From: Candidatus Kuenenia stuttgartensis
GTDB lineage: Bacteria > Pseudomonadota > Alphaproteobacteria > SMXS01
Reading direction: 5' to 3'
Assembly (NCBI GenBank): GCA_943329845.2
Contig: CALQFM020000007.1
Span: forward strand, 1-64,000
Length of the DNA: 64,000 bases
Numbering within the stretch: the stretch's first letter is position 1; each line of letters begins with the position of its first letter. The translations under genes and the position numbers were made by a program. Shown one piece after another: positions 1 to 64,000 of the stretch. The notes under the pieces are model-generated. The model made no database searches. It had not been told where the DNA came from and saw only the letters and a list, made by a program, of their open reading frames with translations.

Positions 1-55
1 CAAGCACCCGGTCGCGCAAATCCTGCGAGTAGCTCTGCCCTGATCGCCAACCCAT
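1..55 (-). CDS. IS630-family transposase, N-terminal fragment cut by window edge
   Basis: Reading the minus strand from an ATG at position 55 gives MGWRSGQSYSQDLRDRVL, which matches the typical N-terminus of IS630-family transposases, where a YSQDLRxRV motif opens the helix-turn-helix DNA-binding domain. An AAGGAGG ribosome binding site sits at the right distance upstream (about 61-67). Only 18 codons are visible, so whether the gene is intact, truncated or frameshifted cannot be judged. Its neighbour is the DUF962 gene on the same strand, which ends at 144 and is not otherwise related. Confidence 0.65.
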   Translation of the reverse strand, partial: MGWRSGQSYSQDLRDRVL

Positions 56-126
56 CGCCGCCTCCTTCGTGACGGCATCCTATGAATCACACGATCACAC
101 GGTTGGGAATCCCCTAAGTGATTCCG
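1..126 (-). mobile_element. Left-edge fragment of an IS630-family insertion sequence
   Basis: The first 55 bases read on the minus strand as the start of an IS630-type transposase preceded by a perfect Shine-Dalgarno. Beyond it, at about 107-126, lies a short imperfect palindrome with GGAATC/GATTCC arms that could be the terminal inverted repeat. The rest of the element is outside the window, so neither the other end nor a target-site duplication (IS630 elements use TA) can be seen. The element end is inferred. Confidence 0.5.
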
Positions 127-143
127 CTCAACGTGAGGGCGCT

Positions 144-503
144 CTAGCTCTTGGCCTTGGCCCACACGAAGCGTTCGACGATCGGCCGTTCCAGGCCCAT
201 GCGCTTCATCTCGGCGGGCAGGCGGCCGGTGACCAGAAGAAAGCACATATTGAGGTCGCCGACGGCGCTCCACAGCGGGTTCTTGGCGATGGTGGGATGG
301 TTGCCCTCGATCAGATAGTGGCTCCCGAAGGCGAGCGTCAGGGCGAGCAGGATGCCGGCGGGCGCCACCAGCGGCATGCCGATCCCGATAGCGGTGAAGA
401 CTCCGATGGCCCCGATGGTGGACGCGACCAGATGGAAACGCTGCGTCCACTTGCCGCGATGCGCGCCAAGGTAAATGGGCCAGAAGTCGCGGTAGCGTCC
501 CAT
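144..503 (-). CDS. DUF962 (Mpo1-like) membrane protein
   Basis: A 119-residue protein of the DUF962/Mpo1-like family. Characterised eukaryotic members (yeast Mpo1) are endoplasmic-reticulum, Fe-dependent dioxygenases acting on 2-hydroxy fatty acids; short bacterial members are uncharacterised. The sequence has the family pattern of conserved His near residues 13-22 (AHRGKWTQRFH), two hydrophobic helices in the middle, and a second His cluster (GSHYLIEGNHP). The ATG at 503 is preferred to the longer reading frame beginning at 605 because a GAGGAG ribosome binding site precedes it and homology starts at MGRYRDFWP. It lies 147 bp after the AEC transporter on the same strand, so it may have its own promoter. 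Family call is good; biochemical role is inference. Confidence 0.8.
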   Translation of the reverse strand: MGRYRDFWPIYLGAHRGKWTQRFHLVASTIGAIGVFTAIGIGMPLVAPAGILLALTLAFGSHYLIEGNHPTIAKNPLWSAVGDLNMCFLLVTGRLPAEMKRMGLERPIVERFVWAKAKS

Positions 504-650
504 CGAATACTCCTCGTTTGGATCGGTCCGGCTGCGGCTCCCCCGACCGCGCCGGGTATCGATGTTAGCGGGGAGATTACGATCGGGATACCCAATTCCG
601 TCCATTGTTCGATTTTGTACATAACTGTCGAACGGACCGATCAGGCGAGA

Positions 651-1532
651 TCATGAATGCAGGGCGTATGCCATCAGCAGCGGCATGGTGGCGAAGGACA
701 GCGCCGTCGAGATGATGACCGTGCCGGCGACCTCCTCGGCGTGGTCGCCGTAGCGCGCGGCGAACAGGTAGTTGAACACCGCCGGCGGCATGCTGCACAT
801 GATGATCACCACGCCCGCGACGGGGCCGGTCAGCGAGAATGCCCAGATCAGGCCCGCGCCGGTCACGAATCCGATGCCGAGCCGCAGGAGCGAGACGATC
901 AGGCTGTTGCGCAGGCTGACCACCTTGAGCCGTGCCAGCGACACGCCGAGGGTGATCAGCATCATCGGGATCGAGATATCGCCCAGCAGCTTGGTGGTAT
1001 TGTAGAGCCAGCCGGGCAGCGGCAGCCAGCCGGCGAGGAACACCAGCGACGCGAGCGAGGCGTAGATCACCGGCGAGCGCAGCATCTGCCGGGCCGAGAA
1101 CCGGCCCGAGGCGATCCACGGTGCCAGGGTGAACTGCGAGGTCGCGGCGACGATAAAGAAGCCGATGCCGAGCCCCACGCCCACCTCGCCGAACGCGAAC
1201 AGGCACAGCGCCAGGCCCATGTTGCCGTTGTTGGGGAACATGATCGGGGCGACGGTCGCGGTCAACGGCAGCTTCAGCAGCTTCGCCGCCGCGTAGCCGG
1301 AGAGGCCGAAGATGGCGATGGACAGCGCGGCGAAGCCGGCGATGGCGCCGAACGTCGCGATAGGCTCGGTCAGCGACGCCACCCGGCTGAAGATCAGGCA
1401 GGGCGAGGTGACGTTCACCAGCAGCGCCGTCACCAGCAGGGTGTCGAACGGCTGCTCCATCTTGGCCCACAGGAAACCCAGTGCCGCGATCAGGAACACC
1501 GGCGCGATGATCGAGAAGACCTCGGCTAGCAT
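651..1532 (-). CDS. AEC (auxin efflux carrier) family transporter
   Basis: 293 residues, almost entirely hydrophobic, with about ten predicted membrane helices in the two-bundle pattern of AEC permeases. The N-terminal helix with FLWAKMEQPFDTLLVTALLVNVTSPCLIF and the central FPNNGNMGLALCLF (an N-rich discontinuous helix) are family hallmarks. Bacterial AEC members often export or import organic acids such as malonate or malate; the substrate here is not indicated by context. The gene starts 10 bp after the stop of the CNNM/CorC gene and is probably the last gene of the aroK-aroB operon transcript. A strong family assignment with unknown substrate. Confidence 0.88.
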   Translation of the reverse strand: MLAEVFSIIAPVFLIAALGFLWAKMEQPFDTLLVTALLVNVTSPCLIFSRVASLTEPIATFGAIAGFAALSIAIFGLSGYAAAKLLKLPLTATVAPIMFPNNGNMGLALCLFAFGEVGVGLGIGFFIVAATSQFTLAPWIASGRFSARQMLRSPVIYASLASLVFLAGWLPLPGWLYNTTKLLGDISIPMMLITLGVSLARLKVVSLRNSLIVSLLRLGIGFVTGAGLIWAFSLTGPVAGVVIIMCSMPPAVFNYLFAARYGDHAEEVAGTVIISTALSFATMPLLMAYALHS

Positions 1533-1542
1533 GCGCGCGCGG

Positions 1543-2826
1543 TCATATGGCGGCAGCCTCGACGCTCACCGGCGCGGTGATCCGCAGCAGGGTGAGCTGG
1601 TTGCGGCGCTTCTGCAGCACCTCGAACTTGTAGCCGCCGAACTTGAACGTCTGGCCGGCCTCGGGAATCGTCTGCGCCGCGTGGATGACGTAGCCGGCGA
1701 TGGTCGTGGCGTGCTCGTCGGACAGTTCCCAGTCCATGGCGCGGTTGAGGTCGCGGATGGTGGTCGTGCCGTCGACGATCAGCCTGCCGTCCGCCTGCGG
1801 CCGGATGCCGCTCTGCGGCAGGTCGTGCTCGTCGGCGATGTCGCCGACGATTTCCTCCAGGATGTCCTCGAGGGTGACGAGACCCTTCAGCACGCTGTAC
1901 TCGTCGATCACCAGCGCGAAATGCGACCGGCGGGCCCTGAAGGCGTTGAGTTGCTCGCGCAGCGTGGCGGTCTCGGGAACATACCAGGGCGGCAACATGG
2001 TGGCCTCGACCTGCTCCATGCTGAGCGTCCCGTGCTGGCGGCGCAGGGCGCGCAGCAGCGCCTTGGTGTGCAGGACGCCGATGATGTTCTCGGGATTGTC
2101 CCGCCACAGCGGAATGCGCGTGTAGGGGCTCGCCACGACCTCCTCGACGATGGCCTCGGGGCCGATGGCCGCGTCGATCATCTTCATGTTGCGGCGGTGG
2201 ACCATGACCTCGGACACCTCCAGCTCGTCGAGGTCGAGGACGCTGCCCAGCATGTCGCGGTGGGTTTTCACCAGGTGCCGGTTGTCCTGCTGGTCGATGG
2301 CGCCGCGCACCACGTCCTGCACCGACAGCACCGGCTGGTCGGCCTCCATACGCAGGCCGAAAAGCTGCAGCATGCCGCGCATCAGCTTCTGGCAGACTAC
2401 GGTGACCGGCGAGAGCAGGCTGACCAGCATCTCCATGGACGGCGCCAGCGCCAGCGCCGCCCGGTCGGCCTGGCGCACGACCAGCGTCTTGGGCACCACC
2501 TCGGCCAGCAGGATCACCAGCACGGAGACCAGCGGCGCGGCGATCAGCAGCGCGTAGGGCCCCCAGAAGCTGGCGAACAGGCCGGTCGCCAGCGCCGTCG
2601 CCATGATGATCACCAGCGTGTCGCCCAGCAGGATGGCGCCCGCCAGCCGCTCGGCGTTCTTCTGCAGCCGCTCGACGCACCGGGCGCGCTCGTTGCCGTC
2701 GCGCGACAGCTTCTGGATGCGCCGGCGCGAGGCGGCGTTGAGTGCGGTCTCGGTGGCCGAAAAATATGCTGACACCGCTAGCAGGACGATGATGGCCAGC
2801 ACGGTGATGGATGCGGCCATCGACAT
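1543..2826 (-). CDS. CNNM/CorC-type (DUF21 + CBS pair + CorC_HlyC) membrane protein
   Basis: 427 residues. Residues 1-190 form the DUF21/CNNM membrane domain, beginning with the typical SAYFSATETALNAASRRR segment. A CBS-domain pair occupies about 200-330 (including RIPLWRDNPENIIGVLHTK and IDEYSVLKGLVTLEDILEEIVG), and a CorC_HlyC C-terminal domain about 340-420. The family is linked to Mg2+/Co2+ export and resistance. The gene starts 3 bp after aroB, an arrangement very common in alphaproteobacteria, and feeds into the AEC gene. The CBS pair in the family binds Mg-ATP. The older label hemolysin is not supported. Family assignment is secure, transport direction is from characterised relatives. 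Confidence 0.92.
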   Translation of the reverse strand: MSMAASITVLAIIVLLAVSAYFSATETALNAASRRRIQKLSRDGNERARCVERLQKNAERLAGAILLGDTLVIIMATALATGLFASFWGPYALLIAAPLVSVLVILLAEVVPKTLVVRQADRAALALAPSMEMLVSLLSPVTVVCQKLMRGMLQLFGLRMEADQPVLSVQDVVRGAIDQQDNRHLVKTHRDMLGSVLDLDELEVSEVMVHRRNMKMIDAAIGPEAIVEEVVASPYTRIPLWRDNPENIIGVLHTKALLRALRRQHGTLSMEQVEATMLPPWYVPETATLREQLNAFRARRSHFALVIDEYSVLKGLVTLEDILEEIVGDIADEHDLPQSGIRPQADGRLIVDGTTTIRDLNRAMDWELSDEHATTIAGYVIHAAQTIPEAGQTFKFGGYKFEVLQKRRNQLTLLRITAPVSVEAAAI

Positions 2827-2829
2827 GGA

Positions 2830-3945
2830 TCAGGCCGCTTGCAACGCGTCGTTCAGCATGTCCTCGACGGCGGCGGCGTCGACATCGCTGGTCAGGAACG
2901 CATCGCCGATGCCGCGCGCCAATACGAAGGTGATCTTGCCGTCCTTCACCTTCTTGTCCTGGGCCATGTGGCCGATCAGGGTGCGTGCGTCCATGCGTGC
3001 GCCGGCGATGTCGGCGGGCGAGGCGGGCAGGCCCAGCCGCCGCAGATGGTTGCGCACCAGCGCCGGCGCCTGTCGGTCGCACAGGCCGAGCCGGGCCGAC
3101 AACTCGAACGCCAGCACCATGCCGATGGCGACGCCCTCGCCGTGCAGCAGCCGGTCCGAATAGCCGGTCTCGGCCTCGAGCGCGTGGCCGAAGGTGTGGC
3201 CCAGGTTCAGCAGCGCGCGGTCGCCGGTCTCGAACTCGTCGGCGGCCACCACCTCGGCCTTCGCGCGGCAGCTCGTGGCGATGGCATAGGCGCGGGCGTC
3301 GGGATCGCCCGCCATCACCTCGGCGCCGTGCGCCTCCAGCCAGTCGAAGAACGCGACGTCGCGGATCAGGCCGTATTTCAGCACCTCGGCATAGCCCGCG
3401 CCCAGCTCGCGGCGGGGCAGGGTGTCGAGCACCCCGGTGTCGGCAAGCACCAGGCTGGGCTGGTGGAAGGTGCCGACAAGGTTCTTGCCGTGGCGTGTGT
3501 TGATGCCGGTCTTGCCGCCCACCGAGCTGTCCACCTGTGACAGCAACGTGGTCGGGACCTGGATGAAGCCGATGCCCCGGCGCAGGATGCTGGCGGCGAA
3601 ACCGGTCAGGTCGCCGATGACCCCGCCGCCCAGCGCGATCACCCGGTCGCGGCGCTCCAGCCTGGCGTCGAGCATGGCGCCGAGCAGCTCTTCCAGGTGG
3701 TCGAAGCTCTTGGTCTTTTCTCCGGCCGGCAGCACGTGGACGCCGGACTCGATGCCCGTCAGGTCCAGCGCCCCCCGCAGCGTGTCGAGGTGAATCCCGG
3801 CCACATTCTCGTCAGTGACAATGAAGGTTCTGGGGCGCTTCAGGAACGGCCCGATCAGGTCGCCGGCGGCGCGCACCAGGCCGGTGCCGACAATGATATC
3901 ATAGGACCTGTCGCCCAGGCCGACAGTGACGCTTTCATGGATCAT
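2830..3945 (-). CDS. aroB: 3-dehydroquinate synthase
   Basis: Second step of the shikimate pathway: converts DAHP to 3-dehydroquinate in the cytoplasm using NAD+ and a divalent metal. The 371-residue length is normal. The NAD-binding GGGVIGDLTGFAAS segment, the GKTGIN loop and the three metal ligand regions GYAEVLKYGLI (Glu), NLGHTFGHALE (His) and LLHGEGVAIGM (His) are all present. Its ATG overlaps the aroK stop by four bases (ATGA), showing translational coupling, and it is followed after 3 bp by the CNNM transporter gene. No anomaly seen. Confidence 0.97.
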   Translation of the reverse strand: MIHESVTVGLGDRSYDIIVGTGLVRAAGDLIGPFLKRPRTFIVTDENVAGIHLDTLRGALDLTGIESGVHVLPAGEKTKSFDHLEELLGAMLDARLERRDRVIALGGGVIGDLTGFAASILRRGIGFIQVPTTLLSQVDSSVGGKTGINTRHGKNLVGTFHQPSLVLADTGVLDTLPRRELGAGYAEVLKYGLIRDVAFFDWLEAHGAEVMAGDPDARAYAIATSCRAKAEVVAADEFETGDRALLNLGHTFGHALEAETGYSDRLLHGEGVAIGMVLAFELSARLGLCDRQAPALVRNHLRRLGLPASPADIAGARMDARTLIGHMAQDKKVKDGKITFVLARGIGDAFLTSDVDAAAVEDMLNDALQAA

Positions 3946-4517
3946 GCTGACGCGGCCCGACGGTTCTTGAGCGCTTCGACGACGGCCTCGACCACCGCTT
4001 CATGGGGGCCGTCGTGACTCTCCACATGGATGTCGGCCTCTGCATAGAACGGATTCCGCTTCTCCGCCAGATCGCGAAGGATGGTTTCCGGATCGCCCTG
4101 CGACAGGAGCGGCCGCGTATCGCGCTTGCCGACCCGGGCGACCAGCGTCTTGATGTCGGCCTTGAGCCAGACCGAGACGCCCGCTTCCTTCACCCGTTGG
4201 CGGGTTTCCGCGTTCATGAACGCGCCGCCACCCGTCGCCACCACCTGCGGCGGCCCGGCCATCAGGCGGCAGATCACCCGGCGCTCGCCCTCGCGGAACG
4301 CCGCCTCGCCATAGCACTCGAAGATGTCCTTGATGGAACAGCCCGCCGCCTTCTCGATCTCGGCGTCGGCATCGACAAAGGTAACGCCCAGGCGCTTCGC
4401 CAGGCGGCGCCCGATCGTGGTCTTTCCGGCACCCATCAGGCCAACCAGGACGATGGATTTTTCCAGCTGAACGGGCGGCGGAACGTCGGCCGTGCCCTCG
4501 TCGTTAACCTTGTCCAT
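3942..4517 (-). CDS. aroK: Shikimate kinase
   Basis: Phosphorylates shikimate at the 3-OH with ATP. 191 residues from the ATG at 4517. Walker A is GLMGAGKTTIGRRLA; the shikimate-binding DADAEIE, the GGGAF motif and the LID region RDTRPLL are all present. A TTG three codons upstream (4526) is an alternative start with a similarly weak ribosome binding site; the N-terminal 20 residues before the core are poorly conserved in the family, so the start is uncertain. First gene of the minus-strand operon aroK-aroB-CNNM-AEC. It is divergent from the small membrane protein at 4604, leaving 86 bp that must hold both promoters. Confidence 0.95.
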   Translation of the reverse strand: MDKVNDEGTADVPPPVQLEKSIVLVGLMGAGKTTIGRRLAKRLGVTFVDADAEIEKAAGCSIKDIFECYGEAAFREGERRVICRLMAGPPQVVATGGGAFMNAETRQRVKEAGVSVWLKADIKTLVARVGKRDTRPLLSQGDPETILRDLAEKRNPFYAEADIHVESHDGPHEAVVEAVVEALKNRRAASA

Positions 4518-4603
4518 GTGCTTCAATGCATCTCGTTTCGGCGTATGTTATATGCATTCGCCTCGGAAATCAGCCTTGCAGGCAACAAAGGAGAGAGCCG
4601 CTC

Positions 4604-4750
4604 TTGAACAAGATTCGCAGCCTCGCTATCGCGCTCGTCATCCTCGTCGTTCTGGCCGGCGCCGGCCTCGCCTTCCTGCAGTTCTGGGATCCGCCCGCAC
4701 CCTCGGCCGAGGTGGAAAAAGACCTGCCCAATGAAACGCTGCAGAAGTAG
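4604..4750 (+). CDS. Small single-span membrane or lipoprotein-like protein (TTG start)
   Basis: A 48-residue protein starting at TTG 4604 with a good AAAGGAGAGAG ribosome binding site at 4587-4597. It has a basic N-terminus, one hydrophobic helix (ALVILVVLAGAGLAFLQF) and a short acidic tail of about 20 residues. It is not recognised as a named family. It precedes, and at its end overlaps the start of, the large exported protein at 4731, so the two are probably co-translated. A small inner-membrane partner of that exported protein is one possibility, but it is only inference from position. Confidence 0.6.
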   Translation: MNKIRSLAIALVILVVLAGAGLAFLQFWDPPAPSAEVEKDLPNETLQK

Positions 4751-6674
4751 CCGGCGCATCATGCACCGGTTTACGCTGGCGGCCGTGGCGCTTCTGGCGG
4801 CCACGGCCCCTGCCTGGGCGCAGTTCGACCCGACGGTGGTTCCAAGCCAGCCGGCCAAGCCAGCGCCGTTGCCCGAATCGGCGGTGCAGCAGGCCCCGCT
4901 CGACGCCGCGCAACCTGGCGACCAGCTGCCGGCGCAGGGCGTCTACCAGCAGGGACTGGATTCGCTGGACCCGTCGTCACCGGGCATTCTCACCCAGGCC
5001 AATGGCGGCTTCCCCGGCACCATGTGGCAGGGAAGCGACCGGCGCGCCCTTGTGGCGCTGATGCCGCGCATGCCGATCGGCAAGGGCTCGCCCGCCATGC
5101 GCTCGCTGGCCGAGCGCCTGTTGCTCAGCGAGGCGCAGGTGCCGGAGGGGGGCTCCAAAAACATCTATGACGTGTTCCAGGCCCGCGTCGACCGGCTGGT
5201 CGCGGCAGGCTACGGTGCCGAGATCGCCGACCTGTTCGGCCGCGTCCCCGACAAGATTCCTGGAGCGGCCCTGGCCCACGCACGCGTCGATGCGCTGTTG
5301 CTGGCGGGTAGCGCCGACGCGGCCTGCGATGAGGCGTTGAACGCCAACCAACGCAGCGAAGAGGCGTCGTGGCTGGAGACGGTCGCTTACTGCAAGCTGC
5401 TCAAGGGCGACGCGAACGGCGCTGGTTTCACCGCCGACATGCTGCGCGAGACCGGCGCGGGAGATCCCGATTTCTTCGCGCTGCTGGGCTGGCTCAGTCA
5501 GCCGGCAGAAGCACGCGGCGACAAGCCCAAGCTGGCCAACAGCGTGCCTCTGACGCCGCTCAAGCTGGCGATGCTGAAGGCATCGGGCAGTGAGGTCGCC
5601 GTTGCGACGCTGGAGCAGGCGAGCCCCATCGTGCTGGTCGCCGTGGCCAACGACAAGGATCTGCCCTCCGAGGTCAAGCTGGAGGCGGCCGAACGCGCCG
5701 CCCGCAGCGGCGCCATCGGCGCCAGGGATCTGGCGGCGGCTTATGCGGGTGTGACGCTGAATGCGCCGGATCTGGTCGACCCCGTCACCGCGGCGGCAGG
5801 CCAGCCCGGCGGCCGCGGTGGCGCGCTGCTCTATCAGGCCGCCATGCAGGCGCCCGATGCCGTGACCAAGCTGAAAATCCTCCAGGCGATCTGGGCGCGG
5901 GCCAAGGCGGACGGCAGCTATCTGCTGGCGGCGCGCGTCAACGCCGAGGCGACGAAGTCACTGCTGCCGGCGCCCGCCGCGCCCGAACCGGCGGCGCCGC
6001 CGCCCGAAGCGGCCGAGCCGGCGCTCGAAGACGCGCCCCTGTCGCTGGTGCCGGACGCCGCCGTGGTCGAACCGCCGCCCGCGCCCGAACCGGTCGAAAT
6101 ACCGCAAGAGCTGGTGGCCGCGGCGCCGGACATCGTCCGAGCCCTGCTGGCGGCCGGAGAGGTCGAGGTGGCCCGCGCGTGGTATGCCATTATCGATGAC
6201 CAGGCCTCGGGCGGCGACGCCAATGCCACGGTGACCCAGGCCCAGCTCTGGCCGCTGATGGTGGTGGCCGATCCCGAAAGTCACTTCGACGAACCGTTGT
6301 TCGACGGCTGGTGGCGCAACCAGTCGTCCCTGGGCAGTGCCGATCGCTCGCGGCGGGGCACGGTGCTGATGGCGGTGCTGGAAGGCCTTGGCCAGTCGGT
6401 GCCGCAGGCCTTCTGGGGCGGCCTCTATATGGGCGCCGAAGCCGCCGACGTGCGGATGCCGCCGCTGCCCGTATGGCGCGGCCTGAACGCCGCCGCGCAA
6501 GCCGGACGGCTCGGCGAGACCGTGCTGCTGTCGCTGGTGATCCTGGGCGATCCCGGACCCGGCAAGGCCAACCCGGCGGTGCTGGCCGACGTGCTGAAGG
6601 CGCTGTCGAAGGTCGGGCTGGAGCACGACGCCCGGGCGCTGGCGCTCGAAGCGCTTATTGATTCCGGCTTCTGA
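4731..6674 (+). CDS. Large exported protein of unknown function
   Basis: 647 residues if the ATG at 4731 is used (GGAAAAAGA upstream); an in-frame ATG at 4761 gives 637. Either way an N-terminal signal peptide ends at about AATAPAWAQ. The longer form has an SSRRIMH stretch resembling a twin-arginine motif, which would be lost with the shorter start. The mature part is Ala-rich, helical and shows repeated helix pairs of the kind found in TPR/Sel1-like solenoids, interrupted by a Pro-Ala-Glu linker at about 410-460. No enzymatic motif was seen. It lies between the small membrane protein and xerD; the start of xerD follows its stop by 13 bp. Probably a periplasmic protein; function unknown. Confidence 0.7.
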   Translation: MKRCRSSRRIMHRFTLAAVALLAATAPAWAQFDPTVVPSQPAKPAPLPESAVQQAPLDAAQPGDQLPAQGVYQQGLDSLDPSSPGILTQANGGFPGTMWQGSDRRALVALMPRMPIGKGSPAMRSLAERLLLSEAQVPEGGSKNIYDVFQARVDRLVAAGYGAEIADLFGRVPDKIPGAALAHARVDALLLAGSADAACDEALNANQRSEEASWLETVAYCKLLKGDANGAGFTADMLRETGAGDPDFFALLGWLSQPAEARGDKPKLANSVPLTPLKLAMLKASGSEVAVATLEQASPIVLVAVANDKDLPSEVKLEAAERAARSGAIGARDLAAAYAGVTLNAPDLVDPVTAAAGQPGGRGGALLYQAAMQAPDAVTKLKILQAIWARAKADGSYLLAARVNAEATKSLLPAPAAPEPAAPPPEAAEPALEDAPLSLVPDAAVVEPPPAPEPVEIPQELVAAAPDIVRALLAAGEVEVARAWYAIIDDQASGGDANATVTQAQLWPLMVVADPESHFDEPLFDGWWRNQSSLGSADRSRRGTVLMAVLEGLGQSVPQAFWGGLYMGAEAADVRMPPLPVWRGLNAAAQAGRLGETVLLSLVILGDPGPGKANPAVLADVLKALSKVGLEHDARALALEALIDSGF

Positions 6675-6687
6675 GGAGGCGCCGCGG

Positions 6688-7614
6688 ATGGCTGGCGATC
6701 CCTACCTGATCGAAGCCTTCCTGGAGATGATGGCCGCAGAACGCGGCGCCGCGCTCAATACGCTGGAAGCCTATCGCCGCGACCTGTCAGACTTCGGCGA
6801 GTTCGCCGCGCGGCGCGGCGGGCTGAAGGCGACGGACACCGAAGCGATCCGCGCCTATCTGGCCCGGCTCGACGACGCTGGCTTCGCGCCGCGCACCGCG
6901 GCCCGCCGGCTGTCGGCGCTGAAGCAGTTCTTCCGGTTCATGTATGCCGACGGCATGCGCGCCGACGATCCGGCCGCCTCGCTGGAAGGTCCCAAGCGCG
7001 GGCGCACCCTGCCCAAGGTGCTCAGCGTATCCGAGGTCGACCAGCTGATGCAGGCGGCCCAGGCGCGCATGGCGGCGGCGGAGTCGCCGCGCAGCATCCG
7101 GCTCGTCGCGCTGCTCGAGGTGATCTACGCCACCGGCCTGCGCGTCTCCGAGCTGGTCAAGCTGCCGGTGTCGTCGGCGCGGGGCGACGCGCGCGTCATG
7201 CTGGTCACGGGCAAGGGCGGCCGCGAGCGGATGGTGCCGCTGAGCCCGCCGGCCAAGGCCGCCATGACCGAATACCTGAAGGTCCGGCCCAGGTTCCTTG
7301 CACAGGCCGGCACGCGCGGCACGGCCTATCTGTTCCCGTCGCGCGGCAAGGCCGGCCATTTGACCCGCGTGCGCTTCTTCCAGCTGCTCGACGAACTCGC
7401 CGTCGAGGCCGGGATCGATCCGCGCCGTGTCAGCCCGCATGTGCTGCGCCATGCCTTCGCCAGCCACCTGCTCAACAACGGCGCCGACCTGCGCTCGGTG
7501 CAGCAGATGCTGGGGCACGCCGACATCAGCACCACCCAGATCTACACCCATGTTCTGGAGGAGCGGCTGCAGGCGCTGGTGCGCGACGGCCACCCGCTGG
7601 CCAAGGCGACCTGA
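6688..7614 (+). CDS. xerD: Site-specific tyrosine recombinase XerD
   Basis: 308 residues from ATG 6688, chosen because GAGGAGG at 6673-6679 lies at ideal distance; an earlier in-frame ATG at 6658 lies inside the preceding gene. The N-terminal SAM-like core-binding domain spans about 1-95, the catalytic domain about 110-300. Catalytic residues are visible: Arg in ATGLRVSELVKL, Lys in VTGKGGRER, His/Arg in HVLRHAFASHLL, His in LGHADIST and Tyr in TQIYTHV. XerD with XerC resolves chromosome dimers at dif. In alphaproteobacteria xerD often sits next to aroK, as here. XerC would share most motifs; context favours XerD. Confidence 0.93.
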   Translation: MAGDPYLIEAFLEMMAAERGAALNTLEAYRRDLSDFGEFAARRGGLKATDTEAIRAYLARLDDAGFAPRTAARRLSALKQFFRFMYADGMRADDPAASLEGPKRGRTLPKVLSVSEVDQLMQAAQARMAAAESPRSIRLVALLEVIYATGLRVSELVKLPVSSARGDARVMLVTGKGGRERMVPLSPPAKAAMTEYLKVRPRFLAQAGTRGTAYLFPSRGKAGHLTRVRFFQLLDELAVEAGIDPRRVSPHVLRHAFASHLLNNGADLRSVQQMLGHADISTTQIYTHVLEERLQALVRDGHPLAKAT

Positions 7615-7708
7615 ACGAAGGGCAGGGTTGCCGTCCGCTCGATTGACTCGCCTTGATGCGCTGGATAGCGTGCCGGAGAATTCAGCAGCCCACCCAGAAG
7701 AGGCGATC

Positions 7709-8686
7709 ATGGCATTTCTTCCCGTCGAACAGGCCCCGGCCCGCATCAACCGCAGCGAGCTGGCCGTGCCCGGCTCCAACTCCCGGTTCCTCGAGAAGGC
7801 GGCCCAGTCGGACGCCGATGTCGTGTTCCTCGACCTGGAAGACGCGGTCGCCCCGGACGACAAGGAGCGCGCCCGCAAGCTGGTGATCGACGCCATCAAC
7901 GATCTGGACTGGGGCCGCAAGACGGTCTCGGTGCGCATCAACGCCACCGATACCCACTACATGTACCGCGACGTGGTCGACCTGATGGAGAACGCCGGCG
8001 AGCGGCTCGACCTGATCATGCTGCCCAAGGTCGACGTGCCCGAGGATGTCTACGCCCTCGACATGCTGTGCACCCAGATCGAGACCGCCAAGGGCCGCAA
8101 GAAGCGCGTCGGCTTCGAGCTGATCATCGAGACCGCGCGTGGCCTGATGAACATCGACGCCATCGCCGGCGCGTCGAAGCGCAACGAATCGCTGCATTTC
8201 GGCGTCGCCGACTTCGCCGCCTCGATGAAGATGCGCACCACGCAGATCGGCGGCCCGCACCCGGATTACGTGGTGCTGTCCAACGCCGACGAGGGCGGCA
8301 AGCGCGACACCTACTGGGGCGACATGTGGCACTACGCCATTGTCCGCATGGTGGTCGCGGCCCGTTCGCACGGCCTGCGCCCCATCGACGGCCCGTTCGG
8401 CGACTTCTCCGATCCGGACGGCTACCGCGCCCAGGCCAACCGTGCCGGCGTGCTGGGCTGCGAGGGCAAGTGGGCGATCCATCCGTCGCAGGTGACCCTG
8501 GGCAACGAACTGTTCAGCCCGTCCGAGGTCGAGGTCACCAAGGCCAAGCGCATCCTGGAGGCCATGGTCATCGCCCAGAAAGAGGGCCGCGGCGCCGTCG
8601 CGCTCGACGGCAAGCTGATCGACCTGGCGTCGATCCGCCAAGCCGAGGTACTGATCGCGACCGTCGAAAAGCTGAAGGCGCTGTAA
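7709..8686 (+). CDS. mcl: HpcH/HpaI-family CoA lyase, malyl-CoA / beta-methylmalyl-CoA lyase-like
   Basis: 325 residues from ATG 7709 (AGAAGAGG upstream). It is a CitE/Mcl-type TIM-barrel lyase with the VVFLDLEDAVAPDDK metal/phosphate region, VRINATDTHYMYRD, FELIIETARGLMNID and the C-terminal GKWAIHPSQV segment typical of these enzymes. The pattern and length closely resemble Rhodobacter Mcl1, which reversibly cleaves malyl-CoA to acetyl-CoA and glyoxylate and acts on beta-methylmalyl-CoA in the ethylmalonyl-CoA pathway. Other members of the superfamily (citramalyl-CoA lyase, citrate lyase beta) cannot be excluded. It ends with a rho-independent terminator and is monocistronic. Confidence 0.8.
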   Translation: MAFLPVEQAPARINRSELAVPGSNSRFLEKAAQSDADVVFLDLEDAVAPDDKERARKLVIDAINDLDWGRKTVSVRINATDTHYMYRDVVDLMENAGERLDLIMLPKVDVPEDVYALDMLCTQIETAKGRKKRVGFELIIETARGLMNIDAIAGASKRNESLHFGVADFAASMKMRTTQIGGPHPDYVVLSNADEGGKRDTYWGDMWHYAIVRMVVAARSHGLRPIDGPFGDFSDPDGYRAQANRAGVLGCEGKWAIHPSQVTLGNELFSPSEVEVTKAKRILEAMVIAQKEGRGAVALDGKLIDLASIRQAEVLIATVEKLKAL

Positions 8687-8703
8687 GCGTCGCATGTTTT
8701 GGG

Positions 8704-8739
8704 GCCGCCGTCCCGGGATGCCGGGGCGGTGGCTTTTTA
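8704..8739 (+). terminator. Rho-independent terminator of the malyl-CoA lyase-like gene
   Basis: A 13-bp stem (8704-8716 with 8721-8733, including one G-T pair) closes a GATG loop and is followed by TTTTT at 8734-8738. No T tract lies on the other strand, so it works for the plus-strand gene only. Confidence 0.88.
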
Positions 8740-8760
8740 TAGCCGTGAGGCTGTAGGAGA

Positions 8761-9405
8761 CTACTCCGCTGCCTGGCTCGCCTGTTCGGCCGCGTGGTCG
8801 ATGGCGCGCAGCAGCATGTCGGTTTCCTGCGCCCCGACCATCACCTGCCGCTGGTCGATGATGAAACAGGGAACGCCGGAGACGCCCATGCGGCGGGCGA
8901 CGGTTTCCTCGCGCAGCACCAGTTCCCGGTCGGCGTCGCCGGCCAGCAGCTTGGCGACCACGCCTGAGTCCATGCCGGCTTCTTTCGCCACCTTTACCAG
9001 CACGGCAGGATCGCCGATGTCCGCGCCTTCCATGAAATACGCCCGAAACAGCCCCTCAATCACCGCGTCCTGCACGCCGGCGGTGTGGGCCCAGTGGTTC
9101 AGGCGGTGGGAATCGAGTGTGTTGGGAAGCCGCTTCTGCTTCTCCAGCGAGAACTCCAGGCCTTCTTCCTTGGCCGTGGCCTGGACTACCTTGTAGACGC
9201 CCTTGGCCTGGTCGGTGCCGCCGAACTTGGCCTGCATGTACGCCTTGCGGTCATAGCCTTCGCGCGGCGTGTCCGGGTTGAGCTGGTAGGGCCGCCAGAT
9301 CACGTCGAACGCGATATCCGGTCGCGCGGCGATCGCCTTCTCGAGGCGCCGCTTGCCGATGTAGCACCAGGGACAGATGGAATCCGAGATCACGTCTATT
9401 TGCAT
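8761..9405 (-). CDS. DsbA-family (FrnE-like) thioredoxin-fold oxidoreductase
   Basis: 214 residues. The thioredoxin fold begins at once with DVISDSICPWCYIGKRRLEKA, carrying a CPWC redox motif at residues 12-15, followed by an all-helical insertion and a C-terminal cis-Pro region GVSGVPCFII. This arrangement is that of the DsbA/FrnE/HCCA-isomerase clan; the CPWC motif favours a FrnE-like cytoplasmic disulfide oxidoreductase over 2-hydroxychromene-2-carboxylate isomerase. There is no signal peptide, so it acts in the cytoplasm. It is a single gene facing the malyl-CoA lyase gene and divergent from accA with 212 bp between; no distinct operator was recognised there. Confidence 0.85.
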   Translation of the reverse strand: MQIDVISDSICPWCYIGKRRLEKAIAARPDIAFDVIWRPYQLNPDTPREGYDRKAYMQAKFGGTDQAKGVYKVVQATAKEEGLEFSLEKQKRLPNTLDSHRLNHWAHTAGVQDAVIEGLFRAYFMEGADIGDPAVLVKVAKEAGMDSGVVAKLLAGDADRELVLREETVARRMGVSGVPCFIIDQRQVMVGAQETDMLLRAIDHAAEQASQAAE

Positions 9406-9617
9406 GAAATCACCATACGCCCGGCGTCCGGGCCGTGTGAGTCAAAATTCGCCACATAGGCGGTGCGCGAACGCACGAGATGCCCGATCCGGGTTAGCAA
9501 GTTGGGGTGGTTTCGGGTACAAGACGTGCTCCGGCATCAAGCGGCCGCCCATGCAAAACGTTCGGGCGCGCGCAGCGTTCCTTTGAAACGAACAGGGTTC
9601 GTAACGATATCCACATC

Positions 9618-10574
9618 ATGGAAGCAGTCCTGGAATTCGAAAAGCCCATCGCGGAACTCGAAAGCAAGATCCGTGAATTGAAGCGCCTCTCCGACGGCGG
9701 CGGGGTGAATGTGGTCGATGAGGTGGTCCGCCTCGAAGGCAAGCTGGAACAGCTGCTGCGCCAGACCTACAAGGACCTCAATCCCTGGCAGAAGACCCAG
9801 GTGGCCCGGCATCAGCGCCGGCCGCATTTCGGCGACTATCTCGAGGGCCTGTTCACCGACTACACGCCGCTCGCGGGTGACCGCGGCTTCGGCGACGACC
9901 AGGCGATCCTGGGCGGCCTGGCGCGGTTCCGCGGCGAGGCGGTGCTGGTCATGGGCCACGAGAAGGGCAGGGACACGGAAACCCGCCTGAAGCACAATTT
10001 CGGCATGGCCCGGCCCGAGGGCTACCGCAAGGCGGTGCGCCTGATGGAGCTGGCCGACCGCTTCCGCCTGCCGCTGATCACGCTGGTGGATACTGCCGGC
10101 GCCTATCCTGGTGTCGGCGCCGAGGAGCGCGGCCAGGCCGAGGCCATCGCCCGGTCGACCGAGGCATGCCTCAATCTGGGCGTGCCGCTGATCGCCTGCA
10201 TCGTCGGCGAGGGCGGCTCGGGTGGCGCGGTGGCGCTGGCGGCCGGCAACCGGGTGCTGATGTTCGAGCACGCGATCTACTCCGTGATCTCGCCGGAAGG
10301 CTGCGCATCGATCCTCTGGCGCAGCCCGGACTTCGCGGAGGTCGCGGCCACGGCGCTGAAGCTGACCGCCCAGGATCTGAAACGGCTGAAGGTGATCGAC
10401 GACATCGTCGCCGAGCCGCTCGGCGGCGCGCACCGCGACCCGGCCAAGGCCATCGACCGCTTGGGCACCGCCATCGCCGGCGCGCTCGATTCCCTGTCCG
10501 GCAAGAGTCCGGAGACGCTGCGCGACGAACGCCGGCGCAAATTTCTTGCGATGGGGACCGCCGGTGTCGCGTAA
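9618..10574 (+). CDS. accA: Acetyl-CoA carboxylase carboxyltransferase subunit alpha
   Basis: 318 residues from ATG 9618. With AccD it forms the carboxyltransferase that moves CO2 from biotin to acetyl-CoA, giving malonyl-CoA for fatty acid synthesis. The N-terminal [15 protein letters not shown] helix, [15 protein letters not shown], the [23 protein letters not shown] segment and the oxyanion-loop region [15 protein letters not shown] are classical AccA signatures. The first ATG of the reading frame region at 9618 fits the family start. A small exported protein overlaps its 3' end. No anomaly. Confidence 0.96.
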
Positions 10575-11010
10575 CAGCATCCTTCTCATCCTCGCACTGC
10601 TCGGCGCGCCCGCCGCCGCGAACGCGCAGGTCGACATGTCGGCGCCGCCCTCCGACGCGCCGGCCGATCAGGCGGCACAGCCGCAGCGCGATCCGGTCAT
10701 CACCATGTTCGACAATTTCTCGATCTCGGGCGTCGTGGCGGGGCTGTGCAAGCCGCCCGACGAGGCGACCATGGGCCGCTTCATGAGCAACCTCAGCGTC
10801 GTCCACCAGGTCACGATCAAGCAGATGCGTCAGCAGATGCCGGAAAAGTCGGCCAAGGAAATCTCGGATTTGCTGCTGAGCCGGATGCAGAACCTGAACC
10901 AGGTGGCGACCAGCGCCGTCCAGCAGAAGGGCTGCACCGACCCCGAGATCGTCAAGCTGGTCGACACCTTCACGGTCAACGCGTCGCTGGATCTCGCCAA
11001 GCAGCCATGA
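10564..11010 (+). CDS. Small exported protein of unknown function
   Basis: 148 residues from GTG 10564, which overlaps the last codons of accA; a TTG at 10546 is the alternative. The GTG start gives a clean signal peptide [21 protein letters not shown] followed by cleavage. The mature protein is helical with two cysteines (GLCKPPD and QKGCTDPE) that could form a disulfide in the periplasm. No known domain was recognised. It sits between accA and the convergent secA; the overlap with accA suggests translational coupling. Confidence 0.65.
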
Positions 11011-11046
11011 AGCCGCCATTCGCCATCGCCGTCGGTTGAGTGCACT

Positions 11047-11074
11047 GTCACCGGAATCCAGCCCATCCGGTGAC
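11047..11074. repeat. Perfect 9-bp inverted repeat between convergent genes
   Basis: GTCACCGGA at 11047-11055 and TCCGGTGAC at 11066-11074 flank a 10-nt loop, in the 170-bp gap between the exported protein (plus) and secA (minus). No T tract follows on either strand, so it is only a possible bidirectional transcript end. Confidence 0.5.
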
Positions 11075-11180
11075 GCCTTGCTAAGCCCGCCGGTCCGCTG
11101 CGCGACCGGTCGAATCCCGGAGCCGTTGGGCGCACCGTCAGTGAATTTCAGCAGCGCGAGGCCGCCCCGGCGAAAGCGCC

Positions 11181-13886
11181 CTACGCGTTGGCCAGCGCGC
11201 CGTGGCAGTGCTTGTACTTCTTGCCCGAGCCGCAGGGGCAGGGCGAGTTGCGTGCCACGCGGCCCCAGGTCTCCGGATCGCTCTTGTTGGCCGCGCGCAC
11301 GTTCCGTAGGGCATCGAGCGTCATCTCGTTCTCGCCGGTGACCGGGTCCAGATGGGTCGCCTGGCCGCGCGGCGGCTCCCGGTAGTCTTCGGTCGGCGGC
11401 TCCTCGAAACGCAGCTCCACATGAGACATCAGCAGGGTGGTTTCGGTGCGCACCCGGCCCATCATGGCCTCGAACATCTCGAATGCCTCGCTCTTGTACT
11501 CGTTGAGCGGGTCGCGCTGGCCATAGGCGCGCAGGGTCACGGTCTGGCGCAGATGGTCGAGCTGCAGCAGATGGTCCTTCCACTGGCTGTCCACGGTCTG
11601 CAGCAGCATGTTCTTTTCCAGCCAGTTCATGGCCTTCGAGCCAAAGCGTTCCGCGCGTTCGGCCATGAAGCCGTCGACCAGCTTCTGCAGCCGCTCGCCG
11701 ATCTGGACCTCGCTGAGGCCGTCTTCCTTCAGCCATTCGGCGAGGGGCGGCTCGATGTTGAAGACGCGGTGGAACTCCACCCGCAGGCCTTCCGTGTCCC
11801 ACTGCTCGGGGAACGAGCGCGGCGGGATGTGCTGGTGCAGCACATGCAGCACGGTGTCCTCGCGCATGTCGGCGACGGTCTCGGAGACGTCCTCGGCTTC
11901 CATCAGCTCGCGGCGCTGCTCGTAGATCGCCTTGCGCTGGTCGTTCATGACGTCGTCGTATTTGAGCAGGTTCTTGCGGATGTCGAAGTTGCGCGCCTCG
12001 ACCTTCATCTGCGCCTTCTCGAGCGCCTTGTTGATCCACGGATGGGTGATCGCCTCGCCCTCTTCCAGGCCCAGGCGCACCAGCATGCTGTCCATGCGCT
12101 CCGACCCGAAGATGCGCATCAGGTCGTCTTCCAGCGACAGGTAGAACTTGGAATGGCCCGGGTCGCCCTGGCGGCCCGACCGGCCGCGCAGCTGGTTGTC
12201 GATGCGCCGGCTTTCGTGGCGCTCGGTGCCGATGACGTAGAGGCCGCCGGAGGCCTTCACCCTGCCGCGCTCTTCCATCATCTCGGCGGTGATCGAGTCG
12301 CTCAGCCGCTTGCGCTCGGCCTCGTCCTCGACGCCCTCGAGTTCGGCGGCGATGCGCATCTCGATGTTGCCGCCCAGCTGGATGTCGGTGCCGCGGCCGG
12401 CCATGTTGGTGGCGATGGTGACGCCGTTCGCCCGGCCCGCCTGGGCGATGATGTAGGCTTCCTGCTCGTGATAGCGGGCGTTCAGCACGTTGTGCGTGAT
12501 CTTGCGCTTCTTCAGCAGCTCGGACAGCAGCTCCGACTTCTCGATGCTGACGGTGCCGACCAGCACCGGCTGGCCGCGCTTGGTGCACTCCTCGATCTGG
12601 GTGATGATCGCGTCGTACTTCTCGCGCGCGGTCCGGTAGACCTCGTCGTTCTCGTCGATGCGCTGCACCGGCAGGTTGGTGGGAATCTCCACCACGTTCA
12701 GCTTGTAGATGTCGGCGAACTCGGCGGCCTCGGTCGAGGCGGTGCCGGTCATGCCCGACAGCTTGGGATAGAGGCGGAAGTAGTTCTGGAAGGTGATCGA
12801 CGCGAGCGTCTGGTTCTCGTTCTGGATACGGACCTGTTCCTTCGCCTCCAGCGCCTGGTGCAGGCCCTCGGAAAAGCGGCGGCCTTCCATCATGCGGCCG
12901 GTGAACTCGTCGATGATGATGACCTTGTCGTCCTTGACGATGTAGTCCACGTCGCGGGTGAACATCTTGTGGGCGCGCAGGGCCTGGTTCACGTGATGCA
13001 CGATCGACACGTTCTCGATGTCGTACAGGCTCCCGCCCTCGATCAGGCCGGCCTGCTTCAGGATCTGCTCCATATGCTCGGTGCCGGCTTCGGTGAGCAC
13101 CACCGTCTTGGCTTTCTCGTCCTTCTCGATGTCCGTTTCGGTCAGGACGTCGATGTATTTGTTGATCGTCCGGTACAGCTCCGAATTGTCCTCGGTCGGA
13201 CCCGAGATGATCAGCGGCGTGCGCGCCTCGTCCACCAGAATGCTGTCCACCTCGTCGACGATGGCGAAGTTGAACGCCCGCTGCACCATGGCGTCGAGCG
13301 AGAACTTCATATTGTCGCGCAGGTAGTCGAAGCCGAATTCGTTGTTGGTGCCGTAGGTGATGTCGCAGCCATAGGCGTAGCGGCGCTCGTCGTCGTCCAG
13401 GCCGTGGACGATGCAGCCCACGTCGAGGCCCAGGAACTTGAAGATCTGGCCCATCCACTTCGAATCGCGGCTCGCCAGGTAGTCGTTGACGGTCACCACG
13501 TGGACACCCTTGCCGCCGACGGCGTTCAGGTAGGTCGCCAGCGTCGACACCAGCGTCTTGCCCTCGCCGGTGCGCATCTCGGCAATGCCGCCATCGTGCA
13601 GCACCATGCCGCCGATGAGCTGTACATCGAAATGCCGCTGGCCCAGGACGCGCCACGCGGTTTCGCGCACCACGGCGAAGGCTTCGACCAGCAGGCTGTC
13701 GAGCGTCGCGCCGTCGTCGATCCGTTTGCGGAACTCGGCGGTCTTGGCGCGCAGCTGCTCGTCCGTCAGCGCCTTGATCTGCGGCTCGAGGGCGTTGATC
13801 GCCTGCACGCGCGGCGCATAGCCCTTGACGATGCGATCATTGGCCGAACCGAACAGCCGCTTGGCGAAGTTGCCTAGTCCGAGCAT
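11181..13886 (-). CDS. secA: Preprotein translocase ATPase SecA
   Basis: 901 residues from ATG 13886 ([13 protein letters not shown]), the normal alphaproteobacterial length; a longer frame to 13952 lacks homology. It drives Sec-dependent secretion through SecYEG. Walker A region [18 protein letters not shown]-type box [19 protein letters not shown], and the motif [11 protein letters not shown] are all seen, followed by the wing/scaffold domains. The C-terminus ends in a zinc-binding SEC-C motif, [14 protein letters not shown], used for SecB and lipid binding. Monocistronic, convergent with the accA pair. No anomaly. Confidence 0.98.
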
Positions 13887-14055
13887 GCAAAACCCTACTT
13901 TCTCGCCCGATGAAGGAGCGACCCACACATCGGGGACACATAAGACCGGCATAGGGTTATGTCAATGAACCCTGGGCCGGCCGGCGATCTGGATTTGAAG
14001 GTAACGACGGATGCGGGCACAATGTTCGAGTCCACCAACGGGCGAGGGAAACAGC

Positions 14056-14418
14056 ATGACCGATAATCAGACTGCACCACAGACCGGTTCGACAGATATG
14101 ACCCTGGTTGCCTACATCTGCTACGCGGCGGCGGTCGTGGTCGGTGTATCGGGGATTGTCGGTGTCGTGATCGCCTACATGCAGCGGCCGCAGGACGCGG
14201 GCACGTGGAAGGAAAGCCACGACACCTGGCTCATCCGAACCTTCTGGTTCTGGCTTGCGGGAGCGGCCATCGGATGGATACTGGTGCCGGCTCTCGGTCT
14301 CGGCATTCTGGTGCTGATCGCCGTATACATCTGGTACATCGTGCGGCTGGTGAAAGGCTGGATGGCCTATGATAAGAAGCAGCCGATCGCCAAGCCCGAC
14401 GACCTGCTCTTCGGCTGA
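14056..14418 (+). CDS. Small multi-span membrane protein (DUF4870/COG3671-like)
   Basis: 120 residues from ATG 14056 with GAGGGAAAC upstream. Three hydrophobic stretches at about 17-40, 63-80 and 84-102 give a small inner-membrane protein with a short polar N-terminus and a charged tail. The sequence pattern (AYICYAAAVVVGVSGIVGVVIAY then DTWLIRTFWFWLAG) resembles the COG3671/DUF4870 group, which has no assigned function. It lies between secA (divergent) and argJ (same strand, 52 bp away). In many relatives a peptidyl-prolyl isomerase occupies this place between secA and argJ; that gene is not here. Confidence 0.72.
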   Translation: MTDNQTAPQTGSTDMTLVAYICYAAAVVVGVSGIVGVVIAYMQRPQDAGTWKESHDTWLIRTFWFWLAGAAIGWILVPALGLGILVLIAVYIWYIVRLVKGWMAYDKKQPIAKPDDLLFG

Positions 14419-14470
14419 GAGGCGGGCGTCCGGCCCCTAAGCGGGAACAACTGGTCAAGGAGTTGAATGA

Positions 14471-15702
<1,232 letters not shown>

Positions 15703-15706
<4 letters not shown>

Positions 15707-16239
15707 TCCCCATACGCCGCCGCATCGAGACCGACCGACTCCTGCTGAGGCCCTACAAGCGCGCCGACTTGCCATTCATCCCGGCGCTGATCGGCGACTG
15801 GGAAGTGACGCGCTGGCTGTCGCGCGCGCCCTATCCCTATACGGACAAGGATGCGCGGGACTGGCTCGGCATCTCGCGGCGCATCCGCTGGTGGCGGCGC
15901 GGGCTGCCCTATGTGGTGACCCGGCGCCAGGATGGCGCCGTGATGGGCGGCGTCGGCGTGAGCTTCGACGACAACGAGGTCGGCTACTGGCTGGGCCAGC
16001 CGTTTTGGGGAAATGGCTATGCGACAGAGGCCGTTAGGGGGATTTCAGAATGTGCTTTCTCGCATTACGGGCTTGGCCACCTCTGGGCCGGCGTGATGCA
16101 GGGGAACGACCGCTCGTGCCGGGTGCTGGAGAAGGCCGGCTTCGAATGGAAGGGCATGCGCCGCTACCGGCTGCGTGACGGCGAGGGCGACGTGCATCAT
16201 TACCGGCTGGAACGCGAATCCTGGAGCTTCGCCCCATGA
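15703..16239 (+). CDS. GNAT-family N-acetyltransferase (RimJ/RimL type)
   Basis: 178 residues from TTG 15703, which overlaps the argJ stop; no other start lies near the beginning of the domain. ETDRLLLRPYKRADLP is the typical opening of RimJ/RimL-like acetyltransferases, WLGQPFWGNGYATEAVRG is the acetyl-CoA pyrophosphate-binding loop, and NDRSCRVLEKAGFEWKG is the C-terminal beta-strand motif. Possible substrates include ribosomal-protein N-termini or small amines; nothing here decides. It ends in an ATGA overlap with mutT, so the two are coupled. Confidence 0.87.
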
Positions 16240-16646
16240 GCGAGTCGAAACCGATTGTTCTGGTTGCCGCCGTGGCGCTGGTGGACGTGGACGGCCGCGT
16301 GCTGATCGCCCAGCGGCCCGAGGGCAAGTCGATGGCCGGGTTGTGGGAATTCCCCGGCGGCAAGGTCGAGCCCGGCGAAACGCCGGAGGCGGCGCTGATC
16401 CGTGAGCTGGAGGAGGAACTGGGCATCCAGACCTGGGCGAGTTGCCTGGCGCCGTTCACCTTCGCCTCGCACACTTACGAGAACTTCCACCTGCTGATGC
16501 CGCTGTTCGTCTGCCGCAAATGGGAGGGGACGGCCATCGCCCGCGAGCACACGGCGCTGAAGTGGGTACGGGTCGCCCGGTTGTCCGACTATCCCATGCC
16601 GCCCGCCGACGTGCCGCTGGTCGCCATGCTGAGAGATCTGTTGTGA
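16236..16646 (+). CDS. mutT: 8-oxo-dGTP diphosphatase (MutT-type Nudix hydrolase)
   Basis: 136 residues. The Nudix box is complete: GGKVEPGETPEAALIRELEEELGI fits GX5EX7REUXEEXGU (residues about 37-59). The following REHTALKWV and LPMPPADVPL-like end are as in MutT, which removes 8-oxo-dGTP from the nucleotide pool to prevent A-to-C mutation. It overlaps its neighbours on both sides by four bases (ATGA with the acetyltransferase, GTGA with DUF2459). Chromosomal position after argJ is common in alphaproteobacteria. Confidence 0.92.
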   Translation: MSESKPIVLVAAVALVDVDGRVLIAQRPEGKSMAGLWEFPGGKVEPGETPEAALIRELEEELGIQTWASCLAPFTFASHTYENFHLLMPLFVCRKWEGTAIAREHTALKWVRVARLSDYPMPPADVPLVAMLRDLL

Positions 16647-17275
16647 CGCCGAGGCGCTGGGTTGTCCGCCTGCTGGGCGGCATCGCCGGCGCCGTCCTGC
16701 TCTACTGGGTGGTCGCCGCCGCGGCGATGTTCATCCCAATTAATAGAAATTTCATCCAAACACCTCAAGGCATAGAGGTTTTTCTCTCATCCAACGGCAT
16801 CCACGTCGACCTTGCCCTCCCGGTGGCCAATGACGTCAAGGACTGGCGGGCAGAAGGCCTCGTGATCCTTCCGGACACGGCCTATCTCGCATTCGGCTGG
16901 GGCGAGCGGGACTTCTACCTTCAGGTCCCGACCTGGGCCGATTTCCGCATCACAACCGGCGTGAACTCGCTGTTGTGGCGACCGGCTCTGATGCATGTCA
17001 GCGAGCTGCGATCCCCGCGGCAAGACGCCATAAGGCTCACCATCTCGGAAGCGCAGTATGCGAGGCTGGTGCGCGCCATCCGGATGGGTTTCGCGCCAGG
17101 CCCGGTGCGGATACTGCCCGGGAAAGGCTATGGTCCCAGAGATAATTTCTATGAAGGTGCAGGGGCTTACAGAATGTTCATGACCTGCAACCAGTGGACG
17201 AACCGCGCGCTTGCCGATGCCGGCGTGCGCGCGGTCCTGTGGTCGCCCCTGCCGTTCGGCGTGATGCGCCGCTAG
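16643..17275 (+). CDS. DUF2459 (TIGR02117-like) membrane-anchored protein
   Basis: 210 residues from GTG 16643, overlapping the mutT stop. An N-terminal hydrophobic segment (GGIAGAVLLYWVVAAAAMFIPI) anchors a soluble domain with the family landmarks SNGIHVDLALPV, AFGWGERDFYLQVPTW and YGPRDNFYEGAGAYRMFMTCNQWTN. DUF2459 proteins are found near urease or alone and their activity is unknown; the conserved His and Cys-Asn suggest a papain/NlpC-like fold, which is my inference. Bases about 16735-16800 are clearly more AT-rich than the surroundings. Its TAG overlaps the stop of the convergent host-attachment gene. Confidence 0.85.
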   Translation: MTPRRWVVRLLGGIAGAVLLYWVVAAAAMFIPINRNFIQTPQGIEVFLSSNGIHVDLALPVANDVKDWRAEGLVILPDTAYLAFGWGERDFYLQVPTWADFRITTGVNSLLWRPALMHVSELRSPRQDAIRLTISEAQYARLVRAIRMGFAPGPVRILPGKGYGPRDNFYEGAGAYRMFMTCNQWTNRALADAGVRAVLWSPLPFGVMRR

Positions 17276-17745
17276 GTTGCCAGTGTTGGCTTGCCGATAT
17301 CGAGCGAGGCCAGATGTTTGGGCAGCTCCGGTTCGGGCACGTTGGTGAGATCCTTGCCCAGCTCCGCGCGCAGGCGGGCGGCGATGTGGCCGTTGGAGAG
17401 CTTGCGGATTTCGCCCAGCGTCCGCGGCGCGGCCACCAGGAACAGGTCGTCGAATTTCCCGTTCAGGGCGGCGGCGTCGAGATATTCAACCAGATCCTTG
17501 ACGAATTTGTGCTTTTCCATGTTCTGTGGATCGCTGTGCGGTTCGATACTCGAGCGCCGTGGGCCGGCGCTCGAGAAACTGCGGCCGGGTCTGTCGCTGA
17601 CCAGGTCCTGCGTGAGCCGCCGGGCCGCCCCGGAATCCAACTCGCCGACCAGCTTGAGTTTCAGTCCGGAGCCGGACGTCGAATAGATCCGCGCCTTGGC
17701 GCTGTCCGCGATCGCGATCCACGACTTGATCGTCTTTCCATGCAT
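17272..17745 (-). CDS. Host attachment family protein
   Basis: 157 residues of the host attachment protein family (AtsE-like, first noted in Agrobacterium; baeRF-type eRF1-related fold). WIAIADSAKARIYS is the first strand, the middle has a charged disordered part with RPGRSFSS, and VEYLDAAALNGKFDDLFLVAAPRTLGEIRKL is the signature helix and strand. The molecular role is not established despite the name. It is a single gene; its stop codon overlaps that of DUF2459 in the palindromic CTAG, so there is no spacer between two convergent genes. Confidence 0.85.
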   Translation of the reverse strand: MHGKTIKSWIAIADSAKARIYSTSGSGLKLKLVGELDSGAARRLTQDLVSDRPGRSFSSAGPRRSSIEPHSDPQNMEKHKFVKDLVEYLDAAALNGKFDDLFLVAAPRTLGEIRKLSNGHIAARLRAELGKDLTNVPEPELPKHLASLDIGKPTLAT

Positions 17746-17792
17746 GTCGCACCTAACCCTTTGTCGTTACTAAAAAACGTACATCGGTGCCG

Positions 17793-18716
17793 TTAGGGGC
17801 GCTTCCATGGCCGGGGTGAGGCTTTTTCCCCGGTCGACTGTTCTTGAGTGCCCAGGACCTGGGCGAGGCGCATTGTAGCACTGCCGGGCGCCAGTGGCTT
17901 CTGCTGACTTTCGTGCGGCGCCCAGCCGGTCAGGAAGACGATATCGAAGGTGGCGGGGATACGCCCGTCCGGCCGCGCGTAGAGATCGTGGTAGGCTTCC
18001 ACTGCGGCGAACAGCGTGCGGCGCTTCAGCGGCGCCTTGTGGCGCGCTAACACGGCATTGGCCTCACCCATCCCCTGGAGGTCGCGCATCAGGCTGAAGG
18101 CGTCGGCGTAGTCCACTGTAATCCTTTCCACATCGGCCACCGGCAGCGCGAAACCGGCCCGCTGCAGCAGGCCGCCGGCATCGCGAATGTCGGCGAAGGG
18201 GGAAACCCGTGGCGCGACACCGGGTTCCACCGCCAACTCGGCCTGCATCATGGCCTGGCGGAGTTCTGTCAGGGTGTCGCCGCCCAGCATGGCGGCCAGG
18301 AACAGGCCATCGGGCTTGAGCGCGCGGTTGAGCTGGATCAGCGCGCCGGGCAGGTCGTTCACCCAGTGCAGCGACAGCGCCGAAACCGCCAGGTTGAACG
18401 ACTCCTCGGCGAACGGCAGCAGCTCCTCGTCGGCGGCGACCCGCAGTCCGGGTGCCTGCGCAGTCATGCGCGGCGACAAGTCGGCCGAGACCAGCGTCCT
18501 TACGTCCGGCCGCGCCGCCAGCAGGCGACCCAGCGCCCCCGTGTGGCAGCCAAGGTCGAGCGCCACGGGGAACTCGCGGGCGATGTCGAGCAGCCGGTCG
18601 GCGATGCGGTCGGCGACCTCGGCCTTGAGGAACTCGAACCCGGCGAATGCGGCGGCGCGCTGGTCGCGGCGCTGCCGTACCAGGCGGCGGTCGAAGATCT
18701 CCATGGCGGTGCTCAT
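17793..18716 (-). CDS. SAM-dependent methyltransferase (NDUFAF5/BioC-like)
   Basis: 307 residues. After an N-terminal helix (IFDRRLVRQRRDQRAA) motif I is VALDLGCHTGALGRLLAA, the acidic strand is VSADLSPRM, and motif II/III are FNLAVSALSLHWVNDLPGALIQLNRALKPDGLFLAAMLGG. The N-terminal RxLxxxRRxRAA helix and LHWVND are typical of the NDUFAF5 group, which in mitochondria modifies a complex I subunit, and of BioC-like proteins. In alphaproteobacteria this gene commonly lies divergent from comF, as here with 53 bp between. Substrate is unproven. Confidence 0.83.
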   Translation of the reverse strand: MSTAMEIFDRRLVRQRRDQRAAAFAGFEFLKAEVADRIADRLLDIAREFPVALDLGCHTGALGRLLAARPDVRTLVSADLSPRMTAQAPGLRVAADEELLPFAEESFNLAVSALSLHWVNDLPGALIQLNRALKPDGLFLAAMLGGDTLTELRQAMMQAELAVEPGVAPRVSPFADIRDAGGLLQRAGFALPVADVERITVDYADAFSLMRDLQGMGEANAVLARHKAPLKRRTLFAAVEAYHDLYARPDGRIPATFDIVFLTGWAPHESQQKPLAPGSATMRLAQVLGTQEQSTGEKASPRPWKRP

Positions 18717-18769
18717 CAGGGGTATATGGCACGGCTTTCGTCACCCGGAAAGTCTGATAGCATGGCGGT

Positions 18770-19519
18770 ATGTTAGGGGCTGTTTCGCAGATCGGACGTC
18801 ACGTGCTCGATGCGGTGTTCCCGCCGCAATGCCCCGTCTGTGCGGCCATCGTGCAGGAGCACGCCCAACTCTGTTCCGCGTGCTGGACCCAAATCCGCTT
18901 CATCGGCGCACCGCACTGTAGCTGTTGCGGCGTGCCGCTGGAGTTCGACGTGGGCGGCGATGCGCTCTGCCTGCAATGCCTGACCGACCGCCCGGCATTC
19001 GACCGGGCGCGCGCCGTGATGCTGTACGACGATTTCAGCCGCGGGCTGGTGCTGAAGTTCAAGCATGGCGACCGGCTCGACCCGGCGGCGGTGTTCGCCC
19101 GCTGGATGGCGCGGGCCGGCCGCGAACTGCTCGACGGCGCCGACATCATCGCGCCGGTGCCGCTGCACTGGACCCGGCTGCTGTCGCGCCGCTACAACCA
19201 GTCGGCCATCCTCGCCCGCCATATCGCCAAGGCCGGAGGGCCGGCGTTCGTTCCCGACCTGCTCACCCGCACCCGCCGCACGCCCAGCCAGGGCGCCCTG
19301 AGCCGGAAGGAGCGGTCCAGCAACGTCCGGGGAGCCTTCGCCGTGTCAGAGCGTTACCAGGACACTCTGAAGGGACGCCGCATTGTTCTGGTCGATGACG
19401 TGCTGACCACGTGCGCCACCGCCGGACATTGCGCCCGGGCGCTGCGCAAGGCCGGCGCCGAACGCGTGGACGTGTTGACACTGGCGCGTGTTGCGTTGCC
19501 GGATCAGGCGGCTATATAG
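18770..19519 (+). CDS. comF: ComF family protein (phosphoribosyltransferase fold)
   Basis: 249 residues. The N-terminus has a double zinc-ribbon-like Cys pattern (FPPQCPVCAAIV, CSACW, CSCCGVPLE, CLQCL), followed by a type I PRTase domain with the PRPP-binding motif RIVLVDDVLTTCATAGHCARAL. ComF proteins are linked to DNA uptake in competent bacteria, but most alphaproteobacterial copies are called from homology only. It is divergent from the methyltransferase and followed after 23 bp by grxC. No other competence gene lies in the window. Confidence 0.88.
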   Translation: MLGAVSQIGRHVLDAVFPPQCPVCAAIVQEHAQLCSACWTQIRFIGAPHCSCCGVPLEFDVGGDALCLQCLTDRPAFDRARAVMLYDDFSRGLVLKFKHGDRLDPAAVFARWMARAGRELLDGADIIAPVPLHWTRLLSRRYNQSAILARHIAKAGGPAFVPDLLTRTRRTPSQGALSRKERSSNVRGAFAVSERYQDTLKGRRIVLVDDVLTTCATAGHCARALRKAGAERVDVLTLARVALPDQAAI

Positions 19520-19542
19520 GGGAAACGGACCAGGAGTTGCCC

Positions 19543-19800
19543 ATGGCTGATATCGTCATCTACACCTCGGCGTTCTGCGGCTATTGCGCCCGCGCCAAGC
19601 GGCTGTTGAAGGAAAAGGGCGCCGAATTCAACGAGATCGGCGTCGACATGAATCCATCGCTTCGCGAGGAGATGATGGCGAAGGCTGGCGGCCGATACAC
19701 GGTGCCGCAGATTTTCATCAACGGCCGGCATGTGGGCGGCTGCGACGACCTTCACGAACTCGACGCCCGCGGCGAGCTCGACAAGCTGCTGGCCGCCTGA
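19543..19800 (+). CDS. grxC: Glutaredoxin 3
   Basis: 85 residues from ATG 19543 with CAGGAG upstream. The dithiol active site CGYC is in YTSAFCGYCARAKRLL at residues 11-14; the glutathione-binding TVPQIFINGRHVGGCDDLHEL segment follows. It reduces protein disulfides and glutathione mixed disulfides in the cytoplasm. Its TGA overlaps the ATG of the Nit1-like amidase (TGATG), coupling two glutathione-related functions. Confidence 0.95.
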   Translation: MADIVIYTSAFCGYCARAKRLLKEKGAEFNEIGVDMNPSLREEMMAKAGGRYTVPQIFINGRHVGGCDDLHELDARGELDKLLAA

Positions 19801-20627
19801 TGGGTTCGCCCTTCAACCTCGCCCTGGTGCAGACCAATTCGGGCAACCAGGTCGCCCCGAACGTCACCATCGTCAGCGAGATGATCCGCGAAGCCCGGAG
19901 CGGTGGCGCGGACCTGGTCATGCTGCCGGAGACGGTGTCGCTGATGGAGACCCGCTCCAAGCTGGTCTTCGAGCAGGTGAAGCCGCAGGACGAAGACGAA
20001 GCCCTCAAAGATTTCAGGGCTTTGGCGGACGAACTTGGCATCTGGCTTCACACAGGGTCGCTGCCCATCAGGCTATCCGACACCAAGATCGCCAACCGAT
20101 CCTTCCTGATCGATCCGTCTGGCGCCATCAAAGCGACCTACGACAAGATCCACATGTTCGACGTGGATCTGCCCGGCGGCGAATCCTACCGGGAATCGAA
20201 GAACTATCAGCCGGGCGAGCGCGCCGTGCTGGCCGACCTGCCGTGGGGCAAGCTGGGCCTGACGATCTGCTACGACCTGCGCTTCCCGCATCTCTACCGG
20301 GCGCTGGCCAAGGCGGGCGCCGACTTCATCTGCGTGCCTGCCGCGTTTACCAAAGTGACCGGCCAGGCGCACTGGCATGTGCTGCTGCGCGCCCGCGCCA
20401 TCGAGACCGGCTGCTTCGTGTTCGCCGCCGCTCAGACCGGCACCCACCAGAACGGCCGCCAGACCTTCGGCCATTCGCTGATCATCGACCCGTGGGGCGA
20501 GATCATCGCCGACGGCGGCGAGGAGGTCGGCCTCATCAACGCCCGCATCGACCCGGCAAAGGTGGCCGAGGCCCGCGGCCGGGTGCCGTCGCTGGAGCAC
20601 GACCGGGAGTTTAGCCCGGTTTCGTGA
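19800..20627 (+). CDS. Carbon-nitrogen hydrolase, Nit1-like (probable deaminated-glutathione amidase)
   Basis: 275 residues, nitrilase superfamily. The catalytic triad is visible: Glu in DLVMLPETVSL, Lys in YDKIHMFDVDLPGG, Cys in LGLTICYDLRFPHLYR. The sequence around KIHMFDVDLPGG and CYDLRFP is that of Nit1/YbeM-type enzymes, which hydrolyse deaminated glutathione, a side product of transaminases acting on glutathione. The direct coupling to grxC (overlap TGATG) supports a glutathione-repair role. omega-Amidase (Nit2) is the main alternative. Confidence 0.87.
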   Translation: MGSPFNLALVQTNSGNQVAPNVTIVSEMIREARSGGADLVMLPETVSLMETRSKLVFEQVKPQDEDEALKDFRALADELGIWLHTGSLPIRLSDTKIANRSFLIDPSGAIKATYDKIHMFDVDLPGGESYRESKNYQPGERAVLADLPWGKLGLTICYDLRFPHLYRALAKAGADFICVPAAFTKVTGQAHWHVLLRARAIETGCFVFAAAQTGTHQNGRQTFGHSLIIDPWGEIIADGGEEVGLINARIDPAKVAEARGRVPSLEHDREFSPVS

Positions 20628-20653
20628 TATGCTTTCTCGGAGGAGATGAGGGC

Positions 20654-20887
20654 ATGAATGCGAAAGTGAAAGCCTACGTCGAAGCCAAGGTGCGGTCGGG
20701 CGAGTATCCGTCCGACGAAGCTGTCTATAAGGCTGCTATCGAGGCTCTGCAGCGCGAAGAGGCAGCGCTGGAGGAACTTCGTCGTGAGATCGATATCGGA
20801 ATCGCTGATGCCGACGCTGGCCGGTTCTCTGAGCTGAATGCCATCGAGATCGGTGAAATAGCGAAGCGCGAGATGCAGAAACGGTGA
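20654..20887 (+). CDS. parD: ParD-family type II antitoxin
   Basis: 77 residues from ATG 20654 with AGGAGATGAGGG upstream. The N-terminal half reads as a ribbon-helix-helix DNA-binding domain (KVKAYVEAKVRSGEYPSDEAVYKAAIEAL), and the C-terminal half (EEAALEELRREIDIGIADADAGRF) is the toxin-binding tail typical of ParD/CopG-like antitoxins. The length is normal and the frame is intact. It overlaps the GTG of the downstream parE by four bases, as in working ParDE modules, but that toxin gene is interrupted. Confidence 0.88.
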   Translation: MNAKVKAYVEAKVRSGEYPSDEAVYKAAIEALQREEAALEELRREIDIGIADADAGRFSELNAIEIGEIAKREMQKR

Positions 20888-21183
20888 GTTGGGCGTATCG
20901 CCTCACAGCTGCTGCCGAGGCCGACCTCCTGCAAATTTACCAATACTCTGCCGAGCGGTGGGGTGTATCCTAGGCTGACATATATCAGCGCGATCTCCAC
21001 CGGCATCTGTCCAATATTGCGGAAAATCCGTTGATCGGAGTAGCGCTGGCCCACGTCAGACGGAACGTGAGAAAGTACCAGGCCGAAAGCCATGTCATCT
21101 ACTACCGGCCGAAGCGTGAGCAAGTTGAAGTCCTGCGTGTCCTGCACACCCGCCAGGATGCCAGCCGCGCGCTCCTAAGGTAA
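20884..21183 (+). pseudogene. parE: ParE-family toxin interrupted by an in-frame TAG
   Basis: From GTG 20884 the frame reads MSWAYRLTAAAEADLLQIY, a normal RelE/ParE opening, then hits TAG at 20971-20973 (codon 30). Read through the TAG the same frame runs uninterrupted to TAA at 21181-21183 and gives a full 99-codon ParE with ADIYQRDLHRHLSNIAENPLIG, VRKYQAESHVIYYRP and VLRVLHTRQDASRALL, all typical of the family. The position of the TAG is commonly Gln in ParE (a CAG to TAG transition would explain it). Everything else is intact, so inactivation looks recent. A sequencing error or suppression cannot be excluded from sequence alone. Confidence 0.88.
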
Positions 21184-21714
21184 TTAACCCGGCTTCACCG
21201 CGCAGATGTGCTGGATGATCGCCGGCTTGTGGAAATCGGTGTAGGCCTGCTCGTATCCCACCACCTGCCAGTCGCTGAACCAGTCCATCAGCTCGCCATC
21301 GCGCAGAAGGAAATCCGGGTTGCTGGGCTTGCCGTATTGTTCGTTACCGACGGCGAAGGTCTCGTAGATCAGCACGCCGCCGGGCGCGACCGCGTCGCGC
21401 AGGCGCGGTAACAGCAGCCGCCACAGGTAGTTGGTGACGATCACGCCGCCGAACTGGGCGTTGCCCAGCGGCCAGGGGCCGTTTTCCAGGTCCGCCTCCA
21501 GTACCGCCAGGCCCGGATGGCCGGACAGGTCGTCGAGGCCCGAGATATTGAGGTCTACTGCCATCACCCGGTAGCCGTGTTCCAGCAGGAAGCGGGTATG
21601 CCGGCCGGAACCCGACGCCAGATCGAGGACGTCCGCGCCCGGCGCGATGCGGCCGATATGCTCGGTGACCCACCGGCTGGGCTTGGTCGGTTTCTGATGG
21701 CTGTCGCTGCTCAT
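21184..21714 (-). CDS. SAM-dependent methyltransferase (TehB-like)
   Basis: 176 residues, a short class I methyltransferase. Motif I is VLDLASGSGRHTRFLLEHG, the acidic strand AVDLNISGL, motif II FGGVIVTNYLWRLLLPRLRDAVAPGGVLIYETFA. The pattern and small size resemble the TehB/tellurite-resistance group and SAM methyltransferases annotated next to small housekeeping genes; the substrate is unknown. It ends immediately next to the parE stop on the other strand (no spacer), suggesting the TA module was placed or survives in a very tight slot. Confidence 0.82.
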   Translation of the reverse strand: MSSDSHQKPTKPSRWVTEHIGRIAPGADVLDLASGSGRHTRFLLEHGYRVMAVDLNISGLDDLSGHPGLAVLEADLENGPWPLGNAQFGGVIVTNYLWRLLLPRLRDAVAPGGVLIYETFAVGNEQYGKPSNPDFLLRDGELMDWFSDWQVVGYEQAYTDFHKPAIIQHICAVKPG

Positions 21715-21830
21715 GACGGGCCAATCACTAGCGCCTCGAAACCGCGCTGCCTAGCGGAACTGCAACAAATGATTGAACTCCATCCTTTTCATCAACATGT
21801 TGGGTGGAACGACGAGCCTGACGAAGACCG

Positions 21831-22253
21831 ATGATCAAATACGAACTCAAATGCCGCGGGTGCGACCACCAGTTCGAAGGATGGTTTGCCGACAGCGCGG
21901 CCTATGACGACCAGGCCGAGGCCGGCGTCATCATGTGTCCCCTGTGCGCGAGCGCCGAGGTCGGCAAGGCGATCATGGCGCCGAACGTCGCCATCCGCCG
22001 CGACGGCGGCGCGTTGAGCAAGGCGCAGATGGCCGCCGAAGTCCGTCGCATGCTCATGGAAATTCGCCGGAAGGTGGAGGATAACTGCGATTATGTCGGC
22101 ACCGAATTCGCCGACGAGGCGCGCAAGATCCACTATGGGGAAGCCGATGACCGCGGCATCTATGGCGAAGCGACACCAGACGAGGCCGAGGAACTGAAGG
22201 ACGAGGGAATCGACGTCGTCGCGATCCCGTGGCTGCCGCGGAGCGACGCTTGA
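21831..22253 (+). CDS. DUF1178 family protein
   Basis: 140 residues. N-terminal MIKYELKCRGCDHQFEGWFADSAAYDDQ with CRGC and a second CPLC pair forms a zinc-ribbon-like unit; the C-terminal half includes VRRMLMEIRRKVEDNCDYVGTEFADEARKIHYGEAD and the ending IYGEATPDEAEELKDEGI, all hallmarks of DUF1178, a family found mainly in alpha- and betaproteobacteria with no assigned function. It is convergent with ubiG, only 4 bp apart. The family call is firm. Confidence 0.92.
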   Translation: MIKYELKCRGCDHQFEGWFADSAAYDDQAEAGVIMCPLCASAEVGKAIMAPNVAIRRDGGALSKAQMAAEVRRMLMEIRRKVEDNCDYVGTEFADEARKIHYGEADDRGIYGEATPDEAEELKDEGIDVVAIPWLPRSDA

Positions 22254-22257
22254 GCGC

Positions 22258-23007
22258 CTAGCTGGCCGGCTTGACTGCCACCACCATGTAGTTCACGCCC
22301 GTATCGCCGCTCAGAACCCATTCATCCTTCAGCGGCTTGTAGCTCACGCCCTGTAACGCGATGACAGACAGGCCGGCGCGGCGGATCGAGCCGGACAGTT
22401 CGGCCGGCGTCAGGAACCTCTTCCAGTCATGCGTCCCGCGCGGCAGCCAGCGCAGCACGTATTCGGCGCCGACCTTGGCCATCGCCAGGCTTTTCAGCGT
22501 GCGGTTCAGGGTGGCGCAGATCATCAGGCCGCCGGGCTTCAGCAGGACGCCCGAGGCGGCGAGGAAGCCGTCCACGTCGGCCACATGCTCGACCACCTCC
22601 AGGTTCATCACCATGTCGAAGCGGGAGCCGGAGGCCGCCAGATCCTCGGCGGTCATCGCCCGGTAGTCGATGTCGAGGCCGCTCTGGGCGGCGTGGACGC
22701 GGGCCGTGCCGATGTTCTTCTCGGACGGATCGATGCCGGTGACGGCAGCGCCCATGCGGGCCAGCGGCTCGCTGATCAGCCCGCCGCCGCAGCCGATGTC
22801 GACCACGGCGAGGCCGTCGAGCGGCTTCAGCGTCGCCGGATCGCGGCCCCAATGGGCGATTGCCCGGTCCCTCACGAAGCGTAGCCGCGCCGGGTTGAAC
22901 CGGTGCAGCGGCTTGAACGGGCCGGCCGTATCCCACCATGATTCGGCCATGGCCTCGAAGCGGGCGACCTCGTCGGCGTCGATGCTGGACTGATTGCTGT
23001 CGGCCAA
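22258..23007 (-). CDS. ubiG: Ubiquinone biosynthesis O-methyltransferase
   Basis: 249 residues if translation starts at TTG 23007, chosen because GGGAGG lies 8-10 bases upstream and the family N-terminus (SSIDADEVARFEAMAESWWD) follows at once; the open frame to 23217 has no homology in its first 70 codons. UbiG makes both O-methylations in ubiquinone synthesis. Motif I is VVDIGCGGGLISEPLARMG, the acidic strand VTGIDPSEKNI, motif II FDMVMNLEVVEHVADVDGFL, and the C-terminal LPRGTHDWKRFLTPAEL is diagnostic. Divergent from lysC with a 136-bp gap, the standard alphaproteobacterial arrangement. Confidence 0.94.
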   Translation of the reverse strand: MADSNQSSIDADEVARFEAMAESWWDTAGPFKPLHRFNPARLRFVRDRAIAHWGRDPATLKPLDGLAVVDIGCGGGLISEPLARMGAAVTGIDPSEKNIGTARVHAAQSGLDIDYRAMTAEDLAASGSRFDMVMNLEVVEHVADVDGFLAASGVLLKPGGLMICATLNRTLKSLAMAKVGAEYVLRWLPRGTHDWKRFLTPAELSGSIRRAGLSVIALQGVSYKPLKDEWVLSGDTGVNYMVVAVKPAS

Positions 23008-23143
23008 GGATTCCGCCTCCCTGCGCTGCTTGCGCTGCAGTTGGTGACCGAGTATGTAAGGGCCGCTTTTGTGAGGGCAAGCGGCATTCCTGTAAAGCGG
23101 TTCGTCGGCCCCCAGGTTAACCAACACTCTAGCGCGGGGAACG

Positions 23144-24364
23144 ATGGCGCGGATCGTCAAGAAATTCGGCGGAACGTCGGTGGCGGATCTGGACCGGATC
23201 CGCAACGTGGCGACCAAGGTGAAGCGGGCCGTGGATGCCGGCGATCAGGTCGTCGTCGTGGTCTCGGCCATGTCGGGCGTCACCAATCAGCTGGTGAAGT
23301 GGGTTTCCGAGTGCTCGACGCTGTACGATGCGCGCGAATACGATGCTGTCGTGGCGACCGGCGAGCAGGTGACCAGCGGCCTCCTGGCTCTGACCCTGCA
23401 GAACATGGGCGTCGACGCCCGCTCGTGGCAGGGATGGCAGGTGCCGGTCAGGACCACCTCGGCGCACGGTTCGGCGCGCATCCTGGAGATCGATACCACG
23501 GAGCTCGAGAAGCGCCTGAACGCCGGGCAGGTCGCGGTGATCGCCGGCTTCCAGGGCCTGGCCGAGGACGGCCGGGTCACGACCTTGGGCCGCGGCGGCT
23601 CTGACACCACGGCGGTGGCATTCGCGGCGGCGCTGAAGGCGGACCGCTGCGACATCTACACCGACGTGGACGGTGTTTACACCACCGATCCCCGGATCGT
23701 TGCGAAGGCCCGCAAGCTCGATAAAATCACCTACGAAGAAATGCTGGAAATGGCATCGCTGGGCGCCAAGGTCTTGCAGACCCGCTCGGTCGAGCTTGCC
23801 ATGCGCTATAAAGTCCCGGTGCATGTATGCTCCAGCTTTTCAGACGAACCCGGCACGATGGTTGTCGACGAGGATCAGATCGTGGAACAAGCAGATATCA
23901 GCGGCATTGCCTACACCAGTGACGAAGCCAAGATCACCGTACAGGGCGTGGCCGACCGGCCCGGCGTGTCGGCCTCGATCTTCGGTCCGCTGGCGGAGGC
24001 GAGCATCAACGTCGACATGATCGTCCAGAACGTGGCGGCCGACGGCCACACCACCGACCTGACCTTCACGGTGCCGCGCGCCGACCTGGCGCGATCGGTC
24101 AAGGTGATCGAGGATCTGAAGGGCCAGCTCGGCTATGCGGCGGTCAGCACCGACAGCGACGTGGTCAAGGTGTCGGTGATCGGTGTCGGCATGCGCAGCC
24201 ACGCGGGTATCGCCAGCCGCATGTTCGCGGCGCTCGCCAATGAAGGTATCAACATCCAGGTCATCTCCACCTCGGAGATCAAGATCAGCGTGCTGATCGC
24301 CTCGAAATACACGGAACTGGCCCTTCGCGCGCTCCACTCCGCCTACCAGCTCGACGCGACCTGA
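23144..24364 (+). CDS. lysC: Aspartate kinase
   Basis: 406 residues. It phosphorylates aspartate, the first step to Lys, Met, Thr and Ile. The kinase core has VKKFGGTSVADLDRI, VVSAMSGVTNQL, TLGRGGSDTTAVAFAAAL and IYTDVDGVYTTDPRIV. Two ACT domains follow, starting at about 265 and 345 (GVADRPGVSASIFGPL and VIGVGMRSHAGIASRMF), which bind lysine/threonine for feedback control. RBS GGGGAAC is near the ATG. The downstream gene starts 4 bp after its stop. A complete, ordinary LysC. Confidence 0.97.
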   Translation: MARIVKKFGGTSVADLDRIRNVATKVKRAVDAGDQVVVVVSAMSGVTNQLVKWVSECSTLYDAREYDAVVATGEQVTSGLLALTLQNMGVDARSWQGWQVPVRTTSAHGSARILEIDTTELEKRLNAGQVAVIAGFQGLAEDGRVTTLGRGGSDTTAVAFAAALKADRCDIYTDVDGVYTTDPRIVAKARKLDKITYEEMLEMASLGAKVLQTRSVELAMRYKVPVHVCSSFSDEPGTMVVDEDQIVEQADISGIAYTSDEAKITVQGVADRPGVSASIFGPLAEASINVDMIVQNVAADGHTTDLTFTVPRADLARSVKVIEDLKGQLGYAAVSTDSDVVKVSVIGVGMRSHAGIASRMFAALANEGINIQVISTSEIKISVLIASKYTELALRALHSAYQLDAT

Positions 24365-24368
24365 TGGC

Positions 24369-25385
24369 ATGACCAACACGCGGGGAAGAGCACGTCTCGA
24401 CGAGTTGTGGCGCCGGGGATGTGAATTCCTCGGCACGTCGTACGCCATCCTGGGCGGCGCGATGACGTGGGTGTCCGAGCGTCACCTCGTGTCGGCGATC
24501 TCCAACGCGGGCGGCTTCGGCGTCATCGCGTGTGGTTCCATGACACCTGATCTTCTCGAGCGGGAGATACGCGAAACCCGCGCTTTGACCGACAAGCCGT
24601 TCGGTGTGAACCTGATCACGATGCATCCGGCGCTGGAGGATCTGATCGGGGTCTGCCGCGAACAGAGAGTAGGACATGTGGTCCTTGCGGGCGGTGTCCC
24701 GCCGGGCAAGGCCATCGACGCGGTGAAGGCGTACGGCGCCAAGCTGGTGTGCTTTGCCCCCGCATTGGTGCTGGCCAAAAAGCTGGTGCGCAGCGGCGTC
24801 GACGCGCTGGTCATCGAGGGCAGCGAGGCAGGCGGCCATATCGGCCCGGTCAGCACCGCCGTCCTCGCCCAGGAGATCCTGCCGCATATCCGCGACGTGC
24901 CGGTGTTCGTCGCCGGCGGCATCGGCCGCGGCGAGGCCATCGTGATGTATCTGGAGATGGGGGCAAGCGGCGTGCAGCTTGGCACGAGGTTCGTCTGCGC
25001 CACGGAATGCGTCGCCCATCCGGCGTTCAAGAAGGCGTTCATCCGTGCAAATGCGCGCGACGCCATGCCGTCGGTGCAGCTCGACAAGCGTTTCCCGGTG
25101 ATCCCGGTTCGAGCACTGGCGAACTCGGCCACCGAGGAATTCATGGAGACGCAGCGTTCGGTCATCGAGCGCTTCCAGGCCGGCGAACTCGACCAGCTGG
25201 CGGCCCAGCTCGAGATCGAGCATTACTGGGCAGGCGCGCTGCGCCGCGCCGTCATCGACGGCGACGTGGAGACCGGCTCGTTGATGGCCGGCCAGAGCGT
25301 GGGCATGGTCAGCGCCGAGCAGCCCACCGCCGACATCATCGCCGAGCTCGTCGAGCAGGCCTCGGTCGCGCTGGCGGACAGGTAG
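24369..25385 (+). CDS. Nitronate monooxygenase (2-nitropropane dioxygenase-type flavoprotein)
   Basis: 338 residues, FMN-dependent TIM barrel. AILGGAMTWVSERHLVSAISNAGGFGVI is the N-terminal FMN-site loop; EGSEAGGHIG carries the catalytic His-containing GGH motif; VAGGIGRG and LGASGVQLGTRF-like region (MGASGVQLGTRFV) bind phosphate. Such enzymes oxidise toxic alkyl nitronates such as propionate-3-nitronate; some members are enoyl-ACP reductases (FabK), so substrate is not certain. It is wedged between lysC and ptsP with only 2-4 bp gaps, so it must be part of that operon. Confidence 0.9.
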   Translation: MTNTRGRARLDELWRRGCEFLGTSYAILGGAMTWVSERHLVSAISNAGGFGVIACGSMTPDLLEREIRETRALTDKPFGVNLITMHPALEDLIGVCREQRVGHVVLAGGVPPGKAIDAVKAYGAKLVCFAPALVLAKKLVRSGVDALVIEGSEAGGHIGPVSTAVLAQEILPHIRDVPVFVAGGIGRGEAIVMYLEMGASGVQLGTRFVCATECVAHPAFKKAFIRANARDAMPSVQLDKRFPVIPVRALANSATEEFMETQRSVIERFQAGELDQLAAQLEIEHYWAGALRRAVIDGDVETGSLMAGQSVGMVSAEQPTADIIAELVEQASVALADR

Positions 25386-25387
25386 CC

Positions 25388-27658
25388 ATGCCGGTGACGC
25401 CACTCAATCCCGCTGGCCCCAGATTGCTGCTGAGGCGCATGCGCGAGGTCATGGCCTCGCCGCAGCCGCCACAGCAGAAACTGGACCAGATGGTGCGGGT
25501 GATCGCCAACAACATGGTCGCCGAGGTGTGCTCCATCTACCTGGTGCGCGCCGGCGACATCCTTGAGTTGTTCGCCACCGTCGGCCTGAATCCGGAGGCC
25601 GTCCACAAGACCAATCTGCGTGTCGGCGAGGGCCTCATCGGCGAGATCGCGGCGCGCGGCGCCCCGCTCAACCTGGCAGACGCCCAGTCCCATCCCAACT
25701 TCGCCTACCGGCCAGAGACGGGCGAGGACATCTATCATTCGCTGATGGGCGTGCCGGTCATCCGCGCCGGCCGCGTGCTCGGCGTGCTGGCCGTGCAGAA
25801 CGTCACCCAGCGCCTCTACACCGAAGAAGAAACCGAGGCGCTGCAGACCGTCGCCATGGTCCTCGCCGAACTGGTCGGCTCCGGCGAGCTGATCGACCCA
25901 AGCGAGGTGCACGAAGGCACCTTCGCCCAGGGCCATCCGCCCAAGATCGACGGCGTCGCGCTGGCCGACGGTATCGCCATCGGACAGGTGGTGCTGCACG
26001 AGCCGCGGGTGCAGGTGACCCACCTGATCGCCGAGGACGAGACCGTCGAGCACGCGCGCCTCGACGAGGCGCTCGGCAGCCTGCGCTCGTCACTGGACAA
26101 CCTGCTCGAGACCTCGGACCTGGGCATCGAGGGCGATCACTTCGAGGTGCTCGAAACCTACCGCATGTTCGCCAATGATCGCGGCTGGATCGAGAAGATC
26201 CGCGACGCGATCCGGGGCGGCCTGACCGCCGAGGCGGCGGTCCAGCGCGTCCAGGTGGACAACCGCGTCCGCATGGCCAAGATCAACGATCTGTATCTGC
26301 GCGAGCGGCTCAGCGACCTGGACGACCTGGCCAACCGGCTGATCCGCCACCTGATGGGCCTGGAGCAGGGCGCCGTCGCCGATCTTTACGACCAGACCAT
26401 CGTGGTGGCGCGCAACCTGGGTCCGACCGAGCTGCTGGACTACGACCGCTCCAAGCTGCGCGGGCTGATCCTGGCCGAAGGCACGCCGAGCTCGCATGTG
26501 GCGATCATCGCCAAGGCGCTGGGCATTCCGGTCATCGGCCAGATCGAAGGCATCGTCGGCATCGTCGATCCGGGTGACCAGATCATCGTCGACGCCATGA
26601 CCGAGCAGGTGTTCCTGCTGCCGACCCAGGACGTCATCGACGTCTACGAGGAGGCGATCGCCCTGCGCGAGCAGCGTCGCGCCGCCTATGCCGAGCACCG
26701 CGACCTGCCGGCGACCACCAGGGATGGCATCGATATCGCCCTGCATATCAACGCCGGGCTACTGGTCGATCTGCCGCACCTGGAAGATTCAGGCGCCCAC
26801 GGCATCGGTCTGTTCCGCACCGAGTTCCAGTTCATGGTCGGCTCGACGTTCCCGCGCCACGAAGCCCAGCGCGAGCTCTACAGCCGCGTGATCGATGCGG
26901 CTGCCGGCAAGCCCGTCGTGTTCCGCACTCTCGACATCGGCAGCGACAAGGTCGTGACGTTCCTGGAGCGGCCAAAGGAAGAGAATCCCGCGCTTGGCTG
27001 GCGCGCCATCCGCATGGGGCTCGACCGGCCGGCGCTGCTGCGCTACCAGCTCCGGGCGCTGCTGGCCGCGACCGCCGGGCGCGAGCTGCGGGTCATGTTC
27101 CCGCTGGTCACCGACGTATCCGAGTTCCTGGCGGCCCGCTCGATCCTCGACAAGGAAGTCCGCCGCCACGTCCGCCTCGGACGGGAGGCGCCCCGCTCGC
27201 TGTTCGTCGGCACGATGCTGGAGGTGCCGGCGCTCGCCTGGCAGCTCGATGCACTGATCCCGCATGTGGACTTCGTGTCGATCGGCAGCAACGACCTTAT
27301 GCAGTACCTGTTCGCCGCCGATCGGGGCAACAGCATGCTGACCGATCGCTACGATCTGTTGTCGCCGGCGGCGCTGTCGTTTCTCGCCATGGTCATCAAC
27401 AAGCTGACCGAAGGCGGCGTCAGCGTCTCGCTCTGTGGCGAGGCGGCGGGCAAGCCGATCGAGGCCATGGCGCTGATCGGCCTCGGCCTGCGCAACCTGT
27501 CCATGACCCCGGCATCCGTGGGCCCGGTCAAGGAAATGATCCGCAGCCTCGACGCCGGCAAGCTGCGCGCCTACCTGCTGACTCTGTTGCAGTTGCCCGA
27601 TCACAGCTTGCGCAGCAAATTGACCAACTTCGCGCGCGATCATGGTGTGGAATTGTAA
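25388..27658 (+). CDS. ptsP: PTS EI-Ntr: phosphoenolpyruvate--protein phosphotransferase PtsP
   Basis: 756 residues from ATG 25388. An N-terminal GAF domain (about 20-155) senses nitrogen status via glutamine in characterised members; then the PEP-utiliser N-domain, the swivelling phospho-His domain with LAEGTPSSHVAIIAKALGIP (active His), and the TIM-barrel PEP-binding domain with LFRTEFQFMV, FRTLDIGSDK, MLEVPALAWQLD and SIGSNDLMQYLFAADRGN. It starts the nitrogen-PTS phosphorelay to Npr and EIIANtr; neither partner is in the window. Operon lysC-NMO-ptsP. Complete and ordinary. Confidence 0.96.
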   Translation: MPVTPLNPAGPRLLLRRMREVMASPQPPQQKLDQMVRVIANNMVAEVCSIYLVRAGDILELFATVGLNPEAVHKTNLRVGEGLIGEIAARGAPLNLADAQSHPNFAYRPETGEDIYHSLMGVPVIRAGRVLGVLAVQNVTQRLYTEEETEALQTVAMVLAELVGSGELIDPSEVHEGTFAQGHPPKIDGVALADGIAIGQVVLHEPRVQVTHLIAEDETVEHARLDEALGSLRSSLDNLLETSDLGIEGDHFEVLETYRMFANDRGWIEKIRDAIRGGLTAEAAVQRVQVDNRVRMAKINDLYLRERLSDLDDLANRLIRHLMGLEQGAVADLYDQTIVVARNLGPTELLDYDRSKLRGLILAEGTPSSHVAIIAKALGIPVIGQIEGIVGIVDPGDQIIVDAMTEQVFLLPTQDVIDVYEEAIALREQRRAAYAEHRDLPATTRDGIDIALHINAGLLVDLPHLEDSGAHGIGLFRTEFQFMVGSTFPRHEAQRELYSRVIDAAAGKPVVFRTLDIGSDKVVTFLERPKEENPALGWRAIRMGLDRPALLRYQLRALLAATAGRELRVMFPLVTDVSEFLAARSILDKEVRRHVRLGREAPRSLFVGTMLEVPALAWQLDALIPHVDFVSIGSNDLMQYLFAADRGNSMLTDRYDLLSPAALSFLAMVINKLTEGGVSVSLCGEAAGKPIEAMALIGLGLRNLSMTPASVGPVKEMIRSLDAGKLRAYLLTLLQLPDHSLRSKLTNFARDHGVEL

Positions 27659-27705
27659 GTTCCTGCACCTAGGTCGTTGAATCCCCTTGCGGGACTCGAT
27701 ACCCT

Positions 27706-28389
27706 TTGGCCCAACGAATCTCCTTGACTGTGATTTCCCGGAAGCAGCGCGAACAAGTGGATACACGCTCGGTGCTCAATCTGAAACGGTTCGCCTCGAA
27801 AGCAGGGGCCGAGCCGGAAATCGAGGTCGAAGAGTCGGGGCGGGGGCTCCTGATCATCGACGAGAACGGCGACGCCCTGCCGGCTGTTCGACTCCCGCGC
27901 AGCAATGTGGTTTCCATCAAGGGCCGCACGCCTGGCGCCATGGACGCGGCGGTGGAGCTTGGCGAGCGTCTGCGCCGCAGCCGCGAGGCGCGCGGGCTCT
28001 CGATCGAGGACGTCGCCGACGTGCTGAAATTCCGCGCCGACTACGTCGAGGCGCTGGAGTATGGCGAGATCAAGGAATTGCCGGCGACCTACGCCATCGG
28101 ATTCCTGCGCTCCTATGCCGAATTCCTCGGCGGCTCGGCCCTCGGCATCGACATTCCCGCCGTGGTCGCCAAGGTCAAGCACGCCTACGAGGACCCGCTC
28201 CATCGCGGTGGCATGTGGAGCGTGGCGCAGGAAAACGCCATGCCCAAGCTGTCGCTGCTGATCGTGGCGGCGCTGCTGGCGCTGGGCATCTGCGTGGCTT
28301 GGGAATTGTCGCAGGATCCGTCGTTCGGCAAGGCCGAGGCGCCCGCGACCTATCAGGGCCAGTTGTCGACGATCACCCAGGAGCAGTAG
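27706..28389 (+). CDS. RodZ-like helix-turn-helix membrane protein, short form
   Basis: 227 residues from TTG 27706; GTG codons at 27730 and 27757 and an ATG at 27940 (directly before the domain) are alternatives, and no ribosome binding site decides. The core LGERLRRSREARGLSIEDVADVLKFRADYVEALE, followed by LPATYAIGFLRSYAEFLG, is the HTH_25 domain of RodZ, which links MreB to the membrane in rod-shape control. A single membrane helix follows (LSLLIVAALLALGICVAWEL). Only about 25 residues lie after it, so the usual periplasmic RodZ domain is missing. Position between ptsP and ispG is standard for this gene in alphaproteobacteria. Confidence 0.8.
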   Translation: MAQRISLTVISRKQREQVDTRSVLNLKRFASKAGAEPEIEVEESGRGLLIIDENGDALPAVRLPRSNVVSIKGRTPGAMDAAVELGERLRRSREARGLSIEDVADVLKFRADYVEALEYGEIKELPATYAIGFLRSYAEFLGGSALGIDIPAVVAKVKHAYEDPLHRGGMWSVAQENAMPKLSLLIVAALLALGICVAWELSQDPSFGKAEAPATYQGQLSTITQEQ

Positions 28390-28480
28390 ACTTACGCCGG
28401 GATCGCCCCAACTGTCAGGCTGACATCACGGGGGGCCTGGGGTATAAGGCCCGCCAACTGCCACGGGATCGCTGATCAAC

Positions 28481-29608
28481 ATGACCGTCCGCGCCTACAG
28501 ACATATCGAACGCCGCAAGTCCCGCCAGATTCACGTCGGCAACGTGCCGATCGGCGGCGACGCGCCCATCGCCGTCCAGTCGATGACCAACACCCGCACT
28601 ACCGACATCAAGGGTACGATCGAGCAGGTGCTGGGCCTGGAGAAGGCCGGTGCGGACATCGTGCGCATCTCCTGTCCCGACGAGGAATCGACGGCGGCGC
28701 TCAAGCACATCATCAAGGAAGTCCATGTCCCGATCGTCGCGGACATCCATTTCCACTACAAGCGCGCCATCGAGGCGGCCGAGGCCGGCGCGTCGTGCCT
28801 GCGCATCAACCCGGGCAATATCGGCTCCATGGACCGGGTCCGCGAAGTCGTCCGGGCCGCCAAGGACCACAACTGCTCCATGCGCATCGGCGTCAACGCC
28901 GGCTCGCTCGAACGCGAGCTGCTGGAGCGCTACGGCGAGCCGTGCCCCGAGGCCATGGTGGAGAGCGCGCTGAACCACGCCAAGGTGCTCGAGGACGCCG
29001 ACTTCCGCGAGTTCAAGATCTCGGTCAAGGCGTCGGACGTGTTCCTGGCCGTTGCCGCCTATCAGGGCCTGGCCGAAGCCTGCGACTATCCGCTGCATCT
29101 CGGCATCACCGAGGCGGGCGGCTTGATGACCGGCACAGTGAAGTCGTCCGTTGGCATGGGCATGCTGCTCTGGGCCGGCATCGGCGACACCATCCGCGTC
29201 TCGCTCTCGGCCGAGCCGGTCGAGGAGGTCAAGGTCGGCTTCGAGATCCTGAAGAGCCTGGGCCTGCGTCACCGCGGCGTATCGATCATCTCGTGCCCGT
29301 CCTGCGCGCGCCAGGCGTTCCAGGTGATCCGTACCGTCGAGACGCTGGAGAAGCGCCTTGCCCATATCGATACCCACATGACCCTGTCGATCATCGGCTG
29401 CGTCGTGAACGGTCCGGGCGAAGCCCGCGAGACCGATATCGGCCTGACCGGCGGCGGCAACGGCAATCACATGATCTATCTGTCGGGCGTCACCGATCAC
29501 AAGATCGACGACGAGAACATGGTCGAGCATATCGTCGACCTGGTCGAGAAGAAGGCGGCCCAGCTCAAGGTCGAGCGCGCCGCCGCGGCCCTCGCCGAGG
29601 CCTCGTAG
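28481..29608 (+). CDS. ispG: 4-hydroxy-3-methylbut-2-enyl-diphosphate synthase (flavodoxin)
   Basis: 375 residues. This [4Fe-4S] enzyme converts MEcPP to HMBPP in the non-mevalonate isoprenoid pathway. The N-terminal TIM barrel has [14 protein letters not shown] and [30 protein letters not shown]-type motifs; the C-terminal Fe-S domain ligands are in [11 protein letters not shown] and [10 protein letters not shown]. Located 91 bp after the RodZ-like gene and 23 bp before hisS, as in many alphaproteobacteria. No anomaly. Confidence 0.97.
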
Positions 29609-29631
29609 CCACCCTTACCGGAGCCCCCGAA

Positions 29632-30873
29632 GTGGCAAAGCTGCAACCCGTCCGCGGGACCCATGACCTGTTGCCTGATGAGGCGCGCAAGCACCAGCAC
29701 GTCATCGCCGCGTTCCGCGACCTGGCCGAGCGCTACGGCTATGGCCAGATCGACACGCCGATCTTCGAGTTCACCGAGGTCTTCGACCGCTCGCTGGGCG
29801 AGACCACGGACGTGGTCACCAAGGAAATGTACACCTTCCAGGATCGGGGCGGCGACAGCCTGTCGCTGCGGCCCGAGCCCACCGCCGGCATCGCCCGCGC
29901 CTTCATCTCGGGCGGCCTGGCGCAGCACCTGCCGCTGAAGTTCTACGCCTACGGCCCCATGTTCCGCCATGAGCGGCCGCAGAAGGGTCGCCTGCGCCAG
30001 TTCCATCAGCTCGACATCGAGGTGCTGGGCGTACCCGAGCCGCTAGCCGACATCGAGGTGATCGCCCTCGGCGCGCACCTGCTTGAGGTGCTCGGCGTGC
30101 GCCAGAAGGTGACGCTTGAGCTGAACACGCTGGGCGATACCGAAAGCCGCACCGCCTACCGCGATGTGCTGATCGGGTATTTCTCGGGGCACGAGGCCAG
30201 TCTCAGCGAGGACAGCCGCATGCGGCTGAAGCGCAATCCGCTGCGCATCCTTGATTCCAAGGACGAGGGCGACCGCAGGATCGTCGCGGGCGCGCCGCAG
30301 ATGGGCGACTACCTCAACCAGGTTTCGAAGGACTTCTTCCAGAAGGTGAAGGATGGCCTCGATGCGCTGGGCCAGGCCTATACGGTGAACGACCGGCTGG
30401 TGCGCGGTTTCGACTACTACACCCATACCGCGTTCGAGTTCACCACGACCTTGCTCGGCGCCCAGAGCGCGGTGATCGGCGGCGGCCGCTACGACCACCT
30501 GATCGAGTACATGGGCGGACCGTCCACCGCCGGCATCGGCTGGGGCTGCGGCATCGAGCGGCTGGTCATGCTGCTCGACGAGCCGCCAGCGCCCGAGCGT
30601 CCCGTCGCGGTCATTCCGGTGGGCGCCGATGGCGAGGCCGAAGCCCTGGTGCTGACCCAGCAGCTCCGCCGCGCCGGCGTGAAGACCGACCTAGCGTTCC
30701 GCGGCAATGTGGGCAAGCGGATGAAGCAGGCGAACAAGGTGAATGCGCGCATCGCCGTGCTGGTCGGTGGCGACGAACTGGCCCGCGGCGTTGTCGCGGT
30801 GCGCGACCTGGATTCCGGCGAGCAGACCGAAGTAGCCCGGGAAAAGGTCGTCGCCCAGCTGGGCGGCAACTGA
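29632..30873 (+). CDS. hisS: Histidyl-tRNA synthetase
   Basis: 413 residues from GTG 29632 ([17 protein letters not shown]). Class II aaRS: motif 1 around [17 protein letters not shown], motif 2 [27 protein letters not shown], the histidine A motif [13 protein letters not shown], motif 3 [11 protein letters not shown], and a C-terminal anticodon-binding domain from about 325 ([15 protein letters not shown]). Alphaproteobacterial HisRS is notable for co-evolving with tRNA-His lacking G-1; the motif 2 loop would be the place to check this. Its stop overlaps the prfA start by one base. Confidence 0.96.
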
Positions 30874-31970
30874 TGGCCGGGTTTTCCCAGGAGCGGGTCA
30901 AGCAGCTCATCGACCGCTTCGAGGGAATCGAGGCGCAGATGGCCAACTCGGCCGACATGTCGGGCGACGCCTATGCCAAGCTGTCCCGCGAATATTCGGA
31001 GCTGACCGAGGTGGTGGTCGGCGCGCGCGAGCTACGCCGCATTCGCCAGGAGATCGAGTCCCTGGCCGACATGGCGAAGGACCCGGACAGCGACGCCGAG
31101 ATGAAGGCGCTCGCCGAGGAAGAGCTGCGCGAGCTCAACAATCGCCTGCCCGAGGTCGAGCGCGACCTGCAGCTTCGCCTGCTGCCCAAGGACGCCGACG
31201 ACGACAAGGACGTCATCCTGGAAATCCGCGCCGGGACCGGCGGCGACGAGGCGGCGCTGTTCGCCGGCGACCTGTTCCGCATGTATCAGCGCCATGCCGA
31301 CAATCATGGCTGGAAGATCGAGCTGATGTCGGCCAGTGAATCGAGCGTCGGCGGCTACAAGGAAATCATCGTCTCGGTGAACGGCAAGAACGTCTATGCG
31401 CGGCTGAAATTCGAATCCGGCGTCCACCGGGTCCAGCGCGTGCCGGTCACCGAAGCGGGCGGTCGCATCCACACCTCGGCGGCAACCGTCGCCGTCCTGC
31501 CGGAAGCCGAGGAAGTCGATATCGTCATCGAGGACAAGGACATCCGCATCGACGTGTTCCGCGCCTCGGGCGCCGGCGGCCAGCACGTCAACACCACGGA
31601 AAGCGCCGTGCGCATCACCCATTTGCCGACCGGCATCGTGGTGTCGCAGCAGGACGAGAAATCGCAGCACAAGAACAAGGCCAAGGCGCTGAAGATCCTG
31701 CGCGCCCGGCTCTATGACCACGAGCGCGCGCAGCTCGATGCCGAGCGCTCGGACGCGCGTCGCACCCAGGTCGGCAGCGGCGACCGGTCCGAGCGCATCC
31801 GCACCTACAACTTCCCGCAGAACCGCATCACCGACCACCGCATCAACCTGACCCTCTATAAGCTGGACCTGATCATGCAGGGGCAGGGGCTCGACGAGCT
31901 CATCGATGCGCTGATCTCCGAGGACCAGGCCGAACGGCTCGCGGCCATGGAGACGGCCGGAGATTTCTGA
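30873..31970 (+). CDS. prfA: Peptide chain release factor 1
   Basis: 365 residues. RF1 ends translation at UAA and UAG. The P-x-T stop-codon recognition motif appears as PVT in [18 protein letters not shown], which distinguishes RF1 from RF2 (SPF); the catalytic GGQ is in [19 protein letters not shown]-terminal helical domain 1 spans about 1-105. prmC, which methylates the GGQ glutamine, follows 17 bp downstream, the standard pairing. Confidence 0.98.
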
Positions 31971-31987
31971 GTGCCGGAGATTTCCAG

Positions 31988-32872
31988 TTGAACGACACGG
32001 TCGCGACCCTGGGTGACCTGCACCGGTCGGGACGGGCGCGTCTGGCGGCGGCGGGCGTAGGTTCCGCCTCTCTCGATGCAGTGCTGTTGCTGTGCGCGGC
32101 GACGGGCGAGCGGCGCGAGACGGTCATGGCCTATCCGGAGCGGCGGGTCGAGCCCGACGTGGCTCAGGTCTACCGGTTGATGATCGACCGGCGCGCCGCC
32201 CGCGAGCCGGTGTCCCGCATTCTCGGCCGGCGCGAGTTCTGGGGCCTCGACTTCGCCGTGGCGGCGCCGGTGCTGGACCCACGTCCCGACACCGAGACTC
32301 TGGTGCGCGCGGCGCTGGACTGGCTCGATGGCCGTCCCGCCAGCCGTATCGCCGATCTGGGAACCGGCAGCGGCTGCGTCCTGCTCGCGCTGCTCCACGA
32401 GCGGCCTCAGGACAGCGGCCTGGGCATCGACATCAGCGAGGAGGCGCTGGGCGTGGCGCGCGCCAACGCCGCGTCGCTCGGCCTGTCGGCGCGGGCGTCG
32501 TTCGCCGCCGGCGACTGGACATCGGGACTGCCGGACGGCGCCGTGACATTGATTGTGTCGAATCCGCCCTATATTCCCCATCAGGACATCGCCGGGCTGG
32601 AGCCCGAGGTGGCGGTGTTCGATCCCATCGGCGCGCTTGATGGCGGGTCGGATGGCCTCGACGCCTATCGCCGCATCGCCGCCGACCTGCGGCGGGTGGT
32701 GGCGCCCGGCGGCGCCGCGTTCCTCGAGATCGGCGCCGGCCAGGAGGATGAGGTGTCGGTGTTGCTCGAACGGGGCGGCGCCAGCGCGGTCCAGCGGTTT
32801 CCGGACCTTTCGGGCAGGGTACGCTGTCTGGGCGCGTTTTTTGCCGGTCCGGGCGAGAAAGATCAATTTTGA
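31988..32872 (+). CDS. prmC: Release factor glutamine methyltransferase
   Basis: 294 residues from TTG 31988. It methylates the Gln of the GGQ motif in RF1/RF2. An N-terminal helical domain (1-80) is followed by ILGRREFWGLDF, motif I IADLGTGSGCVLLALLHE and the active NPPY in LIVSNPPYIPHQD. The pairing with prfA confirms the role. A TTG start near the prfA stop is accepted because no ATG or GTG lies before the domain. The next 215 bp hold no gene. Confidence 0.95.
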   Translation: MNDTVATLGDLHRSGRARLAAAGVGSASLDAVLLLCAATGERRETVMAYPERRVEPDVAQVYRLMIDRRAAREPVSRILGRREFWGLDFAVAAPVLDPRPDTETLVRAALDWLDGRPASRIADLGTGSGCVLLALLHERPQDSGLGIDISEEALGVARANAASLGLSARASFAAGDWTSGLPDGAVTLIVSNPPYIPHQDIAGLEPEVAVFDPIGALDGGSDGLDAYRRIAADLRRVVAPGGAAFLEIGAGQEDEVSVLLERGGASAVQRFPDLSGRVRCLGAFFAGPGEKDQF

Positions 32873-33087
32873 GGTTGGAAAATGCTTCGGGGATGAGTAG
32901 GGTCCCCATTGAGAGAAGCGCGGGCGTCTTGGGGCCTGCCCTCTCGAAGTCATCCAGAACTGGAATCGCTGGATGCAGTCTCCTTCGACTGCACAACCTA
33001 CGTTCTAGGATCCTTTGCGGGTCTGCCGGGATGATGATCGGTGGCAATAGCCGCAAGACCGAAACGAGATAACAACATAGTGATGCG

Positions 33088-33942
33088 ATGAGACACAGCA
33101 ACGGCAAGCGCTCCCGGGGTCGCTCGGGCAGAAGACCCGCGCCCCAGCAGAATATAAACCGGGCCTATGACAGCAACGGACCGGCCGGCAAGCTCCGCGG
33201 TACCGCGGCCCAGCTGGTGGAGAAATATGTCAGCCTGGCGCGCGATGCGCGTGTGGGCCGCGACCGGGTGCTGGTCGAGAATTTCCTGCAGCACGCCGAG
33301 CACTACCAGCGCATCATGAACGAGATCATGATCGCCCAGGGCATCGAGCCTCAGGCCATCGACGACGACGAGCAGGGCGGCTACGACGAGCAGTCGGACA
33401 GCGACGGCAACAGCTATGAGCCGGCCAACGGCAACCAGATCTACAATCAGGGCAACGGTGGCCAGGGCTACAACCAGGGCAATGGCGGCCAAGGCTACAA
33501 CCAGGGCAACGGTGGCCAGGGCTACAACCAGGGCAATGGCGGCCAAGGCTACAACCAGGGTAATGGCGGTCAGGGCTACAACCAGGGCAATAGTGGCCAG
33601 GGCAATGGTGGCCAGGGCGGGTACAACCAGAACAATAATCAGAACAATAACCAGAACAATAACGGCCAGCAGCGTCGCGACAACGGCAACCAGCGCCGCG
33701 ACAGTGGCGTCCCGCCGGTGATCCAGCAGGTCCAGCCGCAGCCGCTCATCTCCGGCGCCGAAGACCAGCCCGACATCTCCGCCGACATTCCCGTCGAGGT
33801 GCCGCCCGTGTCGCTGACGCCGCCGACCCTGCCGTCGGCGCCGCGCGCTATCCGCGGCCGCCGTCCGCGCCGTCCGGCGGGACCGCGCGAAGAGGATCAG
33901 GCAGCTGCTCCGGCCGCGGAAGAACCTTCGGACGCCGAATAG
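33088..33942 (+). CDS. DUF4167 protein with Asn/Gln/Gly-rich tandem-repeat domain
   Basis: 284 residues. Residues about 20-90 are the DUF4167 domain (NINRAYDSNGPAGKLRGTAAQLVEKYVSLARDARVGRDRVLVENFLQHAEHYQRI), an alphaproteobacterial family with a basic N-terminus, thought to bind nucleic acid but uncharacterised. Residues about 110-215 are low-complexity: five complete 9-residue GNGGQGYNQ units and part of a sixth, followed by NNNQ repeats, prion-like in composition. The C-terminal part is Pro-rich and ends basic then acidic (RGRRPRRPAGPREEDQ). Position between prmC and clpB is standard for DUF4167. A terminator follows. Confidence 0.9.
   Translation: MRHSNGKRSRGRSGRRPAPQQNINRAYDSNGPAGKLRGTAAQLVEKYVSLARDARVGRDRVLVENFLQHAEHYQRIMNEIMIAQGIEPQAIDDDEQGGYDEQSDSDGNSYEPANGNQIYNQGNGGQGYNQGNGGQGYNQGNGGQGYNQGNGGQGYNQGNGGQGYNQGNSGQGNGGQGGYNQNNNQNNNQNNNGQQRRDNGNQRRDSGVPPVIQQVQPQPLISGAEDQPDISADIPVEVPPVSLTPPTLPSAPRAIRGRRPRRPAGPREEDQAAAPAAEEPSDAE
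33451..33603 (+). repeat. 27-nt coding tandem repeats with a 54-nt higher-order unit
   Basis: Five full 27-nt units (33451, 33478, 33505, 33532, 33559) and a partial sixth encode GNGGQGYNQ. Two unit variants alternate: one with AAC GGT and CAG, one with AAT GGC and CAA. Bases 33451-33504 and 33505-33558 are identical, showing a recent duplication of a two-unit block. A second, 12-nt repeat (AACAATAATCAG type) follows at 33631-33663. Confidence 0.95.
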
Positions 33943-33966
33943 GCTGCCGGTAACGACGTTTCGGAC

Positions 33967-33993
33967 GGGCGGCCCACAGTGGCCGCCCTTTTC
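33967..33993 (+). terminator. Rho-independent terminator after the DUF4167 gene
   Basis: GGGCGGCC (33967-33974), loop CACAGT, GGCCGCCC (33981-33988), then TTTT. Perfect 8-bp stem; separates the prmC-DUF4167 transcript from clpB. Confidence 0.9.
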
Positions 33994-34079
33994 GTTGGTG
34001 CGGTACGCGCCCTTCGGAGCCACAGCCGCGGCATGCCTCGGGCCGTAAAATGCGAGTCCCAGTTTCCTGTCCGGAGCCT

Positions 34080-34107
34080 CTTGTGTTGCCGATCTGCAAC
34101 ACCATAT
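34080..34107 (+). promoter_or_regulatory. Candidate sigma-32 (RpoH) promoter of clpB with internal dyad
   Basis: CTTGTG at 34080-34085 and CACCATAT at 34100-34107 with a 14-nt spacer resemble the heat-shock promoter consensus (CTTGAA, 13-15 nt, CCCCATNT). The position 62 bp before the clpB ATG fits. A perfect 7-bp inverted repeat, GTGTTGC (34083-34089) and GCAACAC (34096-34102), fills the spacer. Confidence 0.55.
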
Positions 34108-34168
34108 GGAGGCCATGCTTGCGGTCCAGGCCGCGAAATCCAAGCATCCCGGAGAGGGAGGAACCATC

Positions 34169-36823
<2,655 letters not shown>

Positions 36824-36846
36824 ATCGCTGGCTGATGAACGGGAAT

Positions 36847-36875
36847 GGGCGGCACCGCGCGGTGCCGCCCTTTTT
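36847..36875 (+). terminator. Rho-independent terminator of clpB
   Basis: GGGCGGCACC (36847-36856), loop GCGC, GGTGCCGCCC (36861-36870), then TTTTT. Perfect 10-bp stem, 24 bp after the clpB stop. Confidence 0.93.
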
Positions 36876-37004
36876 CATGCTCCGCTGCTGTTCCGGCATA
36901 ATCCCCTCGCCCCAACGGGGAGAAGGGAATTGCCGTGCGTCCCTGCGACTAGGATGGATCATGGATGGCCCGCGCGCCACGCCAACTTGGAAAGGCGGAG
37001 CGGT

Positions 37005-38456
37005 CTACTCCGCGGCGGCGACCAGCTGCTTCGTCACCGGCAGGGCGGCGATCTGGTCCTTCACCCTGTCCATGGCGGTCTTGAACGAGTCCAGCTCCTT
37101 GCCCGCGAGGGCGCGGCCGGTCGGCATCTTGATGCCGCGCGGATCGACCTGCCTGGCTTCCTTCAGCACTTCGTAGTGAAGGTGCGGGCCGGTGGAGCGG
37201 CCGGTGGTACCGACATAGCCGATGACGTCGCCCTGGCGGACCCGGCTGCCCTTGGTGATGCCCTTGCCGAAGCCGCTCATATGCGCATAGGCCGTGGCGA
37301 AGGTGCCGTTGTGGCGGATGCGGACATAGTTGCCGTAGGAGCCGTTGGCGCCGGCCATCTCGATGGTGCCGTCGCCGGCCGCGTGGATCGGCGTGCCCTT
37401 GGCGGCGCCGAAGTCGAGGCCCTTGTGCATCTTGGTATAGCCAAGGATCGGGTGGGTGCGGTTGCCGAAGCCCGAGGTGAGCTTGGCGCCGTCGATCGGC
37501 GTCTTGAGCAGCGCCTTGCGCACGCTCTGGCCCTTCTCGTCGTAATAGTCGGCGTTGCCGTCGTCGCTGGCGGTGTAGAGGTAGAGGTGATGCTGCTTGC
37601 CGCTCAGGGTCAGGCCCGCATAGAGCAGCGGCCCGGTTTTCACCATCTGGCCCTTGTCCTCGTAGCGGTCGAAGAAGATTTCGAAGCTGTCGCCCGGCTG
37701 GATTTCGCGCTGGAAATCCACGTCCCACGAATAGATACGGATGAATTCCGAGATCACGTTGTGCGGCACGCCCGCCTTCTGCATGGCGACGTAGAGGCTC
37801 TCGTCGATCTCGCCGCCGGCGCGGGTGGCGTGGGTGTCGAGCTTGATGGCCTCGACGGCGCTGGCGAACGAGCCGTCGTCCTGCCGCGCCACGCGGACCG
37901 CGCTCTCGACCTCGGACTGCAGGCGGATGCCCTGCAGGGTCTGCTCGTCCCTGGTGGGATCGTCATTGCCGAAAGTGAGCTCGATTTCCTGGCCTTCCTT
38001 CAGGCGGCGGACATTGAGATGCTCGGACAGGGCAGTGATGGCGCTGTGCGCGTCGGCCAGTTCGACGCCGGCCTTGACCAGCACGCCGGCCAGCGTGTCG
38101 CCGCGCATGATGCGGGCTTGCTTCACCGGCGAACTGTCCACTTCCTCGAGCAGCACCCGGGCGATCGGGCTGCCGTCGCTCATCGGGCCAGTGAGGCTCA
38201 GGCCCGGCTGGCCGCTTCGGGCGCTCGGACCCATCGACGCGATCATCGAAAACGGCGAGGGAACCGAGCCGGCGGTGGCCGCGTTGTAGGAATTGTAGAC
38301 GGAGAAATTGGCGTGGACGCCGATGCCGACGGTGGCGCCGACCATCATGACCAGAGCGGCGGTCCGAGCGAACCAGGCCGGCGAGCCTACGTGACGGTGC
38401 AAATCGAGCTGCACCGAGGGTTGGATCTCATCTAACCGGCTGTTTTCGTTGGGCAT
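37005..38456 (-). CDS. M23-family murein DD-endopeptidase, membrane anchored
   Basis: 483 residues from ATG 38456; the frame runs further up to 38651 but without homology and towards the tRNA. An N-terminal membrane helix at about 35-55 (FARTAALVMMVGATVGIGVHA) is followed by a LysM/OapA-like region (MRGDTLAGVLVKAGVELADAHSAI) and a C-terminal LytM domain. Zinc ligands are present: His and Asp in MHKGLDFGAAKGTP, and HLH in GPHLHYEVL. Such enzymes cut peptidoglycan cross-links in growth or division. Single gene, convergent with clpB. Confidence 0.9.
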   Translation of the reverse strand: MPNENSRLDEIQPSVQLDLHRHVGSPAWFARTAALVMMVGATVGIGVHANFSVYNSYNAATAGSVPSPFSMIASMGPSARSGQPGLSLTGPMSDGSPIARVLLEEVDSSPVKQARIMRGDTLAGVLVKAGVELADAHSAITALSEHLNVRRLKEGQEIELTFGNDDPTRDEQTLQGIRLQSEVESAVRVARQDDGSFASAVEAIKLDTHATRAGGEIDESLYVAMQKAGVPHNVISEFIRIYSWDVDFQREIQPGDSFEIFFDRYEDKGQMVKTGPLLYAGLTLSGKQHHLYLYTASDDGNADYYDEKGQSVRKALLKTPIDGAKLTSGFGNRTHPILGYTKMHKGLDFGAAKGTPIHAAGDGTIEMAGANGSYGNYVRIRHNGTFATAYAHMSGFGKGITKGSRVRQGDVIGYVGTTGRSTGPHLHYEVLKEARQVDPRGIKMPTGRALAGKELDSFKTAMDRVKDQIAALPVTKQLVAAAE

Positions 38457-38580
38457 CCAGTGTCCGATATCTTCCGTTTCTCCGAAAAAAACAGTGCCAC
38501 CGCGCTGGCTTCGGAAGAAGTCAGTGTGACTGACATAAAAGATGCAGGCGGGGCGACTCGGTGTCAACGTCCAACGCCCC

Positions 38581-38589
38581 TGTGGATAA
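38581..38589 (-). other. Perfect DnaA-box-like 9-mer
   Basis: TGTGGATAA is the reverse complement of the consensus DnaA box TTATCCACA. A second, imperfect copy (TGTGGACAG) lies near 38609. It sits between the M23 peptidase gene and the tRNA promoter. One box may occur by chance; no origin features (AT-rich unwinding element, dnaA, hemE) are near. Confidence 0.3.
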
Positions 38590-38631
38590 GTTTTTTGTGA
38601 GTAAGTCTGTGGACAGCCCCAAATCGCGGCG

Positions 38632-38661
38632 TTGACTTGCCCCGCCGCCACCCGATATAGA
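38632..38661 (+). promoter_or_regulatory. Sigma-70-type promoter of tRNA-Ala
   Basis: TTGACT (38632-38637), an 18-bp GC-rich spacer, then TATAGA (38656-38661), 10 bp before the first base of the tRNA. Confidence 0.7.
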
Positions 38662-38671
38662 CCGCGTCCAT

Positions 38672-38747
38672 GGGGCCATAGCTCAGTTGGGAGAGCGCTA
38701 GCTTTGCAAGCTTGAGGTCGTCGGTTCGATCCCGTCTGGCTCCACCA
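38672..38747 (+). tRNA. tRNA-Ala (anticodon UGC)
   Basis: A 76-nt cloverleaf with encoded CCA. The acceptor stem GGGGCCA pairs with TGGCTCC (one G-U), the D stem is GCTC/GAGC, the anticodon loop TTTGCAA carries TGC, and the T arm is GTCGG-TTCGATC-CCGTC. Two U-U oppositions are visible: 28-42 in the anticodon stem and 50-64 in the T stem. In alphaproteobacteria tRNA-Ala(UGC) is usually inside rRNA operons; this is a free-standing copy. It marks the left border of the more accessory stretch, so it could be an integration site, although no integrase is seen. Confidence 0.95.
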
Positions 38748-38775
38748 TCCACTCCATCGGACAAGAATTTTCCTT

Positions 38776-38892
38776 CAAGGTTACGTGCGAGACGCCGGCT
38801 TCGGCGGCAATGACGCTGTCGCGGGCGCGGCGTCTAACTAGGCTGCTTTCGTAGACGAAGCGCCTTGCCATAGCCGCCTGACGGCGCCCCTG
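38776..38892 (-). pseudogene. Relic of an aldo/keto reductase gene
   Basis: The minus strand reads for 39 codons as a diverged piece of the C-terminal third of an aldo/keto reductase: it contains GRRQAAMARRFV and, further on, IAAEAGVSHVTL, matching GGRQAAMAKRFV and IAAEAGISPVTM in the intact gene at 42270-43286, with one extra codon between. An in-frame TGA lies just upstream and the frame downstream runs into the antisense of the tRNA, so no functional product is possible. The relic lies 29 bp after the tRNA-Ala. Confidence 0.75.
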
Positions 38893-39003
38893 CCGCGCCG
38901 ATCACCAACATCGGGATTATATTTTTTACTTGGTAAATTATCCGGGACGGCAGTGTCGCCGTTCCTTAGATTGGGGAAAACGGGGAAACGCGAGCAGAAC
39001 TCC

Positions 39004-40608
39004 ATGACGATCAGCAACGAGTGTGATTTTGACGCCGTCGTTGTCGGCGCCGGATTTGGCGGCATGTACATGGTGCACCTGCTGACACAACGGGGCTTGA
39101 GGGCGATAGGGATCGAACGCGGTGGCGATGTCGGCGGTACCTGGTACTGGAACCGGTACCCGGGTTGCCAATGCGATGTCGAGAGCATGGAGTACTCCTA
39201 TCAGTTCTCCGACGATCTGCAGCAGAAATGGAACTGGACGCAGCGTTACGCGGGGCAGCCGGAGATTCTCCGCTATGCCAACCACGTCGCCGATGCGTTC
39301 GACCTGCGAAAATATTTTCAGTTCAACACATCCGTGACCTCGGCGACCTATCATGACGGTGAGAAGAAGTGGGAGGTTGGCACCGATAGCGGCGGGACGG
39401 TGACCGCCCGCTTCCTGATCATGGCCACGGGCTGTCTGTCCACCACGAACACGCCGGCGTTTGCAGGACTGAACGACTTTGCCGGTCCGACCTATCACAC
39501 GGGTTCGTGGCCCCATGACGGTGTGGATTTTTCCGGGCAGAAGGTGGCTGTCATCGGCACCGGTTCGTCTGCCGTCCAGTCGATCCCGCTGATCGCGCAG
39601 CAGGCTGCCGACCTTACGGTGTTCCAGCGGACGGCCTCGTACACGATCCCGGCGCGAAACATGCCACTCGACCCTGACAGGGCCGCGCAGATCAAGGCCA
39701 ACTACAAGGACTTCCGGGCAAGAGGCGCCTTGTCGCCGGCCGCGTTCGGTGCCGACTATCCGCGCAACCTCGACTCGGTGCTGGATGCCACGCCCGAGGA
39801 GCGCGAAAGGCGGTTCGAGGAATACTGGCAGCATGGCGGCTTCATGTTCCTGGCCGCGTTCAGCGACATTTCACTGAACATGGACGCCAACAGGCTCGCC
39901 GCGGACTTCGTCCGCGGCAAGATCCGGTCGATCGTGACCGATCCGCACGTGGCGGAACTGCTGTGTCCCGAAACAGTGTTGGGATGCAAGCGTCTGTGCG
40001 CCGACAATGGCTACTACGAAACCTACAATTTACCGCACGTGCATCTCGTCGACGTTTCCAGCCATCCCATCGAGAGACTGACGGCCAAAGGCATCGAGAC
40101 GAACGGCAGGGCGTACGAGGTCGACGCCATCGTCTTCGCCACGGGCTTCGACGCCATGACCGGTTCGCTGATGAACTGCAACATCGTCGGCAGGAATGGC
40201 CTGCCGCTGAGGAAAAAATGGGCGGCGGGTCCAGGGAACTATCTGGGCCTCATGACCACCGGCTTTCCCAACATGTTCACTATCACCGGGCCGGGCAGCC
40301 CTTCGGCGCTGGCGAACCTGATCACGGGCATCGAACAGCATGCGGAGTTCATCACCAACCTGATCGTCTGGGCCGATGCCCGGGGGCACAGCACCGTCGA
40401 GCCTGTCCAGGAGGCAGAAGATCGCTGGGTCGACATCGTCAACCAGCGTGCGAACTTCACGCTCTATCCGAACTGCAACTCCTGGTACCTGGGCGCGAAT
40501 GTGCCCGGCAAGCCGCGGGTATTCATGCCCTATATCGGCTTTCCCGACTACAGCAAGAAACTGCGCTCGGTTGTCGCGAGCGAATACGAGCCGTTCCAGT
40601 TTGCCTGA
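39004..40608 (+). CDS. Baeyer-Villiger-type flavin monooxygenase
   Basis: 534 residues from ATG 39004. FAD-binding Rossmann motif VVVGAGFGGMYMVHLL at the N-terminus, NADPH-binding VAVIGTGSSAVQSIP at about 180, and the BVMO fingerprint FxGxxxHxxxWP as FAGPTYHTGSWP at about 160. The second ATG motif FATGFDAMTG is also typical. Type I BVMOs insert oxygen next to a carbonyl, turning ketones into esters or cyclic ketones into lactones; length fits the cyclohexanone monooxygenase group. The substrate is unknown. Convergent with the double-VOC gene, suggesting a small catabolic cluster with it and the aldo/keto reductase. Confidence 0.9.
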   Translation: MTISNECDFDAVVVGAGFGGMYMVHLLTQRGLRAIGIERGGDVGGTWYWNRYPGCQCDVESMEYSYQFSDDLQQKWNWTQRYAGQPEILRYANHVADAFDLRKYFQFNTSVTSATYHDGEKKWEVGTDSGGTVTARFLIMATGCLSTTNTPAFAGLNDFAGPTYHTGSWPHDGVDFSGQKVAVIGTGSSAVQSIPLIAQQAADLTVFQRTASYTIPARNMPLDPDRAAQIKANYKDFRARGALSPAAFGADYPRNLDSVLDATPEERERRFEEYWQHGGFMFLAAFSDISLNMDANRLAADFVRGKIRSIVTDPHVAELLCPETVLGCKRLCADNGYYETYNLPHVHLVDVSSHPIERLTAKGIETNGRAYEVDAIVFATGFDAMTGSLMNCNIVGRNGLPLRKKWAAGPGNYLGLMTTGFPNMFTITGPGSPSALANLITGIEQHAEFITNLIVWADARGHSTVEPVQEAEDRWVDIVNQRANFTLYPNCNSWYLGANVPGKPRVFMPYIGFPDYSKKLRSVVASEYEPFQFA

Positions 40609-40671
40609 AACGCGCGCTGCGGGTCGCCGATCGGCTCCAGCGCGGCCAGCCATTCGATAACGAGGACGGGA

Positions 40672-42123
40672 TCAGTGAGCCGGTTCAGAGGTTTTTGAAT
40701 CCTTCGTGTCGGTCCATGTCCTGAACCAGCGCAGCGCGTTTAAGATCTTGCTAACGAAGCCCGCATCGGCCAACTCGACGATCGTGCCGTCGGGATCGTA
40801 GAAGGCGATGATGCTCGACGAGGAGTTCTCGCCCGAGCAGCAGGGTGTAATGCCCGACAGGAACTGCACGCCCTGGGACTTGAGTGTGGCGACGTCGGCC
40901 TCGATGTCGCCAGTCAGAAATGCCGTGCGGTGCATGCCGATGTGATTGACCGGGATCGGATAGGCGCGTTCCGGATTGTGCGGCTTGATCCACTGCACCA
41001 GTTCCACGGTGGAATCGTCGCCCCGGTGGGTGAGCAGCGCGCCGTTGACTTCAAACCCGTCCTCGAAACCCATGGCCCGGGCGACGTCGACTGAATCGGA
41101 GGAGGCGAACCTTTCCGTCACGTCATACCCCATCATCTGATACCAGGCCCGGGACCGCTCGAAGTCGCTCACATTGATGTTGAGACGGTCCACACGGACT
41201 ATGTGCGTCGTGTCGGTCGCCTTGTCCGCACCTTCCACCTCGCGCAGCTCATAGAAGATGCCGTCGGGGTCGGTGAACACGGCAAACAGAGTGCCGTCGG
41301 ATCGCGCGGTCGGCGGCGCGATGAATCTGACGCCCATCCGCGTCATATATTCGTAATCGGCGGCGATATTGGTCGTATACATCGCCGCCTTGGCCATCCC
41401 AAGGTGGTTGATGTGGGTGTATGGCGGTTCATCATTCCTGGGAATCTTGAATTCGATGAGATCGATGATGCCGCCGCCGAAACCGCCCGGCCCAATCAAT
41501 TCGCCGCGCAACAGGTAACCGCCGGCGGAAGTTCCCTGGGATCCGTCATAGGATGTCGGCGTCTTGATGCCGATGGCCTGGGCCATTCCAAGCGTGTTGG
41601 TATCGGGGAAGCCCGATATCGTCTCGAAACCCAACTTCCCGTAGAACGCGCGGGAGGCGGCAAAATCACGGACATTGGCATTGAAATGAATGCGTGATTG
41701 CACGTGCATTTCCAAATTGGCGACCTGCTTGACCCGGACTGAGACAGAACTTCCCGGCGCGCCCGTCACGACCACGGAAATCCTGTTGTCTTTGGCAAGC
41801 GTTACCTGAAACTCGGATTGTCGGGCCTCGTCGAAATTCGCGAGGCTGGCAACAGTCTCCCCATTGAGCCGAATGGTCGCGCTCGTCGCCCTGCTGTCGC
41901 TGGTGACAATCAGTCTGGCCGCTCCCGGCACGCCGAAAAAGGTCTTCTGGTCGGTCTCCGCGTTGCCCGCGCCTTGATGGTGCCAGGAAAGGTGGCGGGT
42001 AAAATCAATCTGGACCGCGTTCTTGTAGGGAGGAACAAGGGCCACGAATGTTGCCAATACGGCCACCAGGCCAACCAGTCCTGCGAGGGCCTTTGCGAGA
42101 AGTTTCAGCCGAGACTTCTTCAA
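40672..42123 (-). CDS. Membrane-anchored protein with two VOC (glyoxalase/dioxygenase-fold) domains
   Basis: 483 residues. A basic N-terminus and one hydrophobic helix (ALAGLVGLVAVLATFVALV) anchor or export the protein. Residues about 40-135 form a beta-rich region without clear homology. Two VOC modules follow: about 145-300 (HFNANVRDFAASRAFYGKLGF ... HLGMAKAAMYT ... FTDPDGIFYELREV) and about 310-460 (LNINVSDFERSRAWYQMMGY ... HIGMHRTAFLTGD ... FYDPDGTIVELAD). The conserved His of the second strand and terminal Glu needed for metal binding are visible, while the first position of module 2 is Asn rather than His. VOC enzymes are normally cytoplasmic; an anchored double module facing the periplasm is unusual. 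Convergent with the BVMO gene, function unknown. Confidence 0.82.
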   Translation of the reverse strand: MKKSRLKLLAKALAGLVGLVAVLATFVALVPPYKNAVQIDFTRHLSWHHQGAGNAETDQKTFFGVPGAARLIVTSDSRATSATIRLNGETVASLANFDEARQSEFQVTLAKDNRISVVVTGAPGSSVSVRVKQVANLEMHVQSRIHFNANVRDFAASRAFYGKLGFETISGFPDTNTLGMAQAIGIKTPTSYDGSQGTSAGGYLLRGELIGPGGFGGGIIDLIEFKIPRNDEPPYTHINHLGMAKAAMYTTNIAADYEYMTRMGVRFIAPPTARSDGTLFAVFTDPDGIFYELREVEGADKATDTTHIVRVDRLNINVSDFERSRAWYQMMGYDVTERFASSDSVDVARAMGFEDGFEVNGALLTHRGDDSTVELVQWIKPHNPERAYPIPVNHIGMHRTAFLTGDIEADVATLKSQGVQFLSGITPCCSGENSSSSIIAFYDPDGTIVELADAGFVSKILNALRWFRTWTDTKDSKTSEPAH

Positions 42124-42269
42124 TCTGCCTTCCCTTCAGCCTTCGCGGCAAACTTGCCCGCGATCCTAAGCCTTAGGGCAGGGCAACAGTGCCGCGAACA
42201 TCGGCAACTGCTTGATTGCACGATGATTTCCGGCAGACGCCGGCGTTTGGCTCGCAATGCGGCCGCCGC

Positions 42270-43286
42270 TCACCCCATTGGATACAGGATTTCCTTCGAC
42301 ACCTTGTCGATGGCCTTCATCACGTCGTCGCTCAGCGTCATGTCCGCCGCGGCCAGAATGTCCGGCACCTGTTCTACGGTGGTCACGCCGACGATGGTCG
42401 AGGCGACGAAGTCGTGCTGCTTGCTCCACGCGACCGCCATGGTGACCGGTGATATCCCCGCCTCGGCGGCGATGCTCATGTAGCGGGTGGTTGCGTCCAG
42501 GCTCCTGTCGTTGACGAAGCGTTTCGCCATGGCCGCCTGGCGGCCGCCCATGCCGAGATAATTGGTGAAGCGGGCGCCTTCCGGGCGGGCGCCATTGTTG
42601 TACTTGCCCGACAGCACGCCGCCGCCCAGTGGCGAATAGGGGATCAGGCTGACGCCTTCGTGGCGACAGGCGGCGGCGAGCTCGTCCTCGAACCGCCGGT
42701 TGTTCAGGCTGAAATTGTTCTGGATGGTCTGGTAGCGGGCATAGCCGCCGCGCTCGGAGGCGGCGATCGACTTCATCAGGCCCCAGGTGGTCTCGTTGGA
42801 GCAGCCGACGATGCGGATCTTGCCCTCGCGGATCAGGTCGTCGAGCACTTCCATGGTCTCGTCATAGGGCGTGCCGTGGTCGGGCCAGTGGGTCTGGTAG
42901 AGGTCGACGTAGTCGGTGCCCAGCCGCTTCAGGCTGGCGTCGAGCGCGCGGGTGATGTTGTGCCGGTCGAGCGCGGTCATGCCGGCGCGCATGGCGCCCT
43001 TGATCCAGCCGTGGCTGGGGCCGCAGACCTTGGTGGCGAGGATGATCGAATCACGGTCTTTGCCCTTCAGCCACTTGCCGAAGAACTCCTCGGTGCGGCC
43101 GGCATATTTCGCGTCCGGCGGCACGGGGTAGTTCTCGGCGGTGTCGAAGAAGTTGATGCCGGCGTCGAGCGACATGTCGAGCACCCGCAGCGAGGTCTTC
43201 TCGTCGGCCTGGTTGCCGAAGGTCATGGTGCCCATGCAGATGTCGGACACGGTGATCGGGCTCTTGCCCAGGCGGCGGTACTGCAT
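42270..43286 (-). CDS. Aldo/keto reductase (Tas-like)
   Basis: 338 residues from ATG 43286 with a strong GGGGAGGAG ribosome binding site. AKR TIM barrel: LGKSPITVSDICMGTMTFG, catalytic Asp/Tyr in FFDTAENYP, the catalytic His in DLYQTHWPD, and NADPH-binding at GVTTVEQV. It resembles E. coli Tas and related NADPH-dependent reductases; substrates are various carbonyls. It is divergent from corA. A decayed fragment of a homologous gene lies at 38776-38892 on the same strand, about 3.4 kb away. Confidence 0.9.
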   Translation of the reverse strand: MQYRRLGKSPITVSDICMGTMTFGNQADEKTSLRVLDMSLDAGINFFDTAENYPVPPDAKYAGRTEEFFGKWLKGKDRDSIILATKVCGPSHGWIKGAMRAGMTALDRHNITRALDASLKRLGTDYVDLYQTHWPDHGTPYDETMEVLDDLIREGKIRIVGCSNETTWGLMKSIAASERGGYARYQTIQNNFSLNNRRFEDELAAACRHEGVSLIPYSPLGGGVLSGKYNNGARPEGARFTNYLGMGGRQAAMAKRFVNDRSLDATTRYMSIAAEAGISPVTMAVAWSKQHDFVASTIVGVTTVEQVPDILAAADMTLSDDVMKAIDKVSKEILYPMG

Positions 43287-43482
43287 CCCCAACTCCTCCC
43301 CAAAGATGAATTCGCGGCGCAGCTTAAGGGCGCGCGGCGAGGTTGGCCAGCCCCTCGTTCCGGCCGGCAACGCGCGGGGATGCGGCGGCGGAACGCCAGG
43401 TGCTATGGTGGACGAAGCCACGTGCCGTTTTCAACGTTCCGGCAGCGTGCTACATCGGGTGGACAAGGGGAGGGACGCCGAA

Positions 43483-44628
43483 ATGAAGTCTGAAGGGGAC
43501 ATCGCTTCCGCCTCCAGCGACGGGCCGGTGCATAACAAGCACAAGCAGCAAGGCCTGCTGCGGGTGATCCGCGACCATAGCAAGTCGGTGGACCTGCCCG
43601 CGGGCACCATCGCGAGCGACCTCGGCGCCTCGCCCACCCATGTCCGGACCGTGTCCTACGATGTCGAGCACCTGCATGAGCACGAAGGCGTGGCGCCCGG
43701 CGATCTGGCCAAGCTGCGCAACAGCAGCGATGTATTGTGGATCGACGTCACCGGCCTCAAGGATACGAAGACCATCGAGGAGATCGGCGCCGCCTTCGGC
43801 CTGCACAGGCTGACGCTGGAGGACATCACCAACACCCACCAGCGGCCGAAGGTGGAGACGTTCGACCACTACGTCTTCATCGTGATGAAGATGCTGGACC
43901 ATTCGGACGCCGGCCTGACCGAGCAGATGTCGATCATCGTCGGCGACGACTACCTGATCACCTTCCAGGAACGGGCGGGCGACTGCTTCGACCCGACCCG
44001 CGCCCGGCTGAAGCGGAAGGGCAGCCAGCTCCGCTCTGAGGGCCCGGACCGGCTGGCGCATGCGCTGATCGACGCGGTGATCGACAATTTCTTCCCGCTG
44101 CTCGAGAATTACGGCGAGGTGATCGAGGACCTGGAAGACCTAGTGGTCACGAAGCCAGAGGCCTCGCATGTGGAACGGCTGCATTCGATCAAGCGCGACC
44201 TGCTGGAAATCCGGCGCGCGATCTGGCCGACACGCGAGCTGGTCAACGCGCTGATCCGCGACGAGCACCACCTGTTCCGCGACAACACCCGCATCTATCT
44301 GCGCGACTGCTACGATCACGCCATCCAGCTCATGGACATCGTCGAGACCTACCGCGAGATCGCCTCCGGCCTGCTCGACGTCTATCTGTCGAGCATGAGC
44401 GCGCGGATGAACGAGATCATGAAGGTGCTGACCATCATCTCCACGATCTTCATCCCGCTCAGCTTCTTCGCCGGCATCTGGGGCATGAATTTCGAGTACA
44501 TGCCCGAGCTGAAGAAGACGTGGGCTTATCCAACGGCGCTTGGACTGATGTTGACGGTTGCCTGTCTGCTGGTGATATTTTTCTGGCGCAAGGGCTGGCT
44601 GGGCGAGCGCAAGCAGAAAGGGTCCTGA
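43483..44628 (+). CDS. corA: CorA-family magnesium/cobalt transporter
   Basis: 381 residues from ATG 43483 (AAGGGGAGGGA upstream). A large cytoplasmic alpha/beta domain is followed by the long stalk helix and two C-terminal membrane helices. The pore motif GMN is present in FFAGIWGMNFEYMPEL. CorA forms a pentameric Mg2+ channel; the N-terminal 30 residues are an extra polar extension. ZntB-type zinc transporters share the fold, so ion preference is from homology. Divergent from the aldo/keto reductase with 196 bp between. Confidence 0.92.
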   Translation: MKSEGDIASASSDGPVHNKHKQQGLLRVIRDHSKSVDLPAGTIASDLGASPTHVRTVSYDVEHLHEHEGVAPGDLAKLRNSSDVLWIDVTGLKDTKTIEEIGAAFGLHRLTLEDITNTHQRPKVETFDHYVFIVMKMLDHSDAGLTEQMSIIVGDDYLITFQERAGDCFDPTRARLKRKGSQLRSEGPDRLAHALIDAVIDNFFPLLENYGEVIEDLEDLVVTKPEASHVERLHSIKRDLLEIRRAIWPTRELVNALIRDEHHLFRDNTRIYLRDCYDHAIQLMDIVETYREIASGLLDVYLSSMSARMNEIMKVLTIISTIFIPLSFFAGIWGMNFEYMPELKKTWAYPTALGLMLTVACLLVIFFWRKGWLGERKQKGS

Positions 44629-44659
44629 CCGGAAGCTTCGGTGGGGCCCCGGGTTCGCC

Positions 44660-44935
44660 TCAGCCGCGGCCGGAATGAGGCCAGTGCGACGGGCTCAGGA
44701 TCACGCCGGTCAGCGCGCGGGCGAGATCCCGCAGGCCTGCTGCATGGGCTTCGCGCACAAGATATTCCAGGCCACCCAGGATGGCGTCGGCCGCCTCCTC
44801 GGCGGTCTCGTTCACCGGCACAAACCGGTGGTCCTTGTCGATGCCATCGCTGCTGCCGCCGACATGATGCACTTGGCCGTCTCCACAGGGTCCGGCCGCG
44901 CCGGACGAATTCACGATGCTGCCATTGGACAGCAT
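44660..44935 (-). CDS. Hypothetical small protein
   Basis: 91 residues, unknown family. The first 40 residues are Gly/Ser/His-rich, the rest is predicted helical (ETAEEAADAILGGLEYLVREAHAAGLRDLARALTGVI), which looks like a real amphipathic protein segment. No convincing ribosome binding site. It lies between corA (convergent) and the LuxR-type gene (same strand, downstream of it), 70 bp after that gene, so it could be its second operon member. It may begin further downstream than 44935. Confidence 0.5.
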   Translation of the reverse strand: MLSNGSIVNSSGAAGPCGDGQVHHVGGSSDGIDKDHRFVPVNETAEEAADAILGGLEYLVREAHAAGLRDLARALTGVILSPSHWPHSGRG

Positions 44936-45005
44936 CCGGCGGCAGCGTGAAACCTAGCCAGTCCAGTAGGTTTTGACAGTCCGGTGGGAGAAGGCCGGCC
45001 TCGGG

Positions 45006-45725
45006 TCAGGGCACGATCAGGCCCAGGCGGATCGCCTTGACCACCGCGGCGACGCGGGAGTTGACGCCCAGCTTCTTGCAGACGTTCTGGACGTGGAACT
45101 TGACGCTGTGCTCGGAGATGCCCAGGCGCGCGGCGGCGTCGGCATTGTTCAGCCCCTCGACCAGCCGCAGGAGCACGTCGCGCTCGCGCGCCGTGAGCGG
45201 CGATCCCGACACCACGTCGCCCTCATCCTCGATCGCCGTATAGGCCTGGTGGAACTGCACTGAGAGCACCCGGCCGATATGCAGGTCGCTGTCCGAGACG
45301 CCGCGCGGCTTGGCGCGCATGAAACTGACGCCGTTGACCTGGCCGAACGGGCCGTGGATCGGCACGGTGACGCCGTCGAACATCGACGCCTCGCGGATCT
45401 CGCCCATCAGCCGCCTCTGGCGCTTCGTCAGGTCCATGGTCGACGTGATCTTCTCCCACTCGAAAGGCAGGCGGCTGTGCACCACCTGGTCGGCCAGCGG
45501 GTCGATGTCCTCGTATTTCTCGGCGTCGTAGTGGTCGAACCAGTCCCACGAAATCGTGGTGAACACGACCACATCCGTCGAAGGGCCACGGGTGAGAGGA
45601 TTGGCAAAGCCGAAATAATGAATCCGGTCGAAATCCAGCGACAGCATGGCCTTGCGGAACCCGTCGATCAGCTCGTCACGCGTCGCTGCCTTCGCCGTGG
45701 TCTGGAAAAACTCGTCGACGAGCAT
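45006..45725 (-). CDS. LuxR-type acyl-homoserine-lactone receptor (solo)
   Basis: 239 residues from ATG 45725. Residues about 15-160 are an autoinducer-binding domain; the conserved ligand residues of TraR/LuxR are seen in WFDHYDAEKYEDIDPL (Trp, Tyr, Asp-Pro) and PFEWEKI (Trp), and a Gly in VTVPIHGPFGQVNGVSF. Residues about 175-235 are the LuxR helix-turn-helix: LTARERDVLLRLVEGLNNADAAARLGISEHSVKFHVQNVCKKLGV. No luxI-type synthase lies in the window, so it would be an orphan receptor. It is divergent from the acyl-CoA ligase across 402 bp and is the likely regulator of it. Confidence 0.9.
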   Translation of the reverse strand: MLVDEFFQTTAKAATRDELIDGFRKAMLSLDFDRIHYFGFANPLTRGPSTDVVVFTTISWDWFDHYDAEKYEDIDPLADQVVHSRLPFEWEKITSTMDLTKRQRRLMGEIREASMFDGVTVPIHGPFGQVNGVSFMRAKPRGVSDSDLHIGRVLSVQFHQAYTAIEDEGDVVSGSPLTARERDVLLRLVEGLNNADAAARLGISEHSVKFHVQNVCKKLGVNSRVAAVVKAIRLGLIVP

Positions 45726-45915
45726 CAGCGTGTATGCTCCGGGTCGCCGGGGCCGCAGGAATCGCCCCATGCACCCTGGTCGGCCTGGCCCCGGCGGGCG
45801 AGACGCGTGCGTGACCGGTCCCCCTCCATCGGCCTTTCGGCCACGCTGCTCATCGTCATGCGCCAGCCTTGAGCGTCGCCGCCCGGCATGCCAGCCGCCC
45901 GAGCCTGTATTTGAC

Positions 45916-46010
45916 CCTAAAGGTTTGGGCGGAGTGGTCTCGTTGTCCCCAAGAGCCATTCTAGCGGACAAATCACCACACCGTGCAAGGGAAAACATAC
46001 AACCTTTAGG
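45916..46010. promoter_or_regulatory. Inverted 10-bp repeats in the luxR / acyl-CoA ligase gap
   Basis: The gap 45726-46127 has no gene. CCTAAAGGTT at 45916-45925 and its exact reverse complement AACCTTTAGG at 46001-46010 are 75 bp apart. Each copy contains an ACC(T)/GGT dyad. This spacing (about seven helical turns) is compatible with two operator sites bound by the same dimeric regulator. It does not match the known lux or tra boxes. The rest of the gap holds no other structure I can name. Confidence 0.45.
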
Positions 46011-46127
46011 TGTGCCTTTGAGCGGACCAAGACTGCACTGCGCGATCGGCCTCCTTACCTTGTTCGCGGCGGCCACGGCGTCATGTATAAGCAAACCAGC
46101 GGTCAACTCAGCAAGCGAGGACGGTTG

Positions 46128-47756
46128 ATGTTTGGACAGATGCAGGATGTTCCCCTGCTGGTTTCTTCCCTGATCGACTATGCGGAAAAATTCCATTCGG
46201 AGCAGGAAATCGTCACCCGCACGCTGCAAGGCCCGATCCACCGCTATACCTACGCCGATGCCGGCCGGCGTTCGCGCCAGCTGGCGAAGGCGCTGATCGC
46301 GCTGGGCGTGGGCGAAGGCGACCGGGTCGGCACGCTGGCCTGGAACACCTACCGGCATTTCGAGGCGTGGTACGGCATCACCGGCATCGGCGCCGTCACC
46401 CACACGCTCAATCCCCGCCTGTTCGCCGAACAGCTCGCCTACATCATCCACCATGCCGAAAACCGGTTCGTCATCCTGGACCCGACCTTCACCGGCATGC
46501 TCGAGGGCATCCTCGACCAGATTCCGACGGTGGAAGGCTTCATCATCCTGGCCGACCGGGCCGACATGCCGGCGACCAGCCTGCCCAACGTGATCTGCTA
46601 CGAGGACCTGATCGCCGCCCACGACGCCGACTACCAGTGGCCCCAGCTCGACGAGCGGGCGGCGGCGGCCATGTGCTACACCTCGGGCACCACCGGCAAT
46701 CCCAAGGGCGTGCTCTACACCAACCGCTCCTGCGTGCTGCATGCGCTGTCGGCGGCGCTGCCCGACGTCATGGGCTGCGGCTCGCGCACCACGATCATGC
46801 CGGTGGTGCCGCTGTTCCATGCCAATGGCTGGGGCATCGCCCATTTCGCGCCGATGACCGGCGCCAAGATGGTGCTGCCCGGCAAGGAAATGGACGGCGC
46901 CAGCATTTACCAGCTGCTGAACGAGGAGAAGGTCAACCTGACGGCGGCCGTTCCCACGGTCTGGCTGATGCTGCTGCGGCATCTTCAGGAAAACGACCTG
47001 GACCTGCCCTATCTGGAACGGGTCGTCATCGGCGGCTCGGCGGCGCCGCGGTCGATGATCGAGGCGTTCGAGGCGAAGTACGGCGTCACGGTCGGCCACA
47101 TCTGGGGCATGACCGAGATCAACCCGATCGGCTCCATGGGCACGCCCAAGGCGTCCATGGAGGGCATGGACTACCAGGACCAGCTCGACCTGAAGATGAA
47201 GCAGGGCCGCGGCATGTGGGGCGTAGATCTGAAGATCACCGACGACGACGGCAACCGCCTGCCCTGGGACGGCGAGACCGCCGGCCACCTGATGGTGCGC
47301 GGGCCGTGGGTGGTCAGCGAATACTACAAGGGCGAGGGCGGCCAGATTCTCGACGAGGAAGGCTTCTTCGACACCGGCGACATCGCCAACATCGACAGCT
47401 ACGGCTATGTCCAGCTCACCGACCGGGCCAAGGACGTGATCAAGTCGGGCGGCGAGTGGATCAGCTCCATCGACCTGGAGAACACCGCCGTCGGCCACCC
47501 GGAGATCGCCGAGGCGGCGGTGATCGGCATCTATCACCCGAAATGGGACGAGCGCCCGCTGCTGGTCTGCGTCCGCGCCAAGGATGCGACCATCGGCAAG
47601 GACGCCATCCTGGAATTCATGACCGGCAAGGTCGCCAAGTGGTGGATGCCCGACGACGTGGTGTTCGTCGAGGAACTGCCGCACACCGCTACGGGCAAGC
47701 TGCAGAAGCTGAAGCTGCGCGAGCAGTTCAAGGGATACAAGCTGCCGACCTATTGA
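46128..47756 (+). CDS. Acyl-CoA ligase (AMP-forming, medium/long-chain type)
   Basis: 542 residues from ATG 46128. ANL superfamily: P-loop [19 protein letters not shown]5 [13 protein letters not shown]7 [34 protein letters not shown], and the catalytic Lys near the end in [13 protein letters not shown]. Length and motifs match AlkK/FadD3-like fatty-acyl-CoA ligases. Divergent from the LuxR-type regulator with an inverted repeat between. A degenerate copy of its 3' end lies at 49432-49607, downstream of a TA pair and an APH-like pseudogene. Confidence 0.92.
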
Positions 47757-47834
47757 AGGTATTGGTTGCCGACAACGCGGCCTCGACGAAACCGGCAGGC
47801 CGGAGGACGAGGAGGTGGCCGCTTGGTGATGCCG

Positions 47835-47849
47835 ATTCCCGTTCGGAAT
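47835..47849. promoter_or_regulatory. Short inverted repeat before the DUF433/DUF5615 pair
   Basis: ATTCC (47835-47839), 5-nt centre, GGAAT (47845-47849), 48 bp before the DUF433 start and just upstream of a TATGCT that could be a -10 element. A possible operator for autoregulation by the DUF433 antitoxin, whose N-terminus is DNA-binding-like in the family. Confidence 0.35.
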
Positions 47850-47896
47850 GTTATGCTTATCAAATCCGCTTTACGATGCCGCTCAGGAGATGACCA

Positions 47897-48121
47897 ATGA
47901 GCGAAACCCATCGCATCACCGTCGATCCCGAACAATGCGGGGGCAGGCCTTGCCTGCGTGGCCTTCGCATTCGCGTGCGAGATGTGCTCGATCTGCTCGC
48001 CGCCGGCGCCAGCCGTGAGGAAATTCTCGAGGACTATCCTCTGCTGGAGGACGGCGACATTACCGCCGCGCTGGAATACGCGGCGCGGCAGAACGATCAT
48101 CCGGTGTTGCACGTGGCTTGA
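47897..48121 (+). CDS. DUF433 family antitoxin
   Basis: 74 residues with CAGGAGATGACC upstream. ITVDPEQCGGRPCLRGLRIRVRDVLDLLAAGASREEILEDYPLLEDGDITAALEYAA is a complete DUF433 domain (winged-helix-like), the usual antitoxin partner of DUF5615 PIN-like nucleases. Its TGA overlaps the ATG of the downstream toxin by one base. Confidence 0.93.
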   Translation: MSETHRITVDPEQCGGRPCLRGLRIRVRDVLDLLAAGASREEILEDYPLLEDGDITAALEYAARQNDHPVLHVA

Positions 48122-48450
48122 TGCGCTTCCTGGTCGACGCACAGCTTCCCCCCGCGCTCGCACGTTGGCTTGCGGCCAAGGGGCACGAGGCGGCGCATGT
48201 TGGCGACCTGGGGATGCAAGCCGCATCCGACGCCGCGATCTGGAACTATGCGCTGGCTGCGTCCTCGGTGATCGTCACGAAGGACGAGGACTTCGCACAG
48301 CGCAAGGTGCTGGAAGACGGCGGGCCAAGCGTCGTCTGGATCAGGCTTCCGAACACGCGGCGCCGCGATCTGCTCGGCTGGTTCGACACGGCGCTGCCGG
48401 ATATTCTCGCGGCGTTGGCGCGCGGCGACACGCTGGTCGAGGTCATATGA
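48121..48450 (+). CDS. DUF5615 PIN-like toxin nuclease
   Basis: 109 residues. MRFLVDAQLPPALARWLAAKGHEAAHVGDLGM is the Mut7-C/PIN-like opening with the first acidic residue (Asp) of the active site; VIVTKDEDFAQRK carries two further acidic residues. Predicted RNase toxin paired with DUF433. Intact and coupled to its antitoxin. The pair sits between the acyl-CoA ligase gene and a truncated copy of it, consistent with later arrival. Confidence 0.92.
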   Translation: MRFLVDAQLPPALARWLAAKGHEAAHVGDLGMQAASDAAIWNYALAASSVIVTKDEDFAQRKVLEDGGPSVVWIRLPNTRRRDLLGWFDTALPDILAALARGDTLVEVI

Positions 48451-48498
48451 CAACCGCTACGGTTAAATGCCCGAGCCTCGACAAGTCCCATTAAGGCA

Positions 48499-49366
48499 AT
48501 GGATGCTCCGAACAAAACATTGGTGGATCGCGTATCCGGGGTCTTGGGATGGACGCCAGCGTCCTGGACGGAGATCAAAGGCGGCTACACAGCCGCCGTT
48601 CGGTATGTTGTGCGAATTGCCGACACCAGTGCATTTGTGAAGGTTGCCACGACGCCACTCACGGCCGCCATGCTGCGGCGTGAAATCCGCGCCTACGGCG
48701 TCCTGTCCGGCGCAGCGTGTTGTCCCCGGCTCATCGGTTGGCAGGATGATGATCAGAACCCGCTGCTGGTCATCGAAGACCTGAGCGGGGCCTATTGGCC
48801 GCCGCCCCTGGAACGACGCCCGCGTCGCAGCGGTCCTCGACGCCATCGAAGGCATGCATGCTCTGAACGCCGATCTACCCGTCTATGCAGCTGTTCATGG
48901 TGGCCGGGAGCCTTGCTGGAAAACGGTAGCCGCCGCTCCGACACCGTTCCTGTCACTCGGTCTGGTCGATGAGGATTGGCTCATGCGCTCACTCCCCGCT
49001 CTCATCGAAGCGGAAGACGCCTGCGCGACGGAAGGAACAGCGGTCAGTCACTGGGATTTGCGAAGCGACAACATCTGCTTCGTCGGGCGACAGGCGAGAT
49101 TCGTCGACTGGGCGGAGGCCTGCCTGTCGAACCCCAAACTCGATCTCGGGTTCTGGCTGCCAAGCCTCTGCTTCGAGGGTGGTCCCGCGCCAGACGACAT
49201 TTTGCCCGCCGCGCCGGAAGTGGCGGCATGGGTGTCGGGCTTTTTCGCCGCCAACGCGGGATTGCCCAGTATCCCGGATGCGCCCTTGGTGCGGCGGGTG
49301 CAGAGGGAACAGCTATTGACGTCATTGCCTTGGGTTTTGAGGGCTCTCAAGCTGCCAGGCCTATGA
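48499..49366 (+). pseudogene. Aminoglycoside-phosphotransferase-like kinase with a frameshift
   Basis: The first frame (48499 to about 48804) encodes MDAPNKTLVDRVSGVLGWTP and a kinase N-lobe with FVKVATTPLTAAMLRREIRAY and LLVIEDLSG. In a run of four C at 48805-48808 it shifts; the second frame then gives WNDARVAAVLDAIEGMHALN and the C-lobe with the catalytic SHWDLRSDNICF and metal-binding VDWAEAC. Removing one C restores one 288-residue APH-family protein. So the gene is either newly broken or carries a sequencing or assembly error. Its substrate (antibiotic, choline, homoserine or other) is unknown. Confidence 0.8.
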
Positions 49367-49431
49367 GGATAGAAACCGCGTCAGACAACGAGGGCGATAG
49401 AAGGTGTTCTGGAATGCGTCTGACGCTGGAG

Positions 49432-49607
49432 GCTGGAAGGCTCTCCAGCATCCAGGAACACGGCCATGCCCAGCGCGCGGACGGGGCCAAGTACGTAAGC
49501 AAGTCGTGCGGTGAACGGACCGGTTCCATCGACCTGGAGAACATCGGTAAGCTTCAAAACGGAAGTTGCGCGCGCAGTTGAAGGGCTACAAGCTGCCGAC
49601 TTGTTGA
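49432..49607 (+). pseudogene. Relic of an acyl-CoA ligase 3' end
   Basis: This otherwise empty stretch reads as a damaged copy of the neighbouring acyl-CoA ligase. In one frame QEHGHAQRADGAKYVSK followed by SIDLENI matches [17 protein letters not shown] and SIDLENT of the intact gene. About 190 nt are then missing, and after a one-base shift LRAQLKGYKLPTC with TGA at 49605-49607 matches [13 protein letters not shown] at the true C-terminus. The remaining 49367-49431 shows nothing I can name. Confidence 0.75.
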
Positions 49608-49704
49608 TGAGTGCCGGAGAGAAGGGGGGCGCTCGCGAGCGACCGGCGTCATGTTGTGGGGGAGAGGCTCCGCGATACGGATTTCTGGGTAAGGGGGATA
49701 GTTC

Positions 49705-52533
49705 ATGCATTTGAAGGCGTGCGTCATTGCGGCGTTGTTCTGCCTGCTGGCCGGGCATGCATTCGCGGGCTCGAAAGAACTGCATTATGGCCCGCCGGGC
49801 GACTGGATCGTCTCACCGCCCTCGCCGACCGACATGCCGTCGCCGCAAGGCGCTCCTTACCGGTATATCTACAATGACACGCAGATTCTCCTCGGCGCGG
49901 ACGCCGACGAAACCTATTCGGCGCAGATCGTGAAGATTACCGGGCCGGATGGGCTGGCGCTGGGCAATGTCGCGATCACCTGGAATCCCAATGCGGACGA
50001 CGTCACCATCCATGGCCTGAAGATCAGGCGCGGCGGCCAGGTGATCGACGTGCTGGAAACAACCACGTTCCAGATCATCCAGCGCGAGGACAACCTCGAC
50101 TACGCCATGCTGGACGGTAAACTGACCGCAACCCTGCAGGTGCCGGGCGTGCAGGTGGGCGATGAGATCGAGTTCGTGATGACGACCCGCCATCGCGACC
50201 TGGTTTTCGGCGACCGTTCGTTTGGCATGCTCCAGATGCCCGTCGCCACCACACCGGGCGCGCACCGCGTCCGCTTCGCCTGGCAGGACGGCAAGGACGT
50301 AAGTTGGCGCGTGACGCCGGACCTTCCGGCGCCGGCGCGGTTCGCGCGTGCCGGCCAGCACTACCTGACCTACGAACTGCGCGATCCGAAATCGTCGGTG
50401 CTGGCCGAGGGTGCGCCGCCACGCTTCAATGTCCGCCGGCTGATCGAGTATTCGGCCTTCCCGGCCTGGGCGGACATTTCCCGCGTGCTCTGGCCGCTCT
50501 ACGACAAGGCTGCAATTCTGGCGCAGAATTCTCCGGTTCGGCAGGAGGCGGCGCGGATTGCCGCTGCCAGCAACGACCCGGTGGCACGCGCCGAAGCGGC
50601 GCTGGCTCTGGTGCAGGATCGCATCCGATACGTCTATGTAGGTCTGGATGACGGCAACTACCGGCCCCAGGCAGCCGACGATACGTGGAACCGCCGCTTC
50701 GGCGACTGCAAGGCCAAGACCGTTCTGCTGACCGCGCTGCTGCGCGAACTGGATATCGCGGCGGAGCCGGTGCTGGTGGACTCGGAGGGCGGCGACGGCA
50801 CCGACCAGCGCCTGCCCAGTCCAGGCATGTTCAACCATGTTGTCGTCAAGGCGACGATCGCCGGCAAGATCTACTGGCTGGACGGCACCCGGCTCGGCGA
50901 TCGCCGTCTCGCCCTGCTGCCGCCACCCCCGTTCCGCTGGGCGCTGGCGCTGAGGAAGGGGCCGGCAGCCCTGGAAAAGGTGGTCCAGGAGGCGCCGCTG
51001 TTGCCCGAGGGCGTCGATGTGCTGGACGTGGATGCGACCCTCGGCTTCAACAAGCCGGCCAAGGTCAGCGCCGAGCGCATCTATCGCGGCGAGGGCGTGT
51101 TCAAGCTTCGCACGGCACTGTCGGGCATGGCGCCCGAGGATGCCAGCCGGGCGCAGGACGCCATGTGGCGCGAGGTGTTCTCCTGGGTCGAGCCGAGTGA
51201 CGTCGCCTGGCGCTACGACGAGCAGCAGGGCGTCGTCGTCATGACAATGAAGGGCGAGGGCAAGCTCGACTGGCTGGGTGATGATATCTCAGGTCGCGCA
51301 CTCGATATGTTCAACGCCGGTTTCGCGCCGCCCGCGCCGTTGCGTCGGCCGAAGGAACAGGACCAGACGGTGCCGTGGGCGACCGACTTCCCGGCATACT
51401 ATTGCTGGGCGACCACCATCCGGTTGCCGGCATCGAACAAACGGTTTCGGTGGGAGCACAACGCCACGGCGGTGAATCGCAAGGTGGGCGGCATCGCCTA
51501 TTGGCGGCAGGCCAACGTCGAGGGCGACGTGGTGCGCAGCGTCGTCAGCAAGCGCACTTATCTGCCGGAGCTGTCTCAGGCCGAGGCGCAGGACGTGAAC
51601 GATCGCATTCCCAGTTTCAGCAAATACGTCTCGCGGGTCTACCAGGTCGAGGCCGGACCGTGGGACACTGGCACTCCGGCGGCACTGAAGCAGGAGAATC
51701 CGCCGGTCGACTGGTCCAGTCCCTCGGCGCCCTGCGCGGCGCCCGATGGCCAACAGGCTGATGAGGAGGCGCCGGTGCCGGCAGCATCCAGGTCCGTCAG
51801 TGTGCCGCCACCGCTACGGCCACGTGCAGCGCCGACCCCGGCGACCCCATCGGTCAAGCCGGAAGCCGACGTCGACACCGAACCGCGCCAGGATCCGCAG
51901 CATCCGGTAACCCAGCCCGCATACCCGGCGGAGTCGGTCTGGAACTTCGAGGAAGGGGCGGTGATCCTGGGCTTCGTGGTGAAGAAGGATGGAACGGTCG
52001 ACGCGCCCAGCATCGCCGTCAACGAGAGCACCGGTTTCGCAGGCCTCGACGCGGCGGCGATCGCCGAGGCGGCAACGTGGCGCTTCCTGCCGGCCACGAA
52101 GCGCGGCAAGCCCGTCGCCGCCGCGCATCAGTTCCGGGTCGTCTTCGAACTCAAGCGTCCCCGTCCGATCGAAGAGGCCCTGCCCGAAACCCCCGCCATT
52201 CTGCGGGAGGACTATCAGAACCCCGCCGCGCCGTCGCCCGATCCGCAGCGGCCGATCACCCAGCCACCCTATCCGGACGATGCCCGCGCCGCCGGGCAGG
52301 AAGGCGACGTGATCCTGCAGTTTATGGTCGAGGCCGACGGTTTCGTCGATCCAAACAGCATCGTCGTCAAGAAGAGCAGCGGCTTTCCGTCCCTGGACAG
52401 GGCCGCGGTCAGTGAGGCGGCGGTGAACTGGCGCTTTCGGCCTGCGACGATGAACGGAAAGCCGGTAGCCTCCACGCACCGGTTCAGAGTCGTATTCGAC
52501 CTCAACGGAGCGGACCAGGCGCCAGCCGAGTGA
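49705..52533 (+). CDS. Exported DUF3857-transglutaminase protein fused to two TonB C-terminal domains
   Basis: 942 residues from ATG 49705, AAGGGGGAT upstream. A signal peptide (LKACVIAALFCLLAGHAFA) precedes a DUF3857 domain (about 50-230) and a transglutaminase-like core (about 270-400) with the catalytic Cys in RRFGDCKAKTVLLTALL, a His in PGMFNHVVVKA and an Asp in YWLDGTRLGD. After a middle beta-rich region and a Pro-rich linker (about 680-720), two TonB C-terminal modules appear: about 735-815 (TQPAYPAESV ... GFVVKKDGTV ... ATWRFLPAT) and about 850-930 (TQPPYPDDARA ... QFMVEADGFV ... VNWRFRPAT). No transmembrane anchor of TonB type is present. The combination is uncommon; role likely periplasmic, otherwise unknown. 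Confidence 0.85.
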   Translation: MHLKACVIAALFCLLAGHAFAGSKELHYGPPGDWIVSPPSPTDMPSPQGAPYRYIYNDTQILLGADADETYSAQIVKITGPDGLALGNVAITWNPNADDVTIHGLKIRRGGQVIDVLETTTFQIIQREDNLDYAMLDGKLTATLQVPGVQVGDEIEFVMTTRHRDLVFGDRSFGMLQMPVATTPGAHRVRFAWQDGKDVSWRVTPDLPAPARFARAGQHYLTYELRDPKSSVLAEGAPPRFNVRRLIEYSAFPAWADISRVLWPLYDKAAILAQNSPVRQEAARIAAASNDPVARAEAALALVQDRIRYVYVGLDDGNYRPQAADDTWNRRFGDCKAKTVLLTALLRELDIAAEPVLVDSEGGDGTDQRLPSPGMFNHVVVKATIAGKIYWLDGTRLGDRRLALLPPPPFRWALALRKGPAALEKVVQEAPLLPEGVDVLDVDATLGFNKPAKVSAERIYRGEGVFKLRTALSGMAPEDASRAQDAMWREVFSWVEPSDVAWRYDEQQGVVVMTMKGEGKLDWLGDDISGRALDMFNAGFAPPAPLRRPKEQDQTVPWATDFPAYYCWATTIRLPASNKRFRWEHNATAVNRKVGGIAYWRQANVEGDVVRSVVSKRTYLPELSQAEAQDVNDRIPSFSKYVSRVYQVEAGPWDTGTPAALKQENPPVDWSSPSAPCAAPDGQQADEEAPVPAASRSVSVPPPLRPRAAPTPATPSVKPEADVDTEPRQDPQHPVTQPAYPAESVWNFEEGAVILGFVVKKDGTVDAPSIAVNESTGFAGLDAAAIAEAATWRFLPATKRGKPVAAAHQFRVVFELKRPRPIEEALPETPAILREDYQNPAAPSPDPQRPITQPPYPDDARAAGQEGDVILQFMVEADGFVDPNSIVVKKSSGFPSLDRAAVSEAAVNWRFRPATMNGKPVASTHRFRVVFDLNGADQAPAE

Positions 52534-52662
52534 GCCGGACCTCGATCTCGGTCCAGCCAAATGAACCGCATGCCGCTCGTGGCCTGCTCTGCGACGGATT
52601 GTGAATGACTCGGCCAGCCATCGCTTCTTTGCGCGGCAGGCCGCCTCTGGCACTATGCCCCG

Positions 52663-53424
52663 GTGAAAAAGCCCCTGGATGCAAAGCCGGAAGCGGCGCT
52701 GTTTGTCACCTGCCTCGTCGACCTGATGCGGCCGGAGGTGGGATTCGCGGCGGCGTCGCTGGTCGAGGCGGCCGGGTTCGAGGTGGTCGTGCCGAAATGG
52801 CAGAGCTGCTGCGGCCAGCCCAATTACAACAGCGGTGACCGCCGCGCGGCGCGCAGCATGGCCGCGCGCACCATCGAGGTGCTGGAGCCCTACGCGCAGG
52901 TCGTCGTGCCGTCTGGCTCCTGCGCCGGCATGATCAAGCTGCACTATCCCACGCTGTTCGACGAGGCCGACGCGCTGTTCGGCAAGGCGCGGGCGCTGGC
53001 CGACAAGACCGAGGAACTGACCGTGTTCCTGGCGCGCCACGGCTACATGCCGTCGGTGACGCTCCAGGCCACCCGCGTCGCCTATCACGACAGCTGCTCG
53101 GGCCTGCGTGAGCTGGGCATCCGCGACCAGCCGCGCGCATTGCTGCGCAAGCTGCCTGGATTGAAGCTGCTCGAGCTGTCGGAACCCGAGGTGTGTTGCG
53201 GCTTCGGCGGCACGTTCTGCGTGAAGTACCCCGACATTTCGGGGCGCATGGCCGAGAACAAGGCCGCCGACATTGCCGCGACCGGCGCCGACACGGTCGC
53301 CATGGGCGACGTGGGCTGCCTGCTCAACATCGAGGGCAAGCTGCGCCGCGAGGGCAGGGACATCCGCGCCTGTCACGTGGCCGAGCTGCTCGCCGGCACG
53401 CTGGAGAAGCCCCATGGAAAGTAA
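52663..53424 (+). CDS. lutA: Lactate utilisation protein LutA (CCG-domain Fe-S protein)
   Basis: 253 residues from GTG 52663. Two CCG domains: WQSCCGQPNYNSGD with PSGSCAGM, and YHDSCSGLRELG with EVCCGFGGTFCVK and GDVGCLLN. With LutB and LutC it oxidises L-lactate to pyruvate at the membrane. First gene of lutABC; lutB starts 5 bp after its stop. Related to LldE of Shewanella and YkgE of E. coli. Confidence 0.93.
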   Translation: MKKPLDAKPEAALFVTCLVDLMRPEVGFAAASLVEAAGFEVVVPKWQSCCGQPNYNSGDRRAARSMAARTIEVLEPYAQVVVPSGSCAGMIKLHYPTLFDEADALFGKARALADKTEELTVFLARHGYMPSVTLQATRVAYHDSCSGLRELGIRDQPRALLRKLPGLKLLELSEPEVCCGFGGTFCVKYPDISGRMAENKAADIAATGADTVAMGDVGCLLNIEGKLRREGRDIRACHVAELLAGTLEKPHGK

Positions 53425-53429
53425 AAGTC

Positions 53430-54851
53430 GTGGAGGTTGAAAGCGGCGCGTTCGTCGAGAAGGCGCGCGCGGCGCTGGGCGACGCCACGCTGCAGCACGC
53501 CCTGAAGCACATCAAGCACGGCTTCGTGGAGGCGCGGGCGAACGCTGCCGCCAAGCTGCCGGATTTCGAGGCGATGCGCGACCGGGCCCGCGACATCAAA
53601 GCGCATACCATCGCCCACCTGGCCGATTACCTGGAGCAGTTTGAAGCCAACGTCACCGCGCTGGGCGGCCACGTGCATTGGGCGCGTGACGCCGGCGAGG
53701 CCCGCGCCATCGTGCTGGGCATCTGCCGCAACGCCGGCGCCCGCACGGTCACCAAGAGCAAGAGCATGGTGACCGAGGAGATCGAGCTCAATCCTTACCT
53801 GGAAGAGCACGGCATCGAGCCCATCGAGACCGACCTTGGCGAGTATATCATCCAGCTCCGCAAGGAGAAGCCCAGCCACATCATCGCGCCGGTCATCCAC
53901 CTGTCGAAGGACCAGGTGGCCGACACCTTCCACGAGCACCATCCGAAATACGGCTTCCACGAGCGCCTGACGGTGCGGTCCGACATGGTGCGCGAGGCGC
54001 GCTCGATCCTTCGCCAGCGCTTCGTGAAGGCCGATGTCGGCATCACCGGCGCCAATTTCCTGGTGGCCGAGACCGGCTCGGCGGTGGTCGTCACCAACGA
54101 GGGCAACGCCGACCTGACCGCCTCGCTGCCCGACACCCACATCGTCGTTACCGGCATCGAGAAGCTGGTGCCGACGCTGGAGGACTGCCACCTGATGCTC
54201 CGGCTGTTGCCACGCTCTGCGACGGGGCAGGACATCACCGCCTATATGAGCTTCTTCACCGGGCCGAAGCGGGCGGGCGACCTGTCCGGGCCGTCGTCGT
54301 TCCACGTGGTGCTGCTCGACAACGGCCGCTCCAACATGATGGGCACCGAGTTCGAGGAGATGCTGCGCTGCATCCGCTGCGGCGCCTGCCTCAACCACTG
54401 CCCGGTTTACGCCAATATCGGCGGCCACGCCTATGGCTCGGTCTATCCCGGTCCCATGGGCGCGGTGCTGACGCCCAGCCTCGCCGGCATCGACAAGGCC
54501 GGGCATCTGCCAAACGCGTCGAGCTTCTGCGGCCGCTGCGAGGAGGTCTGTCCGGTGCGCATCCCGCTGCCGCGGATGATGCGGCACTGGCGCGAGCGCG
54601 AGTTCGAGCGGCACCTGACGCCGCACGGCGCGCGCTGGGGCCTGCATGCCTGGGCGGTTATCGCCGCCAGCCCGACGGTCTACCGCGCCATGCAGTGGAC
54701 CGCGTCGCGCCTGTTGCGGCTGGTCGCCTGGCGCGGCTGGATCAGGCGGCTGCCGTTGGCGGGAGCGGGCTGGACCAGCCAGCGGGATATGCGCGCGCCG
54801 TCGGGCGACAGCTTCCAGCGGCAATGGAGGAAACACGGTGGCCGACGATAG
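53430..54851 (+). CDS. lutB: Lactate utilisation protein LutB (iron-sulfur)
   Basis: 473 residues from GTG 53430, with GGAAAG about 9 bases upstream; an open frame reaches further into lutA but is non-coding there. A LUD domain occupies about 60-290 and two 4Fe-4S motifs follow: CIRCGACLNHCPVY and CGRCEEVCPVRIPLP. The C-terminus has a short hydrophobic helix. Overlaps lutC by 14 bp. Complete. Confidence 0.94.
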   Translation: MEVESGAFVEKARAALGDATLQHALKHIKHGFVEARANAAAKLPDFEAMRDRARDIKAHTIAHLADYLEQFEANVTALGGHVHWARDAGEARAIVLGICRNAGARTVTKSKSMVTEEIELNPYLEEHGIEPIETDLGEYIIQLRKEKPSHIIAPVIHLSKDQVADTFHEHHPKYGFHERLTVRSDMVREARSILRQRFVKADVGITGANFLVAETGSAVVVTNEGNADLTASLPDTHIVVTGIEKLVPTLEDCHLMLRLLPRSATGQDITAYMSFFTGPKRAGDLSGPSSFHVVLLDNGRSNMMGTEFEEMLRCIRCGACLNHCPVYANIGGHAYGSVYPGPMGAVLTPSLAGIDKAGHLPNASSFCGRCEEVCPVRIPLPRMMRHWREREFERHLTPHGARWGLHAWAVIAASPTVYRAMQWTASRLLRLVAWRGWIRRLPLAGAGWTSQRDMRAPSGDSFQRQWRKHGGRR

Positions 54852-55479
54852 CCGCGCCGAAATCCTCGCCAGGCTTCGACAGGCCGTGCCGCGGCAGACA
54901 GCCGAGCACGCGCCGCACCAGGCGTTCAGCACCTGGCAGGCGCCCGGCGCGACGGATATCCAGGGCCGGTTCGTCGCCCGGCTCGAGGCCGCGCGCGGCA
55001 CGGTCGAGCGGATCGCCTTGCTCGCCGACGTGCCCGACGCCGTCGCGCGCTATCTGGCCGGCCAGAACCTGCCGGCGCGTCTCAACGTGGCGCCCGAACT
55101 GAGACAACTGCTGGATTTCAGCGCCGGCGCGGTGACAATCCACGACGCGCTGCCGGTCGAGGATGGCCATGCGGTGCTGACCAGCTGCATCGCGGCGGTC
55201 GCCGAGACCGGCACGTTCGTCGCGGCGAGCGGACCCGGCCGGGATCCCCGGCTGAACTATCTGGCCGAGACCCTGATCGTCGTCGTCGGGGCGGGCCAGA
55301 TCGTCGAGGCCTATGAGGAAATCTGGACCCGGCTGCGGGTGCGCACGGGCAAGGAAACGCCACGCCTCGTCAGCTTCATCACCGGCCCGTCGCGCACCGC
55401 CGACATCGAGCAGACCATCGAATGGGGCGCCCATGGCCCACGCCGCCTGCATGTGCTGATTTCGGACGAGACACCTTGA
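54838..55479 (+). CDS. lutC: Lactate utilisation protein LutC (LUD domain)
   Basis: 213 residues from GTG 54838, with ATGGAGGAAA upstream. LUD domain with AVAETGTFVAASGPGRDPRLNYLAETLIVVV and the C-terminal FITGPSRTADIEQTIEWGAHGPRRLHVLI signature. Third subunit of LutABC. Followed by a dispersed palindromic repeat that may also end the transcript. Confidence 0.93.
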   Translation: MADDSRAEILARLRQAVPRQTAEHAPHQAFSTWQAPGATDIQGRFVARLEAARGTVERIALLADVPDAVARYLAGQNLPARLNVAPELRQLLDFSAGAVTIHDALPVEDGHAVLTSCIAAVAETGTFVAASGPGRDPRLNYLAETLIVVVGAGQIVEAYEEIWTRLRVRTGKETPRLVSFITGPSRTADIEQTIEWGAHGPRRLHVLISDETP

Positions 55480-55526
55480 AGCCGGGGCTTTGGCTTGCTG
55501 GCCAAGCTTGACCCGGCGGCGGCATA

Positions 55527-55645
55527 CCCCTCACCCTAGCCCTCTCCCACAAGGGAAGAGGGGACGACGCCGGTGCAACGGCGGGAATAGTCCCTTCTCC
55601 CCTTGTGGGAGAAGGTGGACGCCCATAGGGCGGCCGGATGAGGGG
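55527..55645. repeat. Dispersed long palindromic repeat (type 1) after lutC
   Basis: Nested arms: outer CCCCTCA (55527-55533) with TGAGGGG (55639-55645), inner CTCTCCCACAAGGG-type arm (from 55541) with the complementary CCTTGTGGGAGAAGG (to 55615). This is the class of GC-rich extragenic repeat found in many copies in alphaproteobacterial genomes. A shorter piece with CCCC-AAC-GGGG appears near 36907-36926. Confidence 0.75.
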
Positions 55646-55680
55646 GCGCCGCGTCAGCGGCATTACAGGCTGGAGCGGCA

Positions 55681-56454
55681 ATGAGAACATCGATCATCGG
55701 GATTGCCGCCATGCTGGCCGCCACACTCGCCGCCGCGTCGGTCGCCCATGGCGACGTGATCATCAAGCTGAAGAACGGCGTCGAGATCAAGGTGCCGGTG
55801 AACAAGGACGACATCGCCTCGATCACCATGGAGGAGGGCGGCAGGTCCGCGTCCGCGAGTCCGCCGTCCGCGCCGCCTCCGCCGGTCGTTCCCGAAACGC
55901 CCGCCAAGCCCACCGAATACAGCCAGGCGCCGCCGTCTCCGGAAGAGCTGGCCCAGGCGAAGGGACCCGAGCTTCCCGGCGCGTCCGGCTTCAAGCCCGG
56001 CGCCTTCAGCAAGGACGGCGCCGCAGGCGGCAGCAGCGGCCGGATCGTCCATGTTGGTCCCGGGAAGGACTATGAAAAGCTTGGCGACGTGGCCGCCAGC
56101 CTCCAGAACGGCGACGTGGTGGAGATCGAGGGCGGCCTTTATCTCAATGACTTTGCCAGCATCGCCGCCAGCGACATCACCCTGCGCGGCGTGCATGGCC
56201 GGCCGCATTTCCGCGCCACCGTCGGCCCGCCCAACAACAAGGGCATCCGCTCCAGCGAGAAATTCGTCGACCGGGCGAAATACGACTTCCATCTGGCCGA
56301 TGGCGCCGACGCCATCGACGACGGCGTCAAGGTCGGTAACGCCGGCAAGACCTCACTGATGCCCGCCAACGAGTACGCCTTCCCCAAGCCCATGACCCCG
56401 CGCAAGGTGGTCGGCGACCTCGACGTCGGGGCGTACGAGTACGGCGGCAAGTAG
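55681..56454 (+). CDS. Exported right-handed beta-helix protein, apparently shortened
   Basis: 257 residues. Signal peptide MRTSIIGIAAMLAATLAAA followed by HG; a first mature segment DVIIKLKNGVEIKVPVNKDD and a Pro-rich linker (about 58-100). From about 120, IVHVGPGKDYEKLGDVAASLQNGDVVEIEGGLYLNDFASIAASDITLRGV is the start of a parallel beta-helix domain. It then passes quickly into KFVDRAKYDFHLADGADAIDDG and DLDVGAYEY, which in homologues form the far C-terminal end after many helix coils. The central coils are missing. Frame is intact, so a product is likely, but the fold may be incomplete. Confidence 0.7.
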   Translation: MRTSIIGIAAMLAATLAAASVAHGDVIIKLKNGVEIKVPVNKDDIASITMEEGGRSASASPPSAPPPPVVPETPAKPTEYSQAPPSPEELAQAKGPELPGASGFKPGAFSKDGAAGGSSGRIVHVGPGKDYEKLGDVAASLQNGDVVEIEGGLYLNDFASIAASDITLRGVHGRPHFRATVGPPNNKGIRSSEKFVDRAKYDFHLADGADAIDDGVKVGNAGKTSLMPANEYAFPKPMTPRKVVGDLDVGAYEYGGK

Positions 56455-56475
56455 GGTTATCCCCTTCCCACTGTT

Positions 56476-56631
56476 GTCATCCCGGCGAAAGCCGGGACCC
56501 AGCTGCCCATGCAGATAAAATCCTATCCGTGTCCCTGAGCTTGTCGAAGGGCGTTGCACGAGAGTTGATGCAACGCCCTTCGACAAGCTCAGGGACACGG
56601 TGAACGTCGAGATCGGCATCGCCGGGATGAC
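56476..56631. repeat. Nested palindromic repeats: one element inside another
   Basis: Outer arms GTCATCCCGGCG (56476-56487) and CGCCGGGATGAC (56620-56631) are exact complements. Inside lies a perfect 32-bp inverted repeat (56527-56558 with 56569-56600) around a 10-nt loop; it includes the CCCTGAGCTTGTCGAAGGG motif known as a widespread dispersed repeat in alphaproteobacteria. The left outer arm also forms its own small hairpin (56481-56496). Looks like one repeat family inserted in another. It may also terminate the beta-helix gene. Confidence 0.88.
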
Positions 56632-56662
56632 GGAAAAAGGGGTAGGGCCTGCACCACATCGA

Positions 56663-56691
56663 TTGACGAATGTAACTTTATAACATTATAC
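56663..56691 (+). promoter_or_regulatory. Sigma-70-type promoter of the ZnuD-like gene
   Basis: TTGACG (56663-56668), 17-bp spacer, TTATAC (56686-56691). Near-consensus in both boxes and spacing, in a strongly AT-rich patch 39 bp before the ATG. Confidence 0.75.
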
Positions 56692-56706
56692 GTAATATTA
56701 TAACAT
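56672..56706. promoter_or_regulatory. Two tandem Zur-box-like operators
   Basis: GTAACTTTATAACAT (56672-56686) and GTAATATTATAACAT (56692-56706) agree at 13 of 15 positions and are exactly 20 bp apart. The reverse complement of the second, ATGTTATAATATTAC, differs by one base from the proteobacterial Zur core ATGTTATAATATAAC. The first box lies between -35 and -10, the second just downstream of -10, so occupation by Zur-Zn would block transcription. Names a zinc-repressed promoter by inference. Confidence 0.7.
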
Positions 56707-56729
56707 ATGGATTGCCAAGGATCCTCCGG

Positions 56730-58583
56730 ATGCCGAAGCTCAATCACGTCCTATTCGCCGGCATCGCGGCCCTTGCTCTCACGCCGCCGGCCCGGGCCGA
56801 TACGGACGAGCCCCCGCACCATGCCAGCCATGTCGACGAGGTGGTCGTCACCGCGTCTCCGCTGGGAGCCAGCCAGTTCGACGTGCTGCAGGGGACGTCG
56901 ATTCTTCACGGCGAGGACCTGGCGAAGATCGGCGGCCGCAGCCTGGGCGACGTCGTGGGCAACCTGCCCGGCGTCAGCCAGACCGGCTATACCTTCGGCG
57001 CCAGCCGGCCGGTGATCCGCGGTCTGGGCGGCGACCGCATCCGTGTGCTGATCGATGGCCTGGGTTCGTTCGACGCCTCGACCGCCAGCCCGGACCACGC
57101 CCCGTCGGTCGATACCGCCACCGCCAAGCGCATCGAGGTGGTGCGCGGTCCGGCGACGCTGCTCTATGGCAACAGCGCGGCGGGCGGCGTGGTCAACGTC
57201 ATCGACGGGCGTATCCCCGAGGAAATCCCGGAGAACGGCATCGAGGCGTCCGGCACCGGCTTCTACGGCACCAATGGCGACGAGCGCACCGGCTCGGGCG
57301 GCGTTACCGTTGCGCTGGGCGAGACCGGGCTGGTCGCCCATCTGGACGGCTCCTACAAGAAGACCGGCGACATGACCGTGCCGGGGTTCGCCCGCAGCGA
57401 GGCCCTGCGCGCGCTCGATCCGCAGGACGACGAACTGCGCGGCAAGCTGCCCAACAGCGCCGTGCGCGACGCCAGCATCACCGGCGGCCTGTCCTGGGTG
57501 GGCGACAACGGCTTTCTCGGCGCGTCGGTCAGCCACTATTCGACGAACTACGGCATCCCGGTGAACATCGAGGAGCCGGGCGAGCCGCCGGAAGTGCGCA
57601 TCGCCATGCAGCAGACTCGCGTCGACGTCTCGGGCGAGCTGCGCACACCGTTCCTGGCCTTCGACACGGCGCGCGTTCGCTTCGGCTATGGCGACTACCA
57701 GCACGCCGAGAAGGAAGGCGAGGAGATTGGCACCCAATTCTTCAACAAGCAGTGGGAAGGCCGGCTGGAACTGGTCCAGAAAAAATGGGGCAACCTGTCC
57801 GGCGCCTGGGGCGTGCAGGCCAGCCACCGCGACTTCGAGGTGGTGGGCGACGAGGCGTTCGTCGCGCCCAGCCTTACCGACCAGATCGGCGTGTTCACGG
57901 TCCAGCGGCTCGACATCGGCGCGGTGGCGCTGGAAGCGGGCCTGCGGTTCGAGAGCCAGCAGCTCAAGGCCGACGACAACGGCTATAACCGGGACTTCGG
58001 CACGCTCAGCGCGTCCGCCGGCGCATCTTACACCTTTGCCGAAAACTGGCTGGCCGGTATCAGCGCCTACCGCACCGAGCGCGCGCCGACCGCCGAGGAA
58101 GTGCTGGCCAACGGCCCGCACGCCGCCACCTTCACCTTCGAGCGCGGCGACCTGACGCTGGGCAAGGAAACCGCGACCGGCGTCGAGGCGACCCTGAAGA
58201 AGTCGCAGGGGCCGTTCACCGGCTCGCTCAACGCCTACTACACCGCCTATGACGACTTCATCTCCGAGCAGTTCACCGGCGAGGAGGAGGACGGGCTGCG
58301 GGTCGTGCAGTTCACGCCGGTGTCGGCACGATTCTACGGCTTCGAGGCCGAGGCGGCGGTCGAGGTCTGGCGCGGCGGCAATGCCTCGCTGAAGCTCGAT
58401 GCCCAGGCCGACTATGTCCGCGCCCAGGACACCACCAACGGCCAGCCGTTGCCGCGCATCCCGCCGTTGCGGCTGACCGGCGGCGTCGAATATGCCGAGA
58501 TCCGCTACAGCACCTCGTTCCTCAAGGACTACCTACCCGCCGCCGGCCGCAGCATCCGCCTCGGCATCCGCGCGGCGATCTAG
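56730..58583 (+). CDS. znuD: ZnuD-like TonB-dependent zinc receptor, short C-terminal barrel
   Basis: 617 residues from ATG 56730 with AAGGA upstream. Signal peptide LFAGIAALALTPPARA, TonB box DEVVVTAS, plug domain to about 165 (PVIRGLGGDRIRVLIDGLGSFDAS, RIEVVRGPATLLYGNSAAGGVVN), then a beta-barrel with the ZnuD-type segment SGELRTPFLAFDTARVRFGYGDY. Just before the end the sequence jumps from PRIPPLRLTGGVEYAE to IRYSTSFLKDYLPAAGRSIRLGIRAAI; relatives have roughly 70 further residues (several strands) there. Zur-box-like operators upstream support a zinc role. The receptor may be non-functional because of the missing strands. Confidence 0.8.
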   Translation: MPKLNHVLFAGIAALALTPPARADTDEPPHHASHVDEVVVTASPLGASQFDVLQGTSILHGEDLAKIGGRSLGDVVGNLPGVSQTGYTFGASRPVIRGLGGDRIRVLIDGLGSFDASTASPDHAPSVDTATAKRIEVVRGPATLLYGNSAAGGVVNVIDGRIPEEIPENGIEASGTGFYGTNGDERTGSGGVTVALGETGLVAHLDGSYKKTGDMTVPGFARSEALRALDPQDDELRGKLPNSAVRDASITGGLSWVGDNGFLGASVSHYSTNYGIPVNIEEPGEPPEVRIAMQQTRVDVSGELRTPFLAFDTARVRFGYGDYQHAEKEGEEIGTQFFNKQWEGRLELVQKKWGNLSGAWGVQASHRDFEVVGDEAFVAPSLTDQIGVFTVQRLDIGAVALEAGLRFESQQLKADDNGYNRDFGTLSASAGASYTFAENWLAGISAYRTERAPTAEEVLANGPHAATFTFERGDLTLGKETATGVEATLKKSQGPFTGSLNAYYTAYDDFISEQFTGEEEDGLRVVQFTPVSARFYGFEAEAAVEVWRGGNASLKLDAQADYVRAQDTTNGQPLPRIPPLRLTGGVEYAEIRYSTSFLKDYLPAAGRSIRLGIRAAI

Positions 58584-58646
58584 GCACAACCCCGCCTTTC
58601 GTTCCGCACGCTTGCTTTTCCGCGGCCCGGCGCATAGTTGGGGCTT

Positions 58647-59417
58647 ATGGCAGGTGAAGCGAAAGTCTATCTGGTCGGCGCGGGTCCGGGCGACCCGGAG
58701 CTGATCACGCTCAAGGCGCTGCGCGTTCTGCGCGCCGCCGATGCCGTGGTCTATGACCGGCTGGTGTCCGACGAGATCCTGTCCGAAATCCCCGAAGACG
58801 CCGCCCGCATCTATGTGGGCAAGGAAGGCGGCACCCATTCGCTGCCCCAGGCCGAGATCAGCAATTTGCTGGTCACGCTGGCCCGCCAGGGCAAGACCGT
58901 CGTGCGGCTGAAGGGCGGCGACCCGTATATTTTCGGGCGCGGCGGCGAGGAGGCCATTGTGCTCGCCCAGGCCGGCGTCGATTTCGAGGTGGTGCCCGGC
59001 GTGACCGCGGCATCCGGCGTCATGGCCGGGCTGAACCTGCCGCTGACCCATCGTGGGCTGGCCAATGGTGTGCGCTTCGTCACCGGCCAGTGCGGCAAGA
59101 ACGTGCCGCTCGACCTGAACTGGCCGAGCCTGGCCGATCCCGACACCACGCTCGTCGTCTATATGGGTCTGGCCAAGCTGCCGGAGATCAGCACCGAACT
59201 GATCAAGGCCGGCATGCCGGCCGACCAGCCGGCCATGGCCATCTCCAAGGGCACGCTCGACACCGAGACGGTGATCACCGGCACCATCGCAAGCCTGCCG
59301 GGGCAGGTGAGGGAAGTGCGCCTCGCGCCGCCGGTGCTGATCGTCGTCGGCCGGGTGGTGACGCTGATGGAGACGCTGGGGCGCGGCCTGGTGCGGCAGA
59401 TGCAGGAGACTCCGTGA
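58647..59417 (+). CDS. cobA: Uroporphyrinogen-III C-methyltransferase
   Basis: 256 residues from ATG 58647. SAM-dependent enzyme converting uroporphyrinogen III to precorrin-2, entry to cobalamin and siroheme. VYLVGAGPGDPELITLKALRVL, VVYDRLVS, GKTVVRLKGGDPYIFGRGGEE and VTAASGVMAGLNLPLTHRGLANGVRFVTGQ are diagnostic. It lacks the CysG oxidase/ferrochelatase part. Its stop overlaps the GTG of the following gene. No cobalamin riboswitch was seen upstream. Confidence 0.95.
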   Translation: MAGEAKVYLVGAGPGDPELITLKALRVLRAADAVVYDRLVSDEILSEIPEDAARIYVGKEGGTHSLPQAEISNLLVTLARQGKTVVRLKGGDPYIFGRGGEEAIVLAQAGVDFEVVPGVTAASGVMAGLNLPLTHRGLANGVRFVTGQCGKNVPLDLNWPSLADPDTTLVVYMGLAKLPEISTELIKAGMPADQPAMAISKGTLDTETVITGTIASLPGQVREVRLAPPVLIVVGRVVTLMETLGRGLVRQMQETP

Positions 59418-60199
59418 GCGGCGACTCGATCTATCTGGAAAAGGATGGCGAACTGGCCTGGGTGGTGATCGACCGCCCCGACAAACTTGGCGCCCTCAGC
59501 CAGGCCATGTGGGAAGCGCTTCCCGGCATCGCCGCCGCCATCGAGGCCGATCCGGCGGTGAAGGTGGCCGTCGTGAAAGGCGCCACCGGGAAGGCGTTCA
59601 GCGCCGGCGCCGACATCTCGGAATTCGAGGTGCTCAGCACCGACCAAGCCCTGCGCGATGCCAACCGCGCGGCCATCACCAACGGCCTGCGCGCGCTCAC
59701 CGGCATCTCCAAGCCGACCATCGCCATGGTGCGTGGCATCTGCATGGGCGGCGGCTGCGCCATCGCGCTGACTTGCGACATCCGCTTCGCCTCGCCCGAG
59801 GCCAGGCTGGGCATTCCGCCCGCCAGGCTGGGACTGGCCTACACGCTCGAGGACATGAAGCAACTCGTCGACGTGGTCGGCCCGTCCCATGCCAAGAGCA
59901 TGATGTTCACCGGCCGCGCCGTACCTTCGCCTGAGGCGCTTGCCATCGGCCTGGTGAACGCGGTCTATCCCCTGGACGCCATCGAGCGGGAAACCAGGGA
60001 CTTCGCCGCCCAGGTCGCGCGCAACTCCCAGTTCTCCGTCCGTGTCCTGAAGAAGATCATCGGCCTGATCGCCGATGGCGCCGACGCCGAGACCGAGGAA
60101 AGCTGGAAGCTGGCGATGGACGCCTATGAGGGCGAGGATTACCGCGAAGGCGTCGCCGCGTTCCTCGCCAAACGCCCGCCGAAATTCACGTTTTCCTGA
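59414..60199 (+). CDS. Enoyl-CoA hydratase/isomerase family protein
   Basis: 261 residues from GTG 59414 (CAGGAG upstream, overlap with cobA stop). Crotonase fold: GKAFSAGADISEFE forms the first oxyanion loop and GICMGGGCAIALTCDIRFAS the second. At the usual catalytic Glu (PEINLG in hydratases) this protein has IPPARLGLAY, so one acid is replaced by Pro. It may therefore not be a standard hydratase; isomerase or decarboxylase members of the fold are alternatives. Translationally coupled to cobA, although functions look unrelated. Confidence 0.85.
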   Translation: MSGDSIYLEKDGELAWVVIDRPDKLGALSQAMWEALPGIAAAIEADPAVKVAVVKGATGKAFSAGADISEFEVLSTDQALRDANRAAITNGLRALTGISKPTIAMVRGICMGGGCAIALTCDIRFASPEARLGIPPARLGLAYTLEDMKQLVDVVGPSHAKSMMFTGRAVPSPEALAIGLVNAVYPLDAIERETRDFAAQVARNSQFSVRVLKKIIGLIADGADAETEESWKLAMDAYEGEDYREGVAAFLAKRPPKFTFS

Positions 60200-60202
60200 A
60201 AC

Positions 60203-60835
60203 CTATTTCTTCTTCGCCGCAGGCTTCGCCGGCTCAGCCGCTGCGGCCTTCGGCCGTGCCGGGAAATCCACCTTGATGTCGGGCAGCTTAGCGTTCACCC
60301 GCTTGATGACTTCGTCGGTGGCGTCGTAGCCGGAGCCGTCGCGGATGTAGAGCACGGCCGAGCCGTCGACGAAGCGGCTGATGCCGTGGTCCTGGCGGAC
60401 CTGCTGGCCGACCATGGTGGCAACCGTGTTGAACTGCTCCATGGCCTTCTCGCCGGCCTTGGTCATGTCCTCCTGAACCTTCGCCAGCACGCCGTCGATC
60501 TGGGCCTTGATGCCGTTGTACTGGTCGACGGCCTTCTGGTATTCGGCCGGATCGATGGTGTCCCTGGCCTGGCGGACCGGTGCGAATTCCTTCTCCAGCT
60601 TGTCGATCGCCATGTTGTATGCGGCGGCCTCGACATCGTGGCGCTTGGCCATCTGGTCGAAGACACTCTGCATCGCGGTGGCTTCGGTTGCGAGACGCTC
60701 GGAATCCATCACCAGGAATAGGGTTGTCGTCGGGGCCTCCGCCGCGGGCGCGGCCGGCGTCACCGTCGCCGGCGTCTCGGCATGGGCGGCATACGGAAAC
60801 GCAAGTGCGGCCATCAGGACCAGGGAACGGATCAT
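60203..60835 (-). CDS. OmpH/Skp-like periplasmic protein, copy 2
   Basis: 210 residues with signal peptide MIRSLVLMAALAFPYAAHA. The mature part starts with LFLVMDSERLATEATAMQSVFDQMAK, the OmpH-type strand and long helices, and ends in KLPDIKVDF followed by a Lys/Ala/Pro tail. Skp-like chaperones carry outer-membrane proteins through the periplasm. Its ATG overlaps the stop of copy 1 by four bases; a terminal pair of paralogues. Confidence 0.82.
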   Translation of the reverse strand: MIRSLVLMAALAFPYAAHAETPATVTPAAPAAEAPTTTLFLVMDSERLATEATAMQSVFDQMAKRHDVEAAAYNMAIDKLEKEFAPVRQARDTIDPAEYQKAVDQYNGIKAQIDGVLAKVQEDMTKAGEKAMEQFNTVATMVGQQVRQDHGISRFVDGSAVLYIRDGSGYDATDEVIKRVNAKLPDIKVDFPARPKAAAAEPAKPAAKKK

Positions 60836-61410
60836 TGCTGGGGCGCTCCCTTGGCCGGTAGTTCGACGGTCGGCACCTCGGCATTGAGGAAAGTCTGGAT
60901 CAGGTTCGTGATGTCGTTTGCGCCCGGCGCGGCCAGCTTTTCCGAGACCAGGGCGTCGTACGCCTTCTTCTCCATCACCAGGTCGAGCGACATGCCGCTG
61001 GCGACGCGCTTGATGATGGCCTGGAGTTTTGGCTGCAGCGTCGCCATGGCGGCCTGGCCGCGGGCTTCGATTTCCTCGAGGCCCTTCTTGTCGTCCTCCG
61101 CGGTCTGGGCGATGCGCTGTTCCAGCGATGCCTGGCGCTGCTGGCGCTCTTCGGCCGAGATGTTGGCGGAATCTACCCGGAGCGCACGAAGCTCCTCCTG
61201 CAGCGATTCGTACTTGTACCTGGTGTTCTGGCGGTAGGCCGCCTTGGCCGCCTCCACCTTCTTGTCCAGGTCGTGGGTGACCAGCGACTTCTGGCTCAGC
61301 GCCGCGAGATCGACCACGGCAATCCTGGGCGGCGGGAGCGTTTCCGCCAGGGCCGGGACGGCGCCGGCAAGGGCAATCAGGACAAGAGAGCAGCGAAGCA
61401 ATGTTTTCAT
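60832..61410 (-). CDS. OmpH/Skp-like periplasmic protein, copy 1
   Basis: 192 residues with signal peptide KTLLRCSLVLIALAGAVPALA. RIAVVDLAALSQKSLVTHDLDKKVE is the OmpH opening; the rest is a long charged coiled coil (about 45-130) and C-terminal IIKRVASGMSLDLVMEKKAYDAL, where Skp normally has the equivalent helix and strand. It overlaps copy 2 by ATGA. Not in the usual bamA-skp-lpxD cluster, so these are likely extra paralogues. Confidence 0.8.
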   Translation of the reverse strand: MKTLLRCSLVLIALAGAVPALAETLPPPRIAVVDLAALSQKSLVTHDLDKKVEAAKAAYRQNTRYKYESLQEELRALRVDSANISAEERQQRQASLEQRIAQTAEDDKKGLEEIEARGQAAMATLQPKLQAIIKRVASGMSLDLVMEKKAYDALVSEKLAAPGANDITNLIQTFLNAEVPTVELPAKGAPQQ

Positions 61411-61475
61411 GGCGCTCGTCTATAGGCAGGCCGCTGCTGCCGGTAAAGCTTGGTCATCGGATCGTCATGGAAAAT

Positions 61476-62636
61476 TCACGGAGCGGCGGGCGGGCCGGTG
61501 GCCGGTTTAGGGCCGGCCAGGAATGCTTCGACCCGCTGCGCCACGTTCCGGCGGATGTTCATGTAGAACAGGTTGTAGTCGTAGATGTGATAGTTGCCGC
61601 CCGGCAGCACCAGGCCGCTGTAGCCTTTGCCGTCCGGCGGCGAGGCGTAGAGCACGCCGTCCTTGCAATAGGCGCCGGTGATCCTGGGGTCCGGGGTTCC
61701 CAGCGGCTCGTCGGTGGTCGGCAGCGCGCCCAGGTTCAGGGCCGCCGGAGCTGTCTGCTCGGACGTGTCCCAGCGCAGCGGATTGACGCAGAGCAGTGTC
61801 TTGCCGCGGTTCGCCTCGTAGACCCCGTCATAGCGGAAGCCCACATTGTCGAACAGGCCCGTGGGATCGGCGTCCTGCACCGCGAAGCTGTTCCAGCTCG
61901 CCAGGCAGCCGGTCTGGGCCGGCGTCGTGCATGGCTTGATGTCCTTGTAGACCCGGCTGAACAGGTCCGTGGGCAGGGCGAAGCCGACGGCGTAGGCGGC
62001 GACCATCCGCGCGACGAGCGGTGTTCCGTCGACCTCGTCGCGCAGCAGATAGGACAGGTGACGGCTGCCCTGGCTGTGCGCGGCCAGGATGAACGGCCGT
62101 CCCTTGTTATCGTTTTCCATATAGTGGCGGAAGGCGCGGCGCACGTCCTGATAGGCCAGGTCCAGCGCCTTGTCGCCGTCGGCCCGGTTCTTCGGGAAGA
62201 ACGCGCCCAGCGTCGCCTGCCGGTAGAGCGGCGCGTACACCTTGGCCGAGCCGTTGAAGGCGCTTGCCTGGTATTTCAGCACGAAGCCGTCGAGGCGCCC
62301 GCGCGCATCCTCGTCATCGATGGGGGCGTTCCAGCCGGTTCGGTTGTAGTAGGTGGTGGGGGCGATGAAGAATACGTCGACCTGGGCCGTCGCCTGCCTG
62401 TCGGCGGCCTCGGGCGTCTTCGGGACCTGATCCGCGGCGTCGCGCCTGGTCGGCAGCGCCGCCCACGAAGCCGGATCGGCATAGTTCGGCTCGGCCGGCG
62501 GCGTCATGGCAACGAACGGCTCGCCAGGCGTCATGGCCCAATAGCTCAACTCGTCCTTGAACGCGGCCAGCAGGGTGATGGCGACGACGGCGGCCACCAC
62601 GAGTCCGGCGACGATATAGAGGAATATCCTGGCCAC
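61476..62636 (-). CDS. DUF3089 alpha/beta-hydrolase-like protein, membrane anchored
   Basis: 386 residues from GTG 62636, chosen because GAGG lies just upstream and a membrane helix follows (RIFLYIVAGLVVAAVVAITLL); the longer frame to 62687 overlaps ubiD. DUF3089 signature: VDVFFIAPTTYYN, VYAPLYRQATLG and the nucleophile elbow PFILAAHSQGSRHLSYLL. A lipase-like activity is assumed for the family, not proven. It starts 7 bp after the ubiD-family gene and may be cotranscribed. Confidence 0.87.
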   Translation of the reverse strand: MARIFLYIVAGLVVAAVVAITLLAAFKDELSYWAMTPGEPFVAMTPPAEPNYADPASWAALPTRRDAADQVPKTPEAADRQATAQVDVFFIAPTTYYNRTGWNAPIDDEDARGRLDGFVLKYQASAFNGSAKVYAPLYRQATLGAFFPKNRADGDKALDLAYQDVRRAFRHYMENDNKGRPFILAAHSQGSRHLSYLLRDEVDGTPLVARMVAAYAVGFALPTDLFSRVYKDIKPCTTPAQTGCLASWNSFAVQDADPTGLFDNVGFRYDGVYEANRGKTLLCVNPLRWDTSEQTAPAALNLGALPTTDEPLGTPDPRITGAYCKDGVLYASPPDGKGYSGLVLPGGNYHIYDYNLFYMNIRRNVAQRVEAFLAGPKPATGPPAAP

Positions 62637-62643
62637 GCGCGCC

Positions 62644-64000
62644 TCAGTCTTTGTCCCAGATCGGCTTGCCGCTGCCCGGCAGGCCAAGACGGTGCCACTT
62701 GTCGGTGACGGTCGCGATCACGTCGTCGCGCATGCGGATCTTGCGGCCCCATTCGCGCTTGGTCTCGGGCGGCCATTTGTTGGTGGCGTCGAGGCCGATC
62801 TTGCTGCCCAGGCTCTCCTCCGGCGAGGCGAAGTCCAGATAGTCGATGGGGGTGTTCTCGATCAGGGTGATGTCGCGGGCCGGGTCCATGCGGGTCGAGA
62901 TCGCCCACATCACATCCTTCCAGTTCCGCGCGTCGATGTCGTCGTCCACCACGATCACCCACTTGGTGTACATGAACTGGCGCAGATAGGACCAGACGCC
63001 CAGCATGACACGCTTGGCATGGCCGGGGTAGGCCTTGCGCATGGAAACCACGGCGATGCGGTAGGAGCAGCCTTCGGGCGGCAGCCAGAAGTCGGTGATC
63101 TCGGGGAACTGCTGGCGCAGCAAGGGAATGAAAACCTCGTTAAGCGCCTCGCCGAGGACGCTGGGCTCGTCCGGCGGCCGGCCGGTGAAGGTGGACAGGT
63201 AGATTGGATCGCGGCGCATGGTGATCGCCGACACGGTGAACACCGGGAATTTTTCGACCGAGTTGTAATAGCCGGTGTGGTCGCCATACGGACCTTCCTC
63301 GGCGTAGTCGGTCAGCGAGACATGGCCTTCCAGCACGATCTCGGCCTCGGCCGGCACCTTCAGCGGTACGGTCTTGCAGTCGACCAGCTCGACCTTCTTG
63401 CCGCGCAGGAGGCCGGCGAACTGATATTCGGACAGCGTGTCCGGCACGGGCGTCACCGCGGCCAGGATCGTCCCCGGATCGGCGCCGATCACCACGGCGG
63501 CGGGCAGCGGCTCGGATTTCTCCTGCGCCCACCGCTGGTGGTGCTGGGCGCCGCCCCTGTGCTTCAGCCAGCGCATGATGGTGGTGTTGCGCCCGGTCAC
63601 CTGCATGCGGTAGATGCCCAGGTTGAAGTCGTCTTCCTTGCGCTTGCCCGGTCCCTTGGTGACGACCAGCGGCCAGGTGATCAGGGGCGCGGGCTCACCG
63701 GGCCAGCAGGTCTGGACGGGCAGGGCGGACAGGTCGATATCATCGCCCTGCAGCACCACCTGGTGCACCGGCGCGCTGGACGTGGTCTTGGGCTTCATGG
63801 CCATGACGGTGCGCAGCAAGGGCAGCATGTCGAGCGCCTCGCGCCAGCCGCCGGGCGGCTCGGGCTGGCGCAGGAAGGCGAGGGTCTCGCCGACCTCGCG
63901 CAGTTCCTCTGGCCGGCGCCCCATGCCCATGGCCACCCGCTCGACGGTGCCGAAAAGGTTGACCAGGACCGGCATGGCGCTGGGCGTGCCGTCCGCCTTC
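62644..64000 (-). CDS. UbiD-family decarboxylase, N-terminus outside the window
   Basis: About 450 codons are seen and the frame stays open to the edge; family members are 490-510 residues, so about 50 N-terminal residues are missing. UbiD enzymes decarboxylate aromatic or alpha,beta-unsaturated acids with prenylated FMN made by UbiX. The prFMN/metal region is in [20 protein letters not shown] and the E-R-E type catalytic area includes [24 protein letters not shown]. Could be UbiD itself (ubiquinone) or a paralogue; the 3-octaprenyl-4-hydroxybenzoate type is favoured by the overall pattern. Confidence 0.92.

What the first reader, a model, noticed from the sequence alone, without database searches (positions are those of the whole stretch)
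20884..21183. ParE toxin killed by one TAG while ParD and the rest of the toxin frame stay intact
The toxin frame is open over 99 codons apart from TAG at codon 30, where Gln is usual. The antitoxin start, overlap and ribosome binding site are kept. This looks like a recent loss of the toxin, leaving an antitoxin that could still neutralise other ParE toxins (anti-addiction) or repress its own promoter.
Basis: seen in the sequence. Interest (0 to 1): 0.55.

Follow-up and report, generated by a model that had tools for sequence, protein, structure and literature searches.

The report
Disarmed ParDE toxin, antitoxin kept
A bacterial toxin-antitoxin gene pair has lost its toxin through a single premature stop codon while the antitoxin gene stays intact, and a sister species lost the toxin at the same chromosomal spot through a different stop; this is ordinary decay of such pairs, made more interesting by the repetition.

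Summary
The frame 20884-21183 is a ParE toxin (Pfam PF05016, 61.6 bits across the stop) interrupted once, by TAG at 20971-20973 (codon 30). parD (20654-20887) is intact.

TAG is a normal stop here: RF1 is intact, none of 41 tRNAs found reads a stop codon, and TAG ends 85 of 257 long ORFs sampled.

The loss is repeated. The module lies between a nitrilase-like gene and a methyltransferase in 3 of 10 family genomes; the slot is empty in 7. In sister species G002 the toxin has a different internal TAG (codon 80). G004 has no stop, but Thr where 30 of 30 homologues have L/I/V/A. A paralogous toxin in the window's genome has TAA at codon 21. parD is open each time. The parDE core was also exchanged between species (G000-G004: 18/527 differences, flanks 150/1353).

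I read it as a decaying type II module whose toxin is lost first. Self-repression is unlikely (26 bp upstream, ParD short at the DNA-binding strand). Anti-addiction is possible but unsupported: no plasmid match to this ParD; best listed plasmid ParE 46% identical.

The parts
19543..19800 (+). glutaredoxin-like gene, upstream in the likely operon
   Evidence: ORF; found next to the nitrilase-like gene in 10 of 10 family genomes; name from recall, no family search run on it
19800..20627 (+). nitrilase-like (carbon-nitrogen hydrolase) gene; left border of the slot
   Evidence: name from recall, no family search run on it
20639..20643 (+). ribosome-binding site GGAGG of parD
   Evidence: GGAGG in G000 and G004, GAGGAG in G002
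20654..20887 (+). parD antitoxin, open, 77 aa, N-terminal strand residues missing
   Evidence: Pfam PF03693 E 4.9e-4, NCBIfam TIGR02606 E 3.6e-10, alignment
20884..21183 (+). parE toxin frame, pseudogene, 99 codons plus stop
20971..20973 (+). in-frame TAG, codon 30
21184..21714 (-). methyltransferase-like gene, tail to tail with parE; right border of the slot
   Evidence: found with nit in 10 of 10 family genomes; name from recall, no family search run on it
30891..31952 (+). match to prfA (release factor 1), no internal stop: TAG is read as stop
   Evidence: 514.8 bits against a cut-off of 423.25

Best explanation
It is a decaying chromosomal type II toxin-antitoxin module of the ParDE family. 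The module was inserted between a nitrilase-like gene and a methyltransferase in an ancestor of three sampled species (or reached them by exchange), with parD probably read from the upstream glutaredoxin-nitrilase operon. The toxin is then disarmed independently in different lineages by single stop codons: codon 30 here, codon 80 in G002, codon 21 in the paralogue on contig C3. Loss should run in this order because a cell can lose the toxin freely but not the antitoxin first. The window shows the stage after toxin death and before antitoxin decay. Shown: the stops, the open antitoxins, the shared slot, the normal code. Inferred: that the truncated toxins are inactive, that parD is translated, the order of loss, and that parD is now mostly a passive leftover.
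For: The stop falls inside the ParE domain with family match on both sides. RF1 intact; 41 of 41 tRNAs above the Rfam cut-off have no stop-reading anticodon; TAG ends 85 of 257 ORFs of 200 aa or more in 402,888 bases. Same slot occupied in 3 and empty in 7 of 10 family genomes. Different internal stop in the G002 copy; TAA in the C3 paralogue; parD open in all four copies. Between G000 and G004 ParD shows 5 synonymous and 1 nonsynonymous change (P 0.003 against neutral), ParE 4 and 6 plus the stop (P 0.21, compatible with neutral). Removing only 10 C-terminal residues abolished toxicity of an M. tuberculosis ParE (PMC4906023, passages), so loss of 70 of 99 or 20 of 99 residues should too. A review names nonsense mutations as a mode of decay of chromosomal TA systems (PMC7167474, passage).
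Against: ParD has few changes, which hints at constraint rather than passive decay; but the comparison spans time before the loss and a sister copy without a stop, so it cannot prove selection after the loss. The ParD/ParE contrast alone is not significant (Fisher P 0.13-0.15). The excess of broken ParE copies in the genus is weak and includes the copy that was chosen for being broken (P 0.024 or 0.079). One genome per species; no read data; tRNAs outside the assembled contigs cannot be seen (no tRNA-Ile with GAU was among those found).
Confidence: 0.72

Rival explanations
1. Anti-addiction: the antitoxin is kept by selection because it neutralises ParE toxins of incoming plasmids or phages, and the toxin is shed as a cost. 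The repeated disarming in one genus would be selection for a toxin-free antitoxin.
For: Toxin lost independently at the same slot in two of three species and again in a paralogue, ParD open each time; ParD dN/dS 0.06 between G000 and G004; the model is shown for ccdEch against F-plasmid ccd (PMC2654758, passage); an antitoxin without the DNA-binding domain still adopts the toxin-bound form (PaaA2, PMC8251345 passage).
Against: No plasmid match to this ParD at E 1e-3 (72,556 records); 450 plasmid records match the G004 toxin, all under 60% identity, best listed 46%; no phage match to that toxin at E 1e-3 (ParD was not searched in phages). ParD-ParE pairs are insulated: three residues can switch partner (PMC7354431 passage). 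Plasmids of this genus are probably poorly sampled.
Confidence: 0.15
2. Assembly or sequencing error in this one genome; the toxin is intact.
For: Single substitution, single assembly of 107 contigs, no reads available.
Against: A different stop in the orthologue of another genome and one in a paralogue make real toxin loss the common pattern here; ParE also differs from the G004 copy by six nonsynonymous changes.
Confidence: 0.07
3. The stop is read through or suppressed at low level, giving a trace of full-length toxin.
For: The frame after the stop is still open for 69 codons and family-like.
Against: RF1 present, no suppressor among 41 tRNAs, TAG common as terminator; the stop is at different codons in G000 and G002 and absent in G004, so it is not a conserved recoding site.
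Confidence: 0.04
4. ParD is kept as a transcriptional repressor of its own operon (not exclusive of the others).
For: ParD family antitoxins are usually autorepressors (recalled).
Against: 26 bp between nitrilase stop and parD ATG, no sigma-70-like site in 19500-21300, and the three ParDs of this slot, of 17 aligned, lack the N-terminal strand residues (a fourth is partly short) that insert into DNA in this fold (PMC8251345 passage).
Confidence: 0.04

Closest known systems
Caulobacter crescentus parDE locus with a parE pseudogene and an orphan ParD (cited in PMC7354431 section 4.2, read)
   Same: ParD antitoxin beside a dead parE in an alphaproteobacterium
   Different: Here the same slot is compared across species and shows a second, independent stop and core allele exchange
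ccdO157 decay in Escherichia coli (Mine et al. 2009; paper not held; seen only as cited)
   Same: Chromosomal TA islet that degenerates
   Different: Different toxin family (CcdB, recalled), within one species
Orphan antitoxins of Klebsiella (PMC7192599 passages) and E. coli (PMC10790755 passages)
   Same: Abundant antitoxins without a working toxin, many in the context of the original pair
   Different: Large surveys; the passages I saw give no account of single stops in one slot across species
PaaA2-ParE2 of E. coli (PMC8251345 passage)
   Same: Antitoxin without a complete DNA-binding domain
   Different: PaaA2 lacks the whole N-terminal domain; here only the first strand residues are missing, and the toxin is interrupted

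Membership tests
ParE toxin (PF05016) | Domain match above the curated cut-off | tested here: met
   61.6 bits against 23, over the stop; the piece after the stop alone 39.9 bits. NCBIfam: no family for the frame with X at the stop
ParE toxin (PF05016) | Complete translated domain | tested here: not met
   TAG at codon 30, normal code: a ParE pseudogene, not a ParE toxin
ParE toxin (PF05016) | Toxicity, gyrase inhibition | not testable with these tools
   needs expression
ParD antitoxin (PF03693 / TIGR02606) | Family match | tested here: inconclusive
   20.9 bits against 21 (Pfam) and 39.7 against 46.2 (TIGR02606): under both cut-offs, with E 4.9e-4 and 3.6e-10; the genome search with PF03693 gave 0 matches at E 0.001
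ParD antitoxin (PF03693 / TIGR02606) | N-terminal ribbon strand for DNA binding | tested here: not met
   residues missing in 3 of 17 aligned ParDs, the three of this slot; L042 partly short (15 of the 42 loci plus window and C3, starts chosen by me). Predicted monomer folds were uninformative: the longer control was also modelled as helix from residue 2
Type II toxin-antitoxin module | Antitoxin-toxin order with overlapping genes | tested here: met
   GTG of parE overlaps TGA of parD
Type II toxin-antitoxin module | Both genes open | tested here: not met
   toxin interrupted
Anti-addiction antitoxin | Neutralises toxins of mobile elements | not testable with these tools
   proxy only: no close plasmid or phage pair found
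Stop-codon recoding | Suppressor tRNA or loss of RF1, TAG rare as terminator | tested here: not met

The most novel reading that the evidence does not exclude
The nitrilase-methyltransferase slot is a disarmed immunity locus: parDE cores are swapped into it between species by recombination, and selection in this genus repeatedly removes the toxin (stops at codon 30 and codon 80, perhaps a core missense in G004) while keeping a non-DNA-binding ParD, expressed from a housekeeping operon, as a stand-alone antidote.
Probability: 0.1. Interest if true: 0.55.

Novelty: new member of a known kind. Interest (0 to 1): 0.3.

Why it matters
Dead toxins beside live antitoxins are known, but what holds the antitoxin afterwards is open. 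A fixed slot with empty, disarmed (two ways) and uninterrupted versions in closely related species is a small natural series in which passive lag and selection for the antidote can be told apart once more strains are sequenced.

Tried and rejected
Recoding of TAG: suggested at first by TAG at positions where relatives have sense codons in two species; rejected by RF1, tRNAs and TAG usage.

A genome-wide base rate of interrupted genes from codon usage: the score did not separate (ParE site rank 156 of 2838), so no base rate is claimed. Rate in the genus: one search lists 38 ParE-like places, 7 of them with one stop; in 3 of these 7 (G090:C9, G103:C3, G002:C4) the stop is at the usual C-terminal end, so they are not counted as broken. 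That leaves 3 of 10 places in the genus with a clear internal stop against 0 or 1 (G088:C33, near the end, borderline) of 22 inspected outside it; P 0.024 or 0.079. Six of the 38 places, all outside the genus and listed without stops, were not inspected. The window copy was chosen because it is broken, so the contrast is weaker than these values.

ParD fold: AlphaFold2 gave three helices and no strand, but a homologue with the longer N-terminus gave the same, so this test decides nothing.

GTG 20624 as an earlier parD start: the ten codons 20624-20653 differ between G000 and G004 by two amino acids while the remaining 77 differ by one, and GGAGG precedes the ATG: unlikely. Repeats of 10 bases or more in 20550-21300: none. 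Defence library: no match for ParD; a weak one (DpdE, E 0.003) for the G004 toxin, not followed. The methyltransferase row for G002 and the G002 stop rows came from a wrong offset; I use, and (ParE alignment), instead.

Full report
What is there. The frame 20884-21183 begins with GTG overlapping the parD stop and runs 99 codons to TAA, with one internal stop, TAG at 20971-20973, codon 30. It scores 61.6 bits to Pfam ParE_toxin across the stop, and both pieces match the family in order, the first weakly; NCBIfam gave no family for it with X at the stop. Of the 38 ParE-like places found in 22 of 116 genomes (window's own included) I aligned 32; the stop column holds Gln in 22 of the 30 rows other than the window and its G004 sister. 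parD (20654-20887) is open and complete, with family scores just under the curated cut-offs (the genome search with PF03693 found 0). By sequence the closest solved relative of the G004 toxin is ParE1 of 8c24 (E 4.5e-18); for ParD it is 7b22 (E 0.0097).

The code is normal. The same window carries a complete prfA match (RF1). All 41 tRNA genes of the genome above the Rfam cut-off were typed, one in the window and 40 in fetched stretches, and none reads a stop codon; the 42nd, sub-threshold match gave no tRNA. No tRNA-Ile with GAU was among them, so the assembly misses some tRNAs. TAG ends 85 of 257 ORFs of at least 200 aa in 402,888 bases.

The slot. In 10 of 10 family genomes searched, glutaredoxin-, nitrilase- and methyltransferase-like genes lie in this order. 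parDE sits between the last two in G000 (window), G002 and G004 only; in the other 7 the slot is empty. The left junction is nearly the same and the right one similar in the three occupied slots, so the insertion is the same event or was copied with its borders. G004:C43 and CAMBYA010000043.1 share length 11,386, and G002:C1 and JALHLV010000001.1 share length 317,913, so these are very likely the same metagenome-assembled genomes; their public labels (Rhizobium sp. Q54, Sphingomonadales) disagree although genome search puts both in one genus.

Repeated loss. The G002 copy has a TAG at a different codon (80 in the window's numbering) and an open ParD. G004 has no stop, but Thr at a column where 30 of 30 others have L, I, V or A; whether that toxin works is unknown. 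A paralogous pair on contig C3 of the window's genome (ParE 38/92 identical) has TAA at codon 21 and an open ParD. So three copies of this family in one genus have an interrupted toxin, each by a different stop, with the antitoxin open each time. Of the other three ParE matches in the genome, two (C25, C29) have open frames but only 22 of 87 and 23 of 91 residues identical to this ParE, and one (C39) is weak.

Allele exchange. Flanking genes of the three species are about equally distant (dS 0.25-0.43), but the parDE core differs at 18/527 positions between G000 and G004 (nit plus methyltransferase 150/1353, P 2e-8) and at 194/527 between G000 and G002 (135/1353, P 4e-39), with more similar ends. 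Third codon positions show the same (10/176 and 98/176), so I read it as exchange of whole cores, not only relaxed constraint.

Selection. Between G000 and G004, ParD has 5 synonymous and 1 nonsynonymous change (P 0.003 against neutral), ParE 4 and 6 plus the stop (P 0.21). This shows constraint on ParD over a period that may include time with a live toxin; it does not show that ParD is still selected now. The direct contrast of the two genes is not significant (P 0.13-0.15).

The antitoxin. From its ATG, ParD lacks the five to six residues that precede the first helix in most homologues; the three ParDs of this slot lack them among 17 aligned, and L042 is partly short (15 of the 42 loci were used, with starts chosen by me). 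In this fold the strand inserts into DNA (PMC8251345, passages). Only 26 bp separate the upstream stop and this ATG, and no sigma-70-like site was found in 19500-21300 (other promoter types are not covered). I infer expression from the upstream operon and no autorepression. Structure prediction did not help.

Anti-addiction. ParD had no plasmid match at E 1e-3 and the G004 toxin no phage match at E 1e-3; 450 plasmid records hold relatives of that toxin, all under 60% identity, best listed 46%. The reading stays possible, not supported.

What is known. The review PMC7354431 (section 4.2 read) reports a parE pseudogene beside an orphan ParD in Caulobacter crescentus, and surveys in Klebsiella (PMC7192599, passages) and E. 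coli (PMC10790755, passages) find many orphan antitoxins. PMC7167474 (passage) names nonsense mutations as a mode of decay of chromosomal TA systems. Five paper searches, each showing only the top 10 to 25 of 52 to 360 papers of an open-licence library, listed no title on this slot; that is weak evidence of absence.

Verdict. A real, ordinary toxin loss in a decaying ParDE module, notable for being repeated in one genus and for the core exchange in one slot.

Noticed in passing
L006 846-1384 (G000 contig C3, minus strand): Second ParDE pair with an open ParD and a ParE stopped by TAA at codon 21, between a glyoxalase II-like gene and a reductase-like gene (names from recall).
   Followed up: partly
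window 20654-21183, L147, L148: The parDE core appears exchanged between species while flanks and ends stay alike.
   Followed up: partly
L148 / L085 1208-1504: The uninterrupted sister toxin has Thr at a column that is L, I, V or A in 30 of 30 others; it may be weakened too.
   Followed up: partly
L154 (G009): The methyltransferase orthologue is reported with one in-frame TAA; not examined.
   Followed up: no
L040, L041: Public labels of two metagenome-assembled genomes of one genus disagree (Rhizobium sp. Q54 and Sphingomonadales bacterium).
   Followed up: no
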